This document shows, piece by piece, positions 1-64,000 of a stretch of DNA of 64,000 bases. The stretch lies in the NCBI RefSeq assembly GCF_018596315.1, contig NZ_JAHEAG010000009.1, positions 1 through 64,000 on the forward strand, in the 5' to 3' direction. A program made the position numbers and the translations under genes. How positions within the stretch are numbered: the first letter of the stretch is position 1; each line of letters opens with the position of its first letter. The DNA is from Bradyrhizobium sp. SRL28 (GTDB lineage: Bacteria > Pseudomonadota > Alphaproteobacteria > Rhizobiales > Xanthobacteraceae). The notes beneath the pieces were generated by a model, which worked only from the letters and a program-made list of their open reading frames with translations, did not search any database and was not told the DNA's origin.

Positions 1-2
1 GT

Positions 3-155
3 CGGCGCGACACCCTTGCGGTCCATGCAAAGCTTGACGAACTTTTGAAAGCGACGCGCGACGCACGAACCGAACTCGCTTCGATTGACGAAAGAGAGCC
101 AGAGGTGATCGAAAACATTCGAGACCGTGAGCGGCGCGAAGCGCAAACAAAATAG
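3..155 (+). CDS. C-terminal end of a low-affinity iron permease family protein (5' truncated by window)
   Basis: The open frame enters from the window edge and ends at TAG 153-155, giving 50 residues. It reads as a charged amphipathic tail, with LDELLKATRDARTELASID followed by acidic and arginine-rich segments. The pattern K-LDELL-AT--AR-EL---- is what I know from the cytoplasmic tail of the low-affinity iron permease family (PF04120). The membrane segments lie outside the window, so the assignment rests on the tail alone. Small cationic-dicarboxylate-type transporters could end similarly. Confidence 0.5.
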   Translation, partial: RRDTLAVHAKLDELLKATRDARTELASIDEREPEVIENIRDRERREAQTK

Positions 156-263
156 ACAGTGCTCAACTGCCATTGACGGCTGTGTAGTTAGATGTCCCTG
201 TGAAGGCTGGCGGGTCCCGGCGGGGCTCAAGGCGATGCGGTCGCCGATTTTGAAGCCACCGGC

Positions 264-299
264 CGGCTTGTAGAGCTGGGGCTGAAGGCGAAGGTGAAT
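264..299 (+). repeat. Tail-module copy 1 (RLVELGLKAK coding remnant)
   Basis: This stretch encodes RLVELGLKAKVN in a frame that is open from about 204 but has no start codon. The same 35-nt tail recurs at 534-572, 914-955 and 1747-1784. It looks like the 3' end of a small gene that was copied several times here. Copy 1 runs straight into the gene at 301 without a stop in its own frame. Confidence 0.6.
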
Positions 300-300
300 A

Positions 301-549
301 GTGGCGAATACCCGACACATCTACTCGAAAGAGGGGGAGCACGTCTATTATCGCGTCGGCGACAATATCTATGAACCCGGTGGAGTCCGCGCGTTTTGGG
401 TCAGCGGCACTTGGTGGCATTCGCACGAAGGCGGGGCCGAGTACTATGAAAGAGGAAACTGGATATACAGCAAAGACGGCGACCGGGTAGTGGAGCAGAC
501 CGGAATCTTGGTGGGCCGCCCGATGCCATCCCCCGGCTTGTCGAGCTAG
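301..549 (+). CDS. Small protein with tandem Tyr/Gly-rich motifs
   Basis: An 82-residue protein starting with GTG. It contains repeated units of the type YSKEGEHVYYR-GDNIYEPGG and later YYERGNWIYSKDGDRV, i.e. alternating aromatic, acidic and glycine residues as in short beta-hairpin repeats. No signal peptide or membrane segment is seen. The last dozen residues (after EQTG) overlap tail-module copy 2 in another frame, so the original C-terminus may have been lost by a frameshift near 510-530. I recognise similar short proteins from Bradyrhizobium but know no function. Confidence 0.5.
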   Translation: MANTRHIYSKEGEHVYYRVGDNIYEPGGVRAFWVSGTWWHSHEGGAEYYERGNWIYSKDGDRVVEQTGILVGRPMPSPGLSS

Positions 550-572
550 GATTGAAGGCGAAGGTCAAATGA
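534..572 (+). repeat. Tail-module copy 2, ending in ATGA overlap
   Basis: Encodes RLVELGLKAKVK and stops with TGA at 570-572, overlapping the ATG (569-571) of the next gene. The frame upstream is blocked by a stop at 447-449 and has no good start, so only the gene end survives. Confidence 0.6.
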
Positions 573-790
573 CGTCAATCGAGCTCAAGCCGGGCGATCG
601 GGTGCGTTTAAACGAACTGGGCGCCTCTCGTAGCCCAAAGATAAAGGTTCGCACTGGAGTAGTAGTCGCGTCCTCCGACAACAGAAGCGGCGGCGCATCC
701 ATCGGCGTTCTATTTGATGGGAATAAGCGACCGACTACCATCCATCGGTCCTACGTTGAGCTCGATGACGTCGGGGCAAATGACAAATGA
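569..790 (+). CDS. Small KOW/SH3-like basic protein, hypothetical
   Basis: A 73-residue protein beginning MTSIELKPGDRVRLNELG and continuing with RSPKIK-RTGVVV, then a strand-rich region ending HRSYVEL. The GDRVRL...TGVVV...GVLFDG spacing resembles a KOW or SH3-like barrel as found in small RNA- or protein-binding modules. It is a common hypothetical family in Bradyrhizobium. Its start overlaps the stop of tail copy 2, and its stop overlaps the ATG of the next micro-gene (ATGA), so translation of the three is probably coupled. Confidence 0.65.
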   Translation: MTSIELKPGDRVRLNELGASRSPKIKVRTGVVVASSDNRSGGASIGVLFDGNKRPTTIHRSYVELDDVGANDK

Positions 791-906
791 AGTTCTGGCG
801 TTGGCTTCAAGACGCACTTGCACCAACAGGCCCACCGGTGTTTTTGGTGGGAGTAACTGCTTTTCTTATTTCCGTTCTGATTTCCATTTATATGCGCTCG
901 CGATAG
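787..906 (+). CDS. 39-residue single-helix membrane peptide, copy A
   Basis: The peptide starts MKFWRWLQDALAPTGPP and continues as one hydrophobic helix (about residues 18-34) ending YMRSR. An aromatic/basic N-terminus and basic C-terminus flank the helix. Start ATG 787 overlaps the TGA of the preceding gene. A clear paralogue lies at 1781-1906 (about 75 percent identical by eye), which is the best evidence that both are real coding sequences. Function unknown; a small membrane-stress peptide is only a guess. Confidence 0.7.
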   Translation: MKFWRWLQDALAPTGPPVFLVGVTAFLISVLISIYMRSR

Positions 907-913
907 GTTAAGA

Positions 914-955
914 CGGCTGGTCGAGCTGGGGCTGAAGGCGAATACCGAAGGCTGA
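914..955 (+). repeat. Tail-module copy 3
   Basis: Encodes RLVELGLKANTEG followed by TGA. It begins eight bases after the stop of the membrane peptide at 906, so here the module order is membrane peptide then tail. Confidence 0.55.
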
Positions 956-986
956 TTTGCGATCTTGCGAACGACGGGCGAGCGGC

Positions 987-1139
987 ATGAAAGGTTCGAA
1001 GATCAAAGAGCACGTCTGCCCGGCCTGCAATGGAACGGGCTACCCAATCGTGAAGCAGCCAGTGCAACCAGGTCGCAAAATCTATCCCGTCAAGTGCACG
1101 TCCTGCGACGGCAAGGGAAAGGTCACGGACGCCAACTGA
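987..1139 (+). CDS. Small two-cluster CxxCxGxG zinc-ribbon protein
   Basis: A 50-residue protein with CPACNGTGYP and CTSCDGKGKV, i.e. two CxxCxGxG motifs like half of a DnaJ cysteine-rich domain. These four cysteines should bind one zinc. The linker VKQPVQPGRKIYP is the pattern I know from short Bradyrhizobium zinc-finger-like proteins. I chose ATG 987 because the protein core starts right behind it (MKGSKIKEHV) and upstream residues are out of character. Partner and role unknown. Confidence 0.7.
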   Translation: MKGSKIKEHVCPACNGTGYPIVKQPVQPGRKIYPVKCTSCDGKGKVTDAN

Positions 1140-1206
1140 GGTCTCGTTGCTCCCGATCCTGACGACGCGAGCCGGCAAGTAAATTGCGTGCCGGAAAGCA
1201 TTTGCA

Positions 1207-1623
1207 TCAGTAGCCGCAGTGGAATTTGCCCGTGAACGATACTGATCCCGATGGACAATGTTTTTCATAATATCGATCGGCCGCTCGTTCTTCGTCTTGC
1301 TCTTGGCTCAAATTAGCCGGGGGAGGAACTGTTACTGGTGGGCTCAGCACGGCGATGGGGAAACTTTCAGATTTGAGATCGCCGTCCCCGTCGGTCCACG
1401 AGCAATTCACCTGATCGCCTTGGACCGCGGTAACGGTCATCAAGGGCCCACCTGAACGCACTCGAACAAGATCGCCATTGTGCAACGGAGAAGCGGAACG
1501 GCTCTGCGCTGCAACTTGGGAAGGAGGAGAAGCAGAAAAGGCGGGTATCGCCAAATACACGTTAACCCCAATTCCAAGCATTACTGCAATTGCAATCGAG
1601 CATGGTCTCGTGCGCGCCAGCAT
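1207..1623 (-). CDS. Membrane-anchored or secreted DUF2158 (YodC-like) protein
   Basis: A 138-residue protein. Residues 1-30 form a signal peptide or anchor (MLARTRPCSIAIAVMLGIG...). A DUF2158 domain follows around 50-95, with GDLVRVRSGGPLMTV and a CSW triplet, then a tail with a cysteine pair (HCP...FHCGY) that may form a disulfide. An upstream GTG in frame would add six residues, but GGGAG lies about seven bases before this ATG, which decides the start. A copy of the 19-bp box sits 71 bp upstream in the right orientation. YodC-family proteins are uncharacterised; the secreted form suggests an envelope role. Confidence 0.75.
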   Translation of the reverse strand: MLARTRPCSIAIAVMLGIGVNVYLAIPAFSASPPSQVAAQSRSASPLHNGDLVRVRSGGPLMTVTAVQGDQVNCSWTDGDGDLKSESFPIAVLSPPVTVPPPANLSQEQDEERAADRYYEKHCPSGSVSFTGKFHCGY

Positions 1624-1694
1624 GTTAAGCTCCCGTTTCACAGCTCATGATCCGACCCCCGTGCAGCTGACGTAGGTTCGCAATCCTCAGAATC

Positions 1695-1713
1695 CCATTA
1701 AATTCTGCTTTAG
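1695..1713 (-). promoter_or_regulatory. 19-bp box (gene 1207-1623)
   Basis: On the minus strand this reads CTAAAGCAGAATTTAATGG, a full match to CTAAA-N4-AATTTARTGG. It points toward the DUF2158 gene, whose start is 71 bp away. Beyond it lies the flank GGATTGCGAACCTAC, which is shared with the boxes at 19249 and 22470. Confidence 0.6.
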
Positions 1714-1746
1714 AAGGACCAAACGCCCAGCTTGTAGGCCATCCGC

Positions 1747-1784
1747 CGGCTGTAGAGCTGGGGCTGAAGGCCAGGGGGAAGTGA
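1747..1784 (+). repeat. Tail-module copy 4 (one base lost)
   Basis: Encodes VELGLKARGK and TGA at 1782-1784. The CGGCTTGTA of the other copies is CGGCTGTA here, so one T is missing and the frame is broken. The stop overlaps the GTG start (1781-1783) of membrane-peptide copy B. Confidence 0.55.
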
Positions 1785-1906
1785 AATTCTGGCGTTGGTT
1801 GCGAGACGCAGTCGCGCCTAAGGGGCCGCCGGTGTTCTTAGTAGCAGCCATCGCATTTCTTATTTCCGTTTTGGTCTCGATCTATATTCGTTCGCGGATA
1901 GGATGA
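1781..1906 (+). CDS. 41-residue single-helix membrane peptide, copy B
   Basis: Starts with GTG and encodes MKFWRWLRDAVAPKGPP followed by one hydrophobic helix and the tail YIRSRIG. It is the paralogue of the peptide at 787-906; differences are conservative (L/V, I/V, Q/R), which suggests selection on the protein. It directly overlaps the fourth tail-module copy. From 1907 to 2118 I see no gene. Confidence 0.7.
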   Translation: MKFWRWLRDAVAPKGPPVFLVAAIAFLISVLVSIYIRSRIG

Positions 1907-2118
1907 AACGGCTTGCGGGGCTGAAAAAGAAGTGAGCACTGCGAATGACGATAAGAGCCCGATGATCGATCTTCTTACCTGCATTGTATGTAAGGTGACG
2001 ATGAAGATTGCGAACTCCACCCCTGAATCCTCAGGCAGCGACTCAGTTCAATATCGCTACCGCCATTAGCGGAAGTTGGTCACGGCACGCATGATATGGC
2101 AGAGCTACCGCCTGCGCT

Positions 2119-2839
2119 CTAGGTTTCCCGGCTATATTGCTCGTACAGTTTGGCGGCGTTGTCCCAGCGAATAGCTTCCATGTAGACGTCGACGTAGCGC
2201 GCGGCCGCCGCACCGTAGTCCATGTGATAGGCGTGCTCATACATATCGAGCACTAAGACCGGACGACCGCCTGCAAGCGTCGTGGTGTGGTCGGCGGCCC
2301 ATTGGTTGACGAACCGCTTGTCGCGAGGTGAGTACGCGAGGATCACCCAACCCGAACCACCACCTTCCGCCTTGCCCATCGCTGCGAACTCGGATCGCCA
2401 GCGCTCCATACTGCCGAAATCACGCGCGATGGCATCAGCAACCGGTCCACTGGCCATTCCGCCACCACCAAGCCCTTGAAAAATAGATTTCGTGGAGGAT
2501 CATCGAGTTTGAGGCCACAAGTTCCTCACGCTTCAATCCGCTGATGACGAAATTCGGAGCCTTGGCGAAATCAAGCTCTGCCAGTTGGGTGCCAATCGCA
2601 TTGAGGCGCTTCACCGCGCCGACATAGTTGTTCTCATAGTGGCTAGTGAGCACTTTTTCCGAGATGCCCGTGATGGTTTTTGGATCGAACGGCATCGGTT
2701 TGGCTTGGTAGGGCATCGCTTTAGCTGCGGCCTGCAGGTTGCCCTGGGCAAACGCCTGTGTTTCGGGAAGCACGGCCGTCGATACTGCGGCAGCACTTGC
2801 GGCCTTGAGAACGTTTCGGCGATCGGTGGTCATGGTCAT
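2119..2839 (-). pseudogene. Fe/Mn superoxide dismutase, Tat-exported, frameshifted
   Basis: The first part carries a twin-arginine leader (DRRNVLKAASAAAVSTAVLP) and the alpha-hairpin domain with HYENNY and MILHEIYF, which supply two metal-binding histidines. The second part, in another frame, carries the C-terminal domain with DMYEHAYHMDY, which supplies the remaining Asp and His. The break is in a run of five A (2479-2483 on the plus strand); dropping one base gives a continuous HEIYFQGLGGGGMA. Start ATG 2839 has GGAGAG upstream. The rest looks intact, so the indel could be recent, phase-variable or a sequencing error. If repaired it would be a roughly 240-residue periplasmic enzyme. Confidence 0.8.
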
Positions 2840-3146
2840 CGGACTCTCCACGTGTTGATTGCCCCCATGGTAGAAGTCGCTCGTGCAGGTTCAAGGCACG
2901 ACGGCTCAATCTCCGCAGGCGCGGAGAGCCGGATGTTGGCGGAAAAACGCACAGCCGTAACGGCGCAAGGCATTGGGTCTGATGGGCGTACCCATTCAAG
3001 CCAGATCCAGATCGCTTCGGGGCAAGACCAGCATCCAGGAAAGATGGCCTCAGCGCTCTCTCGCGCCGAGGTTATCTCGCGGCCAGATACTCCATCTGTT
3101 AGCTGCCCGTTCCAGATCGCGATCAACATCAGTCTGCGACGGCCCA

Positions 3147-3686
3147 TCAACCGCAAACCTGGCGGGGTTGCAGGCGCCAGCCATGCTTGCTGTGCACGCG
3201 TCGCTGGACCACGTAGCAACTGCCGTCGTCGCCGTATGAATCGCTGTAGGCATACGGATAATAGCCATACGGATAGTCGTAAGCGTAGTCGTCATAGTAA
3301 TCGTACGGGTAGAAGCCGAAGCCGAAACGCCGCCCGAAGCCGCGATCATGAAATCCACGGCCGTGGAATCCGCCACCACGAAATCCACCTCCGTGGAAAC
3401 CACCGCCATCATGGAAACCGCCCGCCATGCCGCCTCCATGGAATCCGCCAGCTATGCCGCCGCCATGGAAACCGCCTCCTCCGAAGCCGCCACCGCCAAA
3501 GCCACCGCCGCCCATGCCGCCCCCGTGGCCGCCACCACCACCGCCGCCAAAGCCGCCGCCGCCCATGCCGCCCCCGTGGCCGCCGCCACCGCCGCCACCT
3601 CCACCGCCACGGGCCAACGCCATCGTTGGCGAAACTAGGCCAATGGACGCAACTGCCAATAACGCGATCACTGTCTTACGCAACAT
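3147..3686 (-). CDS. Secreted glycine-rich repeat protein
   Basis: About 179 residues. A signal peptide (MLRKTVIALLAVASIGLVSP...ALA) precedes runs of glycine and repeats of GGGHGGGMGGGGFGG and FHGGG type, then a Tyr/Asp-rich segment (YPYDYYDDYAYDY). The C-terminal block CYVVQRRV-SKHGWRLQPRQVCG holds two cysteines and recurs in many Bradyrhizobium secreted proteins. ATG 3686 is preferred over one two codons upstream because GGAG sits eight bases before it. Such proteins are likely cell-surface or extracellular, perhaps metal-binding through His/Gly; this is inference. The long proline-rich frame on the plus strand here is only its antisense. Confidence 0.7.
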   Translation of the reverse strand: MLRKTVIALLAVASIGLVSPTMALARGGGGGGGGGGHGGGMGGGGFGGGGGGGHGGGMGGGGFGGGGFGGGGFHGGGIAGGFHGGGMAGGFHDGGGFHGGGFRGGGFHGRGFHDRGFGRRFGFGFYPYDYYDDYAYDYPYGYYPYAYSDSYGDDGSCYVVQRRVHSKHGWRLQPRQVCG

Positions 3687-3808
3687 GACCATTCTCCGTC
3701 AGAGATATTTCGCTCCCAACCAGGACCGGGCTTTCGAGATGGGAATCATCTTCGAGAATCGCTACCAGCTTCGACGAGTCCGTTACTCAACTCTCCGCGA
3801 GCCACGCC

Positions 3809-3827
3809 TGATTAAATTTAAATTTAG
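3809..3827 (-). promoter_or_regulatory. 19-bp box (gene 3147-3686)
   Basis: Minus strand reads CTAAATTTAAATTTAATCA. The core TTAAATTTAAATTTAG is close to a perfect palindrome. It points toward the glycine-rich gene, 122 bp away. The rest of 3687-4250 holds no recognisable gene. Confidence 0.5.
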
Positions 3828-4132
3828 TGAACGAGTTGTTCGCGCCGCGCGCGCGGGGCGGCCGAAGCGCGCGCCCACTGTTGCAGATGTAGCCTGATCT
3901 GGAATTTCGTAGCAAACATCTGCTGAAGTAGAATCCGAATTGGCCTTCCTGGATGGCGGCTACTTTCGCAACGACTAGCAGAACGGCAACGTGTCCATGG
4001 AACATCGTTGGCACCGTCACCATCGGATGCACCGCGACGCTATTAATGTATGCCGCTTTCAAAGGACCAATTCTCCGTCCGAGATAGGGTGCTGCCGCCG
4101 CGATGGGTGAATCACCGCGCGACAGAGAACAC

Positions 4133-4161
4133 CCCGCCGCCTTTCGCAGGGAAGCGGCGGG
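4133..4161 (+). terminator. Strong GC hairpin with T-rich 3' side
   Basis: Arms CCCGCCGC (4133-4140) and GCGGCGGG (4154-4161) flank a 13-base loop and are followed by a pyrimidine-rich TATGTTTCTTGCTTTCTT stretch. It sits just behind the end of the DUF3050 gene, which is on the minus strand, so the T-rich tail is on the wrong side for that gene. It may act in both directions. Confidence 0.35.
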
Positions 4162-4251
4162 TATGTTTCTTGCTTTCTTAGCTCGCTCGTCGCGAAGCCA
4201 TCGGAACTCCGCCCCTCTGTCGTCCGGCGGATGACGTTTTGGGCATGGCCT

Positions 4252-5031
4252 TCACGCCGCGCGCTTGTCGCGAAGTGTGCTTAACGTGCCATTCCAAAGC
4301 TCGATCCGGGCCTTGATGCTGTTGCACGCGGCGCGCAGAGCCCGCTCGTCCCTTTGCGGCGAGCCCGCGACCAGAGCATCGAGCAACTCTCGCCCCATTG
4401 GACCGTGACTGTCGCCATCGAGCTCGATGTGCCGCTCGATGTAGTAGATGAAATGACGCAGCGGATCCTTGTCCTGCCTTGCGCCAGGGAGGGTCTTTTG
4501 AAGTCTGCTGAACATCTCCGGGATGACGTCCTCGCGGCCGTGAAAGAATGCTGCTACGACCTCTTCCGTCGACCCGGACTGGGCCAGCATCATCGTATGC
4601 TTGACGAAGGCCTGGACATGAGGCGGCACGCCGGTCCGCACCATAGCCGTTTCGACCGAAGTACCGCCTCGCGCCATCGAGCGAAACGTGTCGAATTGAC
4701 GGGTGCTGGCGCCGACGTCCGCCATGGCGCGGAGGTAGAGATCGAGGTGGCTGACATAGGAGCCGTCCGGATCGACATCCGTCTCCTCGCCGATCACGAT
4801 GTCGTTGATCAAGCGCGCAGCCTTAGTGTTTTCCGCCGGGAACCACGGCACTTTTGTGCACGTCAGGTCTTGCTGCAGCCGCTTAAGGAGCGACATGAAA
4901 TCCCAGACGGCGAAGACATGATCTTCCATGAATCGCCGCAGATCCTCGACGGAAGCGACCTCCGCGTAAACGGGATGATCCAGCAGCTGCGTGCGAAGGG
5001 TGTTGAGGCAGTAACGGTCCTGTTTCGGCAT
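4252..5031 (-). CDS. DUF3050 domain protein (heme-oxygenase-like fold)
   Basis: A 259-residue protein. Its N-terminal half has HPVYAEVASVEDLRRFMEDH and VFAVWDFMSLLKRLQ, followed by CTKVPWFPAE, IVIGEETDVD and YVSHLDLYL, all hallmarks I know of DUF3050 (PF11251), a family placed in the heme-oxygenase/TenA-like helical superfamily. Late motifs HFIYYIERHIELDGDSHGP include histidines and acids that could bind a metal. AGAGGT lies six bases before ATG 5031. The 12-mer CATGTTTGACCT occurs twice across the start (5029-5040, 5050-5061). Substrate unknown; members occur next to secondary-metabolite genes, but nothing here supports that. Confidence 0.8.
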   Translation of the reverse strand: MPKQDRYCLNTLRTQLLDHPVYAEVASVEDLRRFMEDHVFAVWDFMSLLKRLQQDLTCTKVPWFPAENTKAARLINDIVIGEETDVDPDGSYVSHLDLYLRAMADVGASTRQFDTFRSMARGGTSVETAMVRTGVPPHVQAFVKHTMMLAQSGSTEEVVAAFFHGREDVIPEMFSRLQKTLPGARQDKDPLRHFIYYIERHIELDGDSHGPMGRELLDALVAGSPQRDERALRAACNSIKARIELWNGTLSTLRDKRAA

Positions 5032-5461
5032 GTTTGACCTCTATTTCAGCATGTTTGACCTGAGCTCTGGTTGAAGTGTGAGCCCGGCTTCGGCGACCTA
5101 ATCCCGCGCAGCTAACGTGCAAGTATCTCAGAGCCGTTAGTGCGCGCCGGTACTCATCAAAGTGCGTAATCGTTCTGTCCAGAATTATTCCACGCTGCGA
5201 TTGGTGCTGTAACAACGACGTCAACTGCAAAAGTCCGCAGCGCGACGCCTGGTTTGAAGCCGACGGGGTTTGTCGGCTGATGATCAATTTGATCAGACGT
5301 GATCGCTTATGTCCTCATTTTGGCTCACGAGCATGCGAGTCCCTTTGCGTCAGCGGACGGCTGCAGATAGCTCGACGTCTGCAAAGCAGTACGGTGCCGA
5401 CACCGTTTGCATGTCTACTCATGCATGCCGTTTCGGTCGCCAACCAATCGGGTTTTCGAGG

Positions 5462-6444
5462 ATGGATGGTCCCATGCCACGAAATGCGGGCGAGAATGTC
5501 GCGCTGCCAACTCTGGATTATGAGACGTGGAAAGAACTCGTGCGCGCGATGGGCGGCCGGTTCAATCCGGAAGGTATCGATCCGAAGGCATTTATCGGCT
5601 GGCTGCGGCCCATGAGCGTCTTTGGGCTAACGGCAGCCGAGGTTAGTTCTAATGCTCAGCGAGTCGAGCGGACGCAGCGGGATGTTCGCCTCGATGGCGC
5701 GGACCACTACATCGCGATCTTTCAGTTCGCCGGCCAGTCCGCGATAACCCACAACGAACAGGCCTTGCGATGCGATGTGGGCGATGTCGTGCTGGTCGAC
5801 GTGGCTCGGCCCGCGACGTTCTTTGCGAGCGTGGGGGCCGAGTTGTGGAAGTCCGTAGCCCTTGTTTTGCCGCGACGGTCGCTCGTTTCCCACCTCGGAT
5901 TCGAGCCACGCGGCGGGCTTTACCGGCGCGGCGGAACGGCTGCCGGGCGCCTCCTCCTGATCTCATCCGGAATCCCGGCGAAGACGGAGGATCAGCCCAC
6001 TCCTGTGCCAATTCCCACATGCGATTAGCTGTCTATGATCTTGTCGGCGCCCTCTTTGCACCGGTTGATCCGGCGCCGTCGCGTCATGCGGACAAGCTGT
6101 TCATGCGTGTCCGCAGCATCATCAAGGACGGTTTCGCGGATCCGGATTTTTGTCCGGACGAAGCAGCGGCGAGAGCGGGGATATCATTGCGCTATCTGCA
6201 GAAACTGTTCACGCAGCGCGGTTCGACCTGCAGTGAATTCATCTATTCGTTCCGTCTGGATCAGGCCGCACGTCTTCTGCATCGCCGGGCGGAGCTGGCC
6301 GCAAATCAACACCTCAGCGAGATTGCTTACGCTTGCGGCTTTCGCGGCTACGCACATTTCGCGAGAAAGTTTCGGCACCGGTTCGGTCACGCACCAGCTG
6401 CACGTCCCGCAGGGTATGTTCACGCCCGGCAGCAGCCCGAATGA
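5462..6444 (+). pseudogene. AraC-family regulator with ligand-binding domain, frameshifted
   Basis: The first frame encodes an AraC_binding_2-type sensing domain (GRFNPEGIDPKAFIGWLRP, DGADHYIAIFQFAGQS, VGDVVLVDVARPATFFA, RRSLVSHLGFEP). The second frame, starting about 5950-5972, encodes AVYDLVGALFAP and the HTH_18 domain (AAARAGISLRYLQKLF, LSEIAYACGFRGYAHFARKFRHRFG). The switch fits loss of one base. Joined they would give about 325 residues, the normal length for FeaR-like regulators. ATG 5462 or 5474 could be the start. Without repair the product lacks its DNA-binding domain. Confidence 0.8.
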
Positions 6445-6500
6445 GCGTGTGCCATCGGCTCACGACGACAGGTGAGCGATTAGCAGTCTTGGATAGTCCG

Positions 6501-6665
6501 TCAGATTCGCGTTGGCTTCCGGGGATGGAATAGCTCCTCGACGGATTGTTTCGGGTCCTTGATCCGGGAGCGATCCTTGCGATCGTTCTTCTGTGCCTCG
6601 AGCTTCTGCAGGAAGCGAAAACGGGGCGACCGGGTCGCGTGACCCGATCGGCCGTGCTTGGTCAT
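6501..6665 (-). CDS. 54-residue basic protein, hypothetical
   Basis: The frame begins MTKHGRSGHATRSPRFRFLQ and is Lys/Arg-rich throughout, with EAQKNDRKDRSRIKD in the middle. Third codon positions are about three-quarters G or C, as in neighbouring real genes, and AAAAGGG lies eight bases before the ATG. These two points are my only evidence. No domain recognised; a nucleic-acid-binding role would be a guess from the charge. Confidence 0.5.
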   Translation of the reverse strand: MTKHGRSGHATRSPRFRFLQKLEAQKNDRKDRSRIKDPKQSVEELFHPRKPTRI

Positions 6666-6986
6666 GCCGAAACCCTTTTGGCCGCCGTGCGTCATTTGAT
6701 CACTAACGAAAGCTGTGTGCCTAATCTCTCGCAACCGGGAAGCGGCCACGGGCCAAGCTTCATGCGGTTCGCCGAAACCATGATCACGTGAGAAAGGATA
6801 GCCCTGATCGTCAAAAGGCGCGAGGTGGAGACGGTCAGTTTGCGAGAACAGAATGCGGCAGTGCGGCGTGCCTGCTACCCAGGAGCCGTTGTGAGCCGTC
6901 GGGAGTTCCAGTCAGGGGAGCGCTACCGCCCTTCCCCACACCCGACAAACTTGCGCTACCTCCTTCGATCATCCGCATGATGCAGT

Positions 6987-7162
6987 TCACACGACATTGA
7001 GCCAGCTCTTGAATTTCTTACGTGCGGCACCGACGGCGCGGTTCCGTCGCGTCGTTCTGACTGCGCGCCAATCACTTCCGGTTTACCCAGATAAGCAAAC
7101 ATTTTCAGAGCCGATCGGTACTTCGCGGGCCAACTTCGGACGCGCGCACTGGATTTCTTCAT
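6987..7162 (-). pseudogene. Small basic protein, one base deleted
   Basis: The first frame reads MKKSSARVRSWPAKYRSALK then FAYLGKP. A second frame reads DWRAVRTTRRNRAVGAARKK and ends FKSWLNVV before TGA. Adding one base after position about 7080 joins them into a single 58-residue protein of a type I recognise from Bradyrhizobium. Total length leaves remainder two when divided by three, as expected for one deletion. Function unknown. Confidence 0.55.
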
Positions 7163-7280
7163 CAGCAAAATCCCAAGTCGCCCGAACCGACCCACAGAAT
7201 GAATCGCCGGCGAGGCATCTTTTGCAGTAGCGCAGCCGTGGTCTGCCCTCCATCTACCTACTATCTCGAGGAGACCCGAA

Positions 7281-7754
7281 ATGAACAGATTGCTCACCCT
7301 AGCCCTGCTAGCCCTGCTGGCCGGCGCTACGGCCACCCCGGCCCCGGCGGCGAATGTCACGGAAACGGAATTGATGCAGGCGGCGACCGCGCTGGCTCAG
7401 CAATATGACGCCAATTACGCCGCCAAAAATCCCGCTGGCATGGCCGCGCTCTACGCCTCGGACGGCGTGCTGGTCGCACCGTCCGGCTCGATCGTGCGTG
7501 GCCGGCAGGCCCTCACGACCTATTATGCCAGCCGCTTCGCCTTCGGTGCCCGGGGCCATGCGATCAAAGTCGTCGAAGCGCATGTCCAGGGCAATGGCGG
7601 GTACGGCCTTACCCAATTCACCGTCACTGTGCCGGGAGCGAATGGCCATCTTCGCGAAGAGCACGGTAGCATCGTCGTGGTCTATCGACGCGACGCCGAT
7701 GGATGGCACATGCGCCTCGCCGAACCGAGCGTGCCGGAGTCGGCCGACCAATAG
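7281..7754 (+). CDS. Secreted SnoaL/DUF4440-like (NTF2 fold) protein
   Basis: A 157-residue protein with an N-terminal signal peptide (MNRLLTLALLALLAGATATPAPA). The mature part has ALAQQYDANYAAKNPAGMAA, LYASDGVLVAPSGSIVRGR and DGWHMRLAEPSVP, the layout of the NTF2-like superfamily (DUF4440/SnoaL-like). Such proteins form a cone-shaped ligand pocket; some are isomerases, most are unknown. GAGGAG lies upstream of ATG 7281. It is alone on its strand and ends facing the RND operon. Confidence 0.75.
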   Translation: MNRLLTLALLALLAGATATPAPAANVTETELMQAATALAQQYDANYAAKNPAGMAALYASDGVLVAPSGSIVRGRQALTTYYASRFAFGARGHAIKVVEAHVQGNGGYGLTQFTVTVPGANGHLREEHGSIVVVYRRDADGWHMRLAEPSVPESADQ

Positions 7755-7881
7755 ACGGCAGTGACAGCGCCCCGCAGGCGTTACGGCCGAGCGCGACCGC
7801 GCCTAAGGATGGATACTTCCTGATGCGGTCAACACACCAAACCGTCACTGCATAAATTGATTCAGTCTCTATGCCGTGATG

Positions 7882-9117
7882 CTAGGAGTTCTTCCGGACC
7901 ATCTGCGGCTGAACCGCCGTTCTCAGTGGCGGGATGCCCTTGGTGCTTGCCACCACCGGCGTCTCCTCCGATAGGCCCGCAGTCACCTCGATGCGACCGT
8001 TATCGGTGAGCCCCGTCTTGACGGCGAGGCGTGTGATGCGATTGTCAGTGATGGTGTAGACAAAGTTGCCGTCGCCATCCGAACCTACAGCCCCGGTGGG
8101 TACGGTAAGTGCATCGGGACGCCGGTTCATCTCCAGTGAGACCTCCGCATACGTGCCGGGATATAGCCGTTCCTCCGAGTTGGGAAGGTCGATCTCGGTG
8201 CGCATGTTGCGAGTCTCAGGGTCGAGACGCTGCGAGAAGCGAGTTACCTTACCGATGAACGGCTTTCCGTCGAAGCCAGACGGCTTGATGATCGCCGGAT
8301 CGCCGACGTGAAGGTGAGGTACGTCGTTCTCCGGAACGTCGCAAAACACCCGGATCGTGTCGATCCGCTGCACCGTGAACAGCGATCCCGCAGACGGCGT
8401 CGTCCGCGTCGCCGTGGCGGCCTGGACCAAATCGCCCCGGTTCACTTGGCGCCGCGCCACCACGCCATCGAAAGGCGCCACGATCTGCGTATAGGCGAGC
8501 AGAGCCTTGATCTTCTCCACGGTCGCGGCGGCGACGTCGACCTGGTTGGCAGCGAGGTCGCGGTTCGACTCCGCAACGCCGAGATCCGCCTTGGCGATCT
8601 CCGCATTGGCGTGCACCTGGTCAAGCGTCCGGTCGCTAATAAACTGCCGTCCCTCGCCCAACTGCTCCCGGTCTCTGGCCAGGGCATTCTGAAGCGCCAG
8701 GTCCGCCTTGTTGTGGTCCAGTTGACGGCGAGCGCTCTCTAGCGAACTTTTCTTGGATGCGAGCTGGGCCTTGGCTTCGGCAAGTTCCTGCTTCATTTCG
8801 GGAACGTCGATCACCGCGAGCACTTGACCCGCCTTCACGTGATCGCCGATGTCGACGCGAACGTCGGACAGGTATCCGGAGACTTTGGCGAAGAGGTCGG
8901 CTTCCTCAAAGGCTTCGAGGGTGGCGTTGGTTTGGAGACGGTGAGCCATCGTAACGCGGCGTGGACGCAGAACCTCGACCCGCGGGGGGCTATCCGCCTT
9001 CGTTAAATTCACCGGCGATGGCGATGCCACCAGGTGCCGCCCGGCAACGATGCCCGCCGCGCCGACAGCGACCACGACTACCAAGACCTTTATGCCGGTT
9101 CGACTCGTGAAATTCAT
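7882..9117 (-). CDS. RND efflux periplasmic adaptor (HlyD/MFP family)
   Basis: A 411-residue membrane-fusion protein. One N-terminal anchor helix (KVLVVVVAVGAAGIVAG) is followed by the lipoyl half-motifs (LFAKVSGYLSDVRVDIGDHVKAGQ), a long coiled-coil hairpin rich in Ala/Glu/Lys, the second lipoyl half (IVAPFDGVVARRQVNRGDLV), a beta-barrel domain and a C-terminal proximal domain (TVPTGAVGSDGDGNFVY). It lies 35 bp behind the permease gene and is surely its partner. No outer-membrane channel gene is nearby, so the pump must borrow one. Confidence 0.9.
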   Translation of the reverse strand: MNFTSRTGIKVLVVVVAVGAAGIVAGRHLVASPSPVNLTKADSPPRVEVLRPRRVTMAHRLQTNATLEAFEEADLFAKVSGYLSDVRVDIGDHVKAGQVLAVIDVPEMKQELAEAKAQLASKKSSLESARRQLDHNKADLALQNALARDREQLGEGRQFISDRTLDQVHANAEIAKADLGVAESNRDLAANQVDVAAATVEKIKALLAYTQIVAPFDGVVARRQVNRGDLVQAATATRTTPSAGSLFTVQRIDTIRVFCDVPENDVPHLHVGDPAIIKPSGFDGKPFIGKVTRFSQRLDPETRNMRTEIDLPNSEERLYPGTYAEVSLEMNRRPDALTVPTGAVGSDGDGNFVYTITDNRITRLAVKTGLTDNGRIEVTAGLSEETPVVASTKGIPPLRTAVQPQMVRKNS

Positions 9118-9152
9118 TGCGTTCCGCCTTTAGAATTCGTCTCGCTGTTCGC

Positions 9153-12100
9153 TTATTCCGCCGCGTGAGCATGGTGCTCAGCGCGTCCATCGCCATTCGA
9201 GACCGACCTGGGCCGCGGCTCCGACTCGAAATAGCGACTCTGCGGGTCGTCAGGATCAAGCGAGGCCGAAATTCGGGTATGACGCGACTGGAGCGTGGCC
9301 AAGATCGCCGGCAGAATGATGAGGGTGGCGCACGTTGCGCCTAGCAGACCGCCGATCACTGCCCGCCCGAGCGGCGCACTTTGCTCTCCGCCTTCGCCTA
9401 GACCCAATGCCATCGGCACCATCCCGGCCAACATCGCGAAACTGGTCATCAGGATCGGGCGCAGGCGGCTCCGTGCGCCTTCAATTGCTGCCTCCCATGA
9501 TTCGCGGCCCTCGACCCGGCTGCGCTCAGCGAAGGTCACGAGCAAGATGGCGTTTGCCACGGCCACGCCGATCGCCATGATCGCGCCCATGAAGGATTGA
9601 ATGTTGAGTGTGGTCCGGGTGAGCCAAAGCATAAGTACGACCCCCGCGATCACGGCGGGAATCGTCAACCCCACCGCCAGGGAAAGCCGGAGCGATTGGA
9701 AATTGGCTGCCAGTACCAGAAGGATGACACCGACTGCCATCAAGAGCCCAAGACGCAGTCCCCCGAACATCTCCGCCATCGGCTGGACTTGCCCGCGCAC
9801 GGTGACGTTTACCCGATCGGGCGGCTTGCCCGTATCGTTGATCGCCTGTTGCACGCGAGCTGCCGCGCGCCCAAGATCCTCGCCGTGAATGTTCGCGCTG
9901 AGTGTCAGCATTCGCTGCATGTTGTAGCGGTCATATTCGCCGAGCGCCGTGCCGTCGGTCACGCCGGCCACATTGCGAAGGTCGATCTGTTGGCCCGACC
10001 GGCGAGTAATGGGAAGGTTCTTCACCTCCTCCAAGGAGTTCATCTTGTGCTCCGGGATCTCGACCTGAACCTGATAGCCAATGCCGCTCTTGGGATCGGC
10101 CCAATAATTGGCGGAGGTGTAGCGACTGGATGACGTGCCTGCGACGACCGACTTCGCCACATCATCCGTCGTCACTCCCAGGACGCCCGCTCGCTCGCGG
10201 TCTACTGTGACCTTCACGGTCGGGTAATCGAGTTCCTGCTCGAATCCCAGGTCTCGCAACGTCGGCACCTGCGCAAGTTTCGCTCGCAGTTCTTCGGCGA
10301 ATTGGCGGCTGTCGGCAAGGTTGGGCCCGCCCACCGCCACTTCGATCGGTGTCGGCGCGCCGAAGCTCATCACCCGGCTGACGATGTCGCTTGGCTCGAA
10401 TGAGAAGCGTACACCGGCCAGTTCTTGGGGCAATTTCTGACGCAGCCGCTCCTTCAAGTCCTCGATGCCGATCCCTGCGCCGCGCTTGAGCTGCACCTGC
10501 AGCACCGCCTCCTCGGAGCCGGAACTCCAGAGGTAAATGGTATTGATGGGGTAATTGGGCGGCTGCGTGCCGACAAAACCGAGGCTGATTTCCACGTTGT
10601 CCGGCCCGACCTCGCGCTTGATCACGTCGAGCGTCTGCAGCGCGATCTGCTCGGTCCGCTCGATGCGCGTTCCCGCCGGAGCTCGGAGATGCAATTGGAG
10701 CTGGCCGGTATCCACGCTCGGAAAAATCTCGGTGCCGAGCGAGCCGCCGACCACGAAAATGATTGCGCCGCTGATAATGAGATAGGAAAGCACGATGCGT
10801 CGCCGTCTCATGATGAGGCGCAGGAACCGATCGTACCTCGCACGCAGCCGATCGAAAAACGTCTCTTGCGGCTTTTGGTATGTGCTGAGATTGCGCAATA
10901 GCCAGACCGACAATACCGGCACAAAGGTACTGGAAAGCAGGTACGACCCCACCATCGCGAAGCCGACTGCCAAGGCCAGCGGTACGAACAGGTTATGCGC
11001 AGCGCCGGTCATGAAGACGGCGGGAATGAACACCGCCAGAATACAAAGCATGGCCACGAACCGGGGGAGCGTCGTCTCGGCCGTGGCCTCGCTCGCCGCA
11101 CGGGCAAGGCCGCGGCCATCAGCAAGACGGGTGTGGATATTTTCAATGGTGACTGTCGCCTCGTCGACCAGGATGCCGACAGCCAACGCCAACCCGCCCA
11201 GGGTCATGATGTTGATCGTCTGACCCGATACCCAGAGTGCCGTCACCGAGGCGAGGATCGCGAGCGGAATGTTCAAGACTACGACGAGCGAACTGCGCCA
11301 ATCCCGCAGAAACAGCAGCACCATGAGGCCGGTGAGCACCGCGCCGAGTGCGCCTTCGACGAACAGGCCCTGGATGGCGCGCGTCACGTAAGCGGACTGG
11401 TCGAACTGGTAACTGACCTCAACGTCATCAGGAAGCACGGATTGGAAGCGTGGCAAATTGGCCTTGACGGCCTGGACGACCGCGAGTGTCGAGGCATCCG
11501 CTCGCTTGGTTACGGGGATGTAGACCGTGCGGCGTCCATTCACCAGCGCGTAGCCGGTCTGGATGTCGGCGCCGTCTTCGACCGATCCGACGTCGCGTAT
11601 GAAGATCGTCTGCGTTCCGCGCGAACGGATGGGGATGTTGTTCAGGCCCTTGAAATCCCCGACAACGGAGTTGACCGGCACCATTGGCATGAGGTCGCCG
11701 ATGCGGACGTTACCCGATGGGCTGACCGTATTTCCAGCACCCAACGCCTGCACCACCTCATCGGGGGACATGTTGTAGGAACGCAGCTTGTCGGGATCCA
11801 AGCTAACGAGGATGGTGCGCTGGCTCGATCCGAAGGGCGGCGGTGCCGACACGCCCGGCAAGGTCGCGAACAACGGGCGCACCTTGAAGAGCGCCGCGTC
11901 CTGAAGCTCGGCGACTGTTTTGGTCTTGCTGGAGAAGACGAGGTCGCCGACCGGAACGCTGCCACCGTCGAACCGCATCACAAAAGGCGGCACGGTTCCC
12001 GTGGGCATGAAGGCTCGGGCGCGGTCGACGTAACCGACCGTCTCCGCCGTGGCCTGCGCCATGTCGGTGCCGCGATGGAATTGGAGCTTGATCAGCCCTA

Positions 12101-12362
12101 CGCCCTGAATCGATTTGCTTTCGACATGCTCGATGCCGGTGATGTAGAGGAAGTGGTATTCATAGTAATTGACGATGAACCCTTCCATCTGCGCCGGGTC
12201 CATGCCGCCGTACGGCTGGGCCACATACAGAACGGGCACCCCGAGATCTGGGAAAATGTCCCGAGACATACGACCGATCGCCAGAAAACCCACCAATGCA
12301 ACGGCTACGACAATCGTCAAAAGCGAGATCGGGCGTCGCAGTGCAAACGACACTAAGTTCAT
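9153..12362 (-). CDS. RND efflux permease (AcrB/HAE1-like)
   Basis: A 1069-residue inner-membrane proton/substrate antiporter. It shows the family plan of TM1, a large periplasmic loop, TM2-7, a second loop, and TM8-12. TM4 carries [19 protein letters not shown], where the acidic residues belong to the proton relay (VDEAT instead of the AcrB VDDAI). GAGGCGG precedes the ATG. With the adaptor it forms the two genes of a minus-strand operon. The substrate cannot be read from sequence. Upstream, 12363-12690 is a divergent promoter region shared with dmeF and holds a 19-bp box oriented toward this operon. Confidence 0.9.
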
Positions 12363-12582
12363 GGTGCCGCCTCAGCCCGTTCTGCTCCGCCCGGACGACC
12401 GAGCGCGCCTCGATGCCAGCAATAGTTTTGGAAAAATGCAGCTCATATTTCCATCCACATGCTCAGCCCTCAAGATCCAACGACATCGAGTGGTGAGCAG
12501 AACTTGAACGGCGAACCGTCTTGGGATGGCCGGGGGTCTGCTGGCCCCGACGACCGAACCTGGCAATCAAGTTCGACCTTCT

Positions 12583-12601
12583 CAACTAAATTCGAATTCA
12601 G
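12583..12601 (-). promoter_or_regulatory. 19-bp box (RND operon / dmeF divergent region)
   Basis: Minus strand reads CTGAATTCGAATTTAGTTG. It lies 220 bp before the RND permease start and 89 bp before dmeF. The better match to the consensus is the strand facing the RND operon, but the palindromic core could serve both. Confidence 0.5.
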
Positions 12602-12690
12602 CTTTGCGGCCCTGAGGGTTCCGACCACTTAGAATTTTCGCGCGAGCGGCCCATATTCAGTACAGGAACGGATAATTCGCAGGTTCAACA

Positions 12691-13623
12691 ATGCACTCAC
12701 ATTCAATTGACCAGTGGAAACACGATCACGTGTTCCTCGGTTCACAGCACGCCCGGAATGAGCGACGCACTTGGGTCGTGGTGGCACTGACCGCCATCAT
12801 GATGGTCGGTGAGATCATGGCGGGCTGGTTGTCCGGATCGATGGCGCTGCTCGCCGACGGCTGGCACATGGCGACACACGCGGTGGCGCTCGGGATCGCC
12901 GGGCTGGCCTATCTGTTTGCGCGCCAGCACGCCCAAAGTTCTCGTTTCAGCTTCGGCACCGGCAAGTTCGGCGACCTCGCCGCCTTTGCAAGCGCGATCA
13001 TCCTGGCGATGATCGCCGTTCAGGTGGCTTACGAAAGCGTGGTCCGGCTGATCCATCCGGTACCGATTGCCTATAGGGAAGCTATTTCGGTCGCGGTGCT
13101 TGGTCTTGCGGTCAACGTCCTGAGCGCCTGGCTGTTGCGCGATACTCACAGCCACCACCACGACCATGGTCATTCGCACGAGCATCATCATCACGACAAC
13201 AATCTGCGCGCGGCCTATGTCCACCTGCTGGCGGATGCGGCGACGTCGATCCTCGCGATTGCCGGGCTCGTGGTGGCAATGTCTGCGCAATGGGTCTGGG
13301 CCGATCCGGCGGTAGGGCTCATCGGCAGCATCGTAATCGCCAGTTGGGCCTACGGATTGATCCGCTCTTGCGGCGCTGTGCTGCTCGACGTCAGCGCGGA
13401 CAAGAACCTCGAAACCGTCATCCGTGACCGCCTTGAGACCAAGGGCGACCGCGTCACCGACCTGCATGTGTGGCAGGTCGGTCCCGGTCATCGCGCTGCG
13501 GTGATCTCGGTGGTTTCAGACCAGCCGCTGGCGCCTGCGGACTATAAGGAACGCCTCGGCGGCCTGCGCGGCCTCAGCCACGTAACCATCGAGGTGGAGA
13601 CCTGTCCGAACCCGCACGCTTAG
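12691..13623 (+). CDS. dmeF: Cation diffusion facilitator, Co2+/Ni2+ exporter
   Basis: A 310-residue CDF transporter with six predicted helices. TM2 and TM5 carry the metal site pattern (SMALLADGWHMATHA and HLLADAATSILAI, i.e. the D-x-x-x-H/D pairs). A His-rich cytoplasmic loop (SHHHDHGHSHEHHHH) lies between TM4 and TM5. The N-terminal HDHVFLG and the overall form match the DmeF subgroup, which exports cobalt and nickel. It exchanges metal for protons at the inner membrane. A dmeR repressor gene is not seen next to it, unlike in Rhizobium. AGG lies eight bases before the ATG. Confidence 0.85.
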   Translation: MHSHSIDQWKHDHVFLGSQHARNERRTWVVVALTAIMMVGEIMAGWLSGSMALLADGWHMATHAVALGIAGLAYLFARQHAQSSRFSFGTGKFGDLAAFASAIILAMIAVQVAYESVVRLIHPVPIAYREAISVAVLGLAVNVLSAWLLRDTHSHHHDHGHSHEHHHHDNNLRAAYVHLLADAATSILAIAGLVVAMSAQWVWADPAVGLIGSIVIASWAYGLIRSCGAVLLDVSADKNLETVIRDRLETKGDRVTDLHVWQVGPGHRAAVISVVSDQPLAPADYKERLGGLRGLSHVTIEVETCPNPHA

Positions 13624-13790
13624 GCCATCCGGACCCAGCTGGCTCAACAACGGACATGCATTGGACGGGATCTTGTGCAAGCGACCCGGAAACGCCGAAC
13701 ACCTTCCCGGCCCGGTACTTGTTGATCTTGCGTTTGTCTAGCAGCAGACGCCTTGGCGGCCCATTGGTCCTGCGACGAGAGACCCAAGCT

Positions 13791-14018
13791 CTAGCGCCGT
13801 TCCTGGATTTGGCCGCTGCTGTCGACGACGAGAGACACTTCCTTGCCGTTTTTCATCGCCTTGACGGACGTACCTTCGGCGGTCGATTTGATTTCTCGGA
13901 TTTGTGAATAACCCGCGGATTCCAGCTTGGCTACCAGCTCCTGCTGGGTCAGGGCCTGGGCAGGCGAGAAGACGCCAACCAGCAGCAGAGCGGCGAAAAT
14001 GGTCTTTCCTATCTTCAT
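13791..14018 (-). CDS. Secreted PepSY-domain small protein
   Basis: A 75-residue protein: signal peptide (MKIGKTIFAALLLVGVFSPAQA) then LTQQELVAKLESAGYSQI, EIKSTAEGTSVKAMKNGKEV and LVVDSSGQI. This is the single PepSY repeat (PF13670-like) found in small periplasmic proteins. GGGAGA lies before ATG 14018. PepSY domains are thought to inhibit proteases or sense envelope conditions; no partner is visible here. Confidence 0.75.
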   Translation of the reverse strand: MKIGKTIFAALLLVGVFSPAQALTQQELVAKLESAGYSQIREIKSTAEGTSVKAMKNGKEVSLVVDSSGQIQERR

Positions 14019-14582
14019 GCTTGTCTCCCGAAGCTGCAAACGCTCGCGATAAGGGCCGACGATTGGTTTTGGTTCCGATGGGGCGCACACGGCTTCGTGA
14101 TTATTTGCGTTTTTCACGTCAGCATTATCATTCACTGGCTCCTGTTGCGCGTGCGCCGCACGCGATCTAGGAATCGATTGCGGGGAAAGCAGACTCCCCT
14201 TCAGACGGTCTCCGTCCAAGCTCTGCGCAATGCTCGATTTGTCGAGGAGATTGCGCATGGACGAAAAAGGACCTTCGTTATCTGTCCCGGGCGTTATCTG
14301 TCCCGGGACTTGTGAACAGACCGGCTCTGATGCGGCGCCGTTAGGGGTGGGCGTTGGATGCCCCAGGGACGCGGGCAACATCCTCGTTTTGCCGACTTGC
14401 GACAAGTCCAACGACCGCCTGCCGAGTTCATGCGTGAGAACTCGTTGATCACCTATTCCGGCCTGAGCAGCGGGTTCGCGAAGGCTTCTCCATCGCGTTA
14501 CGCGCAATGGGAATCGAGGTTGACGTTAAGCCTAGGGATACTGCCCCTGCTCCCTGCCGACCCAACCAAAGAGGATAACTAA
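14019..14582. other. Gene-poor stretch with a 16-bp-period tandem repeat
   Basis: I find no convincing gene in these 564 bp. GTTATCTGTCCCGGG occurs twice in tandem at 14277-14291 and 14293-14307. Some frames look weakly coding (plus strand, around 14360-14460), so decayed gene pieces are possible. The promoter of the DUF1259 gene must lie in the last part; TTGACG occurs at 14520-14525. Confidence 0.4.
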
Positions 14583-15527
14583 ATGCGTATCATTCTTCGG
14601 CTCATGGCATCAATCTTCGCGATTCCGCTTATTTACGGCGCGAACGCGCAGAAAATCGACTGGCAGGTTTTCGTGGAGCCGTTTGTCACCTCCGCACATG
14701 CCCAGCAAATCGACTGGCAAAAGGTCGACGACGTGTTTGGCAGGAAGCCTGCCGTGTCAGGTGACGTGCACCGGTATGGCTTTCCTCGGACCGATCTCGC
14801 CGTGACGCTCGACGGCGTCACCATCAAGCCAGCATTGGCTCTTGGCGGCTGGGTCGCGTTCAAGCCGATGCATGGGGAAGCCATGGTCATGGGCGACCTC
14901 GTATTGCTCGAGACCGAGATCAATCCGGTCATGCTCAAGCTGATCGAAGGCGGACTTGAGATCACCGCCGTTCACAATCACCTTCTGCGGGCGAACCCCG
15001 CGACATTTTACATGCATGTCGGCGGCCACGGCGATCCGGTCAAGATGGCGGCCGTTATTCGTGAGGCCCTTGGTGCAAGCAAGACACCATTGGCGACGCC
15101 AGCCGCGGCCACTCCTCCACCGGCGGTAGATCTCGACACGGCGCAGCTCGATCAGGTCATCGGCGCGAAGGGGCAGTCGAACGGCGGCGTTTATCAATTT
15201 AATGTGCAGCGGCGCGATCCGATCACGGAAGGCGGAATGCAAATTACTCCTGTCGGTTCGATGGGCGTGGCTATAGCGATCAACTTCCAACCGACTGGCG
15301 GTGGCAAGGCGGCAATTACCGGCGATTTCGTACTTACGGGCGACGAGGTAAATCCCGTCATAAAGGCGTTGCGGGCGAACGGCATCGACGTGACCGCGGT
15401 TCACAGCCACATGCTCGACGAACAGCCGCGCCTGTTCTTCCTGCATTTCTGGGCCAATGACCACGCATTGAAGCTTGCCCGAGGACTGCGTGCCGCGCTC
15501 GACGAGACAGCGAGCACGAAGTTCTAG
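14583..15527 (+). CDS. Secreted tandem DUF1259 (LppY/LpqO-like) protein
   Basis: A 314-residue protein with a signal peptide (MRIILRLMASIFAIPLIYGANA) and two DUF1259 domains, about residues 45-160 and 185-305. Both repeats contain the family pattern of a short MVMGDLVL/ITGDFVLT strand, an EINPVM/EVNPVI helix and an AVHNHLL/AVHSHML histidine pair. The family (PF07485) has unknown function, but the paired histidines suggest metal binding. Near the N-terminus AQKIDWQ and AQQIDWQ repeat 24 residues apart, which looks like a local insertion or duplication. AGAGGAT precedes the ATG. Confidence 0.8.
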   Translation: MRIILRLMASIFAIPLIYGANAQKIDWQVFVEPFVTSAHAQQIDWQKVDDVFGRKPAVSGDVHRYGFPRTDLAVTLDGVTIKPALALGGWVAFKPMHGEAMVMGDLVLLETEINPVMLKLIEGGLEITAVHNHLLRANPATFYMHVGGHGDPVKMAAVIREALGASKTPLATPAAATPPPAVDLDTAQLDQVIGAKGQSNGGVYQFNVQRRDPITEGGMQITPVGSMGVAIAINFQPTGGGKAAITGDFVLTGDEVNPVIKALRANGIDVTAVHSHMLDEQPRLFFLHFWANDHALKLARGLRAALDETASTKF

Positions 15528-15654
15528 ATTGGGAAAAGGAAACGTACCGACTGAACTCGGCCAAGGGTCGAGGGCAGGTGTGATGATTGACGCTGCGCAC
15601 GAGATAAAGAACAAGGCGCGCTGTCTTCCGCTTCACACCGAGGGGAATCTCATC

Positions 15655-15831
15655 ATGAGAATTATTGGGATAACGCTGCTGTGCTTGTCAGCTTTCATGA
15701 GATCAGCGACGCAGCAGCTCAACAATCGAATAACTGCAAAGTGTGCAGCGACCAGCAACGAGCTGCATGAAACGTTATGCCGGACCGACCCGCAAGACTG
15801 AGTACCAGATGTGCATGAATCTTAGCAGAAG
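15655..15831 (+). pseudogene. Small secreted Cys-rich protein with two one-base deletions
   Basis: Frame 1 gives a signal peptide (MRIIGITLLCLSAFM). A second frame gives ISDAAAQQSNNCKVCSDQQR. A third gives CMKRYAGPTRKTEYQMCM. Adding one base near 15700 and one near 15762 joins them into the pattern NCKVC--QQR-CMK-Y-GPT-KTEY-MCMK that I recognise from short secreted Bradyrhizobium proteins. The end beyond 15831 is unclear. No function known. Confidence 0.55.
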
Positions 15832-15928
15832 CGAAACGAAGTATTTGAAATTCTTTTGTCAAAGTACTCGGACGTTTGATTGCGTCTCGAGGGAGGCGCG
15901 ACCTGAACGTCCGCTTTGCGCTGCCGGC

Positions 15929-16690
15929 TCAACCGGTCGACCCAACACAGGCGTTAAATCTCTCTGCTGGGGTTTCAAATTGCAAGGTCTCACGTGGTCG
16001 TTCGTTTAGCTGACGAGCCACTTTGTTCAGATGGGCTTGCGAATGCACCGACAAGTCGGTGCCCTTGGGAAAGTACTGTCTGAGCAGGCCATTGGTATTC
16101 TCGTTCGACCCGCGTTGCCACGGGCTTTGCGGATCGCAAAAAACGACGTCGATTTTGGTCGCCAACGCAAAGCGACGATGATCCGTAAGTTCCTTGCCCC
16201 GGTCCGAGGTCAGGGATTTGTATAGCTCCTTTGGTAGCTTCTTCGCCTGCTTGATGAGCGCGGTGACAACCGTCTGGGTGTCCTTGCCTGCCACCTTGGC
16301 CAACATCACGTAACGGGTATGACGCTCGACCAAGGTGGCGATGTAGGTGTTGTTCGGCCCGGACAGGAGATCGCCCTCCCAATGACCAGGCACCGCCCGA
16401 TCTTCAACCGCCGCCGGTCGCTGACGGATTGAGACGATATCCTTGATATGCCCCCCGTTTATCGCCATTCGGGTCAACCGGCCTGGAGCGACGCATCGAG
16501 CGCTTCGATCGAAGATGGCTAAGCAGCTCTTTCTTGAGCACGCCGCGCGCTTGGACAAACAGGCTGCGATAGATGGTCTCGTGTGACACCTGATTACACT
16601 CGTCCAAAAGACGCTGCTGCTAATCTTCCGCCAAAGAACGAAACAAGCGATAGTCGCAGATCAATGCGGCCTCAAACCCACTACCGGAAT
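15929..16690 (-). mobile_element. IS30-family transposase remnant
   Basis: Two frames together give most of an IS30 transposase. The first has VSHETIYRSLFVQARGVLKK; the second has the DDE core (GHWEGDLLSG, TLVERHTRYVML, SDRGKEL, FCDPQSPWQRGSNENTNGLL, NERPRETLQF). The break is at a C run around 16450. The N-terminal HTH part is degraded, with a stop around 16620, and I could not define terminal inverted repeats. It cannot encode an active enzyme as it stands. Confidence 0.8.
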
Positions 16691-16875
16691 CGCCTGTGAG
16701 TTTGGCGCGTGGAGGCGTGGTCCCCCACATCATTTTTCAATCGCCGCGCCTATGGCTCGGAGAGCTTGAGTCCCATCCCCCAAAACGACTTTTGCAACAC
16801 TATCTTGGCAAAAGCGGACAAGGGCCGCCCTCGCCTATCCGTCCGTTCGGCGCGCCGAGATGCCGCTGTATCCTG

Positions 16876-17290
16876 TCAAGATGGCCGCGGCTCCTGCTTG
16901 AAAACACGCTGCACTACGCTCGTGCCGATGCGAATAATCTCCCGCTCGAACTCAGCAATACACCTAACATCTGAAACATCGCCTTGCCGGCGGTGGTTGA
17001 CATATCGATACCTTGCTGATGAAGGAACAGGTCGATCCTTTTCCTGAAGCTCTTGCAGGATGCCGAGCAGATCGGTCAGCGATCGACCGAGCCGATCCAC
17101 CGACCAAGCGGCGACCATATCGAACTCCTTGTCATTCACCGCCTTCATCGTCCCTTCTAGTCCGGGATGTTTGTCCCTGCCCTTGGCACCGCTGATGCCA
17201 GCGTCCTCGTAGACTTTCTAAATCTCCCAGCCCGACCGTTCCGCAACCGCGCTCAATTCGCGGCTTTGATTGTCGGTGTGATGAATGCCT
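16876..17290 (-). pseudogene. Serine recombinase (resolvase/invertase) remnant
   Basis: Across three frames the sequence reads ELSAVAERSGWEI-stop, KVYEDAGISGAKGRDKHPG, MKAVNDKEFDMVAAWSVDRL, GRSLTDLLGILQELQEK, then GIDLFLHQQGIDMSTTAGK and AEFEREII. These are the catalytic-domain blocks of the resolvase family (the DRLGR motif included). The N-terminal catalytic serine region and the C-terminal HTH are not recognisable. With the IS30 piece next to it, this marks 15.9-17.3 kb as an old insertion zone. Confidence 0.75.
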
Positions 17291-17384
17291 TAAACCGCCA
17301 CCTCGAAGCCGGCAGAAGTCAGCGCCAGCCGCCACCCCGATCAGCTTGAGCTGACCGCCGCGTACCAACGCCCAACCTGCTCGC

Positions 17385-17423
17385 ATAAAATCGAATTGAG
17401 TTTTCTGAACGGCAATTTAATGG
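17385..17423 (+). promoter_or_regulatory. Tandem 19-bp boxes (MFS gene 17581)
   Basis: Two boxes lie head to tail: ATAAAATCGAATTGAGTTT at 17385 and CTGAACGGCAATTTAATGG at 17405, 20 bp start to start. Both point to the MFS gene, 157 bp away. Confidence 0.6.
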
Positions 17424-17580
17424 TGCCGGCAGGCCGGCCGTCTATCTTCAACTCTGACGGTAATGCTTGTGGACGCAGATAGCCTAGAGGTGTGACGCTT
17501 CATCAGTCCATCGAACCGTCGTCTTGCTGAAGTGCAAGGTTCCGGCGCCAGCACTAGCGCCGTTGAAACGGTAAACGCTC

Positions 17581-18789
17581 ATGCCTCTCGCAACTAAATT
17601 TCCGGCCTCCACGAGCCGACTTCCTTTGCTCGCCCTCGCGTTGGCTTCGTTTGGGATCGGCACAACCGAATTCGTGATCATGGGACTGTTGCCCGATGTT
17701 GCCGGCGATCTTGGCGTCACGATCCCGCACGCCGGTCTCCTTGTGACCGGATATGCGTTGAGCGTGGCATTCGGGTCTCCTTTCCTTGCCATTGCAACGG
17801 CAAGAATGGACCGGCGGAGGGCGTTGCTTTTGCTGATCGGCATCTTCATTTTCGGCAACCTGCTTTGCGCGCTGGCTCCGAATTATGCCCTGTTGATGGC
17901 CGCGCGAATCGCAACGGCACTTTGTCACGGCGCATTCTTCGGACTCGGCGCTGTCGTCGCCGCCGCCCTGGTGCCGGAGCAGAAAAAGGCCCAAGCGATC
18001 GCAATGATGTTCGCCGGTCTCACCCTCGCCAATGTGCTAGGCGTTCCGTTTGGCACCGCACTCGGCGAAGCCGTCGGCTGGCGGAATACATTTTGGGCCG
18101 TGGTTGTCATCGGCTTCGCCGCGGCATTTACCCTTTACGCCTGGCTGCCGCGCGACATACCCGCTCCCCGCATGCAGTTCATCCACGAAGCAAGGTCGCT
18201 TGGCAGCACGCAGGTGATTTTAGCAATGCTGATCAGCATGGCGGTGTCTGCAAGCCTCTTCAGTGTCTTCACTTACATCACCCCGATTCTGGAGAACGTG
18301 ACAGTGATCTCGCCGCACGAGGTCACGTTCATGCTGCTGCTGTTCGGCACTGGACTCACGGCGGGTAATTTCATTGGAGGGTGGCTCGGCGACTGGAAGC
18401 TGATGCCGTCAGTGATCGGCATCTTGGCGTTGCTGATTCCGGTCTTGGGCCTGTTCACGCTTACGACCGCATCGCTGGTGCCGGCGGCCGCGACGGTCTT
18501 CTGCTGGGGTTTCCTGGCGTTCGCCCTGGTCTCCCCATTGCAGATGCGCGTCGTCAACGAGGCAGCGCAGGCACCCAATCTCGCCTCTACCCTCAATCAG
18601 GGTGCATTCAACCTTGGCAACGCCGCAGGCGCCTGGGTCGGCGGTCTCGCCCTGACCGACGGTCTGGCCTATCGCGAGTTGCCGTGGATCGGCGCGGCTC
18701 TTGCCGCTGTCGCCCTCACACTCAGCTTTCTGTCCCGTCGGCTCGACGTAAAGGCGTCCGTCGCCGGTGCGCCGGAAGGCGCGCGATGA
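17581..18789 (+). CDS. MFS efflux transporter, DHA1 family (AraJ/YdhP-like)
   Basis: A 402-residue inner-membrane protein with 12 hydrophobic helices. The N-terminal FGIGTTEFVIMGLLP is the signature of the sugar-efflux/AraJ subgroup of the DHA1 family, and a DRRRALLLL loop after TM2 fits the MFS motif A position. Proton-driven export of small molecules is expected; substrate unknown. The ribosome-binding site is weak (no clear GGAG before the ATG). Tandem 19-bp boxes lie upstream, linking it to the same putative regulon as the RND pump. Confidence 0.85.
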   Translation: MPLATKFPASTSRLPLLALALASFGIGTTEFVIMGLLPDVAGDLGVTIPHAGLLVTGYALSVAFGSPFLAIATARMDRRRALLLLIGIFIFGNLLCALAPNYALLMAARIATALCHGAFFGLGAVVAAALVPEQKKAQAIAMMFAGLTLANVLGVPFGTALGEAVGWRNTFWAVVVIGFAAAFTLYAWLPRDIPAPRMQFIHEARSLGSTQVILAMLISMAVSASLFSVFTYITPILENVTVISPHEVTFMLLLFGTGLTAGNFIGGWLGDWKLMPSVIGILALLIPVLGLFTLTTASLVPAAATVFCWGFLAFALVSPLQMRVVNEAAQAPNLASTLNQGAFNLGNAAGAWVGGLALTDGLAYRELPWIGAALAAVALTLSFLSRRLDVKASVAGAPEGAR

Positions 18790-18902
18790 CATCTGCGCTA
18801 CCGCAAATTTTCTCGCCGACGCATCTGGTATCGGACCAAGTAGTCAAGCACCTTGGGCTTACTAACACTGATCGGCCTGTGTTGAGCGGCGATTGGAGGC
18901 TA

Positions 18903-19111
18903 TCAGCCTAAGCCAGAGGCGGCGCTTCCGTTATACAGCCACTGCCGGGTCTCTTCGTCGGTCCATCCCGGAACCGCGAATCGCGGCGAGGGAGCAGTAA
19001 CATGTTGGACCGGGTGAAGTGACCCGCAGGCGGTTTGAAGTGATGCACCGTGGCGGCGTTGGCAGAAGCGCACAAAGTGGTCAGTAGGCCCATGGCCAGA
19101 ACAGTTCGCAT
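18903..19111 (-). pseudogene. Small secreted protein, one base deleted
   Basis: Starts with a signal peptide (MRTVLAMGLLTTLCASANA) and continues in frame to about RRDSR. After one missing base near 18970 the sequence reads FAVPGWTDEETRQWLYNGSA and stops at 18903. The combined 69-residue protein with the WTDEET-QWLYN-S block is of a kind common in Bradyrhizobium. Function unknown. No gene is seen in 19112-19351 apart from the box at 19249. Confidence 0.55.
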
Positions 19112-19248
19112 CGTACTTGCTCAGTTATCATGGATGTCACGCCGACTATGTGCGCACTGGTGGCCACCGCGCCAAGCCGTAGCGGCTTCACGATTGGGTC
19201 GAATGCCTTTGATGCCGCTTGGCTCGCGTGCCTGTCAAAACGCACGGA

Positions 19249-19267
19249 ATAAACTTCAATTTAATGG
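19249..19267 (+). promoter_or_regulatory. 19-bp box (gene 19352)
   Basis: Reads ATAAACTTCAATTTAATGG. It is followed, seven bases on, by GGATTGCGAACCTACATCA, the flank shared with boxes 1695 and 22470. The next start codon (GTG 19352) is 84 bp away. Confidence 0.55.
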
Positions 19268-19351
19268 TGTCGGCGGATTGCGAACCTACATCAACTTCAC
19301 GCACATCGACCAACGAATTGGGCCGAACGATCAAGAGAAAGGACCGGCGCG

Positions 19352-19849
19352 GTGATACCCCCGATAGTAACGCTAATCGTCGCAGTCGTAGGTACGGCTG
19401 GTATCCTCCTTAACGACTTCGGCCCAGGCAACGCCTCGCAGGGTAGTAGCAACGCGGGGATAATCACAGCCGCGGCGGTGTCGAGGGTCGGCGCAATCGA
19501 AATCCCCTTCGGAGCTGCCCGCCGGCCGGCGCTAACGAAGAGTCTCGGCATGAAAAAGCTTTCCGTTCTTTGCATCGCCCTTTGCGTTGGCCTTTCAACC
19601 ACCGCGGCGTTCGCCCGCGGCGGCATGGGAGGAGCGCATGGCATGGGATCGTCTCATATGGGCATGATGGGTATGTCCATGATGGGCGGCGCGTTCGGCA
19701 CCACCGCTGCGGCGCCCGGCACCAACTCGTCGGGCACTGCGCTTTCGTCAGATGGCGTGGGCCACCCCATGCTTGACACCAAGCCCGCTATCGACCCTGA
19801 AGACGCGAAGGTCGACAAAATGATAAATTCGATCTGCCGGGGATGTTGA
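19352..19849 (+). CDS. Met/Gly-rich secreted protein, with upstream in-frame membrane segment
   Basis: Two starts are possible. GTG 19352 (AAAGGA upstream) gives 165 residues beginning with one hydrophobic helix (VTLIVAVVGTAGILLNDFGP). ATG 19550 (GAAGAG upstream) gives 99 residues with its own signal peptide (MKKLSVLCIALCVGLSTTAA) followed by Met/Gly/His-rich HGMGSSHMGMMGMSMMGG and an end KMINSICRGC. I think these were two genes, a short membrane protein and a secreted one, now in one frame because no stop intervenes. The methionine/histidine run suggests copper or silver binding, as inference only. Confidence 0.55.
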   Translation: MIPPIVTLIVAVVGTAGILLNDFGPGNASQGSSNAGIITAAAVSRVGAIEIPFGAARRPALTKSLGMKKLSVLCIALCVGLSTTAAFARGGMGGAHGMGSSHMGMMGMSMMGGAFGTTAAAPGTNSSGTALSSDGVGHPMLDTKPAIDPEDAKVDKMINSICRGC

Positions 19850-19895
19850 TGCCTCTGGCCTGGGGCGTTGCTACTGACCTCAAGGAATGTCAAAA

Positions 19896-20030
19896 ATGAT
19901 TGAAGCAGTCGCGGCATTTCTAACCCTGCTTAGCGCTGGTATCTTTGTCGCTCACGCGGTCGACGCTTACGCCCACATGGCGAAGGTCAATGAAGCGGTG
20001 CGCAATCGAGAAGATCACCAGTGCAGTTAA
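19896..20030 (+). CDS. 44-residue single-helix membrane protein
   Basis: Encodes MIEAVAAFLTLLSAGIFVAH, then AVDAYAHMAKVNEAV and a short polar tail. AAGGAA sits seven bases before the ATG. One helix spans residues 3-22. I recognise such MIE-AAFL-L-S-GIF-AHA-DAY peptides from Bradyrhizobium genomes. It follows the Met/Gly-rich gene by 46 bp and may share its transcript. Confidence 0.6.
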   Translation: MIEAVAAFLTLLSAGIFVAHAVDAYAHMAKVNEAVRNREDHQCS

Positions 20031-20558
20031 GTGTCGTCGTTTGCACACCCCGGTGGCGATTCTCCTTCACGGATGTTCGACTGCGGCAGGTCGGGGCAGC
20101 CTGTCGAGTTTGCCCATCCTTAAAGTGTAGCAGAGCGACGAACCTGGCCAACGTCCCCCCTCCGTGATCGATGACAAGCACCCCGAATTCTTCAAGACGT
20201 TTCATGGCGGAGCAGACGGTTCGCCGCGACAATCCGGTTGTGCGCGCGAGGAGCTTTTGACCAGCCAAAGCCCAATTGAAGCGCGGCGGGCCGGGTCTCG
20301 GTTGATGAACTGCAAGGCGATAATCAGGCCGATGAGCTTCTCAGAAGGGGAGAGTTCGGAGCCGATATCGATTCCATCCAGCGATCGCGAGCTTGTCGCC
20401 AGGGAATGGCTTCCCGAGGCAGCCCTTCCTACGCAGCGCTTCCGCGAAGCGGACTCACTTCGATCGTTCGATCGAGCTCGCCCCACCCTTCGTGTCAGCG
20501 TACGCTTGGAAGGCCTGTACACTTGATCAGGTCTGGACCGTTCGAATTCTGGCCCCAC
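19987..20558 (-). pseudogene. Helix-turn-helix protein, one base deleted
   Basis: The upstream frame has ELSPSEKLIGLIIALQFINR and the downstream frame has LAGQKLLARTTGLSRRTVCS then AMKRLEEFGVLVIDHGGG. Together these form a winged-helix (HTH_36-like) domain: helix, turn, recognition helix LSRRTV, wing. The switch is around 20275-20285 and fits loss of one base. The true N-terminus and C-terminus are uncertain; the last 44 bases overlap the membrane-peptide gene on the other strand. Confidence 0.55.
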
Positions 20559-20597
20559 ACTCCGGAGCCCGGAACGAACAGAATTGTGTACCTCCGC

Positions 20598-21221
20598 TCA
20601 GTCCAGGGATGCTGGCCCGCCCCATCCAGGAAGATAAATGGCTTCCTGACTCTTGGCAAACTTCATTGCCGTTATGAGTGCGCGATCAAAATCACGCTCA
20701 ATGAGCCTGCGTTTGATTCGCCGTCGCAGAAAGTCCGCCCACAGAAACTCGCTGAACGGTGTCGTATCTTTGGCGAATCCCCCCGCGCGCCTCAATTCGC
20801 CGGCCAGAGAGCGGAAAGGATCATCCACGAGGTCGCGCACCGATTTCGGAATATCCTTGTAGTCGCGACGACGACCCTTGTCGTCAAACGGATGCATCCA
20901 CCTGCGATTGTCGAGAACCCTCCAAAAAGTACCCGGGTCGACCATGCTAAGGTTGGCGACAACCGCAACTAACACATCTTTGACGCCCTCCTCGTGAAGT
21001 GCGCGCGTCAAATGATGATGATCAATAATATAAAGGCGATCACTTGGTCCCAGAATAACTGGAATCATGTGTTTGCCGAGAAACTCCGCAGCTTTCTTGC
21101 CCTTCTTCTCGCGCCAGCCTTTCCGCTTTCCCTCGACCTCGCGCATGCCTACGGTAATCTGGGTTGGGCGCAGGTCGGTGATACCTACCGGCTTAAGAAC
21201 GGGTTCGCGGACCGCCACCAT
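20598..21221 (-). CDS. ParB-like nuclease-fold protein (ParBc_2)
   Basis: A 207-residue protein. Residues 15-90 carry PVGITDLRPTQITVGMREVE, KVWRE-type basic loop, FLGKHMIPVILGP and LYIIDHHHLTRALHEEG. The I-D-HH-L-RA element is the diagnostic block of the ParB-like family PF08857, distantly related to Srx/ParB. Later residues are basic and helical. I moved the start to ATG 21221 because AGGAG lies six bases before it, while the ATG at 21236 has no site. It is not beside parA or an origin, so a role in partitioning is unlikely; nuclease or CTPase-like activity is possible. Confidence 0.75.
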   Translation of the reverse strand: MVAVREPVLKPVGITDLRPTQITVGMREVEGKRKGWREKKGKKAAEFLGKHMIPVILGPSDRLYIIDHHHLTRALHEEGVKDVLVAVVANLSMVDPGTFWRVLDNRRWMHPFDDKGRRRDYKDIPKSVRDLVDDPFRSLAGELRRAGGFAKDTTPFSEFLWADFLRRRIKRRLIERDFDRALITAMKFAKSQEAIYLPGWGGPASLD

Positions 21222-21569
21222 TGGATGCTCCTGCATATGTTGTCGCTTGTGTATCGCTGGGGACTAACGGCACGTCCGCTGGCTGGTCGAATACCTCGAT
21301 CATTGAGCCCGTTGGCAATCTCGCTGGGTTGATCGCGACCAAATTCCGCAGCGCAGCGAAATGACGCGATGGCCACAACCGGGCTCACGCGCCCGCTTGA
21401 ATTTTGAATGCTCAGCTGCGTGGGGCCGTACAAAGATTTCGGGCTGGTGGCAAATCGCTCCCAGCCCGAACTATTCGCACGCTTCCCACATTGCAGTGCC
21501 AGCGGCGCGTCCTCATCGATCGATCCGGGTTCGTTGCCTACCCGTTCAGCCAGATGCCGCGCCGACCTA

Positions 21570-21788
21570 TCAATAAGACGACGCGGGTTCGCACGGGGGT
21601 CTGGTGTAGGGGTCCGATGCAAATGCGCCGACGTCCGGAGCGCGGACGCAGCCACGCCCATCAAGGGCGCCACGCGGGACGCTGACGTCGGCCCCGTTGG
21701 CGACGTGCCGATACTCCCGAGCCATCGCGGGCGTGGTCAACATGGCTGCGGCGATCAGCCCAGCCGACAGAACTTTGAATCTTGTCAT
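21570..21788 (-). CDS. Small secreted protein with Cys pair
   Basis: A 72-residue protein: signal peptide (MTRFKVLSAGLIAAAMLTTP-AMA), then RHVANGADVSVPRGALDGR, CVRAPDVGAFASDPYTRPPC and EPASSY. The C-x-APRVGAFA-x-P-W-x-x-PCEP arrangement is a recurrent one in Bradyrhizobium secreted proteins. GGAGAA precedes the ATG. The two cysteines may pair in the periplasm. Function unknown. In 21237-21569 and 21789-22174 I see no gene. Confidence 0.65.
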   Translation of the reverse strand: MTRFKVLSAGLIAAAMLTTPAMAREYRHVANGADVSVPRGALDGRGCVRAPDVGAFASDPYTRPPCEPASSY

Positions 21789-22174
21789 CTCAGTTTCTCC
21801 ATTGGATACAGAAGCCAAAACATTTTGGCGTCTGCTTTGAAAATGAGTGGAGCGACCGGCGGTTTAAATGAAATATTTGTTTATAGTCGTTCACCGCTGC
21901 GCGAGGTCGGCGAGGGAACCGATCACAAATTTTGGCCCCGCGTTCGTCACGCGCCGTTGCGCGTGAACGCGCCATCGGCGGCTATCCGAGGAGAGTTCTT
22001 CAACGGTTTGCGAAAAGCGACCGGTTGCCGACATTCGGAGAGCACCTGTGGATCGGCGGGCAAGACGCCTGAAGCTCCGAACATGATGAACGATTGAAAC
22101 GGCCGCTCATGCCGTTCCATGTTGGCGTACGCGGCTCCGTCGGGCCAATTGACAGAAGCAGACCTTGCACGACT

Positions 22175-22268
22175 GCTTGGGTCTGTATTCGCGACCAGGT
22201 CGCGCCGGTAGCAAGTCGGCCAGGTCCGCCATGCCGCCGAAAGCGGAAAAAAATTCAAAGCATGAGCG
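22175..22268 (+). repeat. Dispersed repeat R2, copy 1
   Basis: This 94-bp segment matches 60056-60148 with about 80 percent identity by eye. Shared landmarks are GCTTGGGTC, TTCGCGACC, GTAGCAAGTC, GGCCAGGTCCGC, ATGCCGCCGAAAGCGGAA and TTCA-AGCAT-AGCGG. It contains the short hairpin CCGCCGAAAGCGG-like core. It looks non-coding and is of a type often seen between genes in this group. Confidence 0.6.
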
Positions 22269-22280
22269 GGTGGTCTCGTT

Positions 22281-22450
22281 CTATAACTCCGTGCCGCCGC
22301 CAAACAGCTCTTCGTAGTGGAACGGCGGCCGTGGCGGAACGGCGTAGTGAAAGGAGAAACCTTGAACATGTCGGCCCCAGCGACCGGGGGGAGCCACTGG
22401 GGCCGCGCTAGCAGTGCCTGTCTGAGGGAGAGCGGCACGATCCTGATGTA
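22281..22450 (-). pseudogene. Remnant of small secreted Pro-rich protein
   Basis: One minus-strand frame reads TASAAPVAPPGRWGRH, VQGFSFHYAVPPRPPFHYEE and LFGGGTEL before TAG at 22281. No start codon lies in that frame before it meets the 19-bp box at 22470, so a signal-peptide-coding start seems frameshifted away. The box points to it, as for neighbouring small secreted genes. Confidence 0.4.
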
Positions 22451-22469
22451 GGTTCGCAATCCGTCGGTC

Positions 22470-22488
22470 CCATTAAATTCTCTGTTAG
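22470..22488 (-). promoter_or_regulatory. 19-bp box (remnant 22281-22450)
   Basis: Minus strand reads CTAACAGAGAATTTAATGG, followed by GACCGAC and the shared flank GGATTGCGAACCTACATCA. Confidence 0.5.
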
Positions 22489-22733
22489 ATTCTCGGAGTG
22501 GCTTGCCATTGGCAGGCAGGATCCGCCGTTGTGAGCGCCGGCGGCTCCTTCTAAGACAGTGTGGGGCCCAAAATCTTTGCTGGCCGCCGGCCCCACGTTC
22601 TGCGGGTATTCGATCAGCAATTCTTGGACATATTCACATTGCGGACAGTCGAAGATTCGCATCAAGTGACTCCCGGGTTATGTTCGATCCGGGTTAGCAT
22701 CATATGGCCCTGACACTTGGGGCAATGAGGCGG
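22489..22733 (-). pseudogene. Small zinc-ribbon protein, frameshifted
   Basis: The first frame reads PPHCPKCQGHMMLTRIEHNP then stops at GVT. The next frame, starting at the overlapping TGATG (about 22660), reads MRIFDCPQCEYVQELLIEYP. Together they give two C-P-x-C knuckles (CPKC...CPQC), a small zinc ribbon of a common Bradyrhizobium type. One base seems lost at the junction. No start codon is seen before PPHC. The C-terminal reading frame runs on without a plausible natural end. Confidence 0.5.
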
Positions 22734-22753
22734 GCTTGATCGGAATTAGCTAC

Positions 22754-22777
22754 AAGGCCGCCAATCGAGGCGGCCTT
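22754..22777. terminator. Perfect 9-bp hairpin
   Basis: AAGGCCGCC and GGCGGCCTT surround a six-base loop AATCGA. No T run follows on either strand, so rho-independent termination would be weak. It overlaps the stop of the small minus-strand frame at 22776. Confidence 0.45.
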
Positions 22778-22889
22778 AGCGCGGCTCCATACTGGCGTCC
22801 ATCCTGAACACTTCGTACGCCCTCCCCGACTTCGCTGCCGTTTCGTCGTGACGGTCAAACCAAGGTTTATCGCAGACGACCAGAAGATG
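22776..22889 (-). CDS. Short C-terminal fragment, hypothetical
   Basis: An open frame without a standard start reads VVCDKPWFDRHDETAAKSGR then AYEVFRMDASMEPR and stop. The FDRHDETAAKSGRAYEVFRM core, with high GC at third positions, looks coding. I take it as a small gene or the end of a broken one. Function unknown. Confidence 0.35.
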   Translation of the reverse strand, partial: HLLVVCDKPWFDRHDETAAKSGRAYEVFRMDASMEPR

Positions 22890-23090
22890 TTATGCCGCAG
22901 AACGCAAGTGTGATGGAAGAAGCCACCCAAATCGAGCATGTTTCACGCAGAAGGCGCTGCGCTGAGCCGGGCCTCCGAGATCCGCAAAGTCTTGAATCGT
23001 GCGGACGGAGTCGATTTCCGTCTGCGAATCAGAGGCCTGGTTGGAACGCTTTAGTAAACTCGGACGAGCATCTCACACGGCAGGTTTATC

Positions 23091-23189
23091 ATGCACAATC
23101 ACGATTTGGTTTCCGATGGATTCCTCACGCTGACAGCCGCCAGCCTTGTGCTGCTGGGCTCGAGCTTGCTGGCTTTCGCGTTCAACTGA
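23091..23189 (+). CDS. 32-residue single-helix membrane peptide
   Basis: Encodes MHNHDLVSDGFLTLTAASLV and LLGSSLLAFAFN, a polar His-containing start followed by one hydrophobic helix to the C-terminus. AGG lies about eight bases before the ATG. It is short, so the evidence is only composition and start context. It precedes the bfd gene by about 200 bp, in which I see nothing else. Confidence 0.45.
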   Translation: MHNHDLVSDGFLTLTAASLVLLGSSLLAFAFN

Positions 23190-23386
23190 GGGACGTTCTC
23201 GCCTATCGCAACGATTGCCGACGGACTCGATTGCGCATCCCCGTGAATGCACCACTCGTGTTCCTTTTGTCTCGCTGCCGCCCGTACGATCGTAACGCCA
23301 CCTTTCGCAGATTTCGATCAACTTGCGAAACTTCTCAATGACGCAAGCGACGTCCGGGAAGCATCACAGACCGGGCCCGCCTCCAA

Positions 23387-23656
23387 ATGATCGTTTGTTC
23401 CTGCAACGTCCTCAGCGACCACGACGTCCGCAATGCCATGAACGGCAGCGGGTCCTTGCCACGAAATGCCAGGCAGCTCTATGGCTGCCTTGGTTGCAGC
23501 GCCGATTGCGGTCGTTGCGCGCGCACTATCAACACCATCATCGAAGAGGCACTCAGTCCCTGCGTCAAGGCGTGCCGTGCCAGCTGCCCGCAGAGCCAGG
23601 AGGCGGCCTCACGCACAAAGACGCGCGCGTTGGCCCGGGCATTACGCGAGAGCTAG
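23387..23656 (+). CDS. bfd: Bacterioferritin-associated ferredoxin
   Basis: An 89-residue protein starting MIVCSCNVLSDHDVRNAMNG, with CLGCSADCGRCARTI about 30 residues later. The C-x-C...C-x-x-C set binds a [2Fe-2S] cluster in the Bfd fold. Bfd passes electrons to bacterioferritin to release stored iron. The C-terminal extension past residue 65 (extra cysteines, then basic SRTKTRALARALRES) is longer than in most Bfds. No bacterioferritin gene is adjacent. The start has no clear ribosome-binding site. Confidence 0.8.
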   Translation: MIVCSCNVLSDHDVRNAMNGSGSLPRNARQLYGCLGCSADCGRCARTINTIIEEALSPCVKACRASCPQSQEAASRTKTRALARALRES

Positions 23657-24159
23657 GCAAGGTAGGCGACGGGGACGGTTCCGCGATCGCTGCAATCCCT
23701 GTCAGAAATTCTCGTCACTCTGATCGCCCATCGATCATTTTCGGTCTTCCGGCTAGCGGACATTCTCGGGATCAGTCGGCAAGTATCAACGGCGCCATGT
23801 GTGGACTGCTCCGGGTTGGCAAGAACCTTCTTTACGTCGCAGGCTCTTTCGGTGCAACCATGTGTTCGGTTTGCAGGTGCGGTTCACATGACCACTGGCC
23901 ATAATGCTCCCCGCGGATCAGGTTCCGGTTAAAAGCGCGCATTCGATGATGCGACCGCACAAGTGGGTTGTCCCGATCGCCGGATCGACCGGCTCTGCAT
24001 TACGCACGGTCGGCCTCCCGACCTTCACATCACGCCGGTTCCGGCGCGATCTCGTTACGCCGCAAGGGCGACGGGTTGCTTGCATCGCTCGCCTTCAGCC
24101 ATGCACTACCGCCTGAAAATCGAAGCCGCGGTGAACCCGCAGCAAAGGCGGGAGCTTCG
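23657..24159. other. Gene-poor stretch after bfd
   Basis: I find no supportable gene in these 500 bp. Short frames such as ADILGISRQVSTAPC (plus, around 23755) hint at a decayed regulator, but nothing continuous remains. Confidence 0.35.
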
Positions 24160-25185
24160 TCAGTGCGGCAAAAGGGATTTCGCATCCGCTGAAGCCCGGG
24201 ATGGAAAGCGCTCCGCGCGACGGCCCCACCGCTTAGCCAGCGCCGCGCAGACCATCAGCTGGATCTGATGGAAGATCATGAGGGGAAGGATGGCCGCGCC
24301 CACGGCGTGCGAAGCGAAGATCACCTTGGCTATGATGATACCCTGAGACAAGCTCTTCTTCGAGCCGCAGAAGACGATGGTTACCCGGTCGGCATGCTCG
24401 AAGCCCAGCCATTTGCTGACCAGCGCGGTGGTGATCAGCGCGGCCGCCAGGAGGACGCCGTCTGCGACTAGCAGCCCGGCCAGCGCCGAAGGCGGAACCT
24501 GGCGCCACAGGCCTTCGCCTAACGCCTCGCTAAAGGCTGAATAGACGATGAGCAGGATCGAGCCTTGGTCAACCCCGCTAACGATGCTCTCGTTGCGCTG
24601 GATCCATCCGCCAATCAACGGCCGTAGAAGCTGCCCGCAGACGAAGGGCACGAGCAGCTGCAGCACGATTTCGCCGACGGTTCGCCAGCCCGAACCCATT
24701 CCGACATGGCTCGAGAGCACGAGGCTTACCACCAGCGGCGTGACGAAGATGCCGGTGATGCTCGAGGCCGAGGCGCTGCAGACCGCCGCCGGGACGTTGC
24801 CCTTCGCCATGGCCGTGAAGGCGATTGAGGATTGGACCGTGGACGGCAGGGTGCAGAGAAATAGGATACCGGCATAGAGCGTGGGCGTCACGAGTGGAGA
24901 CAGGAGCGGTTTGAACGCCAGGCCGAACAGCGGAAACACGACAAATGTAATCAATAGCACCAGGACGTGTAGCCGCCAGTGACTTGCCGCCGCGATCACG
25001 GCTTCACGCGACAGCTCTGCCCCATGCAGGAAAAACAGCAGGGCGATGGCGACGTTGGTGAGATCATCTACGGTCGCCGCCGCCGCGCCGCGGCACGGCA
25101 GGAGGCTCGCTGCGACGAGCGTCCCGATCAGCGACAGGGTGAAGTTGTCAGACTTGGGGCGGGACATGCTAGTAATCTGATTCAT
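24160..25185 (-). CDS. Bile acid:sodium symporter family transporter (YfeH-like)
   Basis: A 341-residue membrane protein with about ten hydrophobic segments. LTNVAIALLFFLHGAELSRE, LCTLPSTVQSSIAFTAMAKG and TIVFCGSKKSLSQGIIIAK match the SLC10-like YfeH subgroup (PF13593): the LP-S--QS-I-FT--A-GN block is the crossover region with the substrate site. Function in bacteria is poorly known; sodium-coupled uptake of an organic anion is the usual guess. ATG 25185 has GGGA upstream; an ATG six codons later is possible. Confidence 0.8.
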   Translation of the reverse strand: MNQITSMSRPKSDNFTLSLIGTLVAASLLPCRGAAAATVDDLTNVAIALLFFLHGAELSREAVIAAASHWRLHVLVLLITFVVFPLFGLAFKPLLSPLVTPTLYAGILFLCTLPSTVQSSIAFTAMAKGNVPAAVCSASASSITGIFVTPLVVSLVLSSHVGMGSGWRTVGEIVLQLLVPFVCGQLLRPLIGGWIQRNESIVSGVDQGSILLIVYSAFSEALGEGLWRQVPPSALAGLLVADGVLLAAALITTALVSKWLGFEHADRVTIVFCGSKKSLSQGIIIAKVIFASHAVGAAILPLMIFHQIQLMVCAALAKRWGRRAERFPSRASADAKSLLPH

Positions 25186-25369
25186 TCAGGCGATTCCCAA
25201 AACTTGCTCCAGCCTGTCTGGCCGTGAAATCGGACCTCCTTCACTCGGCCTTCGAGCAGCGACCGGAAACCGGCTAGCTCGTCCTGGAAGGCTTATCAAG
25301 CCGAACGCCCGCTCCGGGTCAGACTCGAATGCCTGACCGCAAAGCGCGCTTCACCTCGGGACACCAACC

Positions 25370-25500
25370 TTAGCTCATGCCCGGCCACCCGAGTTCGAGG
25401 TCTTTCGCGGCACTGGAAACATACCCCAGTGAGAACAGCTGATCCATTCGTCGTTATCGATCGCGAACGCAGACCGTGATGCGATTACCGTCAACTTCAT
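25370..25500 (-). pseudogene. Small secreted protein, one base deleted
   Basis: AAGGAGACAACC precedes ATG 25500. The first frame gives MKLTVIASRSAFAIDNDE; the second gives MDQLFSLGYVSSAAKDLELG then WPGMS and stop. One missing base around 25450 joins them to a 44-residue product. The 19-bp box lies 55 bp before the start. Confidence 0.5.
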
Positions 25501-25555
25501 GGTTGTCTCCTTTGTTGTGCGAACATTTTTCAGATAGGAGACGCCCAAACCGTCA

Positions 25556-25574
25556 CCATTAAAATCTTGTTTAG
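25556..25574 (-). promoter_or_regulatory. 19-bp box (small gene 25370-25500)
   Basis: Minus strand reads CTAAACAAGATTTTAATGG. Upstream of it, CGTTCCTGCCACGC resembles the flank of the box at 32002 (CGCCACGC before CTAAA, and GAACG-GC-TGCA further out). Confidence 0.55.
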
Positions 25575-25903
25575 GCGTGGCAGGAACGATGCAAGCACGT
25601 TCAGCAGCCGCGTCGCGCGAAAGGGCCAATGTCCGTGTTGGTCATTAGCGAAAGCCTATGCCGCTCTGAACGGTGTCCGCGGTACCCAACAAACAGATCC
25701 TTCGCGCGGCCCTTCCGCAAATTGCCGTGCCGCGCAATTTGCCACGCGTCGACATCGATGGGACGCCTTCACACTACGGCCGCGCTTGTGCCGTCCGCCT
25801 CGCACCAATTCGAGGATGCGCCTGGAAGGAATTGCTCGCGGCCACTCACAAGAAGGATAAGTATTGGAAGCGCAGAAGGCAAAAGCGATGCAAATTGCGC
25901 GCT

Positions 25904-27544
25904 TCACCGCGTTGCGAAGCGCGACTCCAGTAGATCAAGCTCTCTGACCAACTTGCGAGAGGTCTCATCGGAGAGGCGGCGGGCGCGAGCAATACGGTAG
26001 ATTTCGGTTCGTTCGGCACGAAGCCCGGTCAGACGCAGCCTCCGCTCGATCTCATCGATCTTTCGCGCCAGGGATGCTTCTTTGCCGCTCGTAGAGCGAC
26101 CATTGATCCGCTGGCGATAAAGCTCCATGATACGTACCCCAGCATCGGTATATAGATCGGCGTCGCTGCGGCCTTCCCCCATGTGATGCTGCGCCTGCTC
26201 AATCGCCCGAATCGCCGCCTCCGCCGCGGCGATGCGTGCCAGATCCTCTTCTTCCTGTTGCGACGGCTCAGGTGGCAATTTGAGCCCTTTGAGGAGAAAC
26301 GGGAGGCTGAAACTTGCCGCGACCAGCGACACAATGATCACGCCAGCAGCGAGAAAGATTGCAAGGTCGCGCGCCGGAAACGCGGACCCATCGTTCATGG
26401 TCAGAGGCAGCGTTAGCACGCCGGCGAGCGTTATGGTCCCTCGAACGCCGGCGAGCGATGTCGCCGCGATGAGACGCCAGCTTGGTACGTATGAGTTTTG
26501 GCCCTTCAGCGCTGTCCGAAACAACGTGAAGCGCAATGACGTCCAGACCCATATGAATCTCAACACGGCAAGGGCGAGATTGATGGCAACCACATACACA
26601 ACGAGCCAGATCGCTTCGTGTTGTCCGGCCTCATGCACCACCTGCGCTGCACCGATGACGAACTGCGGAAGCTGCTCTCCAAGCAATACGAAGATGATGC
26701 CGCTGGCGGTAAACTGAACCAGGTCCCAAACCGCGCTGCGCCGAACTCGGGTGATGGGAAGCGCCTGGCCGCTCTGCTCGACGTAGCTCATGGTGATGCC
26801 AGCCGCGACGGCGGCGAGAATGCCGGAGCAATGCAGATGCTCGGACAAAAGGTAGGCACCAAACGGGATCAACAGGCTGATCAGGATCTGCGAGCCGGTC
26901 TCCTCGCCGAAATGCCGCGATACCCAGTTCTTCGCGGCGGACGCAATCCAGGTGACGCCTACACCTATGGCAACGCCGCCGATCGCAAGCCAAAGGAACG
27001 TGCCGACCGCGTCGAGGAGCGAGAACGTCCCCGTTAGTGCTGCGGCAATGGCGAAGCGCATGCACACGAGGCCCGAGGCATCATTGAGCAGCGACTCACC
27101 GTCAAGAATGTGCATCAATCGCTTGGGAATTGGCACGCGGGCAGCGATCGCGGAAACCGCGGTAGAATCGGTGGGTGAGACAATCGCGGCAAGCGCGAAG
27201 GCGACAGCCAGCGGCATCGCCGGGATCATCCAGTTGATGAAAGACCCGACACCAACGACCGTGAACACGACGAGGCCGAGCGCCAGCTCCAGGATTGTCG
27301 CTTTGTCGCGCAACAATCCCTCCTTCGGAATGCGCCAGCCATCCAAGAAGAGCAGAGGCGGCAGGAACAGAAGGAAGAAAATATCCGGCCTCAATTTGAC
27401 GCCGAAATTCGCGACCGAGGCAATGAATGCGCCGAGCGCTATCTGCACGAGCGGCGGCGGCAAAGCCACTGGAGACATGCATGCGAGCGTGCCGCTGACC
27501 ACGACGGCGAGCAGGAGAAACAAGGCAACAGCAATCGTCTCCAC
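25904..27544 (-). CDS. Na+/H+ antiporter, CPA1 family
   Basis: A 546-residue protein. About 12 helices occupy residues 1-420; LAAIVSPTDSTAVSAIAARV and ILDGESLLNDASGLV are the CPA1 signature, where the Asp of the second motif is the ion-binding residue. Residues 430-546 form a cytoplasmic tail with helical, charged segments (QQEEEDLARIAAAEAAIRAI). The protein exchanges Na+ (or K+) for protons at the inner membrane. No regulatory box of the 19-bp type is seen upstream. Confidence 0.88.
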   Translation of the reverse strand: METIAVALFLLLAVVVSGTLACMSPVALPPPLVQIALGAFIASVANFGVKLRPDIFFLLFLPPLLFLDGWRIPKEGLLRDKATILELALGLVVFTVVGVGSFINWMIPAMPLAVAFALAAIVSPTDSTAVSAIAARVPIPKRLMHILDGESLLNDASGLVCMRFAIAAALTGTFSLLDAVGTFLWLAIGGVAIGVGVTWIASAAKNWVSRHFGEETGSQILISLLIPFGAYLLSEHLHCSGILAAVAAGITMSYVEQSGQALPITRVRRSAVWDLVQFTASGIIFVLLGEQLPQFVIGAAQVVHEAGQHEAIWLVVYVVAINLALAVLRFIWVWTSLRFTLFRTALKGQNSYVPSWRLIAATSLAGVRGTITLAGVLTLPLTMNDGSAFPARDLAIFLAAGVIIVSLVAASFSLPFLLKGLKLPPEPSQQEEEDLARIAAAEAAIRAIEQAQHHMGEGRSDADLYTDAGVRIMELYRQRINGRSTSGKEASLARKIDEIERRLRLTGLRAERTEIYRIARARRLSDETSRKLVRELDLLESRFATR

Positions 27545-27730
27545 GGTCTACTCGCGATGATCGATGTGGTCAGAAGTTTGGCGCGTCGATTTCTCTTTTG
27601 CCCCTTGCGCTGAGAACCAAGCAAGTCGGACGAAACGGGCCGGGCTCGATCGCCGGCGCTTGGCCCCTGCCCGGCTCATTTTGACGGGACGAAGCACCGT
27701 GTGCCGTCCTCATCGAGACAGCCTACATAA

Positions 27731-28018
27731 CTAAACGGTACGGTCTCGTTTCGGATTTGCCGTCGATAGCTTTTGTATTTCGGGCTTAGGCGCAGCAACA
27801 ACGGGGCGGGCCAGCTCTCGCGAAAACGGCGTCACGTTGACCCGTGATGAGACGACTTCCGAATCCGGGCTCGGTCCAGCCTGGATCATGCCATCTCGGC
27901 GCAGCCAGAACTCCGAAAACGGAGAGGCGTCCGCACGCTCAAGTAAGGCCCGGAGCTTTGGATGCAGGCCCTCGCCACGCGATGCTGCAAAAACGCTGAA
28001 CTGATGGAACAAGGTCAT
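27731..28018 (-). CDS. 95-residue hypothetical protein
   Basis: Encodes MTLFHQFSVFAASRGEGLHP, then LRALLERADASPFSEFWLRR and a Pro/Val-rich tail. AGGAG lies nine bases before ATG 28018, which I chose over an upstream start. Codon usage looks coding. No domain or membrane segment recognised. Between it and 28564 I see no clear gene. Confidence 0.5.
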   Translation of the reverse strand: MTLFHQFSVFAASRGEGLHPKLRALLERADASPFSEFWLRRDGMIQAGPSPDSEVVSSRVNVTPFSRELARPVVAAPKPEIQKLSTANPKRDRTV

Positions 28019-28563
28019 TACCGGGGCTCCTGCGCTACTTCCGCAATTGATCAACGCCCGCCCGCCGTAGGCACACCCCTACAGCTGTGGCTCTCGGCTC
28101 CAGCGGGCACTGAGCGATCCTGTTTGGGGAGCTCTGGCACTTACCGGAATGAATTCGGGGGTTGCACAAGGCAGACAAGTGCAACACCTGAGAGATAGGG
28201 AAGAGATAGAGGCTCGGGCGCGCTTGACGAGTAAATACGAATTTATTCTGCCGTCTGATTTGCCAGAACTCGCGTGTCGCGCGATCGTCTCACATGCTTG
28301 CTCGATACCAAAGATCGCACCGCCGGACGGTTGCCCCATCGCATTCGCCGGCGCCAAGAACGAATCCAGACCGATATCGCCCTGGATTGGCGAACAAGAC
28401 GCCAACGAACCTGTCGGGTCCTGGGAGGCAATTTCTAGCCCCGACTTGATCTATTCCCATCTGCGGCTCAGCGATGATGAAGCACTCAGTGAACATAAAA
28501 CTTTTTTTAATCCATTTCCCAACGTCAGCTCTCATCTGTCTGATGACACCGAAGTTGGAGGCC

Positions 28564-28820
28564 ATGATGACAATCGCTCAGGCAATCTTACTTATGTCCA
28601 CGACTGCGCTGTCTGCGCTTGCCTTTTCAGTATCCGCAGAAACTGCCGGGCCCATTGTTCCCCGCGGGCACTACTGTTTGGCATATAACCTGGGCGGCAC
28701 TGATTGCAGCTTACGAGCTACAAACAGTGTCTGGAAACTACCGTGGCGTATGAAGCGCAGTGTTACGGCAAGACCGCTCGCGATGACGGAAATGATCGAA
28801 CCCGTATCCTCCGTTGGTAA
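28564..28820 (+). pseudogene. DUF3551 secreted protein, one base deleted
   Basis: A signal peptide (MMTIAQAILLMSTTALSALA) is followed by HYCLAYNLGGTDCS. After a missing base at about 28712 the sequence reads TSYKQCLETTVAYEAQCYGK and ends RTRILRW. The Y-C-x(n)-G-DCSF-SY-QC pattern is that of DUF3551, small secreted proteins abundant in Bradyrhizobium. GGAG precedes the start. A weak version of the 19-bp box lies about 50 bp upstream. Confidence 0.6.
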
Positions 28821-29039
28821 CGGTCTTGAGGTAGCCAGTCAGGCGCCGTTCGAAACGACGCCGGCAAGGTCGTTGGCGGAAAGCAAACGTACGCGCCTGC
28901 GCTAAGCGCGAAGCGTTCGGCGCGCCTGGATCATTGTGCTTCCATGACTTCATGCCAAGGTACAAGGACCACGCGACGGCGCTGATTGCGGAACCGCAAC
29001 TCGGCGGCCTGACGATGTGCTTGGTCGACGATCGGATCG

Positions 29040-29220
29040 TCAGTTCTCCGCTCCCTGGCCCACCCTCACGGCGCGCAATCCCTCCAAGTATCGCATTGGA
29101 TGCGGCTTCCCATGCGAAAAGTTCGTCGCCGATTACAACGGTCTTAAGCCGATGCGTGATACCGAGTCCGGAGAGCAGCATTTCAGCATACAGACGAGAA
29201 GCGTTCGAAACTGCGATCAT
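29040..29220 (-). pseudogene. HAD-like hydrolase fragment, truncated and frameshifted
   Basis: The first frame reads SNASRLYAEMLLSGLGI then HRLKTVVIGDEL; the next frame reads SHGKPHPMRYLEGLRAV. These match motifs II (S/N) and III (GKPHP) of haloacid-dehalogenase hydrolases. Motif I (DxDGT) and motif IV are absent, so both ends of the gene are gone. Confidence 0.5.
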
Positions 29221-29250
29221 AGGGATATTCGTCTGATTTACGCGCAAGTT

Positions 29251-31080
29251 TTAGAGATTGGAAATCTGCAAAAGCCTGCGGTCGCCTATCCAGGTTCTGG
29301 CAAGGTCAGCCTCGGCCTTGCGCGCCGCGGCGATGTTGCCGCGTGACTTATGCAGTTCCGCCAGCCCGTAGTACGACCAGCCGTTGGATGGCGCTCGACT
29401 GAGCGCACGCTGGAACTGTCGCTCGGCCTCATCGTAGCGGCCAGCCTGCAGCAGGGCAGCGGCAAGAGACTGCCTAATCGGATAGTACCAGTATGGTGGC
29501 TCGGTGTAGGGCAGCGCGTCCTGTAACGCAGCCGCCCGCTCGAACCGCACGACTGCGGTGCGGTTGTCGCCTTTGGCCTGGGCCACGCGCGCCAGGATCA
29601 GTGTGCGCGCGATGCGGAGCACCTCCTGTGCCGGGACGCTTGAATCCTTCAGCAATTTGAAGTCCGCGGTGCGCTCAAGGGTCTCGATTGCATTGGCGGC
29701 CGCCGCCGAGCTCGCGAAGTTACGGCGCGCCGCCAGTGCTACGCCGCGCATGTAGAGCCACATCGCCTTGACATAAGGGATGGCGTCGCCGGGATCGGGC
29801 AATGCCAGGATGGTCTCGGGCGTGCTGAACTGCGCGTGCGCGAAATAAGGCGCCGCCTTGACTGGCTGTCTACCACGGGCAACCTCGTCGGGAATGAGAT
29901 CGCGCAGCTTCTCGGCGGCGGCGATCACGGTCTGGCCGTCGCCAGCCATCTGCGCCGACGCCATCACGAAGTGCACGTTATGCGGGTAATAGCCGAGCCG
30001 ATAGACCCCCATCGGCGCGTTGGTGTCGGCCAAGTATTTTTCATCGACCTTGACCGCAGCCTTGTTGTCTTCCAGCGCGTCGAGATAGCGGCCGACCCGA
30101 TAGTAGATGTGGCTCGGCATGTGCACGAGATGGCCGGCACCGGGGATCGCACCGCGTAGTCGGTCGGCATAGGGTTCGGCGCGCTTGGGCCGGTCCGACG
30201 CCTCGACGGCATGGATGTAGAAGTGAATTGCACCGGGATGATTCGGATTGCGAGCCAGCACGCGCTCCAATGTCGGCACGATCGGCACGCTCTGCGGCTT
30301 GGGTTCGCGGCCGCCCGGCTTCCAGTAGTCCCAGGGGCTGAGATCCATGACCGCCTCGGCATAGAGCGTAGCGATTTCGTCGTCATCGGGAAACTGCGTC
30401 GCCACCTTCGCCATTTCTGCCGCGTAGGCTGCATCAAACGTTGTGCGGGCGGCCTTCGGATCGCTGCCGTAGCGTGCCGCGAGAGCGCCGATTACCGCCT
30501 GCTCGCGTGGGCTGGATTTGCCGGCAAGCGCCTTGGCCTTCTGCGCGGCAGCGTAGGCGGGCGCGACCGCGTCCTCCGGCATCGGAAGATTGATATTGGG
30601 ACCGAGCACCAGCGCCTCGCCCCAGAAGCACATAGCGCAGTCGGGATCGAGCTTCTGCGCCATGCGGAACGCGCGCTGCGCCTCGTCGTGATTGAACGCA
30701 TAAGCGAGACGCAGGCCCTGATCGAAATAAGCCTGTGCGCGCTCGTTCGCGGTCGTGATTTTGTAAGTGATGGAGCCGAGGCCGGCCCACAGCGGCGGCT
30801 CGGTTTCCGCAAATGCTGGCGCGGAGCTGGCTGCGCTCATCTCGGCGCGTGGCACTTCTGTCTGCGTCAGGCGAAGCGTCATGTTCGGCGAGCCAGTTGC
30901 AGCCGGCGTGCTGCAAACCGAAAACTCCGCGCCGACGAATGGCGGCGATACGTCCATGGCGACTGCGCCACCCGCGAGGGTGATGATGTTTCCGGACAGC
31001 AACGTCACCAGTGCAGAGCCGCCGAGTGCCGCAGCTCCCGCGGAAGCCAGTAGCCTTTTCGATCGCGTGAATGTCGCCAT
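29251..31080 (-). CDS. Large secreted or membrane-anchored TPR protein
   Basis: A 609-residue protein. Residues 8-45 form a signal or anchor (LLASAGAAALGGSALVTLLS...). From about 105 on, helical TPR units appear, e.g. AQAYFDQGLRLAYAFNHDEA, AIHFYIHAVEASDRP and SNGWSYYGLAELHKSRGNIA. CAMCFWGEAL and HMPSHIYYRVGRY recur in a family often annotated simply as TPR proteins in Proteobacteria. It probably serves as a scaffold in the periplasm. TTAGGAGG precedes the ATG. Upstream 31081-31523 holds no gene I can support. Confidence 0.75.
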   Translation of the reverse strand: MATFTRSKRLLASAGAAALGGSALVTLLSGNIITLAGGAVAMDVSPPFVGAEFSVCSTPAATGSPNMTLRLTQTEVPRAEMSAASSAPAFAETEPPLWAGLGSITYKITTANERAQAYFDQGLRLAYAFNHDEAQRAFRMAQKLDPDCAMCFWGEALVLGPNINLPMPEDAVAPAYAAAQKAKALAGKSSPREQAVIGALAARYGSDPKAARTTFDAAYAAEMAKVATQFPDDDEIATLYAEAVMDLSPWDYWKPGGREPKPQSVPIVPTLERVLARNPNHPGAIHFYIHAVEASDRPKRAEPYADRLRGAIPGAGHLVHMPSHIYYRVGRYLDALEDNKAAVKVDEKYLADTNAPMGVYRLGYYPHNVHFVMASAQMAGDGQTVIAAAEKLRDLIPDEVARGRQPVKAAPYFAHAQFSTPETILALPDPGDAIPYVKAMWLYMRGVALAARRNFASSAAAANAIETLERTADFKLLKDSSVPAQEVLRIARTLILARVAQAKGDNRTAVVRFERAAALQDALPYTEPPYWYYPIRQSLAAALLQAGRYDEAERQFQRALSRAPSNGWSYYGLAELHKSRGNIAAARKAEADLARTWIGDRRLLQISNL

Positions 31081-31523
31081 GTCGTCCTCCTAATCGGCCA
31101 GAGAAAAAATCTGCCGAATCTGAGATCCAACGGGTCGCACTGAGTCGGGATCCAAAGAAGACCCCCGAACGTGAATTTTGAGACTTTTCCTGCCTTTCTG
31201 CAAGACCATTGCAATGCTTGTACGCAGCCGACACTTAAGCGTCGGCGACAGGCTCCACGGGTGCCACGTGGGGCCGCCGGTGCTGTTCAATCTGCTTTGG
31301 TCGTTAGCAGACATCGGGCTCGTCCGCCTGATGTCCTCCTTCTCCCCAATTGATCGACTCCTGTACCGGGAGACGTGCCAGCCCATATCGCCGCGCCACG
31401 CCAAAGCTTAGCGGTAACCGCAGCAGCTTGCGAAGATGCCGCCCACCGACACGACAACGTTGCCAACACATCCTCCGGGTCAAACGGGCGGTAGCCAACA
31501 CGTAATCGTCCGTGAGCGCTAGA

Positions 31524-31804
31524 TTACAGGAACCATGGGTCCATAATACCCCAGTGACCCCACACATCGCGGTTCCTGTACCCGCTGGGTCCATGCAAAC
31601 CGTAGCCGCCGCCACCGAAGCCCTCGCTAATGCGATTGCCGCGAACACCATCACCCTTGCCAATATAGCGCGCGCCAGGCGTGATACTCGCATTGGCTTC
31701 CGCCGCGCGGTGCCGCGCGGCTGATGGCTCTCGCGAGCCATCGCGGGAGTTACGAGCAGGACTGCAGCGGACAGTGCAGCCGACAGAAGTTCAGGCTTAG
31801 CCAT
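31524..31804 (-). pseudogene. Small secreted Gly-rich protein, one base deleted
   Basis: Frame one gives a signal peptide (MAKPELLSAALSAAVLLVTP) and ARESHQPRGT. Frame two gives AEANASITPGARYIGKGDGV, EGFGGGGYGLHGPSGY and DVWGHWGIMDPWFL, ending TAA at 31524. One base is missing near 31710. The ITPGARYIG-GD-VRG and DVWGHWG blocks belong to a Bradyrhizobium secreted family. A 19-bp box lies 197 bp upstream. Confidence 0.6.
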
Positions 31805-32001
31805 CCAATTTCGCCAATTGATATGAACCGATGTTTTTGCAGCGGAACGTTTGGGCTGCCGTCGTTATTGACCGCACGGGCCTACCCCTCGCATCAGAGT
31901 CAAAACTACCTGATTGCAAACGCAGGGCGCTCCTTCTTCAGCAAGCCAGCGCCCGAACTCATGCCTCGCCAGGCGGATTCGAAGGGACGAGCAAATCGTC
32001 T

Positions 32002-32020
32002 CCACTAAAACTTTTTTTAG
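32002..32020 (-). promoter_or_regulatory. 19-bp box (gene 31524-31804)
   Basis: Minus strand reads CTAAAAAAAGTTTTAGTGG and faces the small secreted gene. It is back to back with the tandem boxes at 32063 that face rpoH. Confidence 0.5.
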
Positions 32021-32062
32021 GCGTGGCGAAAACGTGCACGCTCGTTCGGCGACGTTTCCCGA

Positions 32063-32102
32063 TTGAATTCGAATTTAGCGCCCCTAAACGCCAATTTAAT
32101 GG
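32063..32102 (+). promoter_or_regulatory. Tandem 19-bp boxes (rpoH)
   Basis: TTGAATTCGAATTTAGCGC at 32063 and CTAAACGCCAATTTAATGG at 32084, 21 bp start to start. The second ends 89 bp before the rpoH start. Confidence 0.6.
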
Positions 32103-32191
32103 CTCCGCCAGGGCCTGTGCATATCATTTGGTGGTCCGCTCGAGCTTCGAACGGCAGACAGTATCCAGCTTTTCACGACGGAGCGATCGAT

Positions 32192-33115
32192 ATGAGCGTT
32201 GAAGGACAATTCGCAGGCCTCACGGTTGCAGCCAAGCGTGAACCAGGGTTCGCCAGAGATGGAAGCGGCAAGAACTATCTCTACACCATCCGGCGCTTCG
32301 AGATGCTCGAAAGGGACCAGGAATACAACCTCGCCAAACGTTGGCGCCAGAACGGCGACCGCAATGCCGCGAACCAGCTTGTGACAAGTCATCTTCGTCT
32401 CGCCGCCAAAATCGCCATGGGCTACCGCGGCTATGGCCTGCCCATCTCGGAGATCATCTCCGAGGGCAACGTCGGCCTGATGCAGGCATTGAACCGTTTT
32501 GAGCCCGAAAAAGGTTTTCGCTTTGCCACATATGCGATGTGGTGGATCAGGGCTTCAATACAGGATTACATTCTGCGCTCGTGGTCACTTGTGAAAATCG
32601 GAACCACCACCAATCAGAAGAAGCTCTTTTTCAAGCTGCGCACGGCAAAAAGCAAGATCGCGGCATACGAAAGCGGCGACCTACATCCCGATCAGGTAAC
32701 CTCGATCGCGAAATGCCTCAATGTTACGGGCCAGGACGTTGTCGACATGAATCGACGCCTCGGCGGTGATGCCTCACTCAATGCACCAATTCATGAACAG
32801 GGCGAACCCACCGAATGGCAGGAACATCTGGTTGACCAGTCCCCCTCGCCGGAAGCTATCGTCGTCGAACAGGACGAGAAAGACCACCGACGCAGGGCGC
32901 TGGTCGCTGCAATCGCTCTACTGAACGACCGCGAGCGTCGTATCTTCGAGGCGCGCCATTTGACGGACGAAGCGCAGACGCTGGAGGACCTCGCGGTCAA
33001 ATTCAACGTGTCGCGTGAACGCGTCAGGCAAATCGAGGCGCGTGCGTTCGAGAAGGTGCGAAAAGCGGCAAAGAACCACGCTGCACTAGCGCCGGCGGCG
33101 ATGCAGGAGCCTTGA
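32192..33115 (+). CDS. rpoH: RNA polymerase sigma factor, RpoH family (probably an extra copy)
   Basis: A 307-residue sigma-32-type factor. Region 2 has GLPISEIISEGNVGLMQALN and GFRFATYAMWWIRASIQDYI; the RpoH box is QKKLFFKLR; region 4.2 has DLAVKFNVSRERVRQIEARA. Sigma-32 factors direct transcription of heat-shock and other stress genes. GGAG lies eight bases before ATG 32192; an upstream frame extends to 32063 but crosses the tandem boxes. Bradyrhizobium has several rpoH genes; this one sits among accessory genes and not near typical rpoH neighbours, so I take it as a secondary copy. The tandem boxes suggest it is itself a target of the putative regulon. Confidence 0.85.
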   Translation: MSVEGQFAGLTVAAKREPGFARDGSGKNYLYTIRRFEMLERDQEYNLAKRWRQNGDRNAANQLVTSHLRLAAKIAMGYRGYGLPISEIISEGNVGLMQALNRFEPEKGFRFATYAMWWIRASIQDYILRSWSLVKIGTTTNQKKLFFKLRTAKSKIAAYESGDLHPDQVTSIAKCLNVTGQDVVDMNRRLGGDASLNAPIHEQGEPTEWQEHLVDQSPSPEAIVVEQDEKDHRRRALVAAIALLNDRERRIFEARHLTDEAQTLEDLAVKFNVSRERVRQIEARAFEKVRKAAKNHAALAPAAMQEP

Positions 33116-33243
33116 GGCGCCCGAACGGAGCTCGGATCTTGCAGATAGCGTTCACAGTTCGGGTTGTTGAGCCACAGATCAGAAAGCCTTCGCTTCACGC
33201 ACAACGTTTCAGGTGACGTGAACCGCGTTACATCTAGCTGTAC

Positions 33244-33375
33244 TCATGCGCTCGGCGGCGCCTTCTTAGCAGCCGGCGTATCATAATGCTCTCGATAATC
33301 GTCTTCCCTGCGAACCCAAGGATCATGACCACGGGCCTTCGTGGCGACCGAAGCTGTTGGGTACCTTTGCGAAAA
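33244..33375 (-). pseudogene. C-terminal remnant of small protein
   Basis: The frame reads QRYPTASVATKARGHDPWVR then REDDYREHYDTPAAKKAPPS and ends TGA at 33244. The GHDPW--R-DDYREHYDTPA block with high GC3 looks coding. The frame is closed by TAG at 33376-33378 and has no start. A weak 19-bp box at 33450 faces it. Confidence 0.4.
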
Positions 33376-33449
33376 CTACAATCGGTGGTTATGGATTCCG
33401 GCTCGCGAGCTTCGCTTCGCCTGGACGACGAGGCGGCCTTTGCTAGCTC

Positions 33450-33468
33450 CCATTAAACTATTTATTGC
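33450..33468 (-). promoter_or_regulatory. Weak 19-bp box (remnant 33244-33375)
   Basis: Minus strand reads GCAATAAATAGTTTAATGG; only the right half fits well. Confidence 0.3.
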
Positions 33469-33494
33469 ATAATCGGATCTAATCGTTGGCGGTC

Positions 33495-33754
33495 TCAACC
33501 AATCGGCGCAACGTGGTTTTCGCGAACCTGAAGCAGAACTGGCGTCGACTTGTAGGAAGGTGTTCCGGATTTCGCGTCGTAATGATCGAGCGCAACCAGC
33601 ACATTCGCCTCCGGATAATAGGCCGCGATTGAGCCCTGCGCGATATTGGACGCGACCTGTCAGGTTCGGCATAACACGCCCGTCCGCTTCCGATCCCCCA
33701 CCCGGCTGCAGCTCCATCGTAGCCGCCCACGCCCGCGACATCGTCTTCGCTCAT
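33495..33754 (-). pseudogene. FdhF/YdeP-type molybdopterin oxidoreductase: both ends joined, middle lost
   Basis: The start MSEDDVAGVGGYDGAAAGWG (GGAGAG upstream) is the typical N-terminus of FdhF/YdeP-family oxidoreductases, normally about 760 residues. After a short junk stretch another frame reads IAQGSIAAYYPEANVLVALD and HYDAKSGTPSYKSTPVLLQV, the typical C-terminus. So about 650-700 codons are deleted and the two ends fused out of frame. Known members are linked to acid resistance or formate-like oxidation. The remnant shows the ancestral operon once carried this enzyme here. Confidence 0.7.
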
Positions 33755-33856
33755 TGTGCTCTCCATAGTTGCGGCAATGTTTCGCTGAGGTGTTTCCCGA
33801 CCCGATTATCTTCATCAGGCAAAGTCCATGGACATCGGCAGGAAGCGCCAACGGTT

Positions 33857-33875
33857 CAAGTAAAATTACTTTTAG
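33857..33875 (-). promoter_or_regulatory. 19-bp box (FdhF remnant)
   Basis: Minus strand reads CTAAAAGTAATTTTACTTG and lies 102 bp before the FdhF/YdeP start at 33754. Confidence 0.4.
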
Positions 33876-33982
33876 TTGTCTGAGAACCGAAATGGCCGGG
33901 GTCAGCCCCTTCATCATTCGGTGAGGAGCAGATTCGGCTCACGGTCGAGGAGCCGTCTTGGGCGGCGATCGTATCAGAAAGA

Positions 33983-34001
33983 ATAAACGCAAATTTAGTT
34001 G
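33983..34001 (+). promoter_or_regulatory. 19-bp box (gene 34212)
   Basis: Reads ATAAACGCAAATTTAGTTG and faces the Ser/Thr-rich secreted gene, 210 bp from its preferred start. Confidence 0.45.
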
Positions 34002-34211
34002 AACAGGTTTGATGGTCCGGCCAATTACGATTGAAGCGTTTAGAGCCGACCAAAACGACGATCCTGCGGTCATTCAATCATTCCTTTGGAGCGACTCCAT
34101 GCTGCCCTTCTTCTTTCAACTCTGCCGCTGTCGATTCCGCCAATCGCGGTTGCTCGAATGGTCCGCGAGGCTGTCGTGATCGAAATCGCAGAAACTCGCT
34201 CCGAGTCGTCG

Positions 34212-35045
34212 ATGCGCTCTGGCCTCGGCGCCGCCGGATTCACACGGAGAATACGGTTAAGATTCTCGTTGAGTCTTGCGATGCTTCCGGCGCTCCTGAC
34301 TTCCACCGGGGCCATCGCGCAAGTTGGTGCAATGGTGACGACGCCGACCCTTGGTGCGACGTCGCCGCTTGGGGTGAGCCCAGGTACGTCAGTCGGACCG
34401 ACCGGAATCCCGCTCGGCTCCACTGAGATCACTTCTCCAGGACTCAGTCCCGCACCCACCGGCGTAACGGGCACAATCACCATTCCGAGTACAGCTAGCG
34501 GTACGGCATGTTCGACTGTGGGGACGTCGCCATCGTCAATGTTCGGGTCCACCGCGAGTTTCGATGGCGGCGGAATGGGGATGGGAACAGGATCACCCGC
34601 CACCGCAACAACGGCCGGCAGCGCAGCGATGACCGGCAGCCCGACAATGTCGGGAGCGTCAACTTCGTCGGGGATATCGAGCTCGTCAAGCATCCTGGGC
34701 ACGTCGGGAGTTTCGGCAACTTCAGGAACGATGGAAACGGCGGGAATGTCGGGAATGTGCGGCTCGGGCTCAAGCAGCGTGGTTTCATCATCCACTCCAA
34801 CCTCGACGGCGCCCACTGCGCCCGGCGGTGTCGCTCGAACCGGAATTCCGTTGGGCTCGACGGAGATTAGCAATCTTGGGGTCAGTGCCACACCAGCGGT
34901 GCCGACCCTAACCGTAGCGCCCACCGTGGGACCGAGTGCAGTGCTGCCGACAATCCCCACGGTTGCCCCTCCGCCCGCTGCTTCATCCACGGCAACAAAC
35001 CTGTTCCCGTGTCTGACCCCAGGGACGTCGGCCACTGGCTGCTAG
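34212..35045 (+). CDS. Secreted Ser/Thr/Gly/Pro-rich low-complexity protein
   Basis: A 277-residue product from ATG 34212 with a signal peptide after RRIRLR (FSLSLAMLPALLTSTGAIAQ). The mature part is almost all Ser, Thr, Gly, Ala, Pro and Met. TGIPLGSTEI occurs twice, about 150 residues apart, each followed by S-G/LGVSP/ATP, so the protein has an internal duplication. There are single cysteines near the middle and the C-terminus (FPCLTPG, TGC end). The frame is open back to TTG 34086, but a start there would place the signal peptide 60 residues in. It probably sits at the cell surface. It ends 32 bp before the RND adaptor gene. Confidence 0.6.
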   Translation: MRSGLGAAGFTRRIRLRFSLSLAMLPALLTSTGAIAQVGAMVTTPTLGATSPLGVSPGTSVGPTGIPLGSTEITSPGLSPAPTGVTGTITIPSTASGTACSTVGTSPSSMFGSTASFDGGGMGMGTGSPATATTAGSAAMTGSPTMSGASTSSGISSSSSILGTSGVSATSGTMETAGMSGMCGSGSSSVVSSSTPTSTAPTAPGGVARTGIPLGSTEISNLGVSATPAVPTLTVAPTVGPSAVLPTIPTVAPPPAASSTATNLFPCLTPGTSATGC

Positions 35046-35077
35046 ATAAGATCTTTCATCCTCGAGCGAGAACGACC

Positions 35078-36256
35078 ATGAACAAGAAAGTCGCCATGTC
35101 TGTCGCCGTTCTTACTGCGGTGCTTGCGGCCGGTGGTTTGTACTTGATGTACGCCCACCCCTTCGCGAAAGTCGCTGCAGCACCCGCTCCGCCCGCGGTG
35201 CCGATTGTCGCTGCGACGGTCGCCCAACATGACGTGCCTATCTATCTGACCGGTGTCGGCACCGTAATCGCGTATAACACCGACGTCGTGCGGGCCCAGA
35301 TCCAGGGGCAGATCGTCAGCATCAACTTCACCGAAGGCCAGGCCGTGCATGCCGGCGACCTGCTGGCGCAGATCGATCCGCGACCCTACCAGGCCTTGAT
35401 CGATCAATACACGGCTAATCTTGAGCGCGATCAGGCTCAGCTCATCAACGCTCAGGCCAATCTCTCCCGCTACACCACATTGGGTCAGAAGGGCTGGGCA
35501 ACTCCGCAATTGCTCGAAACCCAGAAGGCGCAAGTGGGGCAACTGGTGGCGGCCGTCAAGGCCGATCAGGCACTGATCGATTCGGCGAAGGTCGAACTCA
35601 GCTACACGCGCCTGACCTCGCCGATCGATGGTGTGGTCGGGATTCGTCAGATCGACGTCGGCAACATCATCAGTCCGTCAACTGCGAACGGCCTCGTCGT
35701 CGTCACGCAGCTAGACCCGATTTCGCTGATCTTCACGCTTCCAGAGAAGGCGCTGCCGCAAATCCAGCAGCAACAGCAAGCGACCAAGAAGCCGCTTGCG
35801 GTCCTCGCCTACAGCCAGGATGATAGGGCGCTCCTCGATCAGGGAGTGCTCGGCCTCGTCAACAACGAGATCCTGCAGACCACCGGCTCGATCCAGCTCA
35901 AGGCCAATTTTGCCAACAAGTCGGGCAAGCTCTGGCCAGGCCAGCTCATCAATGCGCGGCTGCTCGTCGACACCCGGCACAACGGCCTGACCGTTCCCGC
36001 GGGCGTCGTGCAGGAAGGTTCGACCGGTCCCTACGCCTATGTGGTCAATCCGGACAACACCGTCGCAATCCGCCAACTCAAGGTCGCGCAAATCAGCGAC
36101 GGCCAGGCACTGATCGATTCCGGCCTGGAGGCCAACGAGCAGGTCGTGGCCGACGGGCAATACAAGCTGCAGCCCGGCGTGCATGTGGTGACGCTGCACG
36201 GCAAGGCAGCGCAGGAAGAAGCCGCGCAGGACGCGCTACAGGCGCCGATCCCATGA
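35078..36256 (+). CDS. RND efflux periplasmic adaptor (MdtA-like)
   Basis: A 392-residue membrane-fusion protein: anchor helix (MNKKVAMSVAVLTAVLAAGG), lipoyl halves (VVRAQIQGQIVSINFTEGQA and LTSPIDGVVGIRQIDVGNII), coiled-coil hairpin between them, beta-barrel (DPISLIFTLPEKALPQI) and proximal domain (LTVPAGVVQEGSTGPYAYVV). The pattern is that of MdtA. The start ATG 35078 follows a GAGCGAGA site; the frame is open further up. Its TGA overlaps the ATG of the permease gene, so translation is coupled. Confidence 0.88.
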   Translation: MNKKVAMSVAVLTAVLAAGGLYLMYAHPFAKVAAAPAPPAVPIVAATVAQHDVPIYLTGVGTVIAYNTDVVRAQIQGQIVSINFTEGQAVHAGDLLAQIDPRPYQALIDQYTANLERDQAQLINAQANLSRYTTLGQKGWATPQLLETQKAQVGQLVAAVKADQALIDSAKVELSYTRLTSPIDGVVGIRQIDVGNIISPSTANGLVVVTQLDPISLIFTLPEKALPQIQQQQQATKKPLAVLAYSQDDRALLDQGVLGLVNNEILQTTGSIQLKANFANKSGKLWPGQLINARLLVDTRHNGLTVPAGVVQEGSTGPYAYVVNPDNTVAIRQLKVAQISDGQALIDSGLEANEQVVADGQYKLQPGVHVVTLHGKAAQEEAAQDALQAPIP

Positions 36257-39200
36257 ACATTTCCGCGCCGTTTATCTATCGGCCGATCGCGACCGCGATG
36301 CTGATGGTCGCCTTGTTGGTGGGCGGCTTGGTCGCTTATCCTCTGTTGTCGGTCGCGTCACTGCCCAACGTCAATTATCCGACGCTTACCGTGACCGCAC
36401 AGCTCCCTGGCGCCGATCCGCAGACTATGGCGTCCACGGTGGCCTCCCCGCTTGAGCTACAATTCGGGGAGATCCCGGGTCTCACCCAGATGACATCCGC
36501 CAGCGCGCTCGGTTACACCCAGATCACCCTGCAGTTCGACCTGAATCGGCAGATCGACGGCGCGGTCAGCGACACGCTCTCAGCCATCAATGCCGCGAAC
36601 GCCTATTTGCCGGCCGGTTTGCCTTATCCGCCGCAGATCCGAAAGGTCAACCCGGCAGAGACGCCGATTCTTGTTCTTGGCATCACCTCCGACAGCCTGC
36701 CGCTGACGGTCGTCGACGCCTACGCGCAAAATATCCTGCTGCAGAAGATCTCGCAGGTATCCGGCGTCGGCCTCGTCGGCATCGGGGGCACGCAGCAGCC
36801 GACGGTCCGCATCCAGGTCGATCCGGAAGCGCTGGCGGCCCGCGGCATCAACCTCGAGGACGTCCGGACGGTGCTTGGGCAGGCGAATGTCGACCTTCCC
36901 AAGGGCACGCTCAACAGCCCGCGGCAGACCTTTACGCTCAATACCAACGATCAGTTGTTCAAGCCCGACCAGTATGCCGACCTCGTCATCGCCTATCGCA
37001 ACGGGTCGCCGGTTCGCGTCCGCGATATCGGCCGCGCCATCAGCGCGGGTGAGAATGAGTTGATCGCCGGATGGTACAACAGTCAGCGGGCGATCATTTT
37101 GGCGATTCAGCGGCAACCCGGCGCCAACGTTATCGAAACCGTGGGGCGAATCAAGGCGATGATGCCCGTGCTTCAGGCCTCGATCCCGGCCGCCGTCAAG
37201 ATAAATGTCATATCCGATCGCACCCAGACCATCCGCGCATCAGTCGCCGACGTGCAGTTCACGTTGCTGCTGACAGTTGCGCTCGTCGTCATGGTCATCT
37301 TCATATTCCTGCGCAATCTCTGGGCAACCATCATCCCTGCCGTCACCGTGCCGCTGTCGCTGGTCGGCACGTTCGCGATCCTCTACGAGATGGGCTACAG
37401 CCTGGACAATCTCTCGCTGATGGCCTTGTCGATCGCGGTCGGATTCGTGGTCGATGATGCCGTCGTCGAGATCGAGAACATCACGCGGCACATCGAAGAT
37501 GGCATGTCGCCGTATGACGCGGCACTCAAGGGCTCCGGCGAGATCGGCTTTACCGTCATGGCGATTACGTTTTCGCTGATCGCCGTGTTCATTCCGCTGT
37601 TCCTGATGAGCGGCTATGTCGGATTGCTGTTCCGCGAATTCGCAGTGACCGTGAGCGTGGCGCTCGTTCTCTCGCTGATCATCTCGCGCACACTCACGCC
37701 GATGATGTGCGCCTACCTGCTCAAGCCGGAGAGCCAGCAACACGGATGGCTGTACCGGATGTCCGAGCGCGGTTTCGACGGCCTGCTCTATGCCTATGAG
37801 ACGGGCCTCAAAGTCGTGCTGCGGCACCGCTTCATCACGCTGATGGTGATGTTCGGCACGGTCGCGCTGACCGGTTATCTCTACGTCATCATTCCCAAGG
37901 GCTTCTTTCCCCAGCAGGATACCGGATTGATCATCGGCCAGTCCGAGGCGGCGCAGGATATTTCCTTCCAGGCGATGAAGGAGCGCCAGCAAGCCTTGCT
38001 CGACGGCATCATGAAGGATCCGGCTGTCGCCACCGTCGGTTCGGCTGTCGGCGCCGGTGGGGGTAGCTACACGCTCAACGATGGCCGTGTCTTCATTCAG
38101 CTCAAGCCCGCCAACGAGCGCGAGTCGATCGAGAAGGTGATGGCCAGGCTGCGGACCAATCTGGCCAAGATCCAGGGCATCTCGCTCTACATGCAGGCAG
38201 CCCAGGACATCACGGTCGGGGCACGGCTCAACAAGACCCAGTTCCAGTACACGCTGAACGATGCCGACCCCGGCGAGCTCAGCCACTGGTCTGCTCTGTT
38301 CCTCGACAAGTTCAAGGCAATTCCGGGCATCACTGACGTAACTACCGATCAGCTCAGTTCCGGGCCGTTGCTCGACATCACGATCAAGCGCGAGGTCGCC
38401 TCGAGCTACGGCATCCTGCCGTACACGATCGACAACACGCTCGACGACGCCTTTGGCCAGCGCATCGTTTCGACAATGTATACCACGCTTCAGCAATACC
38501 ACGTCATTCTGGAGGTGAATCCCAAATTCCAGTACGGCCCAGAGGCGCTCAACGGCATTTACGTCAAATCGTCAAGCGGGCAACAGGTGCCGTTGTCGAC
38601 GCTGATCGACTCGGTGGTGAAGGTCGCCCCGCTCGTGGTCAACCACACCGGACAATTTCCGTCGGTGACGATCTCGTTCAATCTCGCGCCGGGCACCGCG
38701 ATCGGACAAGCCGTCAGCGCCATTAACGCGGCTGAAAAGGACCTGCATCCGCCGCTCTCGGTGCAGACCAGTTTCCAGGGCAATGCGCAGGCATTTGGAG
38801 CATCGTTGTCGAGCACGCCGATTCTCATCCTCGCCGCGCTCTTCGTCATCTATATCATTCTCAGCGTGCTCTACGAAAGCGTGATCCACCCAATCACCAT
38901 TATCTCCACCCTGCCCTCGGCCGGCGTCGGTGCGCTGCTGTTGCTGATGGCGGCTCACTACGACCTCAGCGTGATTGCGATCGTCGGGATCATTCTGCTG
39001 ATCGGCATCGTCAAGAAAAACGGCATCATGCTGGTGGATTTCGCCTTGCAGGCCGAACAGAACGAAGGCCTGTCAACCGAGGAGGCAATCTATCAGGCCT
39101 GCATCAAGCGCTTCCGCCCCATTCTGATGACCACGATGGCGGCGCTGCTCGGCGCCGTGCCGATGATGATCGGCACCGGAGTCGGCTCGGAGATCCGCCA

Positions 39201-39366
39201 ACCGCTCGGCTACGCCATTGTCGGCGGTCTGGCCCTGTCACAGATTCTCACGCTCTATACGACGCCGGTTGTCTATATCTATCTCGATCGGCTGCAAACC
39301 CGGCTGTTCGGGGAAAAGAGGAAGCAAGTTGCTTCCGGCGAAACAGCACCTGCGCCCGCCGAATGA
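36253..39366 (+). CDS. RND efflux permease (MdtB/MdtC-like)
   Basis: A 1037-residue inner-membrane pump subunit. TM1 starts FIYRPIATAMLMVALLVGGL; TM4 has LSIAVGFVVDDAVVEIENIT with the two aspartates of the proton relay; TM10-12 region has GIVKKNGIMLVDFALQAEQ and ILMTTMAALLGAVPMMIGTG. The sequence is closest to the MdtB/C branch, and a single permease suggests a homotrimer. It should export hydrophobic or anionic drugs with the adaptor and a borrowed TolC-type channel. Confidence 0.9.
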   Translation: MNISAPFIYRPIATAMLMVALLVGGLVAYPLLSVASLPNVNYPTLTVTAQLPGADPQTMASTVASPLELQFGEIPGLTQMTSASALGYTQITLQFDLNRQIDGAVSDTLSAINAANAYLPAGLPYPPQIRKVNPAETPILVLGITSDSLPLTVVDAYAQNILLQKISQVSGVGLVGIGGTQQPTVRIQVDPEALAARGINLEDVRTVLGQANVDLPKGTLNSPRQTFTLNTNDQLFKPDQYADLVIAYRNGSPVRVRDIGRAISAGENELIAGWYNSQRAIILAIQRQPGANVIETVGRIKAMMPVLQASIPAAVKINVISDRTQTIRASVADVQFTLLLTVALVVMVIFIFLRNLWATIIPAVTVPLSLVGTFAILYEMGYSLDNLSLMALSIAVGFVVDDAVVEIENITRHIEDGMSPYDAALKGSGEIGFTVMAITFSLIAVFIPLFLMSGYVGLLFREFAVTVSVALVLSLIISRTLTPMMCAYLLKPESQQHGWLYRMSERGFDGLLYAYETGLKVVLRHRFITLMVMFGTVALTGYLYVIIPKGFFPQQDTGLIIGQSEAAQDISFQAMKERQQALLDGIMKDPAVATVGSAVGAGGGSYTLNDGRVFIQLKPANERESIEKVMARLRTNLAKIQGISLYMQAAQDITVGARLNKTQFQYTLNDADPGELSHWSALFLDKFKAIPGITDVTTDQLSSGPLLDITIKREVASSYGILPYTIDNTLDDAFGQRIVSTMYTTLQQYHVILEVNPKFQYGPEALNGIYVKSSSGQQVPLSTLIDSVVKVAPLVVNHTGQFPSVTISFNLAPGTAIGQAVSAINAAEKDLHPPLSVQTSFQGNAQAFGASLSSTPILILAALFVIYIILSVLYESVIHPITIISTLPSAGVGALLLLMAAHYDLSVIAIVGIILLIGIVKKNGIMLVDFALQAEQNEGLSTEEAIYQACIKRFRPILMTTMAALLGAVPMMIGTGVGSEIRQPLGYAIVGGLALSQILTLYTTPVVYIYLDRLQTRLFGEKRKQVASGETAPAPAE

Positions 39367-39440
39367 TCGAAGATCACAGCCGTGCCAATGCCGCCAGTAT
39401 TGGCTGGGCAGCGCCTGAGTCAAAATACGCGCGGGTGAGC

Positions 39441-39459
39441 CTAAATCTTTATATAATGG
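39441..39459 (+). promoter_or_regulatory. 19-bp box (bicupin pseudogene)
   Basis: Reads CTAAATCTTTATATAATGG. It lies 63 bp before ATG 39523, the same distance as in the intact paralogue (64 bp at 45497). Confidence 0.5.
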
Positions 39460-39522
39460 CGCAGAAAAAGCCCGCGACTATCTCCACCATTCTCTTCGTT
39501 CTGCCACAGAGGTGAACAATCG

Positions 39523-40124
39523 ATGTTTTCGAGGCGTGACATGTTGGCGGCGACCGCCGTCGGTGGGGCGACGACGGCAGCGACAATGACCACGGCGAAT
39601 GCCGCGCCGGTGAAGAGTGATATCACCTTCGGCAATCCAAACGATCCTCCGCAGGGTGCAATCAACGCGAAGAATCCACGATCGGGAGCCCCGGCGCGCG
39701 AGACGAAGGGCGGTTCGGTGCGCATCGCCGACAGCAACTTCACCGTTTCCACAACGGTCGCCGCCGCACTGGTCACCATGCGTCCAGGACGCCTGCGGGA
39801 GATGCACTGGCGCTCCAACGCCGACGAATGGCAGTACTGGATCAAGGGCAAAGGCCAAATGACACCGGCCCGAACGCCGTCACCATGGATCTCAACGCGG
39901 GCGACGTCGGCTAGGTCAAGAAGAACCGCGGACATTATATCAAGAACACTGGCGATACCGATTTGCAGTTTCTCGAAGTGTTCAGAGCTCCCTATTTCGC
40001 AGATGTCTCCCTTTCCGACTGGATTTCCCTCACGCCGCCATCGATGGTTGCCCAGCACCTGAACGTGACCGAGGCTACCATCGCAAAATTTCCCAAGAAC
40101 AAGCCGGAAGTCATGCCGGAGTGA
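39523..40124 (+). pseudogene. Oxalate-decarboxylase-like bicupin: first cupin deleted, frameshift and stop
   Basis: Alignment by eye to the intact paralogue at 45497 shows the leader (MFSRRDMLAATAVGG), then SDITFGNPNDPPQGAINAKN joined straight to ARETKGGSVRIADSNFTVST. About 230 codons including cupin 1 are missing. Ten bases are lost near 39862, shifting the frame, and TAC has become TAG at 39913-39915. The remaining frame reads TGPNAVTMDLNAGDVG, then APYFADVSLSDWISLTPPSM to the TGA at 40122. The metal motif is HWRSNADEW where the paralogue has HWHPNADEW, so one histidine ligand is gone too. Confidence 0.8.
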
Positions 40125-40389
40125 CCGGACCACGGGTGCATGTGGCCGAAAGCAACATGCTGCCCCCTCCAACTTGGGCCGGCCGATTGCCCTGATATCC
40201 GCTTCGCCGGCCAGGTGTCTAGCATTCGGCCGGCGGTTCTCGATATTGGCGCGCTTTCTTCGATCGGCGGAAGAAACTCACCGCGAGCACACCCGGACGA
40301 GAACTGGGAGGATGCGCGCAGTCGATCATGTCACGATCGGTGTCAACCACCGAGCAGCCCAGACCGTGACCTCAGTTCGACGCGGATAT

Positions 40390-40408
40390 CTAAACTCCAA
40401 TTTAGTGG
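40390..40408 (+). promoter_or_regulatory. 19-bp box (cupin 40471 and pao operon)
   Basis: Reads CTAAACTCCAATTTAGTGG, an exact consensus match, 62 bp before ATG 40471. Confidence 0.65.
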
Positions 40409-40470
40409 TTATCTGATTGGCCGCTGCTTAACTTTTCACGGTTACCCATTCAAACATGATCCGGGACGCC

Positions 40471-40875
40471 ATGAGTTCTCCTTCTGAAATTCACATCGTC
40501 AGCCCCGCCCAATTCGATCCGGGAACAGCGCAGACGCCAGGCTCAGAACGTCGCGCCGCTATCGCGCCGACGCTTGGCATCGCGTCCGCAATCTGGGGCG
40601 GCCTGTTCGAGGTCAAACCAGGATCCCGGACGGGGGTTCATCATCACGGAGAGCAGGAGACGATCGCCTACGTCCTCTCCGGCATCTGCGAAATCCGCTG
40701 GGGCGCGACAGGAAAATCGGTCGCGCGTGCAAAGGCCGGCGATTTCATTCATGTACCCGCCTTCCTGCCGCACATGGAAATCAATCCTTCGAAAGAGGAG
40801 CCGTTTCGATGGGTCGTCGTACGCAGCACCGCGACACCCATTGTGATCAACCTACCGGACGACACCTGGCCGTAA
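40471..40875 (+). CDS. Small single-domain cupin
   Basis: A 134-residue cupin. Motif 1 is GVHHHGEQETIAYVLSG (His, His, Glu ligands) and motif 2 is DFIHVPAFLPHMEINPS (final His). It has no signal peptide. ATG 40471 follows GGGA; a start five codons upstream is possible. Such proteins are metal-dependent isomerases, dioxygenases or sensors. It lies 95 bp before paoA on the same strand, so it may head that operon. Confidence 0.75.
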   Translation: MSSPSEIHIVSPAQFDPGTAQTPGSERRAAIAPTLGIASAIWGGLFEVKPGSRTGVHHHGEQETIAYVLSGICEIRWGATGKSVARAKAGDFIHVPAFLPHMEINPSKEEPFRWVVVRSTATPIVINLPDDTWP

Positions 40876-40970
40876 GCCGGATGTCTTCTCGCGGGCGGCC
40901 GGAAGACATCAGGCCGTAAGCCTGATGCCTTTCAGACAACCCTGATGGACTTGGCGAACATGGAGCAGTC

Positions 40971-41642
40971 ATGAACGAGCGTGATTCCACTGCAGAACCC
41001 GGTACCCCAAATGCATTTGAAGTTACTCGCCGAACAGTAATCGAGACGGGAGCCACCGCGTTGCTGTTGACGACGCTGCCACATGCTGTTCTTGCCGATC
41101 CGATCGACGGCAACGAACCTTTATCCTCTCCCGTGAAGGTCGAACTTCAGATCAACGGCCAACTACATTCGCTGACCCTGGATCCCCGCACGACATTGCT
41201 GGACGCTTTGCGTGAACACCTCGCGCTGACGGGCTCGAAAAAGGGCTGCGATCACGGCCAATGCGGCGCGTGCACTGTGCTGATCGAAGGACGCCGCATC
41301 AACTCCTGCCTGACGCTAGCGGTGATGCACGACGGCCAATCGGTCAACACGATCGAGGGGCTCGCCCAAGGCGCGAATTTGCATCCAATGCAAACGGCCT
41401 TCGTCGAGCATGACGGCTTCCAGTGCGGCTACTGCACATCCGGCCAGATCTGCTCGGCCATCGGAATGCTGGCAGAAAGCCAGCAGGGCATGCCGAGCTA
41501 CGTGACCGAGGACCTGACGAAGTCGGCCCCCGAACTCACCGATGCGGAAATCCGCGAGAGAATGAGCGGCAACATCTGTCGCTGCGCAGCCTACCCCAAC
41601 ATCGTGGAGGCCATCAAACAAGCCGCGGGAATGCCAACATGA
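40971..41642 (+). CDS. paoA: Periplasmic aldehyde oxidoreductase, [2Fe-2S] subunit (PaoA/YagT-like)
   Basis: A 223-residue protein with a Tat leader ([24 protein letters not shown]). The plant-type ferredoxin domain has [16 protein letters not shown] plus an outer cysteine (NSCLT), binding cluster II. The helical domain has [17 protein letters not shown] and [20 protein letters not shown], binding cluster I. This is the small subunit of xanthine-dehydrogenase-type enzymes; the Tat leader and the subunit order point to PaoABC, which oxidises aldehydes in the periplasm. ATGA overlap with the next gene. Confidence 0.85.
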
Positions 41643-42619
41643 AAGCCTTTACTTACCAACGCGCCGACTCGACGGCGCAAGCGGCCGCCGCTGCCGTCAA
41701 GCCTGGTGCGAAAATCATCGCTGGCGGCACCAATTTGCTCGACCTGATGAAATTGCAGGTCGAGACACCTTCGAATCTGGTCGATATCAACCGCCTGCCG
41801 CTCGACAAGATCGAAGAGACTCCCGATGGCGGCTTGCGTATCGGCACGCTGGTTCGCAACAGCGATCTCGCCGCCGACCCACATGTGCGGCAGCGTTACG
41901 GCGTGCTAAGCCGCGCGCTGCTGGCTGGCGCCAGTGCGCAATTGCGCAATAAGGCCACGACTGGCGGCAATCTGCTGCAGCGAACCCGCTGCTATTACTT
42001 CTATGACGTCACAAAACCCTGCAACAAGCGCAGTCCCGGCTCCGGCTGTGCGGCGCTCGCTGGCTTTAACCGCATTCATGCCGTCCTGGGCACCAGCGAG
42101 CACTGCATCGCGACGCATCCGTCAGATATGGCGGTAGCGATGCAGGCGCTCGACGCCAAGGTGGAGACGGTCAATCGCCAGGGTGAAACCAAAGTGATTC
42201 CGATCGCGGAATTTTATCGTCTTCCCGGCAACACCCCCGAGATCGAGACGTCACTCAAATCAGGCGAAATCATCACCGCTGTGACGCTGCCTCCACCGCC
42301 TCCGGGTGTGCAGCTTTACCGCAAGGTCCGCGATCGCGCTTCCTACGCGTTTGCACTGGTTTCAGTCGCCGCGATTGTCGATACGGCGCATGGTCGCATC
42401 CGTTCGGCCCGGCTCGCCTTCGGCGGTCTGGCACATAGGCCGTGGCGTGTAGCACAAGCAGAGCAAGGATTGGCCAACACGCCTGCGAACACTGCCACCT
42501 TTAATGCTGCCGCAGATGCGGTACTCGAAGGCGCCCGCGGCTACGTCGGGAATGATTTCAAGATCCCGCTGACACGGCGCACCCTGCACAGCGTGCTGGC
42601 AGAGATTACCCGGACCTGA
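41639..42619 (+). CDS. paoB: Periplasmic aldehyde oxidoreductase, FAD subunit (PaoB/YagS-like)
   Basis: A 326-residue FAD-binding subunit. [20 protein letters not shown] is the first FAD loop and [15 protein letters not shown] the second. Extra cysteines in [16 protein letters not shown] and SEHC match the additional [4Fe-4S] cluster found in PaoB. It has no signal peptide and is expected to be exported folded with PaoA. The start overlaps the paoA stop. Confidence 0.85.
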
Positions 42620-42632
42620 GGGAGGCGATCTC

Positions 42633-44834
42633 ATGGAAATGAACTCACCCATCGGCCCTAATGCACTCGACGCACAGCGCATTGTCGGCAAGCCCCTCGA
42701 CCGCGTGGACGGCCGATTGAAGGTTACGGGCAGCGCGCGCTACGCCTATGAGATGCAGCAGGAGAACACGCTGTACGGCTTTGTCGTCGAAGCCTCGATC
42801 GGAAAGGGAAGGATCGTATCGATCGATACGCGTGCTGCCGAGAAGGCGCCAGGCGTGGAGCTGGTTCTCACCCATCGCAACGCGCCCGCGCAGGGCACCG
42901 GCAATCACCGTGATGCGCACCCGGTGCTCACGGGCCCACAAGTGACCCGTTACGGCCAGCCGGTCGCCTTCGTGGTTGCCGAAAGTTTTGAGCAGGCCCG
43001 GGCGGCGGCTTACCTGGTAGACGTGAAGTACGACCGATCGAACGGGAAATACGCGCTGCATAGCAATCTCGACAAGGCGCGCGTTCCAAACCCAAGCGAT
43101 GCGCCGGCAGCCGACAGCGCGGTGGGCGATTTCGCACGCGCATTCGCCAGCGCCCCGGTGCAACTCGACGTGACCTATACCACCCCGTTGCAAAGTCACG
43201 CGATGATGGAACCGCATGCCACGCTCGCGATGTGGGACGGCGACAACTTGATCCTGCATACTGCAAATCAGATGCTCAACCAGGGTCAACAAGTCATCGC
43301 GACAACCCTGAAAATTCCCGTCGAGAATATACGTCTGATCAGCCCGTTCATCGGCGGCGGATTCGGCGGCAAACTCTGGGTCAATGCCGATGCGATCCTG
43401 GCGGCGATCGCTGCGCGGCAGCTCAAGCGGCCTGTGAAAATCGCGCTGACGCGGCAGCAGATTTTTCACGTCACGACGCACCGCTCCGACACGATCCAGC
43501 GGCTGCGCCTGGGCACCGATAGCGAGGGCCGCATCCTCGCGATCGGCCACGACGTATTCTCCGGCAATCTGCCCAGCGAGCAAACTTACGAGGGCGCGGC
43601 GCTGCAGACCCGCACCCTCTACGCCGGGCCTAATCGGCTGACGCAGCATCGCCAGGTTCCCCTGGATATTCCGGTCGCGTCGTCGATGCGGGCACCCGGC
43701 GAGGCTGTCGGGCTGATGGCGCTTGAATGCGCGATGGATGAACTTGCCGAGAAATTGAATCTCGATCCGATCGAGCTGCGAGTGCGCAACGAGCCGAGCG
43801 AGGATCCGGAAAAGCATATTCCCTATTCCAGCCGTCATTTGATCCCCTGCATGCAGGAAGGTGCGCGCCGCTTTGGATGGGACAAGCGCAATCCGAAACC
43901 GGGTCAGGTGCGTGACGGACGTTGGCTCGTGGGAATTGGCATGGCTGCGGCGACACGCGGCAACCCGCTGCTGCTTTCCAAGGCTAATGTCCGGCTGGAT
44001 CCTGACGGTACCTGCATCGTGCGAATGGCGATGACCGACATAGGAACCGGCACTTATACCATCCTGGCGCAGATCGCAGCGGAGATGCTCGGCCTGCCGA
44101 TGGAACGCGTTAAGGTCGAACTCGGCGACACCATCTTTCCGCAGGCGGCGGGTTCGGGCGGCTCATGGGGCGCGGGCAGCTCGGGCTCGGCCCTGTTCGA
44201 GGCATGCAATGCGCTGCGCGAAAAGCTGGCACGGACCGCCGGCATGGACCCGGCAACCGCAAGGTTCGCCAACGGTAGTATCGCATCCGGCGACCAGTCC
44301 AGAAAGCTGACGGACCTTGTGGGCGTCGGGATGGACGCCGACGGTGAAATCCGGCCCGGCCGCAACAACAAGGATTTTTCGCAGCAATCCTACGGCGCGC
44401 ATTTCGCGGAAGTCGGCGTCGACGAGGATACCGGTGAGGTGCGTGTGCGGCGCATGCTGGGCGTATTCACGGCCGGCCGTGTCCTGAACGCAAAAACGGC
44501 GCGCTCCCAAGCGATCGGGGGAATGGTTTTCGGCGTCGGTGCCGCGCTGCATGAAGAGATGACGCTCGATCCGCGCTTCGGGTATTTCGTCAACCACGAT
44601 CTCGCCGAATATCATGTTCCGGTGCATGCCGACATTCCAGACATCGACGCCGTCTTTCTTGCCGAACTGGACGACCAATCCAACCCGCTCAAGAGTAAGG
44701 GCATCGGCGAACTCGGAATCTGCGGCGCCGGCGCATCGATTGCCAATGCGATCTACAACGCGTGTGGCGCACGGATTCGGGATTACCCGATCACGCTCGA
44801 CAAGCTGCTTTCCAGGCTGCCAGTGCGCACATGA
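42633..44834 (+). CDS. paoC: Periplasmic aldehyde oxidoreductase, molybdenum cofactor subunit (PaoC/YagR-like)
   Basis: A 733-residue Moco-binding subunit. GKPLDRVDGRLKVTGSARYA starts the first domain; SPFIGGGFGGKLWVNADAIL and GSGGSWGAGSSGS are Moco loops; KSKGIGELGICGAGASIANA contains the catalytic glutamate (GELG). This is the xanthine-oxidase large-subunit family in its PaoC form. The cofactor is likely molybdopterin cytosine dinucleotide, as known for PaoC; maturation genes (paoD, mocA) are not in the window. GGGAGG precedes the ATG. Confidence 0.87.
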   Translation: MEMNSPIGPNALDAQRIVGKPLDRVDGRLKVTGSARYAYEMQQENTLYGFVVEASIGKGRIVSIDTRAAEKAPGVELVLTHRNAPAQGTGNHRDAHPVLTGPQVTRYGQPVAFVVAESFEQARAAAYLVDVKYDRSNGKYALHSNLDKARVPNPSDAPAADSAVGDFARAFASAPVQLDVTYTTPLQSHAMMEPHATLAMWDGDNLILHTANQMLNQGQQVIATTLKIPVENIRLISPFIGGGFGGKLWVNADAILAAIAARQLKRPVKIALTRQQIFHVTTHRSDTIQRLRLGTDSEGRILAIGHDVFSGNLPSEQTYEGAALQTRTLYAGPNRLTQHRQVPLDIPVASSMRAPGEAVGLMALECAMDELAEKLNLDPIELRVRNEPSEDPEKHIPYSSRHLIPCMQEGARRFGWDKRNPKPGQVRDGRWLVGIGMAAATRGNPLLLSKANVRLDPDGTCIVRMAMTDIGTGTYTILAQIAAEMLGLPMERVKVELGDTIFPQAAGSGGSWGAGSSGSALFEACNALREKLARTAGMDPATARFANGSIASGDQSRKLTDLVGVGMDADGEIRPGRNNKDFSQQSYGAHFAEVGVDEDTGEVRVRRMLGVFTAGRVLNAKTARSQAIGGMVFGVGAALHEEMTLDPRFGYFVNHDLAEYHVPVHADIPDIDAVFLAELDDQSNPLKSKGIGELGICGAGASIANAIYNACGARIRDYPITLDKLLSRLPVRT

Positions 44835-45373
44835 TCGGGCGAGAAGAAACAGGCATCCAGCGCCGCCCGTTCATGGTTGTGGCGATCGCAATTACTGCAG
44901 CCGCCATCCTGGCGATCTGTCTTGCGGCCTCGCGCGGCGTTGCCGCTGGGCCAGAAGCGACGCCCTCACCTCATGCTACCGAATATCTGCCGAGCGTCAG
45001 CGACCTGATGATTGCGACAATTCAACCACGGCATGAGCGCCTCTGGCAGGCAGAGCAGGACGGAAATTGGGAATTTGCGGCCTACGAGCTTGGAAACCTG
45101 CGCGGCGCCTTCGGTCGACTCGGGCGCGCCCATCCCAGTGAACACGACATCTCCTTTCCGGACATGATCACCTCCGTTACGGAGCAACCGTTCAAGGAAC
45201 TCAACAGCGCGATCCAATCCAAAGACGGCACCGCATTCGCCAAGGCCTATGCCGATCTGACCGCCGCATGCAATTCATGTCATCAGGCTCTCAACCACAG
45301 CGTGGTCGAAGTCCGCGTACCGAACCGGACGTCTACGTCAGACCTAAACGCCAACAGCCCAACCCGGAATTGA
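44831..45373 (+). CDS. Membrane-anchored monohaem cytochrome c
   Basis: A 180-residue protein. An N-terminal helix (PFMVVAIAITAAAILAICLA) acts as leader or anchor. One haem site CNSCH lies near residue 155, after a helical domain (HERLWQAEQDGNWEFAAYEL, FKELNSAIQSKDGTAFAKAY). The layout resembles the four-helix or cytochrome-c-prime-like small cytochromes. Its ATG overlaps the paoC stop (ATGA), so it should be made with PaoABC and carry the electrons from aldehyde oxidation to the respiratory chain. The best-known PaoABC (E. coli) lacks such a partner. Confidence 0.75.
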   Translation: MIGREETGIQRRPFMVVAIAITAAAILAICLAASRGVAAGPEATPSPHATEYLPSVSDLMIATIQPRHERLWQAEQDGNWEFAAYELGNLRGAFGRLGRAHPSEHDISFPDMITSVTEQPFKELNSAIQSKDGTAFAKAYADLTAACNSCHQALNHSVVEVRVPNRTSTSDLNANSPTRN

Positions 45374-45413
45374 CGCTGGGCATATCGGCGACTCCCACCG
45401 CCAGATCCGCATT

Positions 45414-45432
45414 CTGAATGTTAATTTAGTGG
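45414..45432 (+). promoter_or_regulatory. 19-bp box (bicupin 45497)
   Basis: Reads CTGAATGTTAATTTAGTGG, 64 bp before the start of the bicupin gene. Confidence 0.6.
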
Positions 45433-45496
45433 CTCGGGATAAATTGTGGGCCTATCTCTAATGGACCCGCAGTCGATTTTTTGAGGAGCGACGACG

Positions 45497-46738
45497 ATGT
45501 TTTCGAGACGGAATGTACTGGCAGTCACTGCTGCAGGTGCAGTGGCATCCGCGGCGCACGCCGCTTCCTTCGGTAATCCGGACCAGCCGGCGCAAGGCGC
45601 TGTCAACGCCAAAGCTCCGGGAAATCTCAGAGATCCTGGCCCGCAAAGCGAAGCCATCGGCAACCAGTTTCCTTCGGCGCAAACTCCGCCCGCCACCGAC
45701 GTCGGCGGCATGCCGATGGACTGGGCGTCCTTCAACAACGCGCCAAAGCGCATCCAGAACGGCGGCTGGGCGCGGCAGGTGACGCAGGCTGATTTCGCGA
45801 TCTCAAACACGATCACGGGCGTCAATATGCGTTTGACCGCCGGCGGCATCAGGGAATTGCACTGGCACCAGGCCGCCGAGTGGGCGATCATGACCTACGG
45901 CAGCTGCCGCGTGACCGTTCTCGACGCCGTAGGCCGGCCATACGTGGCGGACGTCAACGAGGGCGACCTCTGGTATTTTCCGGCCGGCCAGCCGCATTCG
46001 CTGCAGGGTCTCGGCCCGGACGGCTGCGAGTTCGTGATCTGCTTTGATGACGGCAACGCCAGCGAGTTCAATACGCTGCTGGTGACCGACTGGTTCGCCC
46101 ATACCCCTCCCCAGGTGCTTGCCAAGAATTTTGGCGTTCCAGCCCAGACGTTTGCTAAAATTCCGCTGCAGAATCTCTGGATCTTCCAGGGCACGTTGCC
46201 CGGCGATTTGGCATCCGACCGCGCCGCGGTCAGCAGGACCGCGAGCGCTCCACCCCATCCATTCATCTTTAGGCTGGGATCATCGGCTCCGGCGAAAGAA
46301 TCCAGGGGTGGCGAGGTTCGGGTTGCCGACAGCAGCAACTTCAATATCGCCACGACGGTTGCTGCGGCGCTGGTAACGGTTCGTCCCGGTGGGCTCCGCG
46401 AGATGCACTGGCATCCGAACGCCGACGAATGGCAGTACTATATCAAGGGCAAAGGACGCATGACGGTGTTCAACACCGGCCCGAATGCAATGACGATGGA
46501 CTTCAACGCCGGCGACATCGGCTACGTCAAGCGCAACCTCGGACATTATGTTGAGAATGTCGGTGACACGGACCTGCAGTTTATCGGAGTCTTCAAGGCT
46601 CCCCGCTACGAAGAGGTTTCTCTGTCCAACTGGCTGACGCATACGCCGCCAGCGTTGGTAACCCAGCATCTGAACGTGGACGAGGCGGCCATCGCGAAAT
46701 GGCCGGACAACGGGCCGGGCGTAATGCCCAAATCCTAG
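45497..46738 (+). CDS. Bicupin oxalate decarboxylase family protein, Tat-type leader
   Basis: A 413-residue protein with a leader containing twin arginines (MFSRRNVLAVTAAGAVASAA). Cupin 1 (about 95-215) has RELHWHQAAEWAIMTYG and YFPAGQPHSLQ; cupin 2 (about 280-400) has REMHWHPNADEWQYYIKGKG and LGHYVENVG. Each supplies the H-x-H-x(n)-E...H set for manganese. The layout is that of oxalate decarboxylase OxdC/OxdD, which turns oxalate into formate and CO2, consuming protons. I cannot check the lid residues that separate decarboxylase from oxidase. A decayed paralogue lies on the other side of the pao operon. Confidence 0.82.
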   Translation: MFSRRNVLAVTAAGAVASAAHAASFGNPDQPAQGAVNAKAPGNLRDPGPQSEAIGNQFPSAQTPPATDVGGMPMDWASFNNAPKRIQNGGWARQVTQADFAISNTITGVNMRLTAGGIRELHWHQAAEWAIMTYGSCRVTVLDAVGRPYVADVNEGDLWYFPAGQPHSLQGLGPDGCEFVICFDDGNASEFNTLLVTDWFAHTPPQVLAKNFGVPAQTFAKIPLQNLWIFQGTLPGDLASDRAAVSRTASAPPHPFIFRLGSSAPAKESRGGEVRVADSSNFNIATTVAAALVTVRPGGLREMHWHPNADEWQYYIKGKGRMTVFNTGPNAMTMDFNAGDIGYVKRNLGHYVENVGDTDLQFIGVFKAPRYEEVSLSNWLTHTPPALVTQHLNVDEAAIAKWPDNGPGVMPKS

Positions 46739-46830
46739 ATCGCGGTCGAAGTCGGGCCTCTCATGCAACGGAGCTATTGGCGGCGCCAGAGACCGCCGCC
46801 AGTTCGCCACAAGACCAGAACGAGGAAGAT

Positions 46831-47247
46831 ATGGATGCGCTCGACAACGTCATGATCGGCATGACGGCCGAGAAGACTGTCACCGTGACATCAGATATGA
46901 CAGTCGGCCATTTCGTGGCGCAGATGCCGCAGGTCTACGCCACGCCAATGATGATCCTGCATATGGAAATGGCGTCGGGATCCGCTATCGCTTCGCATCT
47001 GCCGGAAGGCTTCGTCAGCGTTGGGATGGACGTGAAAGTCCGTCACCTCGCAGCAACGCCGGTCGGCCGCACGGTCCGCGCCCTTTCTCGCGTCGTCAAG
47101 ATTGATCCCAGGAGCGTGGTATTCCAGGTCGAGGCCTGGGACGGCGACCGCAAGATCGGCGACGGCACCCATCGCCGCGGCATCGTCAATGTGACGGAGT
47201 TCGAGCAACGGTACGGAGTAAGGCAGTTCGCCGCGAGCCTGGATTGA
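46831..47247 (+). CDS. Hotdog-fold thioesterase (FlK-like)
   Basis: A 138-residue protein with VTVTSDMTVGHFVAQMPQVY, PMMILHMEMASGSAIASHLP, VGMDVKVRHLAATPVGRTVR and FQVEAWDGDRKIGDGTHRRG. These are the blocks of the fluoroacetyl-CoA-thioesterase-like family (PF22636). The central helix with E and the DG-HRR segment belong to the active-site region. It should hydrolyse short acyl-CoAs in the cytoplasm. GAGGAAG precedes the ATG. Confidence 0.75.
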   Translation: MDALDNVMIGMTAEKTVTVTSDMTVGHFVAQMPQVYATPMMILHMEMASGSAIASHLPEGFVSVGMDVKVRHLAATPVGRTVRALSRVVKIDPRSVVFQVEAWDGDRKIGDGTHRRGIVNVTEFEQRYGVRQFAASLD

Positions 47248-47325
47248 AGCGATCCGAAATCGCCCGTTGTGCCGTCCTTGGCAGCCCTTAATGTAGTCTT
47301 TCTCGGTCCACGGACGATTCTCTGT

Positions 47326-48579
47326 TCATGGCGGAAGCGCCGACAATACTAGCAGCGACAGCACCAGCGCAGGCGGCATGACGATGAAGCCAAGCTTGAG
47401 ATAGCGAAGAGGCGTAACGTTCTCGCCCTCTCGGCGCAGTGCGATCAGCCACAGGATGGTGGCGAGCGATCCCGTCACCGAAAGATTGGGCCCGAGATCG
47501 ACGCCAATCAGGATAGCGCCGGCCACCTGCGGCGGCACCTGCGCAGCGTGACTTGTGGCCGCCGCGATCAGACCCACCGGCAGATTGTTGACGAGGTTGG
47601 AGGCAACTGCGACGACGATGCCTGCGACCCACGACGTCGCTTGCGGCGACGCCGCGACAGCGTCGTGCAGGTTGCGCGCCAGCGCCCACAACACGCCGGT
47701 TTCATTCAATCCCGCGACAATAACGAATAGACCCGCGACGAGCGGCAGCACGCCCCACGAAACGCCCTTGAGAATCGGCAGCGGCGATTGCCGCGCAATG
47801 ACCAGCACAAGGGCGGTCAAGGATGCCCCGGCGCAAAAAGTGGGAAACCCGAGCGGCCGATCGAACGCCGATGCCGACAGCAGCACGACGACGGTCAGCA
47901 CGATTCCGATCGCCGCAAGCTTGCCACCCAGCGTCAGCGGTGGCGCGTCCTTGATAGCGGCGACCTTTGCATCGAGCGCCGGCCCTTGCGTCAGCCGCAA
48001 TACGACGTATGTCGTGAGGATCGCAGCCAATGACGGCCCGGCAAAATAACGTAGCCATTCCGAAAGAGCCGGCATTTGCCCGCCGAACACGACGAGGTTG
48101 GCGGGATTGGCGATCGGCAGGACAAAACTCGCGGCGTTGGCGACGAAAGCGCAAATGAAGAGATAGGGGAGTGGCTCGACCTGCGCGGCCCGAGTCGTTG
48201 CGTAGACCGCCGGCGTCATCACCACAGTGGTGGCGTCGTTCGACAAAAACACCGTCATGAGGGTTCCGACGACGTAGATGATCAGGAATAGGCGTTTGGC
48301 CGAGCCACGCGCATGCCTCACCGCCTGGGTCGCGAGCCAGTCGAACAGCCCCTCCTTCCTGGCGACTTCGGATAGCAGCATCATTCCGATTAGAAAGAGG
48401 TAGACGTCAGTGCCCTTGCCGACGGCTGCGACCGCCTCCTGCCAGGACAGTAGGTTGAACAGCACCAGCATCGCGGCACCCACCGTCGCCCAAACGAACT
48501 CCGGCGAATTCCATGGCCGGGCGATCACGCCAAACGTTGCCACAGCCGCAATTGCCCAGATGGCCGAATTGAACGCCAT
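47326..48579 (-). CDS. ArsB/NhaD-type inner-membrane transporter
   Basis: A 417-residue protein with about 11 hydrophobic segments. VFLSNDATTVVMTPAV, PIANPANLVVFGGQMPALSE and VASNLVNNLPVGLIAAA are conserved in the ArsB family of the ion-transporter superfamily, which exports arsenite or antimonite. No arsR, arsC or arsH is nearby, so the ion is uncertain. The ATG overlaps the cydC stop (ATGA), which places it as the last gene of the cyd cluster, an unusual setting. Confidence 0.75.
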   Translation of the reverse strand: MAFNSAIWAIAAVATFGVIARPWNSPEFVWATVGAAMLVLFNLLSWQEAVAAVGKGTDVYLFLIGMMLLSEVARKEGLFDWLATQAVRHARGSAKRLFLIIYVVGTLMTVFLSNDATTVVMTPAVYATTRAAQVEPLPYLFICAFVANAASFVLPIANPANLVVFGGQMPALSEWLRYFAGPSLAAILTTYVVLRLTQGPALDAKVAAIKDAPPLTLGGKLAAIGIVLTVVVLLSASAFDRPLGFPTFCAGASLTALVLVIARQSPLPILKGVSWGVLPLVAGLFVIVAGLNETGVLWALARNLHDAVAASPQATSWVAGIVVAVASNLVNNLPVGLIAAATSHAAQVPPQVAGAILIGVDLGPNLSVTGSLATILWLIALRREGENVTPLRYLKLGFIVMPPALVLSLLVLSALPP

Positions 48580-50396
48580 CAGCCAGCACCTACGAGCCCG
48601 GTAGCAGGGATTCTCCCGCCGTGCTCAGCAAGCCTACCTCCTCGACCAGGGTCCAGACCTCGACAACTGCGCGGATTAAGCTGATCGAGGATCGCATCGA
48701 AAGCGGTTTCGCCCCTGCGCGCCATTTGGGTCAGTTTGCCCTTTTCTATCCATAGCAACGTGTCGGCGTTGTCGGCTTCATCCCGATGATGTGTGGCCAG
48801 CAGGACGGCTCGCCCACGCGTTTCGAACCGAATATTCTCGATCACGAGGGCGGCGGTTGCGGCATCAAGCCCTTCCGTCGCTTCGTCGAAGACGTAGACA
48901 TCCGGCGATGCGACAAGCAAACGAGCAATCCCCAATCGTCGCCGCTCCCCGCCCGAGAGACCTGTTCCACCATCTCCAAGCTGATGGTGTAATCCCTTCG
49001 GCAGATTTGCGATTGCCTGATCAAGACCGACCGCCGCCACAGCGATCTGCAGCTCGTCATCGCTTGCGTCGAGCCGGCCCATCAGCAGATTGTCGCCGAT
49101 CGAACCGCGGAACAATTCGGTTCGCTGCAGAAGATAGCCGATACGACCACCAGACGCCGCCCGCCCTGGCCGGCTAAGACCTTCGCCACCAAGCGCTACG
49201 GCCCCACAATCCGGCGTGAGCAGGCCGGCGGCGAGGGACAGAATGGTCGACTTGCCGCCGCCGCTAGGCCCCACGAGTGCGACCGTCTCCCCCGGTGCCA
49301 CGCGCAGCGAAATGCCTTTTGCGACGGGTTCGTTTTCACCTGGAAACGTGAAGCTGACATCGACAAGTTTGAGGTCGCCGAGAGAATTCGCGAGCTCATG
49401 TTCGACCGGCTTTTCCGTCGTCGCATTTTGATCGCCTAGTAATAGTCGTACCCGGCGCGCAGCAAGGGTCCAACGCCCCAAATCCAACGCTGCCAAACGG
49501 AGCGGAGCCACCACTTCGCCGAGTGAGAAGGAGAAAACGACAATGGCGGCAAACATCAGCGGCGTTACATTGTGTGAGCCGACTAGAGCAGCCCCACTGA
49601 GCAGCGCGCCGAGGATGGCGCCCTGACTTCCCCACGATCCTGCCAACCGCAGGCCGGCATCGAGCCGAATGAGACGCAGTTCTGATTCGGCTGCGAGTTT
49701 GCATGCTGCAACAACGCTTTCTGCGTGAGTGGCGAACACCCCCGCAATGCAGAGCTCGGTGCGTCCGCGGTCCAGATCGGCGAGACGTGTCCGGGCGGCG
49801 TCAAGTGCCAGCATTCGCAGTCGCGCGACCCGGGTCACGAACAATCCGATCAAACAGGGCGCCAGAACGCCGCCGAGCAACACAGGCGTAATCGTTGCCA
49901 CCGCCAGAAGGGGGCTGATGCCCCGCAGGATGATTGCAAAGCCCGTGAGGATGACCGCCGCGGCGAACAGCGGAGTTGCGAAACGGATGCTCAGACCATC
50001 CAGTGCGTCGAGGTCACTCGAGAGTCGCGCGAGAAGCACGCCAGCCCGCGCTCTGGCCAACTCGCCACGTCCATCTGCGATGGACCGGAAAACGTTCACG
50101 CGTAATCCCGCAATGAAGCGGAAGGTAGCGTCGTGGGTTGCAAGCCGTTCGGCGTAACGGGCAACCGTGCGAACAATGGCAAACAAGCGTATCGTGGCGC
50201 TGGGGATGACCATGTCAAACGCTACCAAACCTATTCCGGCGATTGCCGAGCCCGCGATCAGATAGCCGGAAAGGGCGAGCAGCCCTGCCCCAGCTGCAAG
50301 TGTCAGTGCGGCCAGTGCCACGCCACTTGCGAAGCGCCATGGCGCAGAGCGAATCGCCGACCAAAGCACCTCGAGCAATGCGGTCGTCCCGGTCAC
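48579..50396 (-). CDS. cydC: Thiol-exporting ABC transporter subunit CydC
   Basis: A 605-residue half-transporter: six helices in residues 1-300, then an ATPase domain with Walker A (GPSGGGKSTI), Q-loop (YLLQRTELF), signature (LSGGERRRLGIARLL), Walker B (VYVFDEATE) and H-loop (LATHHRDEAD). CydDC exports cysteine and glutathione and is needed for cytochrome bd assembly. The GTG start (50394-50396) overlaps the cydD stop, which fixes it. The C-terminus is about 30 residues longer than usual, with a Gly/Arg-rich end. Confidence 0.88.
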   Translation of the reverse strand: MTGTTALLEVLWSAIRSAPWRFASGVALAALTLAAGAGLLALSGYLIAGSAIAGIGLVAFDMVIPSATIRLFAIVRTVARYAERLATHDATFRFIAGLRVNVFRSIADGRGELARARAGVLLARLSSDLDALDGLSIRFATPLFAAAVILTGFAIILRGISPLLAVATITPVLLGGVLAPCLIGLFVTRVARLRMLALDAARTRLADLDRGRTELCIAGVFATHAESVVAACKLAAESELRLIRLDAGLRLAGSWGSQGAILGALLSGAALVGSHNVTPLMFAAIVVFSFSLGEVVAPLRLAALDLGRWTLAARRVRLLLGDQNATTEKPVEHELANSLGDLKLVDVSFTFPGENEPVAKGISLRVAPGETVALVGPSGGGKSTILSLAAGLLTPDCGAVALGGEGLSRPGRAASGGRIGYLLQRTELFRGSIGDNLLMGRLDASDDELQIAVAAVGLDQAIANLPKGLHHQLGDGGTGLSGGERRRLGIARLLVASPDVYVFDEATEGLDAATAALVIENIRFETRGRAVLLATHHRDEADNADTLLWIEKGKLTQMARRGETAFDAILDQLNPRSCRGLDPGRGGRLAEHGGRIPATGLVGAG

Positions 50397-52090
50397 GACG
50401 CGATTTCCTCGACGCTGCCGAAGCACAGGGTAACGATCCGATCCATCCGGCGAGCCAGGTTTTCGTCGTGTGTCGCAACAATCATTGTCTTCCCCCGCGC
50501 CGCGTCCAGAAGTGCCGAGCGAACTTCCTCGGCCGTCGCGCCGTCGAGATCCGCTGTCGGCTCGTCCGCAAGAATCACCGGTGCATCGGCTAGCACCGCG
50601 CGCGCGATCGCGAGACGGCGAAGCTCCCCACCCGAGAGACCAGCCCCATTCTCGCCGATCGGCGTCAGCATCTGGCGCTGCATCCGCCCGATCCGCTCCG
50701 TCAGGCGCGCTGTCTCGAGCGCAGCAGCGGCCCGCCCGCGGTTGATCGACTGGTTCCCCAGTTGAAGATTTCGCTCGAGCGAGGCTTGCTTCACATACGG
50801 CTCTTGTCCGATCCAGGCCATTCGACGACGTAAAGTTTCCGCCGTATCGCTCGTAAGGAGCATGCCGTCGATCGCAACCCGGCCCTGAACTCCTTCGATG
50901 AGACCTGCGATCGCGTGAAGCAAGGCGCTCTTCCCGGCGCCGCTCGCTCCCATGATCGCTACGTGCTCGCCGGCGGCGACCGCAAGGTTCGCACGCTTCA
51001 GCAACGGACGCTCGCAGCCGGCAAGCCGGACGGTCAGCCGTCTGACGTCCACGGAGGACGCTAGAGGACGATCGAGATGGTGATGGGCCGTGGTATCAAG
51101 GTGACCGACGAAGCTCGGCCGCTGGACGTTAAAGATATCATCTGTGCGTTCTGCGAGTCCCGCCACGGCGGCGCGGTCGTGATAGCCGGCCGCGAACTCC
51201 TTTAACGGCTGAAAGAAATCCGGCGCAAGCAATAGCATGAACAGACCTCCGGATAGTCCGAAATTCGTCAGTGTGGCGCCAAAGGTAATCCATCCCAACA
51301 GATAGAAGCCGACATAGAGTGCGACCATCGCGACGCCGATGGTCGCAAAGAATTCGAGCACGGCAGAAGACAGAAAGGCGATGGACAGCACATCCATAGC
51401 AGAGCGTCTCACGCGCTCACCGGAAGCCTCGATTGCCGCGGCGACATGCTCTTCAGCGCCCAATAGACGGATGGTCGCTAGACCGCGCAGGCGATCGAGC
51501 AGTAGCCCGGTCAGGTTGCCCGCTTGGTCGAATTGCCGGCGGCTGCGCTCCCGCGCCGTCGCCCCGATCAACGCCATGAAAACCGGGATCACCGGTCCAA
51601 CGATCGCCAGCATCAAAGCGACGGCCCAGCTGACCGGCAGAATCGCTACGAGAATTGCGACCGGGACCACTGCCACCCTGAACCGGGCGATCTGATACCT
51701 GACGAGAAAAGGGTCGATTGTCTCTACCTGATCAACAACAAGCGCCGCGATTTCGCCGGCCGGCGGCCGGGTGGCATCGAACGGGGACCACGGTAGAACG
51801 GCGTGAATGAGCTTGCGCCGCAGATCCAATTTTGTCGCCGTTGAAGCGCGAGCGCTTATCGAAAACGCTCCAGTATCGGCGACCGATCGCGCCGCCAGCA
51901 GTACCGCGAACATCGATGCGAGCACGATCGGCGACAGTCCGGTCATCTCGGCATCGGTGCCGATGCAAACAGCCGCAACGGTGTCGGCGAGAATCAGGGC
52001 CTGGGGAATCCAGATCAGGTTTGTTGAAAGCGAGAGCGCCACCGCAATGGGTGGGATCCTACAGGAGAGTATCCCAAAGCGATCCGTCAT
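50393..52090 (-). CDS. cydD: Thiol-exporting ABC transporter subunit CydD
   Basis: A 565-residue half-transporter: helices in residues 15-300, then Walker A (GASGAGKSAL), signature (LSGGELRRLAIARAVL), Walker B (VILADEPTADLD) and H-loop (VATHDE). It forms a heterodimer with CydC. GGAG lies before ATG 52090. Upstream 165 bp separate it from cydB and hold two 19-bp boxes and a 21-bp palindrome, so cydDC very likely has its own controlled promoter. Confidence 0.88.
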   Translation of the reverse strand: MTDRFGILSCRIPPIAVALSLSTNLIWIPQALILADTVAAVCIGTDAEMTGLSPIVLASMFAVLLAARSVADTGAFSISARASTATKLDLRRKLIHAVLPWSPFDATRPPAGEIAALVVDQVETIDPFLVRYQIARFRVAVVPVAILVAILPVSWAVALMLAIVGPVIPVFMALIGATARERSRRQFDQAGNLTGLLLDRLRGLATIRLLGAEEHVAAAIEASGERVRRSAMDVLSIAFLSSAVLEFFATIGVAMVALYVGFYLLGWITFGATLTNFGLSGGLFMLLLAPDFFQPLKEFAAGYHDRAAVAGLAERTDDIFNVQRPSFVGHLDTTAHHHLDRPLASSVDVRRLTVRLAGCERPLLKRANLAVAAGEHVAIMGASGAGKSALLHAIAGLIEGVQGRVAIDGMLLTSDTAETLRRRMAWIGQEPYVKQASLERNLQLGNQSINRGRAAAALETARLTERIGRMQRQMLTPIGENGAGLSGGELRRLAIARAVLADAPVILADEPTADLDGATAEEVRSALLDAARGKTMIVATHDENLARRMDRIVTLCFGSVEEIAS

Positions 52091-52158
52091 TAGAACTCCG
52101 CTTTCGGAAGCCGAATAAGGTCGATTGCGATGAATGGTGGCGACGCAGCTAATAGGAC

Positions 52159-52179
52159 GGTCACTGTGGTACAGTGACC
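52159..52179. promoter_or_regulatory. 21-bp palindrome upstream of cydD
   Basis: Perfect 9-bp arms GGTCACTGT and ACAGTGACC around GGT. It lies 69 bp before cydD. As DNA it looks like an operator for a dimeric repressor; as RNA it would be a tight hairpin with a three-base loop and no T run, so a terminator for cydAB is less likely. Confidence 0.5.
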
Positions 52180-52196
52180 GCGAAACGCAGGTTCGC

Positions 52197-52235
52197 CCAT
52201 TAAATTGAGATTCAGGAATCTAAATTCGATTTTAA
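52197..52235 (-). promoter_or_regulatory. Tandem 19-bp boxes (cydDC)
   Basis: On the minus strand TTAAAATCGAATTTAGATT (52217-52235) is followed by CTGAATCTCAATTTAATGG (52197-52215), 20 bp start to start. The nearer one is 106 bp from cydD. Confidence 0.6.
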
Positions 52236-52255
52236 CCGGGCCGCCCGCGGAGTCC

Positions 52256-53239
52256 TCAGTGCATCGGCGTCGCGCGTACCTTCCCCCTGAATACCCGGTA
52301 GCTGATGACCGTGTAGATCAGCATCAGCGGGTAAACGAAGAGCCCCTCACCCCAGAACATGAATGCCAGACTCGAATGAGGCGCCGCGGCCTCTTCGACT
52401 GTGATGACGTAGGGGATCATGTATGGCCAGAACGAGATGGCCAATGTTCCGAAAGCCGACAGAAAGATCAGCGCGACCATGTAAAACGGCAATCCGTCCC
52501 GATGGCGTTCAACGCTTATCGCAAGCACAATTGCCGCCAGAGCAGCAATTGCAGGAAAGAAGAGGAGATAGGGACGTTCAATCCACCGATGCATGATCTG
52601 GAGATTTTCAGCCAACGCAAAGGAGAAGACGGCAATGAGGAAGACCAGCAGTCCGATCGACAAATAAGGGACCTGGCGATAGGCCGCCGCCTTGACGACC
52701 CCATCGCATTTTCTGATCAGCCAGCAGGCGCCAAGAAGCGTATAGCCGAAACACAGCCCTACACCGCAAAGCACGGCGAACGGGCTGAACCAGCCAAAAT
52801 CGCCGCCGGTGTATTGACCGCTTGTAATCGGCAAACCCTCTACCAGCGCGCCAACGGTCATGCCCTGGACGAAGGTCGCCACCAGCGAGCCGCCGAAAAA
52901 GCTGAAGTCCCAGATCCAGCGCATCCGCTCCGCCTTGTAGCGAAACTCGAACGCCACACCGCGAAGGATGAGAGCTGACAGCATGACGACGAGCGGAAGG
53001 TAGAACGCGGACATCAGCATCGCATATACGGCCGGAAATGCCCCCCAGAGGATAACCGCGGTGACGACCAGCCATGTCTCGTTACCGTCCCATATCGGCG
53101 CGACAGCCCCCCACATGGCGTGCCGCCTCGCTTCATTCCGTGTCAGCCCAAACAGAATCCCGATGCCGAGATCGAAGCCGTCCAGCAGGACATACAGCAG
53201 AATGCTGATGGCAAGCAGCGATACCCAATAGGTTACCAT
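52256..53239 (-). CDS. cydB: Cytochrome bd ubiquinol oxidase subunit II
   Basis: A 327-residue protein with eight to nine helices. LLDGFDLGIGILFGL and GAVAPIWDGNETWLVVTAVI are the CydB hallmarks (the WDGNE motif). It pairs with CydA in the inner membrane. The length is at the short end, as in CIO-type oxidases. The start lies three bases after the cydA stop with GGAGAA inside the end of cydA. No cydX-like micro-gene follows. Confidence 0.9.
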   Translation of the reverse strand: MVTYWVSLLAISILLYVLLDGFDLGIGILFGLTRNEARRHAMWGAVAPIWDGNETWLVVTAVILWGAFPAVYAMLMSAFYLPLVVMLSALILRGVAFEFRYKAERMRWIWDFSFFGGSLVATFVQGMTVGALVEGLPITSGQYTGGDFGWFSPFAVLCGVGLCFGYTLLGACWLIRKCDGVVKAAAYRQVPYLSIGLLVFLIAVFSFALAENLQIMHRWIERPYLLFFPAIAALAAIVLAISVERHRDGLPFYMVALIFLSAFGTLAISFWPYMIPYVITVEEAAAPHSSLAFMFWGEGLFVYPLMLIYTVISYRVFRGKVRATPMH

Positions 53240-53241
53240 GG

Positions 53242-54645
53242 CTATTCTCCAGCTTCCGCCAGCAGGCGTGCATCCTCGCCGGCAAGCGAAAGCGGCCGGT
53301 TGGGCACCGCCGCAGATGCCGGCGTCACCATTGGCCGCACCAAGCCAGTCCGCATCAGCCGATAGATGTAGAAGATGCCGAACGAAAAAATGAACGTGTA
53401 GACAATTGCAAAGATCACTAGCGAGATCACCGCCGCTTCGGCCGTCAGGAGCGGGGTCATCGCGTCAGCGGTTCGAAGCAACCCGTAGACCGCCCAAGGC
53501 TGCCGACCAACCTCGGCGGTGAACCAGCCGGTCCACGTCGCGATAAAGGGCAACGGGAAGCTCAGAAATGTCGCCCACAGGAACAGGCGGTATCGGCCGA
53601 TCCGTCGCGTGAGACTGAGGTACGAGCCGATGAAGGCGAGCGCCAGCATGATCAACCCGCATCCGACCATGATACGAAAGGTGAAAAACGGGATAAGTAC
53701 CGGAGGCCAGTCCTGCCGCGGAAAACTGGTCAACCCGACCTCCTTGGAATCAAAGCTCATGCTTCCGATCAGGCTTCCAAGAACGGGTATCGAGATCGCG
53801 TATTTGTTGCTCGCCGACGCTTCATCTGGAATGGCAACCAAGACTTCGCTGGCGGGCTGTTCGTCATGCCAGCGGCCCTCGATGGCCGCAAATTTTTCGG
53901 GCTGGCGGTCATGAACATAGTCGCCGGCCAGGTGTCCGATAAAGAGCTGGATCGGCATCAGCAGAGCCGCCAGACAAAGCCCCATACGGAGCATGATCTT
54001 GGCTTCGGCCATGAACCTCCCGCGCAGCAGATACCACGCGCCAGTCGCGGCGACGCAGAACGCTCCGGTCAAGTATGCCGCAAGCAACATGTGCGGGAAC
54101 CGCACCCACACCACCGGGCTGAAGTTGATCGCAGTCCAGTCGTTCGGAACGAATATTCCCTTTTCCACGACGTAGCCGACGGGTGCCTGCATCCAGCTGT
54201 TGTTGACCATGATCCAGAAGGCGGAGAACGTCGTTCCCAGGGCAACCATAGCGGTTGAAAAGAGATAGAACCACGGGGGGACGCGAGGTCGGCCAAAAAT
54301 GAGAACCCCGAAAAACGTCGCCTCCAGCATAAAAGCCGTGAATGTCTCGTACGAAAGCAGCGGTCCCTGAATGGGCCCCGACATCCTGGACAGCACGCTC
54401 CAGTTCATGCCGAGCTGAAAAGCCATCACGATGCCGGACACGACCCCCATCCCGAACGCTACGCCGAATATCTTGAGCCAGAAGTCGAACAGCACGCGAT
54501 AGGCCGAGCGACCGGTGCGCAAATGCAGCGCCTCAAGGACGGTGAGCCAGGCTGCCAGCCCGATGCTGAAGGCCGGAAATATGATGTGGAATGAAATGGT
54601 GAATGCGAATTGAATTCGCGACAAGAATAGAGCCGCGGAGTCCAT
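53242..54645 (-). CDS. cydA: Cytochrome bd ubiquinol oxidase subunit I (CIO type)
   Basis: A 467-residue protein with nine helices. The N-terminal FTISFHIIFPAFSIGLAAW holds the haem b595 histidine; GRQPWAVYGLLRT is the invariant quinol-site motif. The Q-loop between helices 6 and 7 is short, as in cyanide-insensitive-type oxidases. The enzyme reduces oxygen at high affinity and resists nitric oxide and cyanide. AGGAGG stands before the ATG. The two upstream genes on this strand may be co-transcribed. Confidence 0.9.
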   Translation of the reverse strand: MDSAALFLSRIQFAFTISFHIIFPAFSIGLAAWLTVLEALHLRTGRSAYRVLFDFWLKIFGVAFGMGVVSGIVMAFQLGMNWSVLSRMSGPIQGPLLSYETFTAFMLEATFFGVLIFGRPRVPPWFYLFSTAMVALGTTFSAFWIMVNNSWMQAPVGYVVEKGIFVPNDWTAINFSPVVWVRFPHMLLAAYLTGAFCVAATGAWYLLRGRFMAEAKIMLRMGLCLAALLMPIQLFIGHLAGDYVHDRQPEKFAAIEGRWHDEQPASEVLVAIPDEASASNKYAISIPVLGSLIGSMSFDSKEVGLTSFPRQDWPPVLIPFFTFRIMVGCGLIMLALAFIGSYLSLTRRIGRYRLFLWATFLSFPLPFIATWTGWFTAEVGRQPWAVYGLLRTADAMTPLLTAEAAVISLVIFAIVYTFIFSFGIFYIYRLMRTGLVRPMVTPASAAVPNRPLSLAGEDARLLAEAGE

Positions 54646-54708
54646 TGAAACCTCCTAAGGTCCGGTGTCGCGGGGTTCACTGCCCGACCGGACACCTCTC
54701 GTTGCACG

Positions 54709-55737
54709 TCACGCTGCGACGCTGCGTGACGGCGGGGCCATGAATTCCGGGCCAACCGGATCGGTGATGGTTTCGCGCAGGATCCGATCGATCTCGGCCT
54801 TGGCGGAGGCATCGAGCGACCAGCCCACCACCTCGTCGACCGGCTGCAACTGATCGGGATGACGGGCACCCCACAATGCCGTGGTGATGCCCTGATCGAG
54901 CATCCACCGAACCGCCAGATGAATAACCCGCTTGCCGAAGCGTTGCTGAGCGAGCCGATCGAGCCTGTGCACGGCGGTCTGATATTGCGCGAAGCGAGGC
55001 TCGAGGAACTTCGGGTCGGTGCGCCTCAAATCGTCGCCACCGAAAACCGTATTGGCCTGCATCCGTCCGGACAGGAGGCCGCGGCACAGCGCCCCATACC
55101 CCAGCATCGCAATGTTGTTCTTTCGGCAGTAGGGTAGAAGGTCGGTCTCGATGCCGCGTTCGAACAAGTTGTACGGTGGTTGCAGCACATGCAGGGGCGC
55201 GACGCGGCGAAATCTCTCCATCTGGTCGACCGAAAAGTTGCTCACGCCAATGGCGCGGATTTTGCCTTGCGCAAGCAGCATGTGCATTGCGTCTGCGGTT
55301 TCTTCGATCGTAATCAATGGATCAGGCCAATGGACTTGATAGATATCGATGTAATCGGTTCGAAGCCTGCGCAAGGAATCTTCGACCTCACGCATGATGC
55401 GGGCGCGGCTGGCATTGCGCGATACCCTTCCGCCCTCCCACTGAAGTCCAGCCTTGGTGGCAATCAGCGCGTGCGAGCGTAACCCGCTTTCGGCGATCGC
55501 CCTGCCAACAATCTCTTCAGAGCGGCCGAACCCGTAGACCGGGGCGGTGTCGACAAGGTTGATGCCATGCTCGAAAGCGGCCTGGATAGTAGTGACAGAT
55601 TCAGCTTCGTCGGTTCCGCCCCACATCCACCCGCCGATGGCCCAGGTGCCAATGGCGACGGGCGACACCTTGAGCGACGTGCCGGGAATCTCGGTAAGCG
55701 GCAGTTTCATTGCGAGAGCTTCTGATTGATGAGTCAT
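54709..55737 (-). CDS. Aldo/keto reductase
   Basis: A 342-residue NADPH-dependent oxidoreductase with a TIM barrel. INLVDTAPVYGFGRSEEIVG contains the catalytic Asp and Tyr, IATKAG the lysine, and YIDIYQVHWPD the histidine. The C-terminal half has IRAIGVSNFSVDQMERF. The family reduces aldehydes and ketones or works in reverse. ATG 55737 or 55710 may be the start. It lies 53 bp after the dehydrogenase gene and 63 bp before cydA. Confidence 0.87.
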   Translation of the reverse strand: MTHQSEALAMKLPLTEIPGTSLKVSPVAIGTWAIGGWMWGGTDEAESVTTIQAAFEHGINLVDTAPVYGFGRSEEIVGRAIAESGLRSHALIATKAGLQWEGGRVSRNASRARIMREVEDSLRRLRTDYIDIYQVHWPDPLITIEETADAMHMLLAQGKIRAIGVSNFSVDQMERFRRVAPLHVLQPPYNLFERGIETDLLPYCRKNNIAMLGYGALCRGLLSGRMQANTVFGGDDLRRTDPKFLEPRFAQYQTAVHRLDRLAQQRFGKRVIHLAVRWMLDQGITTALWGARHPDQLQPVDEVVGWSLDASAKAEIDRILRETITDPVGPEFMAPPSRSVAA

Positions 55738-55789
55738 AATCCTGTTCTTTCTTCCGTGGATGCGCCTTCAGGCTGTGGATGGCGGAACC

Positions 55790-56815
55790 TCAATCGGCAG
55801 CGACCGGTGGCGCGGCGTAGAGGCCGGCTTCCTCCTCGGCGATGCGCCCCAGGGCGGTCCAGTCGAGTTCGCCGTAACCCCGCGCGATTCCCGTGATTAA
55901 CCGGTCTCGAACCACGCCCACCGATGGCATCGGAGCGCCCGCGTTCTCTGCTTCTGCAAGGGCAAGCCGCACATCCTTGAGCACGAGGGGCAAGACAAAT
56001 CCCGCGGCGTAGCTCTGTCGAGCAATCTTGTCGCCGTAAATTTTGTGCGCACGCCCGCCGAACATTGTGCTCGTCATGATGTCGATGAACGGCTGGGGAT
56101 CCAGCCCGTGCTTCCGGACCACGGCAACGACTTCTCCGAGCGTTTCTAGTGCCGTCGCACTCATCATATTGCCGAGCAGTTTGACGAGGTTTGCGTGTCC
56201 CGGTTCGGCACCGATCACAAAGGTCCTTTGTCCTAGACTGTCGAGGATCGGCTGGCAGCGCTCGACATCGGCCGCGACGCCGGCGGCAACGATGAAGAGC
56301 TGGCGCGCCTTGGCGGCATCCGGATTCCCGAAGACCGGCGCAGCGACATAACCTTGTCCGTTCCGCGCATGCTCGCGCGCCAGCAGCGATGCAGCCGCCG
56401 TGCTGATCGTACTCATCGACAGATGGATTGCGCCGGGCATCAGACCCGCCGCCAGACCGTCAAGGCCAATCTCTCGTCGACCGAACACGATTTCGCGCAC
56501 GGCATCGTCGTCTGGCAACATGCTGATGACGACGTCGCAGTGGAGCAGGTCGCCAATGTCCGTGGTGGGCCTCAGGCCGAGCGCCTCAAGCTCGCTGACC
56601 CGATCCGGGCGGCGGACATAGGCGATCACCTGTCGTCCCTTGGCCGCGAGGTTTGCGGCCATCGCCCCTCCCATGCGGCCGAGGCCGACAAACCCGATTT
56701 CCCCCAGCGCCGGCGGGCGAGCGGAGGTCAATTTCGACCCGCCTGAACGCTCGCGGCGCGGAACTACGGACGCACCTCCGGAGGCAAGAGGGGAGCGGGG
56801 TTCGTGCTTGGACAT
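55790..56815 (-). CDS. NAD(P)-dependent 3-hydroxyisobutyrate-dehydrogenase-type oxidoreductase
   Basis: A 341-residue protein. After a variable, Ser/Arg-rich start of about 35 residues comes the Rossmann motif GEIGFVGLGRMGGAMAANLA. MSTIS is the substrate loop, VAAPVFGNPDAAKARQL the second motif, and GHANLVKLLGNMM holds the catalytic lysine. This is the beta-hydroxyacid dehydrogenase family, which also includes glyoxylate and succinic-semialdehyde reductases. AGGAG precedes ATG 56815, which I prefer to the start 42 bp upstream. Confidence 0.85.
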   Translation of the reverse strand: MSKHEPRSPLASGGASVVPRRERSGGSKLTSARPPALGEIGFVGLGRMGGAMAANLAAKGRQVIAYVRRPDRVSELEALGLRPTTDIGDLLHCDVVISMLPDDDAVREIVFGRREIGLDGLAAGLMPGAIHLSMSTISTAAASLLAREHARNGQGYVAAPVFGNPDAAKARQLFIVAAGVAADVERCQPILDSLGQRTFVIGAEPGHANLVKLLGNMMSATALETLGEVVAVVRKHGLDPQPFIDIMTSTMFGGRAHKIYGDKIARQSYAAGFVLPLVLKDVRLALAEAENAGAPMPSVGVVRDRLITGIARGYGELDWTALGRIAEEEAGLYAAPPVAAD

Positions 56816-57016
56816 GGCAACTCCTGGCCGAGCGCGGCTGCACCGACTGATGCGCACGTTGCGACGGACACATCCGGGGATCTGGGGATCAACGGGTTCT
56901 GTGCTTGTCTCAGCTTGCCGCGCGTTACGTTTTATTGCCGCGATTTTCCGAACACCGTCGCCTAGCTAGGCACTCGCATGACGCACGCTCGCCTAGGCTC
57001 GCGCATGCCGCCTCGA

Positions 57017-57054
57017 ATAAATTCGAATTTAGTGTCTGAACGGCAATTTAATGG
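57017..57054 (+). promoter_or_regulatory. Tandem 19-bp boxes (AraC gene 57233)
   Basis: ATAAATTCGAATTTAGTGT and CTGAACGGCAATTTAATGG follow each other without a gap (57017-57035, 57036-57054), 19 bp start to start. The first contains the palindrome TAAATTCGAATTTA. The second has the same 19 bases as the box at 17405. They point to the AraC gene, 178 bp from its preferred start. Confidence 0.6.
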
Positions 57055-57232
57055 CGCCGAAAACCCATCCGCTTTAGTTTTGCCTCTGACTACAGTTCCC
57101 ACAAAGGCCGACAGCGTCTCTTTGGCCGCGAGCAGTAATGATGGCTTGATGAAAAATGATCCCAGCATCGCTCTCTCTCGACAGAAGAATGCTGGTCGAG
57201 ACGAAGAGCCAGTGCGCCTGTCTGGAGGCAGT

Positions 57233-58150
57233 ATGAGTGACCTCGGCATCAGCATTGCGGGTTATTCTCGTCCCTCCCCTCCATCAATCGTTGAAATTTC
57301 GCCGCCCGATATCGCTCGCCGGCAACTAGCGAACTGGGGCGCAATACAAGCGGACACGGTAGAGGTCACCCGGCGCGAAACGTTCGAATACGGCTTCCAA
57401 GCGCGAAGGCATCTGCTGGTCGCTTACGAGCGTGCAGAACGACATGAAGGCGAGACGCTTATCGAGGGTTTGCCAAAATCGACTTTGCGCGAGTTCAATT
57501 GCAAGCTCAGCTTCGTGCCTGCCGGGCATCGCTTCTACGGATGGCAGACGCCGCGAGTTCTCACGCGCGTCACATATTTCTATATTGATGTGCGGGATTC
57601 GTTGTTTGATCCGGAAACTGGCATCACTTGTCCCACGATCAGTCCGCGACTGTTCTTCTTCGATCAAGCCGTCTGGAATACGGCGCTCAAACTGAAGGCC
57701 GAGGTCGGGAACTGCGATCCGGGAAGCCGCCAGTATGCAGAGGCCTTGAGTCTGGTATTGATGCACGAACTCATTCGATTGGAACCAACCACGTCCGTTG
57801 TGGCGAGGCCGATTCGTGGCGGCTTGCCAGGGTGGCAGCAGAAGCGCGTGGTGGAATTCATCGAGGAGCATCTCGCGGAGGACGTTTCGTTGGTCACTCT
57901 CGCGGAACTTGTCGATCTGAGCGTCTTTCACTTTGCGCGCGCCTTCAAACAATCCTTCGGCGTGCCGCCGCATCGCTACCATATGGACCGCCGGATGGAT
58001 CGCGCCAGGAGCCTGCTGCAGGGGCAGGCGCTCTCTGTGACACAGATCGGCATCCAGCTTGGCTTTCGCGAAACGAGTTCGTTCACGAGAGCATTTCGTA
58101 AAATCACCGGGCTTACGCCGACCGAATATCGGGGCCACCGAGAGGATTAG
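57233..58150 (+). CDS. AraC-family transcriptional regulator
   Basis: A 305-residue regulator. The N-terminal two-thirds hold a cupin-like sensing domain of low similarity to known ones; residues 205-300 are the HTH_18 domain with VTLAELVDLSVFHFARAFKQ, SFGVPPHRYHMDRRMDRARS, and QIGIQLGFRETSSFTRAFRK-ITGLTPTEYR. GGAGG stands five bases before ATG 57233, which fixes the start although the frame is open for 250 bp more. Ligand unknown. With boxes in front and the porin gene behind, it may control local genes. Confidence 0.82.
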   Translation: MSDLGISIAGYSRPSPPSIVEISPPDIARRQLANWGAIQADTVEVTRRETFEYGFQARRHLLVAYERAERHEGETLIEGLPKSTLREFNCKLSFVPAGHRFYGWQTPRVLTRVTYFYIDVRDSLFDPETGITCPTISPRLFFFDQAVWNTALKLKAEVGNCDPGSRQYAEALSLVLMHELIRLEPTTSVVARPIRGGLPGWQQKRVVEFIEEHLAEDVSLVTLAELVDLSVFHFARAFKQSFGVPPHRYHMDRRMDRARSLLQGQALSVTQIGIQLGFRETSSFTRAFRKITGLTPTEYRGHRED

Positions 58151-58368
58151 GCTCAACCAAACCACATCTATGCCGGCAAGGAAGGCTGCTGCTTTACCTC
58201 CCTCCCCGCTATCGTTCTGGATCGACCGCTGCGGCTCATGGATCAAGATGGGCAACTGCGGCCCGGACCGGCACAAAGCTTCCCTGGTCCCGTCATGCTT
58301 GGCTCGCAGGGTAATCTGGGTCAGCGCCGCGGTCCGAAGCACACCCACAGATCGGTCGTAGCCAGCTT

Positions 58369-59871
58369 TCAGAAGCGGAAGCGCAATCCGACCGTGGGAG
58401 CGATGTTGTTGCGCTGGAGAAAGCCGAAGGCCAATCCGCCATTCACTTGCGTGAACATGATCCCGGAATAGAGATCCCACTTTGGTGCAAACCGCCAATC
58501 GACAGCGGCAGAGATCCCGTCGAATGTCCCGGCGCATTGCGGGTGCTCGGTGCCGAAGCAGGGGGCGGGCCCCCCGGCGGCGGTGCCGAAGAAGGAATTC
58601 TGGATATAATGGTAATAGGCGCCGATCACATCCAGGTTTTCAGTAACAGCGTACTTGGCCCCTGCCCACATGACTTGGAAAGTCTTGTTGCCAAGACCGT
58701 TCACGCCGAAGGCGGTATTGTTGATATTCGTGTTGTTGAGCGCATCGCAGCCCAGACAAAGAAAGGTTCCCGCGATATTGGTGAAAGCGGTCTGCGGATT
58801 GCTGGGCGCCATGTATCGAATATGCTCGTAACCGGCGTACAACTTCAGCGGTCCGTTCGTGTATTTGGCCACGAGCATCACGGCTTCATTGTCGGAGATC
58901 GTCGCTGTGAGCGTCTGTGGCAAGAACGGCGGTATCGGCACCCCATTGGCGTTATTGCTTCCCGGCGCAAGTGCGAGCGACACGGAATCTCTGACATGGC
59001 TGTAAATTGCGTCGACCGAGAGCACACCTTTGCCCCACGTTGAGATATCGCCGCCGGCTTGGAACTGGTATGCACCATTGGAGGCATTGTTCTGGGCGTA
59101 GCCGCCGAACTGCCACAGCGCCGCCGCCCGGAACTGGCCGACGTTGATCCGATATTTCAGTGACGTCGAGTTTCTACAGTTTTCGGTATTGCCGCCGCCA
59201 CAAGTTATTCCCTGAAAGCCGATGGGTGAGAAGCCGTAAGAGGCGCCGAACGGATCGTAGTCGAAGACAGCGTCCAGGGTCAGCGAGTTCTGTCGGAAAA
59301 CGGTCAGGGTGCCATAGGTCGGAGAACTGACGCCGACATAACCTTGGCCGTTGAACCACTGGCCCGCTCGGCTTGAATCCGAGTAGGCGGTTGCAAAGTT
59401 TTGGGGGATGCCGGCGTTCGCGGCAATCGATCCCGGTCCATTGGAGAATCGCAAGGAATATGGGTCGAAGCCGGCATCCAGAGCAAAGACAACAGAGACG
59501 TTCCCGCCGATCGGCTCAGTTCCTTTGATTCCAATGAATGAATTGGTCAACGCGTTGGGTGCAGGGCCCCAAAGCGCCGAGTTGTTCTGTTTCTGGATTA
59601 AGTATGAGGCTCCGACAGCGGATCGTGGGTCCCACGGCGCGCCGTGGCTCTGCCAGCCGAACCCCGCGTCAATCGTGCCGTAGACCGTGATGCCCCGCCA
59701 AGTCAGCTGGCAGTCCGTGGCAATAAAGTCCCAACCGTCGGTGCACAGCTTGGGCGCGGCCGTTGCCGCGGAAGCCCCGGTCGGAACGACGTCGGCGGCC
59801 CACGCCTCAACTCCGTAGGAGGCGCCAGCGGCTGCGATGATCACTGCAGCAAAAATGCCGAGCTTTGACAT
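58369..59871 (-). CDS. Outer-membrane porin (general porin, Gram-negative type)
   Basis: A 500-residue protein: signal peptide (MSKLGIFAAVIIAAAGASYG), then GITVYGTIDAGFGWQSHGAP, alternating beta strands and the final aromatic residue in VGLRFRF, as needed for BAM-dependent insertion. Pattern and length fit the Porin_4/OmpC-like family. Pairs of cysteines (LCLGC, CGGG-TENC) occur in loops, which is unusual for porins. It converges with the AraC gene. Confidence 0.8.
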   Translation of the reverse strand: MSKLGIFAAVIIAAAGASYGVEAWAADVVPTGASAATAAPKLCTDGWDFIATDCQLTWRGITVYGTIDAGFGWQSHGAPWDPRSAVGASYLIQKQNNSALWGPAPNALTNSFIGIKGTEPIGGNVSVVFALDAGFDPYSLRFSNGPGSIAANAGIPQNFATAYSDSSRAGQWFNGQGYVGVSSPTYGTLTVFRQNSLTLDAVFDYDPFGASYGFSPIGFQGITCGGGNTENCRNSTSLKYRINVGQFRAAALWQFGGYAQNNASNGAYQFQAGGDISTWGKGVLSVDAIYSHVRDSVSLALAPGSNNANGVPIPPFLPQTLTATISDNEAVMLVAKYTNGPLKLYAGYEHIRYMAPSNPQTAFTNIAGTFLCLGCDALNNTNINNTAFGVNGLGNKTFQVMWAGAKYAVTENLDVIGAYYHYIQNSFFGTAAGGPAPCFGTEHPQCAGTFDGISAAVDWRFAPKWDLYSGIMFTQVNGGLAFGFLQRNNIAPTVGLRFRF

Positions 59872-60055
59872 GCGAGCCTCCCTGGCTCAACAAGTACGAT
59901 TGTAGGATGGTAAAGTTGGTCGGCAAGACAAAGTCGGCGCCATATGCAGCGACGCCAGAAAATTCCGATCCGAGTGGCAGCCGCGCCACAGTCATCTTAA
60001 AAGGCAACAGGTTCGGCGCCGACGATTGCTGTGGGGCGACCGCCGATGAGAGTCC

Positions 60056-60148
60056 GCTTGGGTCCATTCGCGACCGATCGAGCCTGTAGCAAGTCCGGCC
60101 AGGTCCGCTATGCCGCCGAAAGCGGAAGTAAATTCAGAGCATTAGCGG
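60056..60148 (+). repeat. Dispersed repeat R2, copy 2
   Basis: Matches 22175-22268. It ends directly at the left side of the IS5 remnant. The interval 59872-60055 holds no gene. Confidence 0.6.
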
Positions 60149-60174
60149 CAACGCCATAGGCCATTGCGGGTTGA

Positions 60175-60490
60175 CGGCGCTGTCCGAGACGTGAGGCTCC
60201 GAAACCGGAGCCTCAAATCATGCGCTACGAACTCAGCGATTATGAATGGAACCGCCATCAAGCCGATGCTGCCGAACAAGTCGCGCGGCGTTCGGCGTGC
60301 AAGTGTCCGTCGCGTGCTCAATGGCATCTTTTGGGTCCTGCGTTCAGATGCGCCATGGCGCGATCTGCCAGAGACATATGGTCCCGCACCACTTGTCACA
60401 ATCGCTTCGTTCGTTGGGCGGGCTGGCGTCTGGGACCAGATCGTGGAAGCACCTGGCCGCCGGCCATAACGCGACGGTGCAGATGAGTAA
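60175..60490 (+). mobile_element. IS5-family transposase remnant (5' part only)
   Basis: MRYELSDYEWN starts at ATG 60220. Other frames continue IKPMLPNKSRGVRR, NGIFWVLRSDAPWRDLPETY and GVWDQIVEA, which are the N-terminal blocks (DUF4096 region) of IS5-type transposases. At least two frameshifts occur, and everything after about residue 85, including the DDE core, is missing. The 45 bp before the ATG (gaggctccgaaaccggagcc) include an inverted repeat typical of the element's left side. Confidence 0.7.
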
Positions 60491-60526
60491 GCCATTCTCG
60501 CCCACATGGCGCACTGAGCCATGTCG

Positions 60527-60787
60527 TCAATCGTTGTACTTCGGTCCGCCATGATAACGGTACGCCTCGGGCTCGGTCGGCTGCGTCGCGTGGCGTAACA
60601 CCATAGTCTTCCCGTTCCGCCTGGAACCACCATCGGTGTACGGATTACCCGGTCCCAGATTTTGACAATTGGCGTTGGGGTAGAACTGCGCGCAATAGCC
60701 GGGGTCTTCGATAACAGCCTGCGCCAGTACCGGAGTTGCGAAAGCTGCCGCGGCAACAGCGGCGGCGCCGATCAATGCTAATTTCAT
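60527..60787 (-). CDS. Small secreted Cys-containing protein
   Basis: An 86-residue protein with a signal peptide (MKLALIGAAAVAAAAFATPV-LAQ) and YCAQFYPNANCQNLGPGNPY. The two cysteines and the QFYPNANCQN-GPGNPY block are typical of small secreted Bradyrhizobium proteins. GGGAGA precedes the ATG. The 19-bp box lies 63 bp upstream. The end (EPEAYRYHGGPKYND) reaches the IS5 remnant and may have been altered by it. Confidence 0.65.
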   Translation of the reverse strand: MKLALIGAAAVAAAAFATPVLAQAVIEDPGYCAQFYPNANCQNLGPGNPYTDGGSRRNGKTMVLRHATQPTEPEAYRYHGGPKYND

Positions 60788-60850
60788 CTTGGTCTCCCTT
60801 GGAGAGTGCGTTGGGGTGTAAGGCTACATCGGAGCGCGATTGCCGTTACG

Positions 60851-60869
60851 CCAGTAAATTTCATTTGAG
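60851..60869 (-). promoter_or_regulatory. 19-bp box (gene 60527-60787)
   Basis: Minus strand reads CTCAAATGAAATTTACTGG, 63 bp before the start. Confidence 0.45.
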
Positions 60870-60907
60870 AAAGACGCACGTCGGTGCGGACGTTCCCGCG
60901 TTGATCT

Positions 60908-60926
60908 CATTCAAATTATTTAATGG
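60908..60926 (+). promoter_or_regulatory. 19-bp box (gene 60985)
   Basis: Reads CATTCAAATTATTTAATGG; the right half is good, the left half poor. It lies 58 bp before GTG 60985 and is back to back with the box at 60851. Confidence 0.4.
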
Positions 60927-60984
60927 CCCCGAGGTAGCCCGACGTCTATCTGCCTGCAGAGAAACAAGCAGGAGTTAGACGTCC

Positions 60985-61782
60985 GTGAAGGTCACCACCG
61001 GAAGAAGAGGCATACTGAAAACATTCGCTTTGAGCCTGGCTACAGGCGCGGTCGGCATTGCATCGGCTGCGGCCAAGCCTGCAACGGCGGCCATCGAATC
61101 CGCATTGACGCCGCCCGGTGCAACACATCTTGACGCGTTAAAGAAGCGTCTCGCGCAGGCACCTCGCCGCCGCGACTTCAAGACGGTGCCGATGATCCTG
61201 AACAGCTCAGAACAATGGGATCACGAAGCATTGATGGAAGTGCTGTCCTACGGTCCTGCGCCAAGGCAGGCATGGGATAACACCGACATCGCGGGCCCCT
61301 GGCTGAACCTGATGCGCAACGCGCTCAATTCGCAGATATGGTCGTTCAAGCATCCTGACTTCCTCACCGTCTCGGTTACGCATGGTACGGCGAATCTTGC
61401 GCTCTATGATCAGGCCACGTGGGACAAGTATCAGCTCGCACAACTGGCTGGCGAGGAATTCCAGACCAATACATCCATCGTCGAACGGAAAGCGGCGGCT
61501 GCCAATCCGGCGATCTATGAGGATCCGGCGGGCCCGTTCTCCGGCGACGATAATTCGATCCCGGCCCTGATGCGGCGCGGCGTTGTCTTCTTGTCCTGCC
61601 ACAATGCAATTTGGGAACAGGCTGCGGCCCTTATCAAAGTCGATATCAATCCCGACAAGCTCTCTCATGCCGCGCTCGCGGCGGAATTGACCAACCATCT
61701 GGTGGATGACGTGGTTTTGATCCCCGGTGCCGCCGGCACCCTGCCCGAGTTGCAGCAGGTCGGCTTTCACTACGCAAAATAG
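60985..61782 (+). CDS. Tat-exported DsrE-like protein
   Basis: A 265-residue protein starting with GTG. The leader GRRGILKTFALSLATGAVG is of twin-arginine type. The mature part has FLTVSVTHGTANLALYDQAT, LMRRGVVFLSCHNAIWEQAA and VVLIPGAAGTLPELQQVGFH. The order HG-a-laL-D---W-KY, L--RGV-FL-C-NA and VPA/G-G--L-ELQ--GF is what I know from periplasmic DsrE-fold proteins; the cysteine in FLSCHN would be the sulfur-carrier site. It is followed by a DoxDA-like gene after 14 bp, which fits a sulfur role. The assignment is inferred. Confidence 0.6.
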   Translation: MKVTTGRRGILKTFALSLATGAVGIASAAAKPATAAIESALTPPGATHLDALKKRLAQAPRRRDFKTVPMILNSSEQWDHEALMEVLSYGPAPRQAWDNTDIAGPWLNLMRNALNSQIWSFKHPDFLTVSVTHGTANLALYDQATWDKYQLAQLAGEEFQTNTSIVERKAAAANPAIYEDPAGPFSGDDNSIPALMRRGVVFLSCHNAIWEQAAALIKVDINPDKLSHAALAAELTNHLVDDVVLIPGAAGTLPELQQVGFHYAK

Positions 61783-61796
61783 CACCGGGTTAGGTC

Positions 61797-62942
61797 ATGA
61801 CATCTTTTCTTCGCCGTATTGGTTTCGCATCGGCTGCCCTCGCCCAGGTCAAAGACGGTACGGCTGCCGCCTCCCATCCAGCCGCTGCCCTACGCGGCAG
61901 GACAGACGCGCTGCGCAGCGCTGCGCTCGCTCTGCTTTCGATCCGCTTCGTTCAAGGATTCATCTATTGGGGCGGCGGCTCGCGCCGCTTCATCTACGCG
62001 CCCGCCAAACTCGATCCGAACACCGCGAGCTGGATGGCCAACAAACTCCAATCGGCGATGCCGGGCGCCTTGCTCGGAACGGATCAGCTCATCGCCTATC
62101 TGCTACATCATTTCTATTTTCTCTATAGTTCGCTCATTCTGTTCAGCGCAGCCGAGCTCATCACTGGACTGCTCCTGATCACCGGCCTGCTCACCCGGGC
62201 AGCGGCTTTGGTCTCAATCGGCCTCTCCGTGATGCTGATGCTGATGTTCGGATGGCAGGGTGCAACCTGCATAGACGAATGGACAATGGCGGCCTGCAAT
62301 TCGGCGATCGGCGCCACGTTGATGCTTGGCGGCAGCGGCGCCTTCTCGCTCGACAACGCGCTGCTGGCACGCAGGCCTGCGCTCGCCGGCCGGCCGTGGT
62401 TTCGGTGGATGTCTGGAGCCTTGCCGCTTCCGATGCGGAGTGAGTCGTTCCAGAGAATCGCGGTCGCGGCGCTTGCTGCGACTGTCATTTTCAGTGTTGC
62501 CACCTACGATTACCTTCGCGGCTCGGTGGTCACTCCGTTTCATGGTGGACCGGTTAGTCCGAGCAAGCATCACCTTAGTCTAACGGACGGTGTCCTGCTC
62601 CCGAACGGTGCCGTGCGCTTCCACGCCTATCTCGATGGCGGCACGCCGGCAGCGCCTTCCAATGTGATGACTGCAGTCCTGACGTCCATTGATGGCTCTG
62701 CGCTCGAGCAATGGGATGGAACCACGTTGAGCCACCTGCCGGCTTCGGCAATCGCCAACGAGTTCGCCTACAATCGCTTTGCATCGGGTCCGTTCGGGCT
62801 TCGCGCGCAGATGGGTGCCATGGCGACGATCACGCTACCCGCCGCGAACGTTTCGGACACTGGCAACCTCTCTCGCGCCGCGACGTTGCAGTTGCGCACC
62901 GTCAACGGCAACGTATTCAACGTCAGGATCAGAACGGAATAG
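61797..62942 (+). CDS. Fused DoxD-DoxA thiosulfate:quinone oxidoreductase-like protein
   Basis: A 381-residue protein. The N-terminal half has four to five helices with FVQGFIYWGGGSRRFIYAPA, LITGLLLITGLLTRAAALVS and FGWQGATCIDEWTMAACNS, the DoxD/TQO large-subunit family. The C-terminal third (PNGAVRFHAYLDGGTPAAPS to TVNGNVFNVRIRTE) is a periplasmic beta domain as in DoxA. Archaeal TQO oxidises thiosulfate to tetrathionate and reduces quinone; in bacteria such fusions are little studied. Two cysteines in the GATC--EW--AAC loop may be functional. The gene follows the DsrE-like one as an operon. Confidence 0.75.
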   Translation: MTSFLRRIGFASAALAQVKDGTAAASHPAAALRGRTDALRSAALALLSIRFVQGFIYWGGGSRRFIYAPAKLDPNTASWMANKLQSAMPGALLGTDQLIAYLLHHFYFLYSSLILFSAAELITGLLLITGLLTRAAALVSIGLSVMLMLMFGWQGATCIDEWTMAACNSAIGATLMLGGSGAFSLDNALLARRPALAGRPWFRWMSGALPLPMRSESFQRIAVAALAATVIFSVATYDYLRGSVVTPFHGGPVSPSKHHLSLTDGVLLPNGAVRFHAYLDGGTPAAPSNVMTAVLTSIDGSALEQWDGTTLSHLPASAIANEFAYNRFASGPFGLRAQMGAMATITLPAANVSDTGNLSRAATLQLRTVNGNVFNVRIRTE

Positions 62943-63016
62943 AGCGAAAGAAAGTGAGGCATGTTGCGTTCACTTTTGGAACAGCCACTCGTCCAAATCG
63001 AATCAGGAACAGTCAC

Positions 63017-63359
63017 ATGGCCATGCTTGAATGGAACACTCATCGTCAGCAGCTCAATGTCTGGATTGGCGAATTACCAAGCTTAACCCCGACACGGTCA
63101 AGGGCTATCAAGCCCTGACCGCCGCTGGTCACAACACAAATCTGCTCGGGCCGAAGACCCGTGAACTGATCTCGCTCGCGGTCGCCGTCACCGTCCGGTG
63201 CGACGGCTGTATCGCCGTGCACGCCGAAGCGGCGGCGCGTCACGGCGCTTCGCGGGTAGCGATCGCTGAGGTGCTCGGTGTTGCGACCACCGTCAATGCC
63301 GGTGCAGCCCTTGTCTATTCCAGCTGGACGCCCATGAGCAGGTCGCCGCTGCGCCATGA
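63017..63359 (+). pseudogene. AhpD/carboxymuconolactone-decarboxylase-like protein, two one-base deletions
   Basis: The start reads MAMLEWNTHRQQLNVWIGEL. After a missing base near 63076 comes KLNPDTVKGYQALTAAGHNT, RELISLAVAVTVRCDGCIAV and HAEAAARHGASRVAIAEVLG. After another near 63320 the end reads LDAHEQVAAAP before TGA. The CDGCIAVH-EAA--HGA segment is the redox/catalytic C-x-x-C...H motif of AhpD-like peroxidase partners. The reading frame that seems open to 63552 is therefore misleading. Confidence 0.7.
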
Positions 63360-63484
63360 TCCTCCGCGGCCATTGGCTCGTCCCCATTCTGGGAGGGTCG
63401 TGAAGCTTCGCGCGCATGCTGAAGTTTGCATCGACCGCACAGGCGCCGGAACTTGGGCACGTCTGTCGAACCAGCTCCCGTTGT

Positions 63485-64000
63485 TCAGGAAAGGGTCGAC
63501 GCATACGGACATGCAATTTCGACCACGCACCCAGACCCTGGAAGGATCGTGAATCGGAAGCCGTGCAACTTTACAATGGCGGCCACCAGGTTAAGGCCGA
63601 GACCCAGGCCTGGCGTGTGTTTTACTCTATCCGACCGGTAGAAACGCCTTAGGACCGCGTCACGCTCCCGTTCGCTGATGCCGAGACCGGTATCCCTCAC
63701 GCGCATGATATTCTCGCCTTTGCTGCGAAATAATTCGATCTCAACCTGCCCACCGGCGGGCGTAAACTTTATGGCGTTGTCGACGAGATTGGCCACCGCC
63801 TCGATAAGCAAGTCCCGGTCACCATGAGCGCTTAATTCATCAGCTGACTGGATCAGAAGGGCGACACCTTTGTCTTCCGCTATCGGCTCGTACATGTCGA
63901 CCACTTCGCGTGTGATTTCCGCCAACGCGACCGTGCCGAAGCCGGCCGACCGCTGACTTCTCTCGATTTCCGCAAGCCGCAGAATGGCGGTAATGATTGA
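63485..64000 (-). CDS. Sensor histidine kinase, C-terminal part (5' end beyond window)
   Basis: The frame is open to the window end. It shows the end of the HisKA region (ILRLAEIERSQRS), then the ATPase domain: N box LVDNAIKFTPAGG, G1 box VRDTGLGISERERD, F box RRFYRSDRV and G2 box PGLGLGLNLVAAIVKLHGF. The phosphorylated histidine lies outside. Closest in type to QseC/EnvZ-like membrane kinases. Its response regulator should lie upstream, outside the window. Confidence 0.85.
   Translation of the reverse strand, partial: SIITAILRLAEIERSQRSAGFGTVALAEITREVVDMYEPIAEDKGVALLIQSADELSAHGDRDLLIEAVANLVDNAIKFTPAGGQVEIELFRSKGENIMRVRDTGLGISERERDAVLRRFYRSDRVKHTPGLGLGLNLVAAIVKLHGFRFTILPGSGCVVEIACPYASTLS

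Follow-up and report, generated by a model that had tools for sequence, protein, structure and literature searches.

The closest described counterpart of this locus is found in the mine-dwelling bacterium Acidithiobacillus ferrooxidans, where, according to the available sections of a 2019 review, AFE_0042 encodes an active thiosulfate dehydrogenase, a second copy is present as AFE_0050, and tsd clusters with doxDA (PMC6335251). A 2009 article, in the part available, had already placed AFE_0042 in the doxDA operon as a protein with a Tat signal, together with AFE_0044 (PMC2754497). Thus, the combination of tsd and doxDA, which the author of a preliminary description of the present DNA had not seen described, was already in the literature. 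The TQO of Acidianus is described as DoxA and DoxD, and the accessible text of the 2019 review reports no TSD from those archaea (PMC6335251). According to the same text, both the structure of TSD and its mechanism await clarification (PMC6335251), and an electron acceptor is marked "?" in the TSD/TQO scheme of a 2024 review, as far as its available portion goes (PMC10859504). Within the open-access literature in PMC, we found in the available texts no assignment of TSD to the DsrE fold and no relation drawn between its acceptor and its gene neighbourhood. The pairing of tsd and doxDA is already known, while the likely active site of TSD and the likely destination of its electrons are new. Given the fold prediction, the one invariant thiol and the partner linked to TSD, both the mechanism and the acceptor become simple to test.

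We analyzed a stretch of 64,000 nucleotides from the soil bacterium Bradyrhizobium sp. SRL28, referred to here as the window, in which a tsd-like gene ending at 61782 is followed by doxDA, with 14 bp before its ATG at 61797. The preliminary description had proposed this layout and a link to thiosulfate oxidation; the open reading frames and Pfam matches agree with the former (Table 1), while the NF052225 match and the DoxDA domains point to the latter.

Table 1 Features of the tsd-doxDA locus in the window
Feature	Position	Strand	Basis
tsd-like gene, 265 aa, Tat-type signal	60985..61782	+	GTG start, TAG stop ending 61782
N-terminal signal, twin arginine at residues 7-8	60985..61098	+	RR in alignment; low-confidence in model
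DsrE/DsrF-fold core, residues 92-265 (prediction)	61258..61779	+	VIA-align of model
Cys205-His206, candidate catalytic thiol, sole cysteine of protein	61597..61602	+	alignment A2, hhalign
doxDA, fused DoxD (membrane) and DoxA, 381 aa	61797..62942	+	ATG start; PF04173, PF07680
DoxD domain, residues 47-191	61935..62369	+	PF04173 1.6e-29, 103.4 bits (cut-off 22.7)
DoxA domain, residues 242-371, predicted beta-rich, without cysteine	62520..62909	+	PF07680 7.6e-8, 32.8 bits (cut-off 27)
AhpD-like (CMD) gene, two frame-changing gaps	63017..63359	+	PF02627 1.4e-15; alignment to B. valentinum copy

The tsd-like protein matched NF052225, the NCBIfam thiosulfate dehydrogenase family, across the whole profile (1-259 of 259; 4.4e-121, 403 bits, cut-off 300), and is the only such match in its genome. 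The first protein of the pair is a member of the thiosulfate dehydrogenase (TSD) family, with a function predicted from this match. In translation, its N-terminal residues include TGRRGILKTFALSLATGAVGIASAAAK and it contains the motif GVVFLSCHNA. The Pfam scan gave no family at E<=1, DsrE (PF02635) included, and a PF02635 search of the whole genome gave 0 matches. A PDB sequence search with the protein returned at best an unrelated repeat protein (E 0.31), which was also the best entry with the TSD profile A2 (E 0.71), and in PHROGs the best E was 0.13 for TSD, with no match for DoxDA. The protein has 1 cysteine and no CxxCH c-type haem motif, and membership of the TsdA family was rejected on this ground. 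The overall reaction of TsdA, a dihaem thiosulfate dehydrogenase, is that reported for TSD. However, TsdA is a c-type cytochrome whereas TSD lacks CxxCH, and TsdA-like proteins adjoin tsd in other bacteria. The Tat-type signal noted earlier was confirmed as a twin arginine, present in 14 of the 17 rows of alignment A1 (the remaining 3 begin at or after this position) and in both Acidithiobacillus TSD copies, from which we infer that TSD would be exported via Tat.

The second protein carries PF04173 and PF07680 matches in one open reading frame and is therefore a DoxDA fusion, with the only DoxD match in the genome. The DoxD motif GWQGATCIDEWTMA, with Cys158, is invariant in 15/15 aligned DoxDA rows. 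NF041179, the NCBIfam model for the TQO large subunit DoxD, scored the protein at 94.2 bits, below its cut-off of 300, so that we file it as a DoxDA fusion outside that equivalog; both Acidithiobacillus DoxDA copies described below also fell short (84 and 77 bits). A PDB sequence search with DoxDA gave no match. The structure model, built from 14 rows, reached a pLDDT of 74.8 with strands between 260 and 380, and the structural matches of the DoxA domain in this moderate-confidence model were only middling, the best being an archaeal pilus protein (Z 8.7). The DoxD and DoxA domains are common to the TQO of Acidianus ambivalens and the window, where they are fused in one chain.

We compared the pair to the cluster of an Acidithiobacillus genome (G834), which we take to be A. 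ferrooxidans ATCC 23270. Its gene order is tsd, solute-binding protein, doxDA, two rhodaneses (the second named by place and sequence), ResA-like protein, doxDA, solute-binding protein and tsd, the last three on the other strand. Both of its TSD copies match NF052225 (416.8 and 412.6 bits) and share 54% identity with the window protein over the aligned length, while the window DoxDA is 52% identical to both DoxDA copies. In the window, as in the tsd, solute-binding protein, doxDA and rhodanese cluster of A. ferrooxidans, doxDA lies downstream of tsd on the same strand; the window differs in having neither solute-binding protein nor rhodaneses, and in the short distance of 14 bp between tsd and doxDA. 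Bradyrhizobium, unlike A. ferrooxidans, is not an acidophile. The genes of the G834 cluster are those in the figure legend given for A. ferrooxidans in the available part of the review (PMC6335251).

Next, we explored the spread of the family. TSD was found in 10/17 genomes of Acidithiobacillus, the genus of the A. ferriphilus locus L111, but is rare in wider samples, being present in 3/199 genomes of the order of the window (2 above the cut-off) and 6/398 of its phylum, with the genome of the window counted in each. Among the best 80 of 317 relatives surveyed, TSD occurs outside the acidophiles in Bradyrhizobium, Methylobacterium, Burkholderia and Caballeronia, and hence may count in soil sulfur cycling.

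An AlphaFold2 model of TSD, built from 74 alignment rows (pLDDT 87.2, pTM 0.83), was mostly above 90 pLDDT for residues 39-265 and below 50 for residues 1-38. Foldseek alone (best E 3.7e-3, nothing at E<=0.001) was suggestive of a DsrE fold. We therefore base the assignment on realignment with VIA-align of the candidates that Foldseek proposed and on profile comparison with hhalign. VIA-align placed the model onto 2pd2 with a Z of 13.1 (105 residues aligned of a 108-residue chain, rmsd of 1.2 Å), next to a designed cage as top entry (8uja, Z 13.2), and further DsrE/DsrF-fold entries followed: 1l1s (Z 11.5), YchN (1jx7, Z 9.5), DsrE (3pnx, Z 8.6), and 3mc3 and 2qs7 (Z 8.3 each), before the first unrelated entry dropped to Z 5.1. 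The hhalign comparisons used 20 DsrE-type proteins encoded in genomes of the order to which the window belongs, and a narrower alignment of 14, giving probabilities of 91 and 94 over 54 columns each (192-265), with E-values of the single-comparison kind. Thus, the models predict that TSD has the DsrE/DsrF fold although it lies outside the Pfam DsrE family. The earlier label of a DsrE-like protein holds for the predicted fold and the profile comparison but not for the sequence family, and structure prediction, for which the preliminary description had named the lack of a DsrE fold as a refutation, returned a DsrE fold.

A candidate cysteine in FLSCHN had been singled out beforehand. This residue, Cys205, aligned onto the DsrE-family cysteine in both hhalign alignments, and Cys205 and His206 are invariant in 74/74 rows of A2, in which 59/74 rows (some of them partial) hold exactly one cysteine. 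TSD shares its predicted fold and cysteine position with the DsrE/DsrF-fold sulfur-transfer proteins (2pd2, 1l1s, 1jx7 and 3pnx). Unlike these, it carries a Tat-type signal as well as an additional N-terminal segment (39-91), and it has no PF02635 match.

We then investigated linkage of the two genes within Bradyrhizobium. TSD occurs in 31/265 genomes of the genus and DoxDA in 18/265 (E<=1e-30), and all 18 DoxDA genomes carry TSD (18/18 against 31/265 overall, Fisher 5.7e-20). Of the 21 doxDA copies, 20 follow a same-strand tsd match within 1.1 kb, and the lone exception (G608) has tsd and doxDA on different contigs. Hence the linkage between tsd and doxDA goes far beyond what chance would give, and the survey of gene neighbourhoods and co-occurrence proposed earlier came out in favor of the pair. 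The gaps fall at 18-80 nt for 7 copies, one of them (G609) behind a truncated tsd, and at 1042-1109 nt for 13, a length that fits the size of a solute-binding gene. As 13 of the 31 TSD genomes lack DoxDA at this threshold (E<=1e-30), TSD is not always dependent on DoxDA.

The wider survey covered the best 80 of 317 confirmed relatives, with neighbors detected by six-frame profile search and their families identified from ten examples with Pfam and NCBIfam. Among these best 80 of 317, a solute-binding protein (PF13531) with weak resemblance to proteins that bind sulfate, thiosulfate and molybdate lies beside tsd in 62 loci, DoxDA in 15 and a SoxB-like gene in 8. A TsdA-like cytochrome is present in 46/80 and a c4-like dihaem cytochrome in 38/80, with either in 47/80, although some matches to these two profiles may be other c-type cytochromes, for example SoxA or SoxX. 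DoxDA and the cytochromes occur together in 0/80 loci (Fisher 1.6e-7, a value that ignores kinship), which suggests one shared job; the 18/80 with neither include some that reach a contig end soon behind tsd. The tree and alignment A2 hold 73 of the 80 loci and the window, the near copies or short loci L040, L048, L071, L074, L086, L097 and L102 having been left out. On this tree the partner label changed at least 9 times, of which the starred branches force only 2, with 16/74 unlabelled rows uncounted. Shuffled labels gave a mean of 14.2 changes and 0/500 as low as 9, so the label is also clustered on the tree.

Closer comparison of the partners reveals further regularities. Among the 15 DoxDA loci of the best 80 of 317 relatives, 10 have the solute-binding gene between tsd and doxDA. 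This gene is absent from the window, as it is from the nearest relatives of the window (L036, L041 and L050), and the unit of the window may therefore be a reduced one. For the TsdA-like neighbors we inspected the cysteines in 40 of the 46 loci, those with a best stretch of at least 600 bases. All 40 have two CxxCH motifs and one further Cys, which sits in a motif resembling RLQGCFRYS; relative to this Cys, Arg at -4 and Ser at +4 are conserved in at least 90% of them. This is the spacing of Arg119, Cys123 and Ser127 in TsdA, as given in the available part of its description (PMC4423706).

We propose, with a probability of roughly 0.6, that the pair forms a minimal periplasmic thiosulfate-oxidizing unit of the Acidithiobacillus TSD/DoxDA type, with a Cys-S-thiosulfonate on TSD and electrons passing via DoxDA to quinone. 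TSD would be exported folded through Tat, the thiol of Cys205 would be oxidatively joined to thiosulfate to give the Cys-S-thiosulfonate, and a second thiosulfate would release tetrathionate from this adduct, while the membrane-anchored DoxDA would take two electrons to quinone. The accessible passages of the respective papers report that TsdA works through a Cys-S-thiosulfonate (PMC4423706) and that a DsrE protein forms one with tetrathionate (PMC4175335); the step in TSD is proposed by analogy with TsdA. A single thiol with neither haem, flavin nor metal would make an odd two-electron dehydrogenase, and this counts against our explanation. In other bacteria the acceptor module would be c-type cytochromes in place of DoxDA, usually including a TsdA-type protein. 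More tentatively, and at somewhat less than an even chance, NF052225 as a whole could be a DsrE-fold plug-in enzyme acting via Cys-S-thiosulfonate, whose acceptor is set by the neighboring redox module, either DoxDA to quinone or TsdA-type and c4-type cytochromes to cytochrome oxidase, with a possible role as SoxYZ substitute in the loci with SoxB-like genes.

The main rival to an enzymatic TSD is that it would carry thiosulfate or sulfane sulfur, with DoxDA or a TsdA-type cytochrome doing the oxidation and loading thiosulfate onto Cys205, in the manner proposed for SoxAX acting on SoxYZ, and the load leaving as tetrathionate or being cut by a SoxB-like protein. We regard this as unlikely, and it holds its place as main rival because TsdA-type partners could load TSD. 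The DsrE fold and lone cysteine of TSD would suit a carrier, and DoxDA and the TsdA-type cytochrome alike are known or likely to oxidize thiosulfate. A TsdA-type protein in the cytochrome clusters should oxidize thiosulfate itself, so a carrier role fits there too; the TsdA-like partners look catalytic, with 40/40 bearing TsdA-like motifs by the available account of TsdA (PMC4423706), and SoxB-like genes accompany 8 of the best 80 of 317 relatives. Precedents appear in the parts of two papers available: DsrE3A hands thiosulfonate to TusA (PMC4175335), and TsdA and SoxB of Erythrobacter flavus convert thiosulfate to sulfur (PMC9426585). Weighing against it, the available review sections report that the product of AFE_0042 is an active thiosulfate dehydrogenase (PMC6335251), and the equivalog NF052225 is named as an enzyme. 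The sulfur-carrier role of the preliminary description has thus given way as first reading, since NF052225 is a named enzyme family, and is kept as the rival.

It is improbable that TSD and DoxDA are two independent thiosulfate oxidizers in one operon, as drawn in current S4I models for A. ferrooxidans, even though TQO and TSD appear as alternatives in the available portions of two reviews (PMC10859504; PMC10427800) and 13/31 TSD genomes of Bradyrhizobium lack DoxDA. Against such independence stand the absence of DoxDA genomes without TSD in the genus (0/18), the placement of 20/21 copies within 1.1 kb of tsd and the mutual exclusion of doxDA and cytochromes beside tsd (0/80 among the best 80 of 317), which suggests a shared job. 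Still more improbable is a dispensable locus going out of use. An IS4/5-type fragment (60164-60466) lies upstream of tsd, the AhpD-like gene behind the pair has decayed, and Sox genes are found elsewhere: SoxB (836 bits, above the cut-off) with an adjoining SoxA/TsdA-type domain on contig C24, one of two places in the genome with SoxA/TsdA-type haem domains. Among other carriers, DoxDA of G800 has an internal stop and L038 retains a DoxA remnant only. However, tsd and doxDA of the window are open at full length, with dN/dS over three pairwise comparisons each of 0.23 to 0.57 for tsd and 0.31 to 0.41 for doxDA. Comparison with B. valentinum (0.23 for tsd, 0.33 for doxDA) points to purifying selection on both, which is less clear against the nearer G758 (0.57 and 0.41).

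Finally, we examined the surroundings of the pair. The AhpD-like gene, noted earlier for two indels, does show two frame-changing gaps relative to the open copy of B. valentinum (frame 7970-8386 of locus L036) and appears decayed. The first gap is common to the window and its congener G758 (L016), whose copy has further gaps of its own. Decay is therefore likelier than sequencing error, and an assembly error behind the lesions was rejected on the same evidence. An AhpD-like match occurs in only 5 of the best 80 of 317 relatives, with best-piece identities of 83-86% (L036, L039 and L040) and 35-42% (L079 and L101), and AhpD was rejected as a third partner on this count. The gene is probably outside the working unit and, in this lineage, would be a passenger undergoing decay. 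The region that begins about 0.5 kb behind the pair and reaches to about 4.4 kb, running on past the end of the window, holds genes for a histidine kinase, a response regulator, a small c-type cytochrome and a SorA-like sulfite dehydrogenase (558 bits against a cut-off of 600) on the other strand.

The tsd-doxDA pair adjoins a second sulfur-oxidation gene set, which includes genes for a histidine kinase and a SorA-like sulfite dehydrogenase and extends past the window's end (coordinates from L157, the locus reaching beyond it). On the upstream side, an IS4/5-family transposase remnant, whose other frames read alike in the window translation, lies between tsd and a 500-aa ORF for which a Pfam search returned no match.

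Decayed copies of the pair occur in other Bradyrhizobium, at one tsd locus (L038) and in two surveyed genomes (G800 and G609).

Features flanking tsd-doxDA and decayed copies of the pair
Feature	Location	Strand	Remark
500-aa ORF	window 58369-59871	-	porin-like by eye
IS4/5-family transposase remnant	window 60164-60466	+	DUF4096 match, 4.3e-14
histidine kinase, response regulator, small c-type cytochrome, SorA-like sulfite dehydrogenase	L157 2586-6407 (window numbering 63485-67306)	-	
DoxA-only remnant	L038 6861-7151		
DoxDA with internal stop	G800:C1:1804497-1805582		
short tsd match, open DoxDA behind	G609:C4:2168014-2168427		

A SoxB-like gene is also present in eight tsd loci (L058, L061, L074, L075, L082, L087, L089 and L093); that of L058 (8090-9529) scored 339 bits against the SoxB model in the profile scan, where the cut-off is 550. 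Profile searches gave a TsdA-like match in seven of these eight loci and a c4-like match in five. Possibly, such loci encode a Sox-like route with TSD standing in for SoxYZ.

The best 80 of 317 relatives include TSD encoded on three metagenome contigs (L050, L057 and L112) from bins of Acidobacteria and Planctomycetes. The L050 contig measures 4 kb, and its TSD shares 85% identity with that of the window; this case may reflect either misbinning or recent gene transfer.
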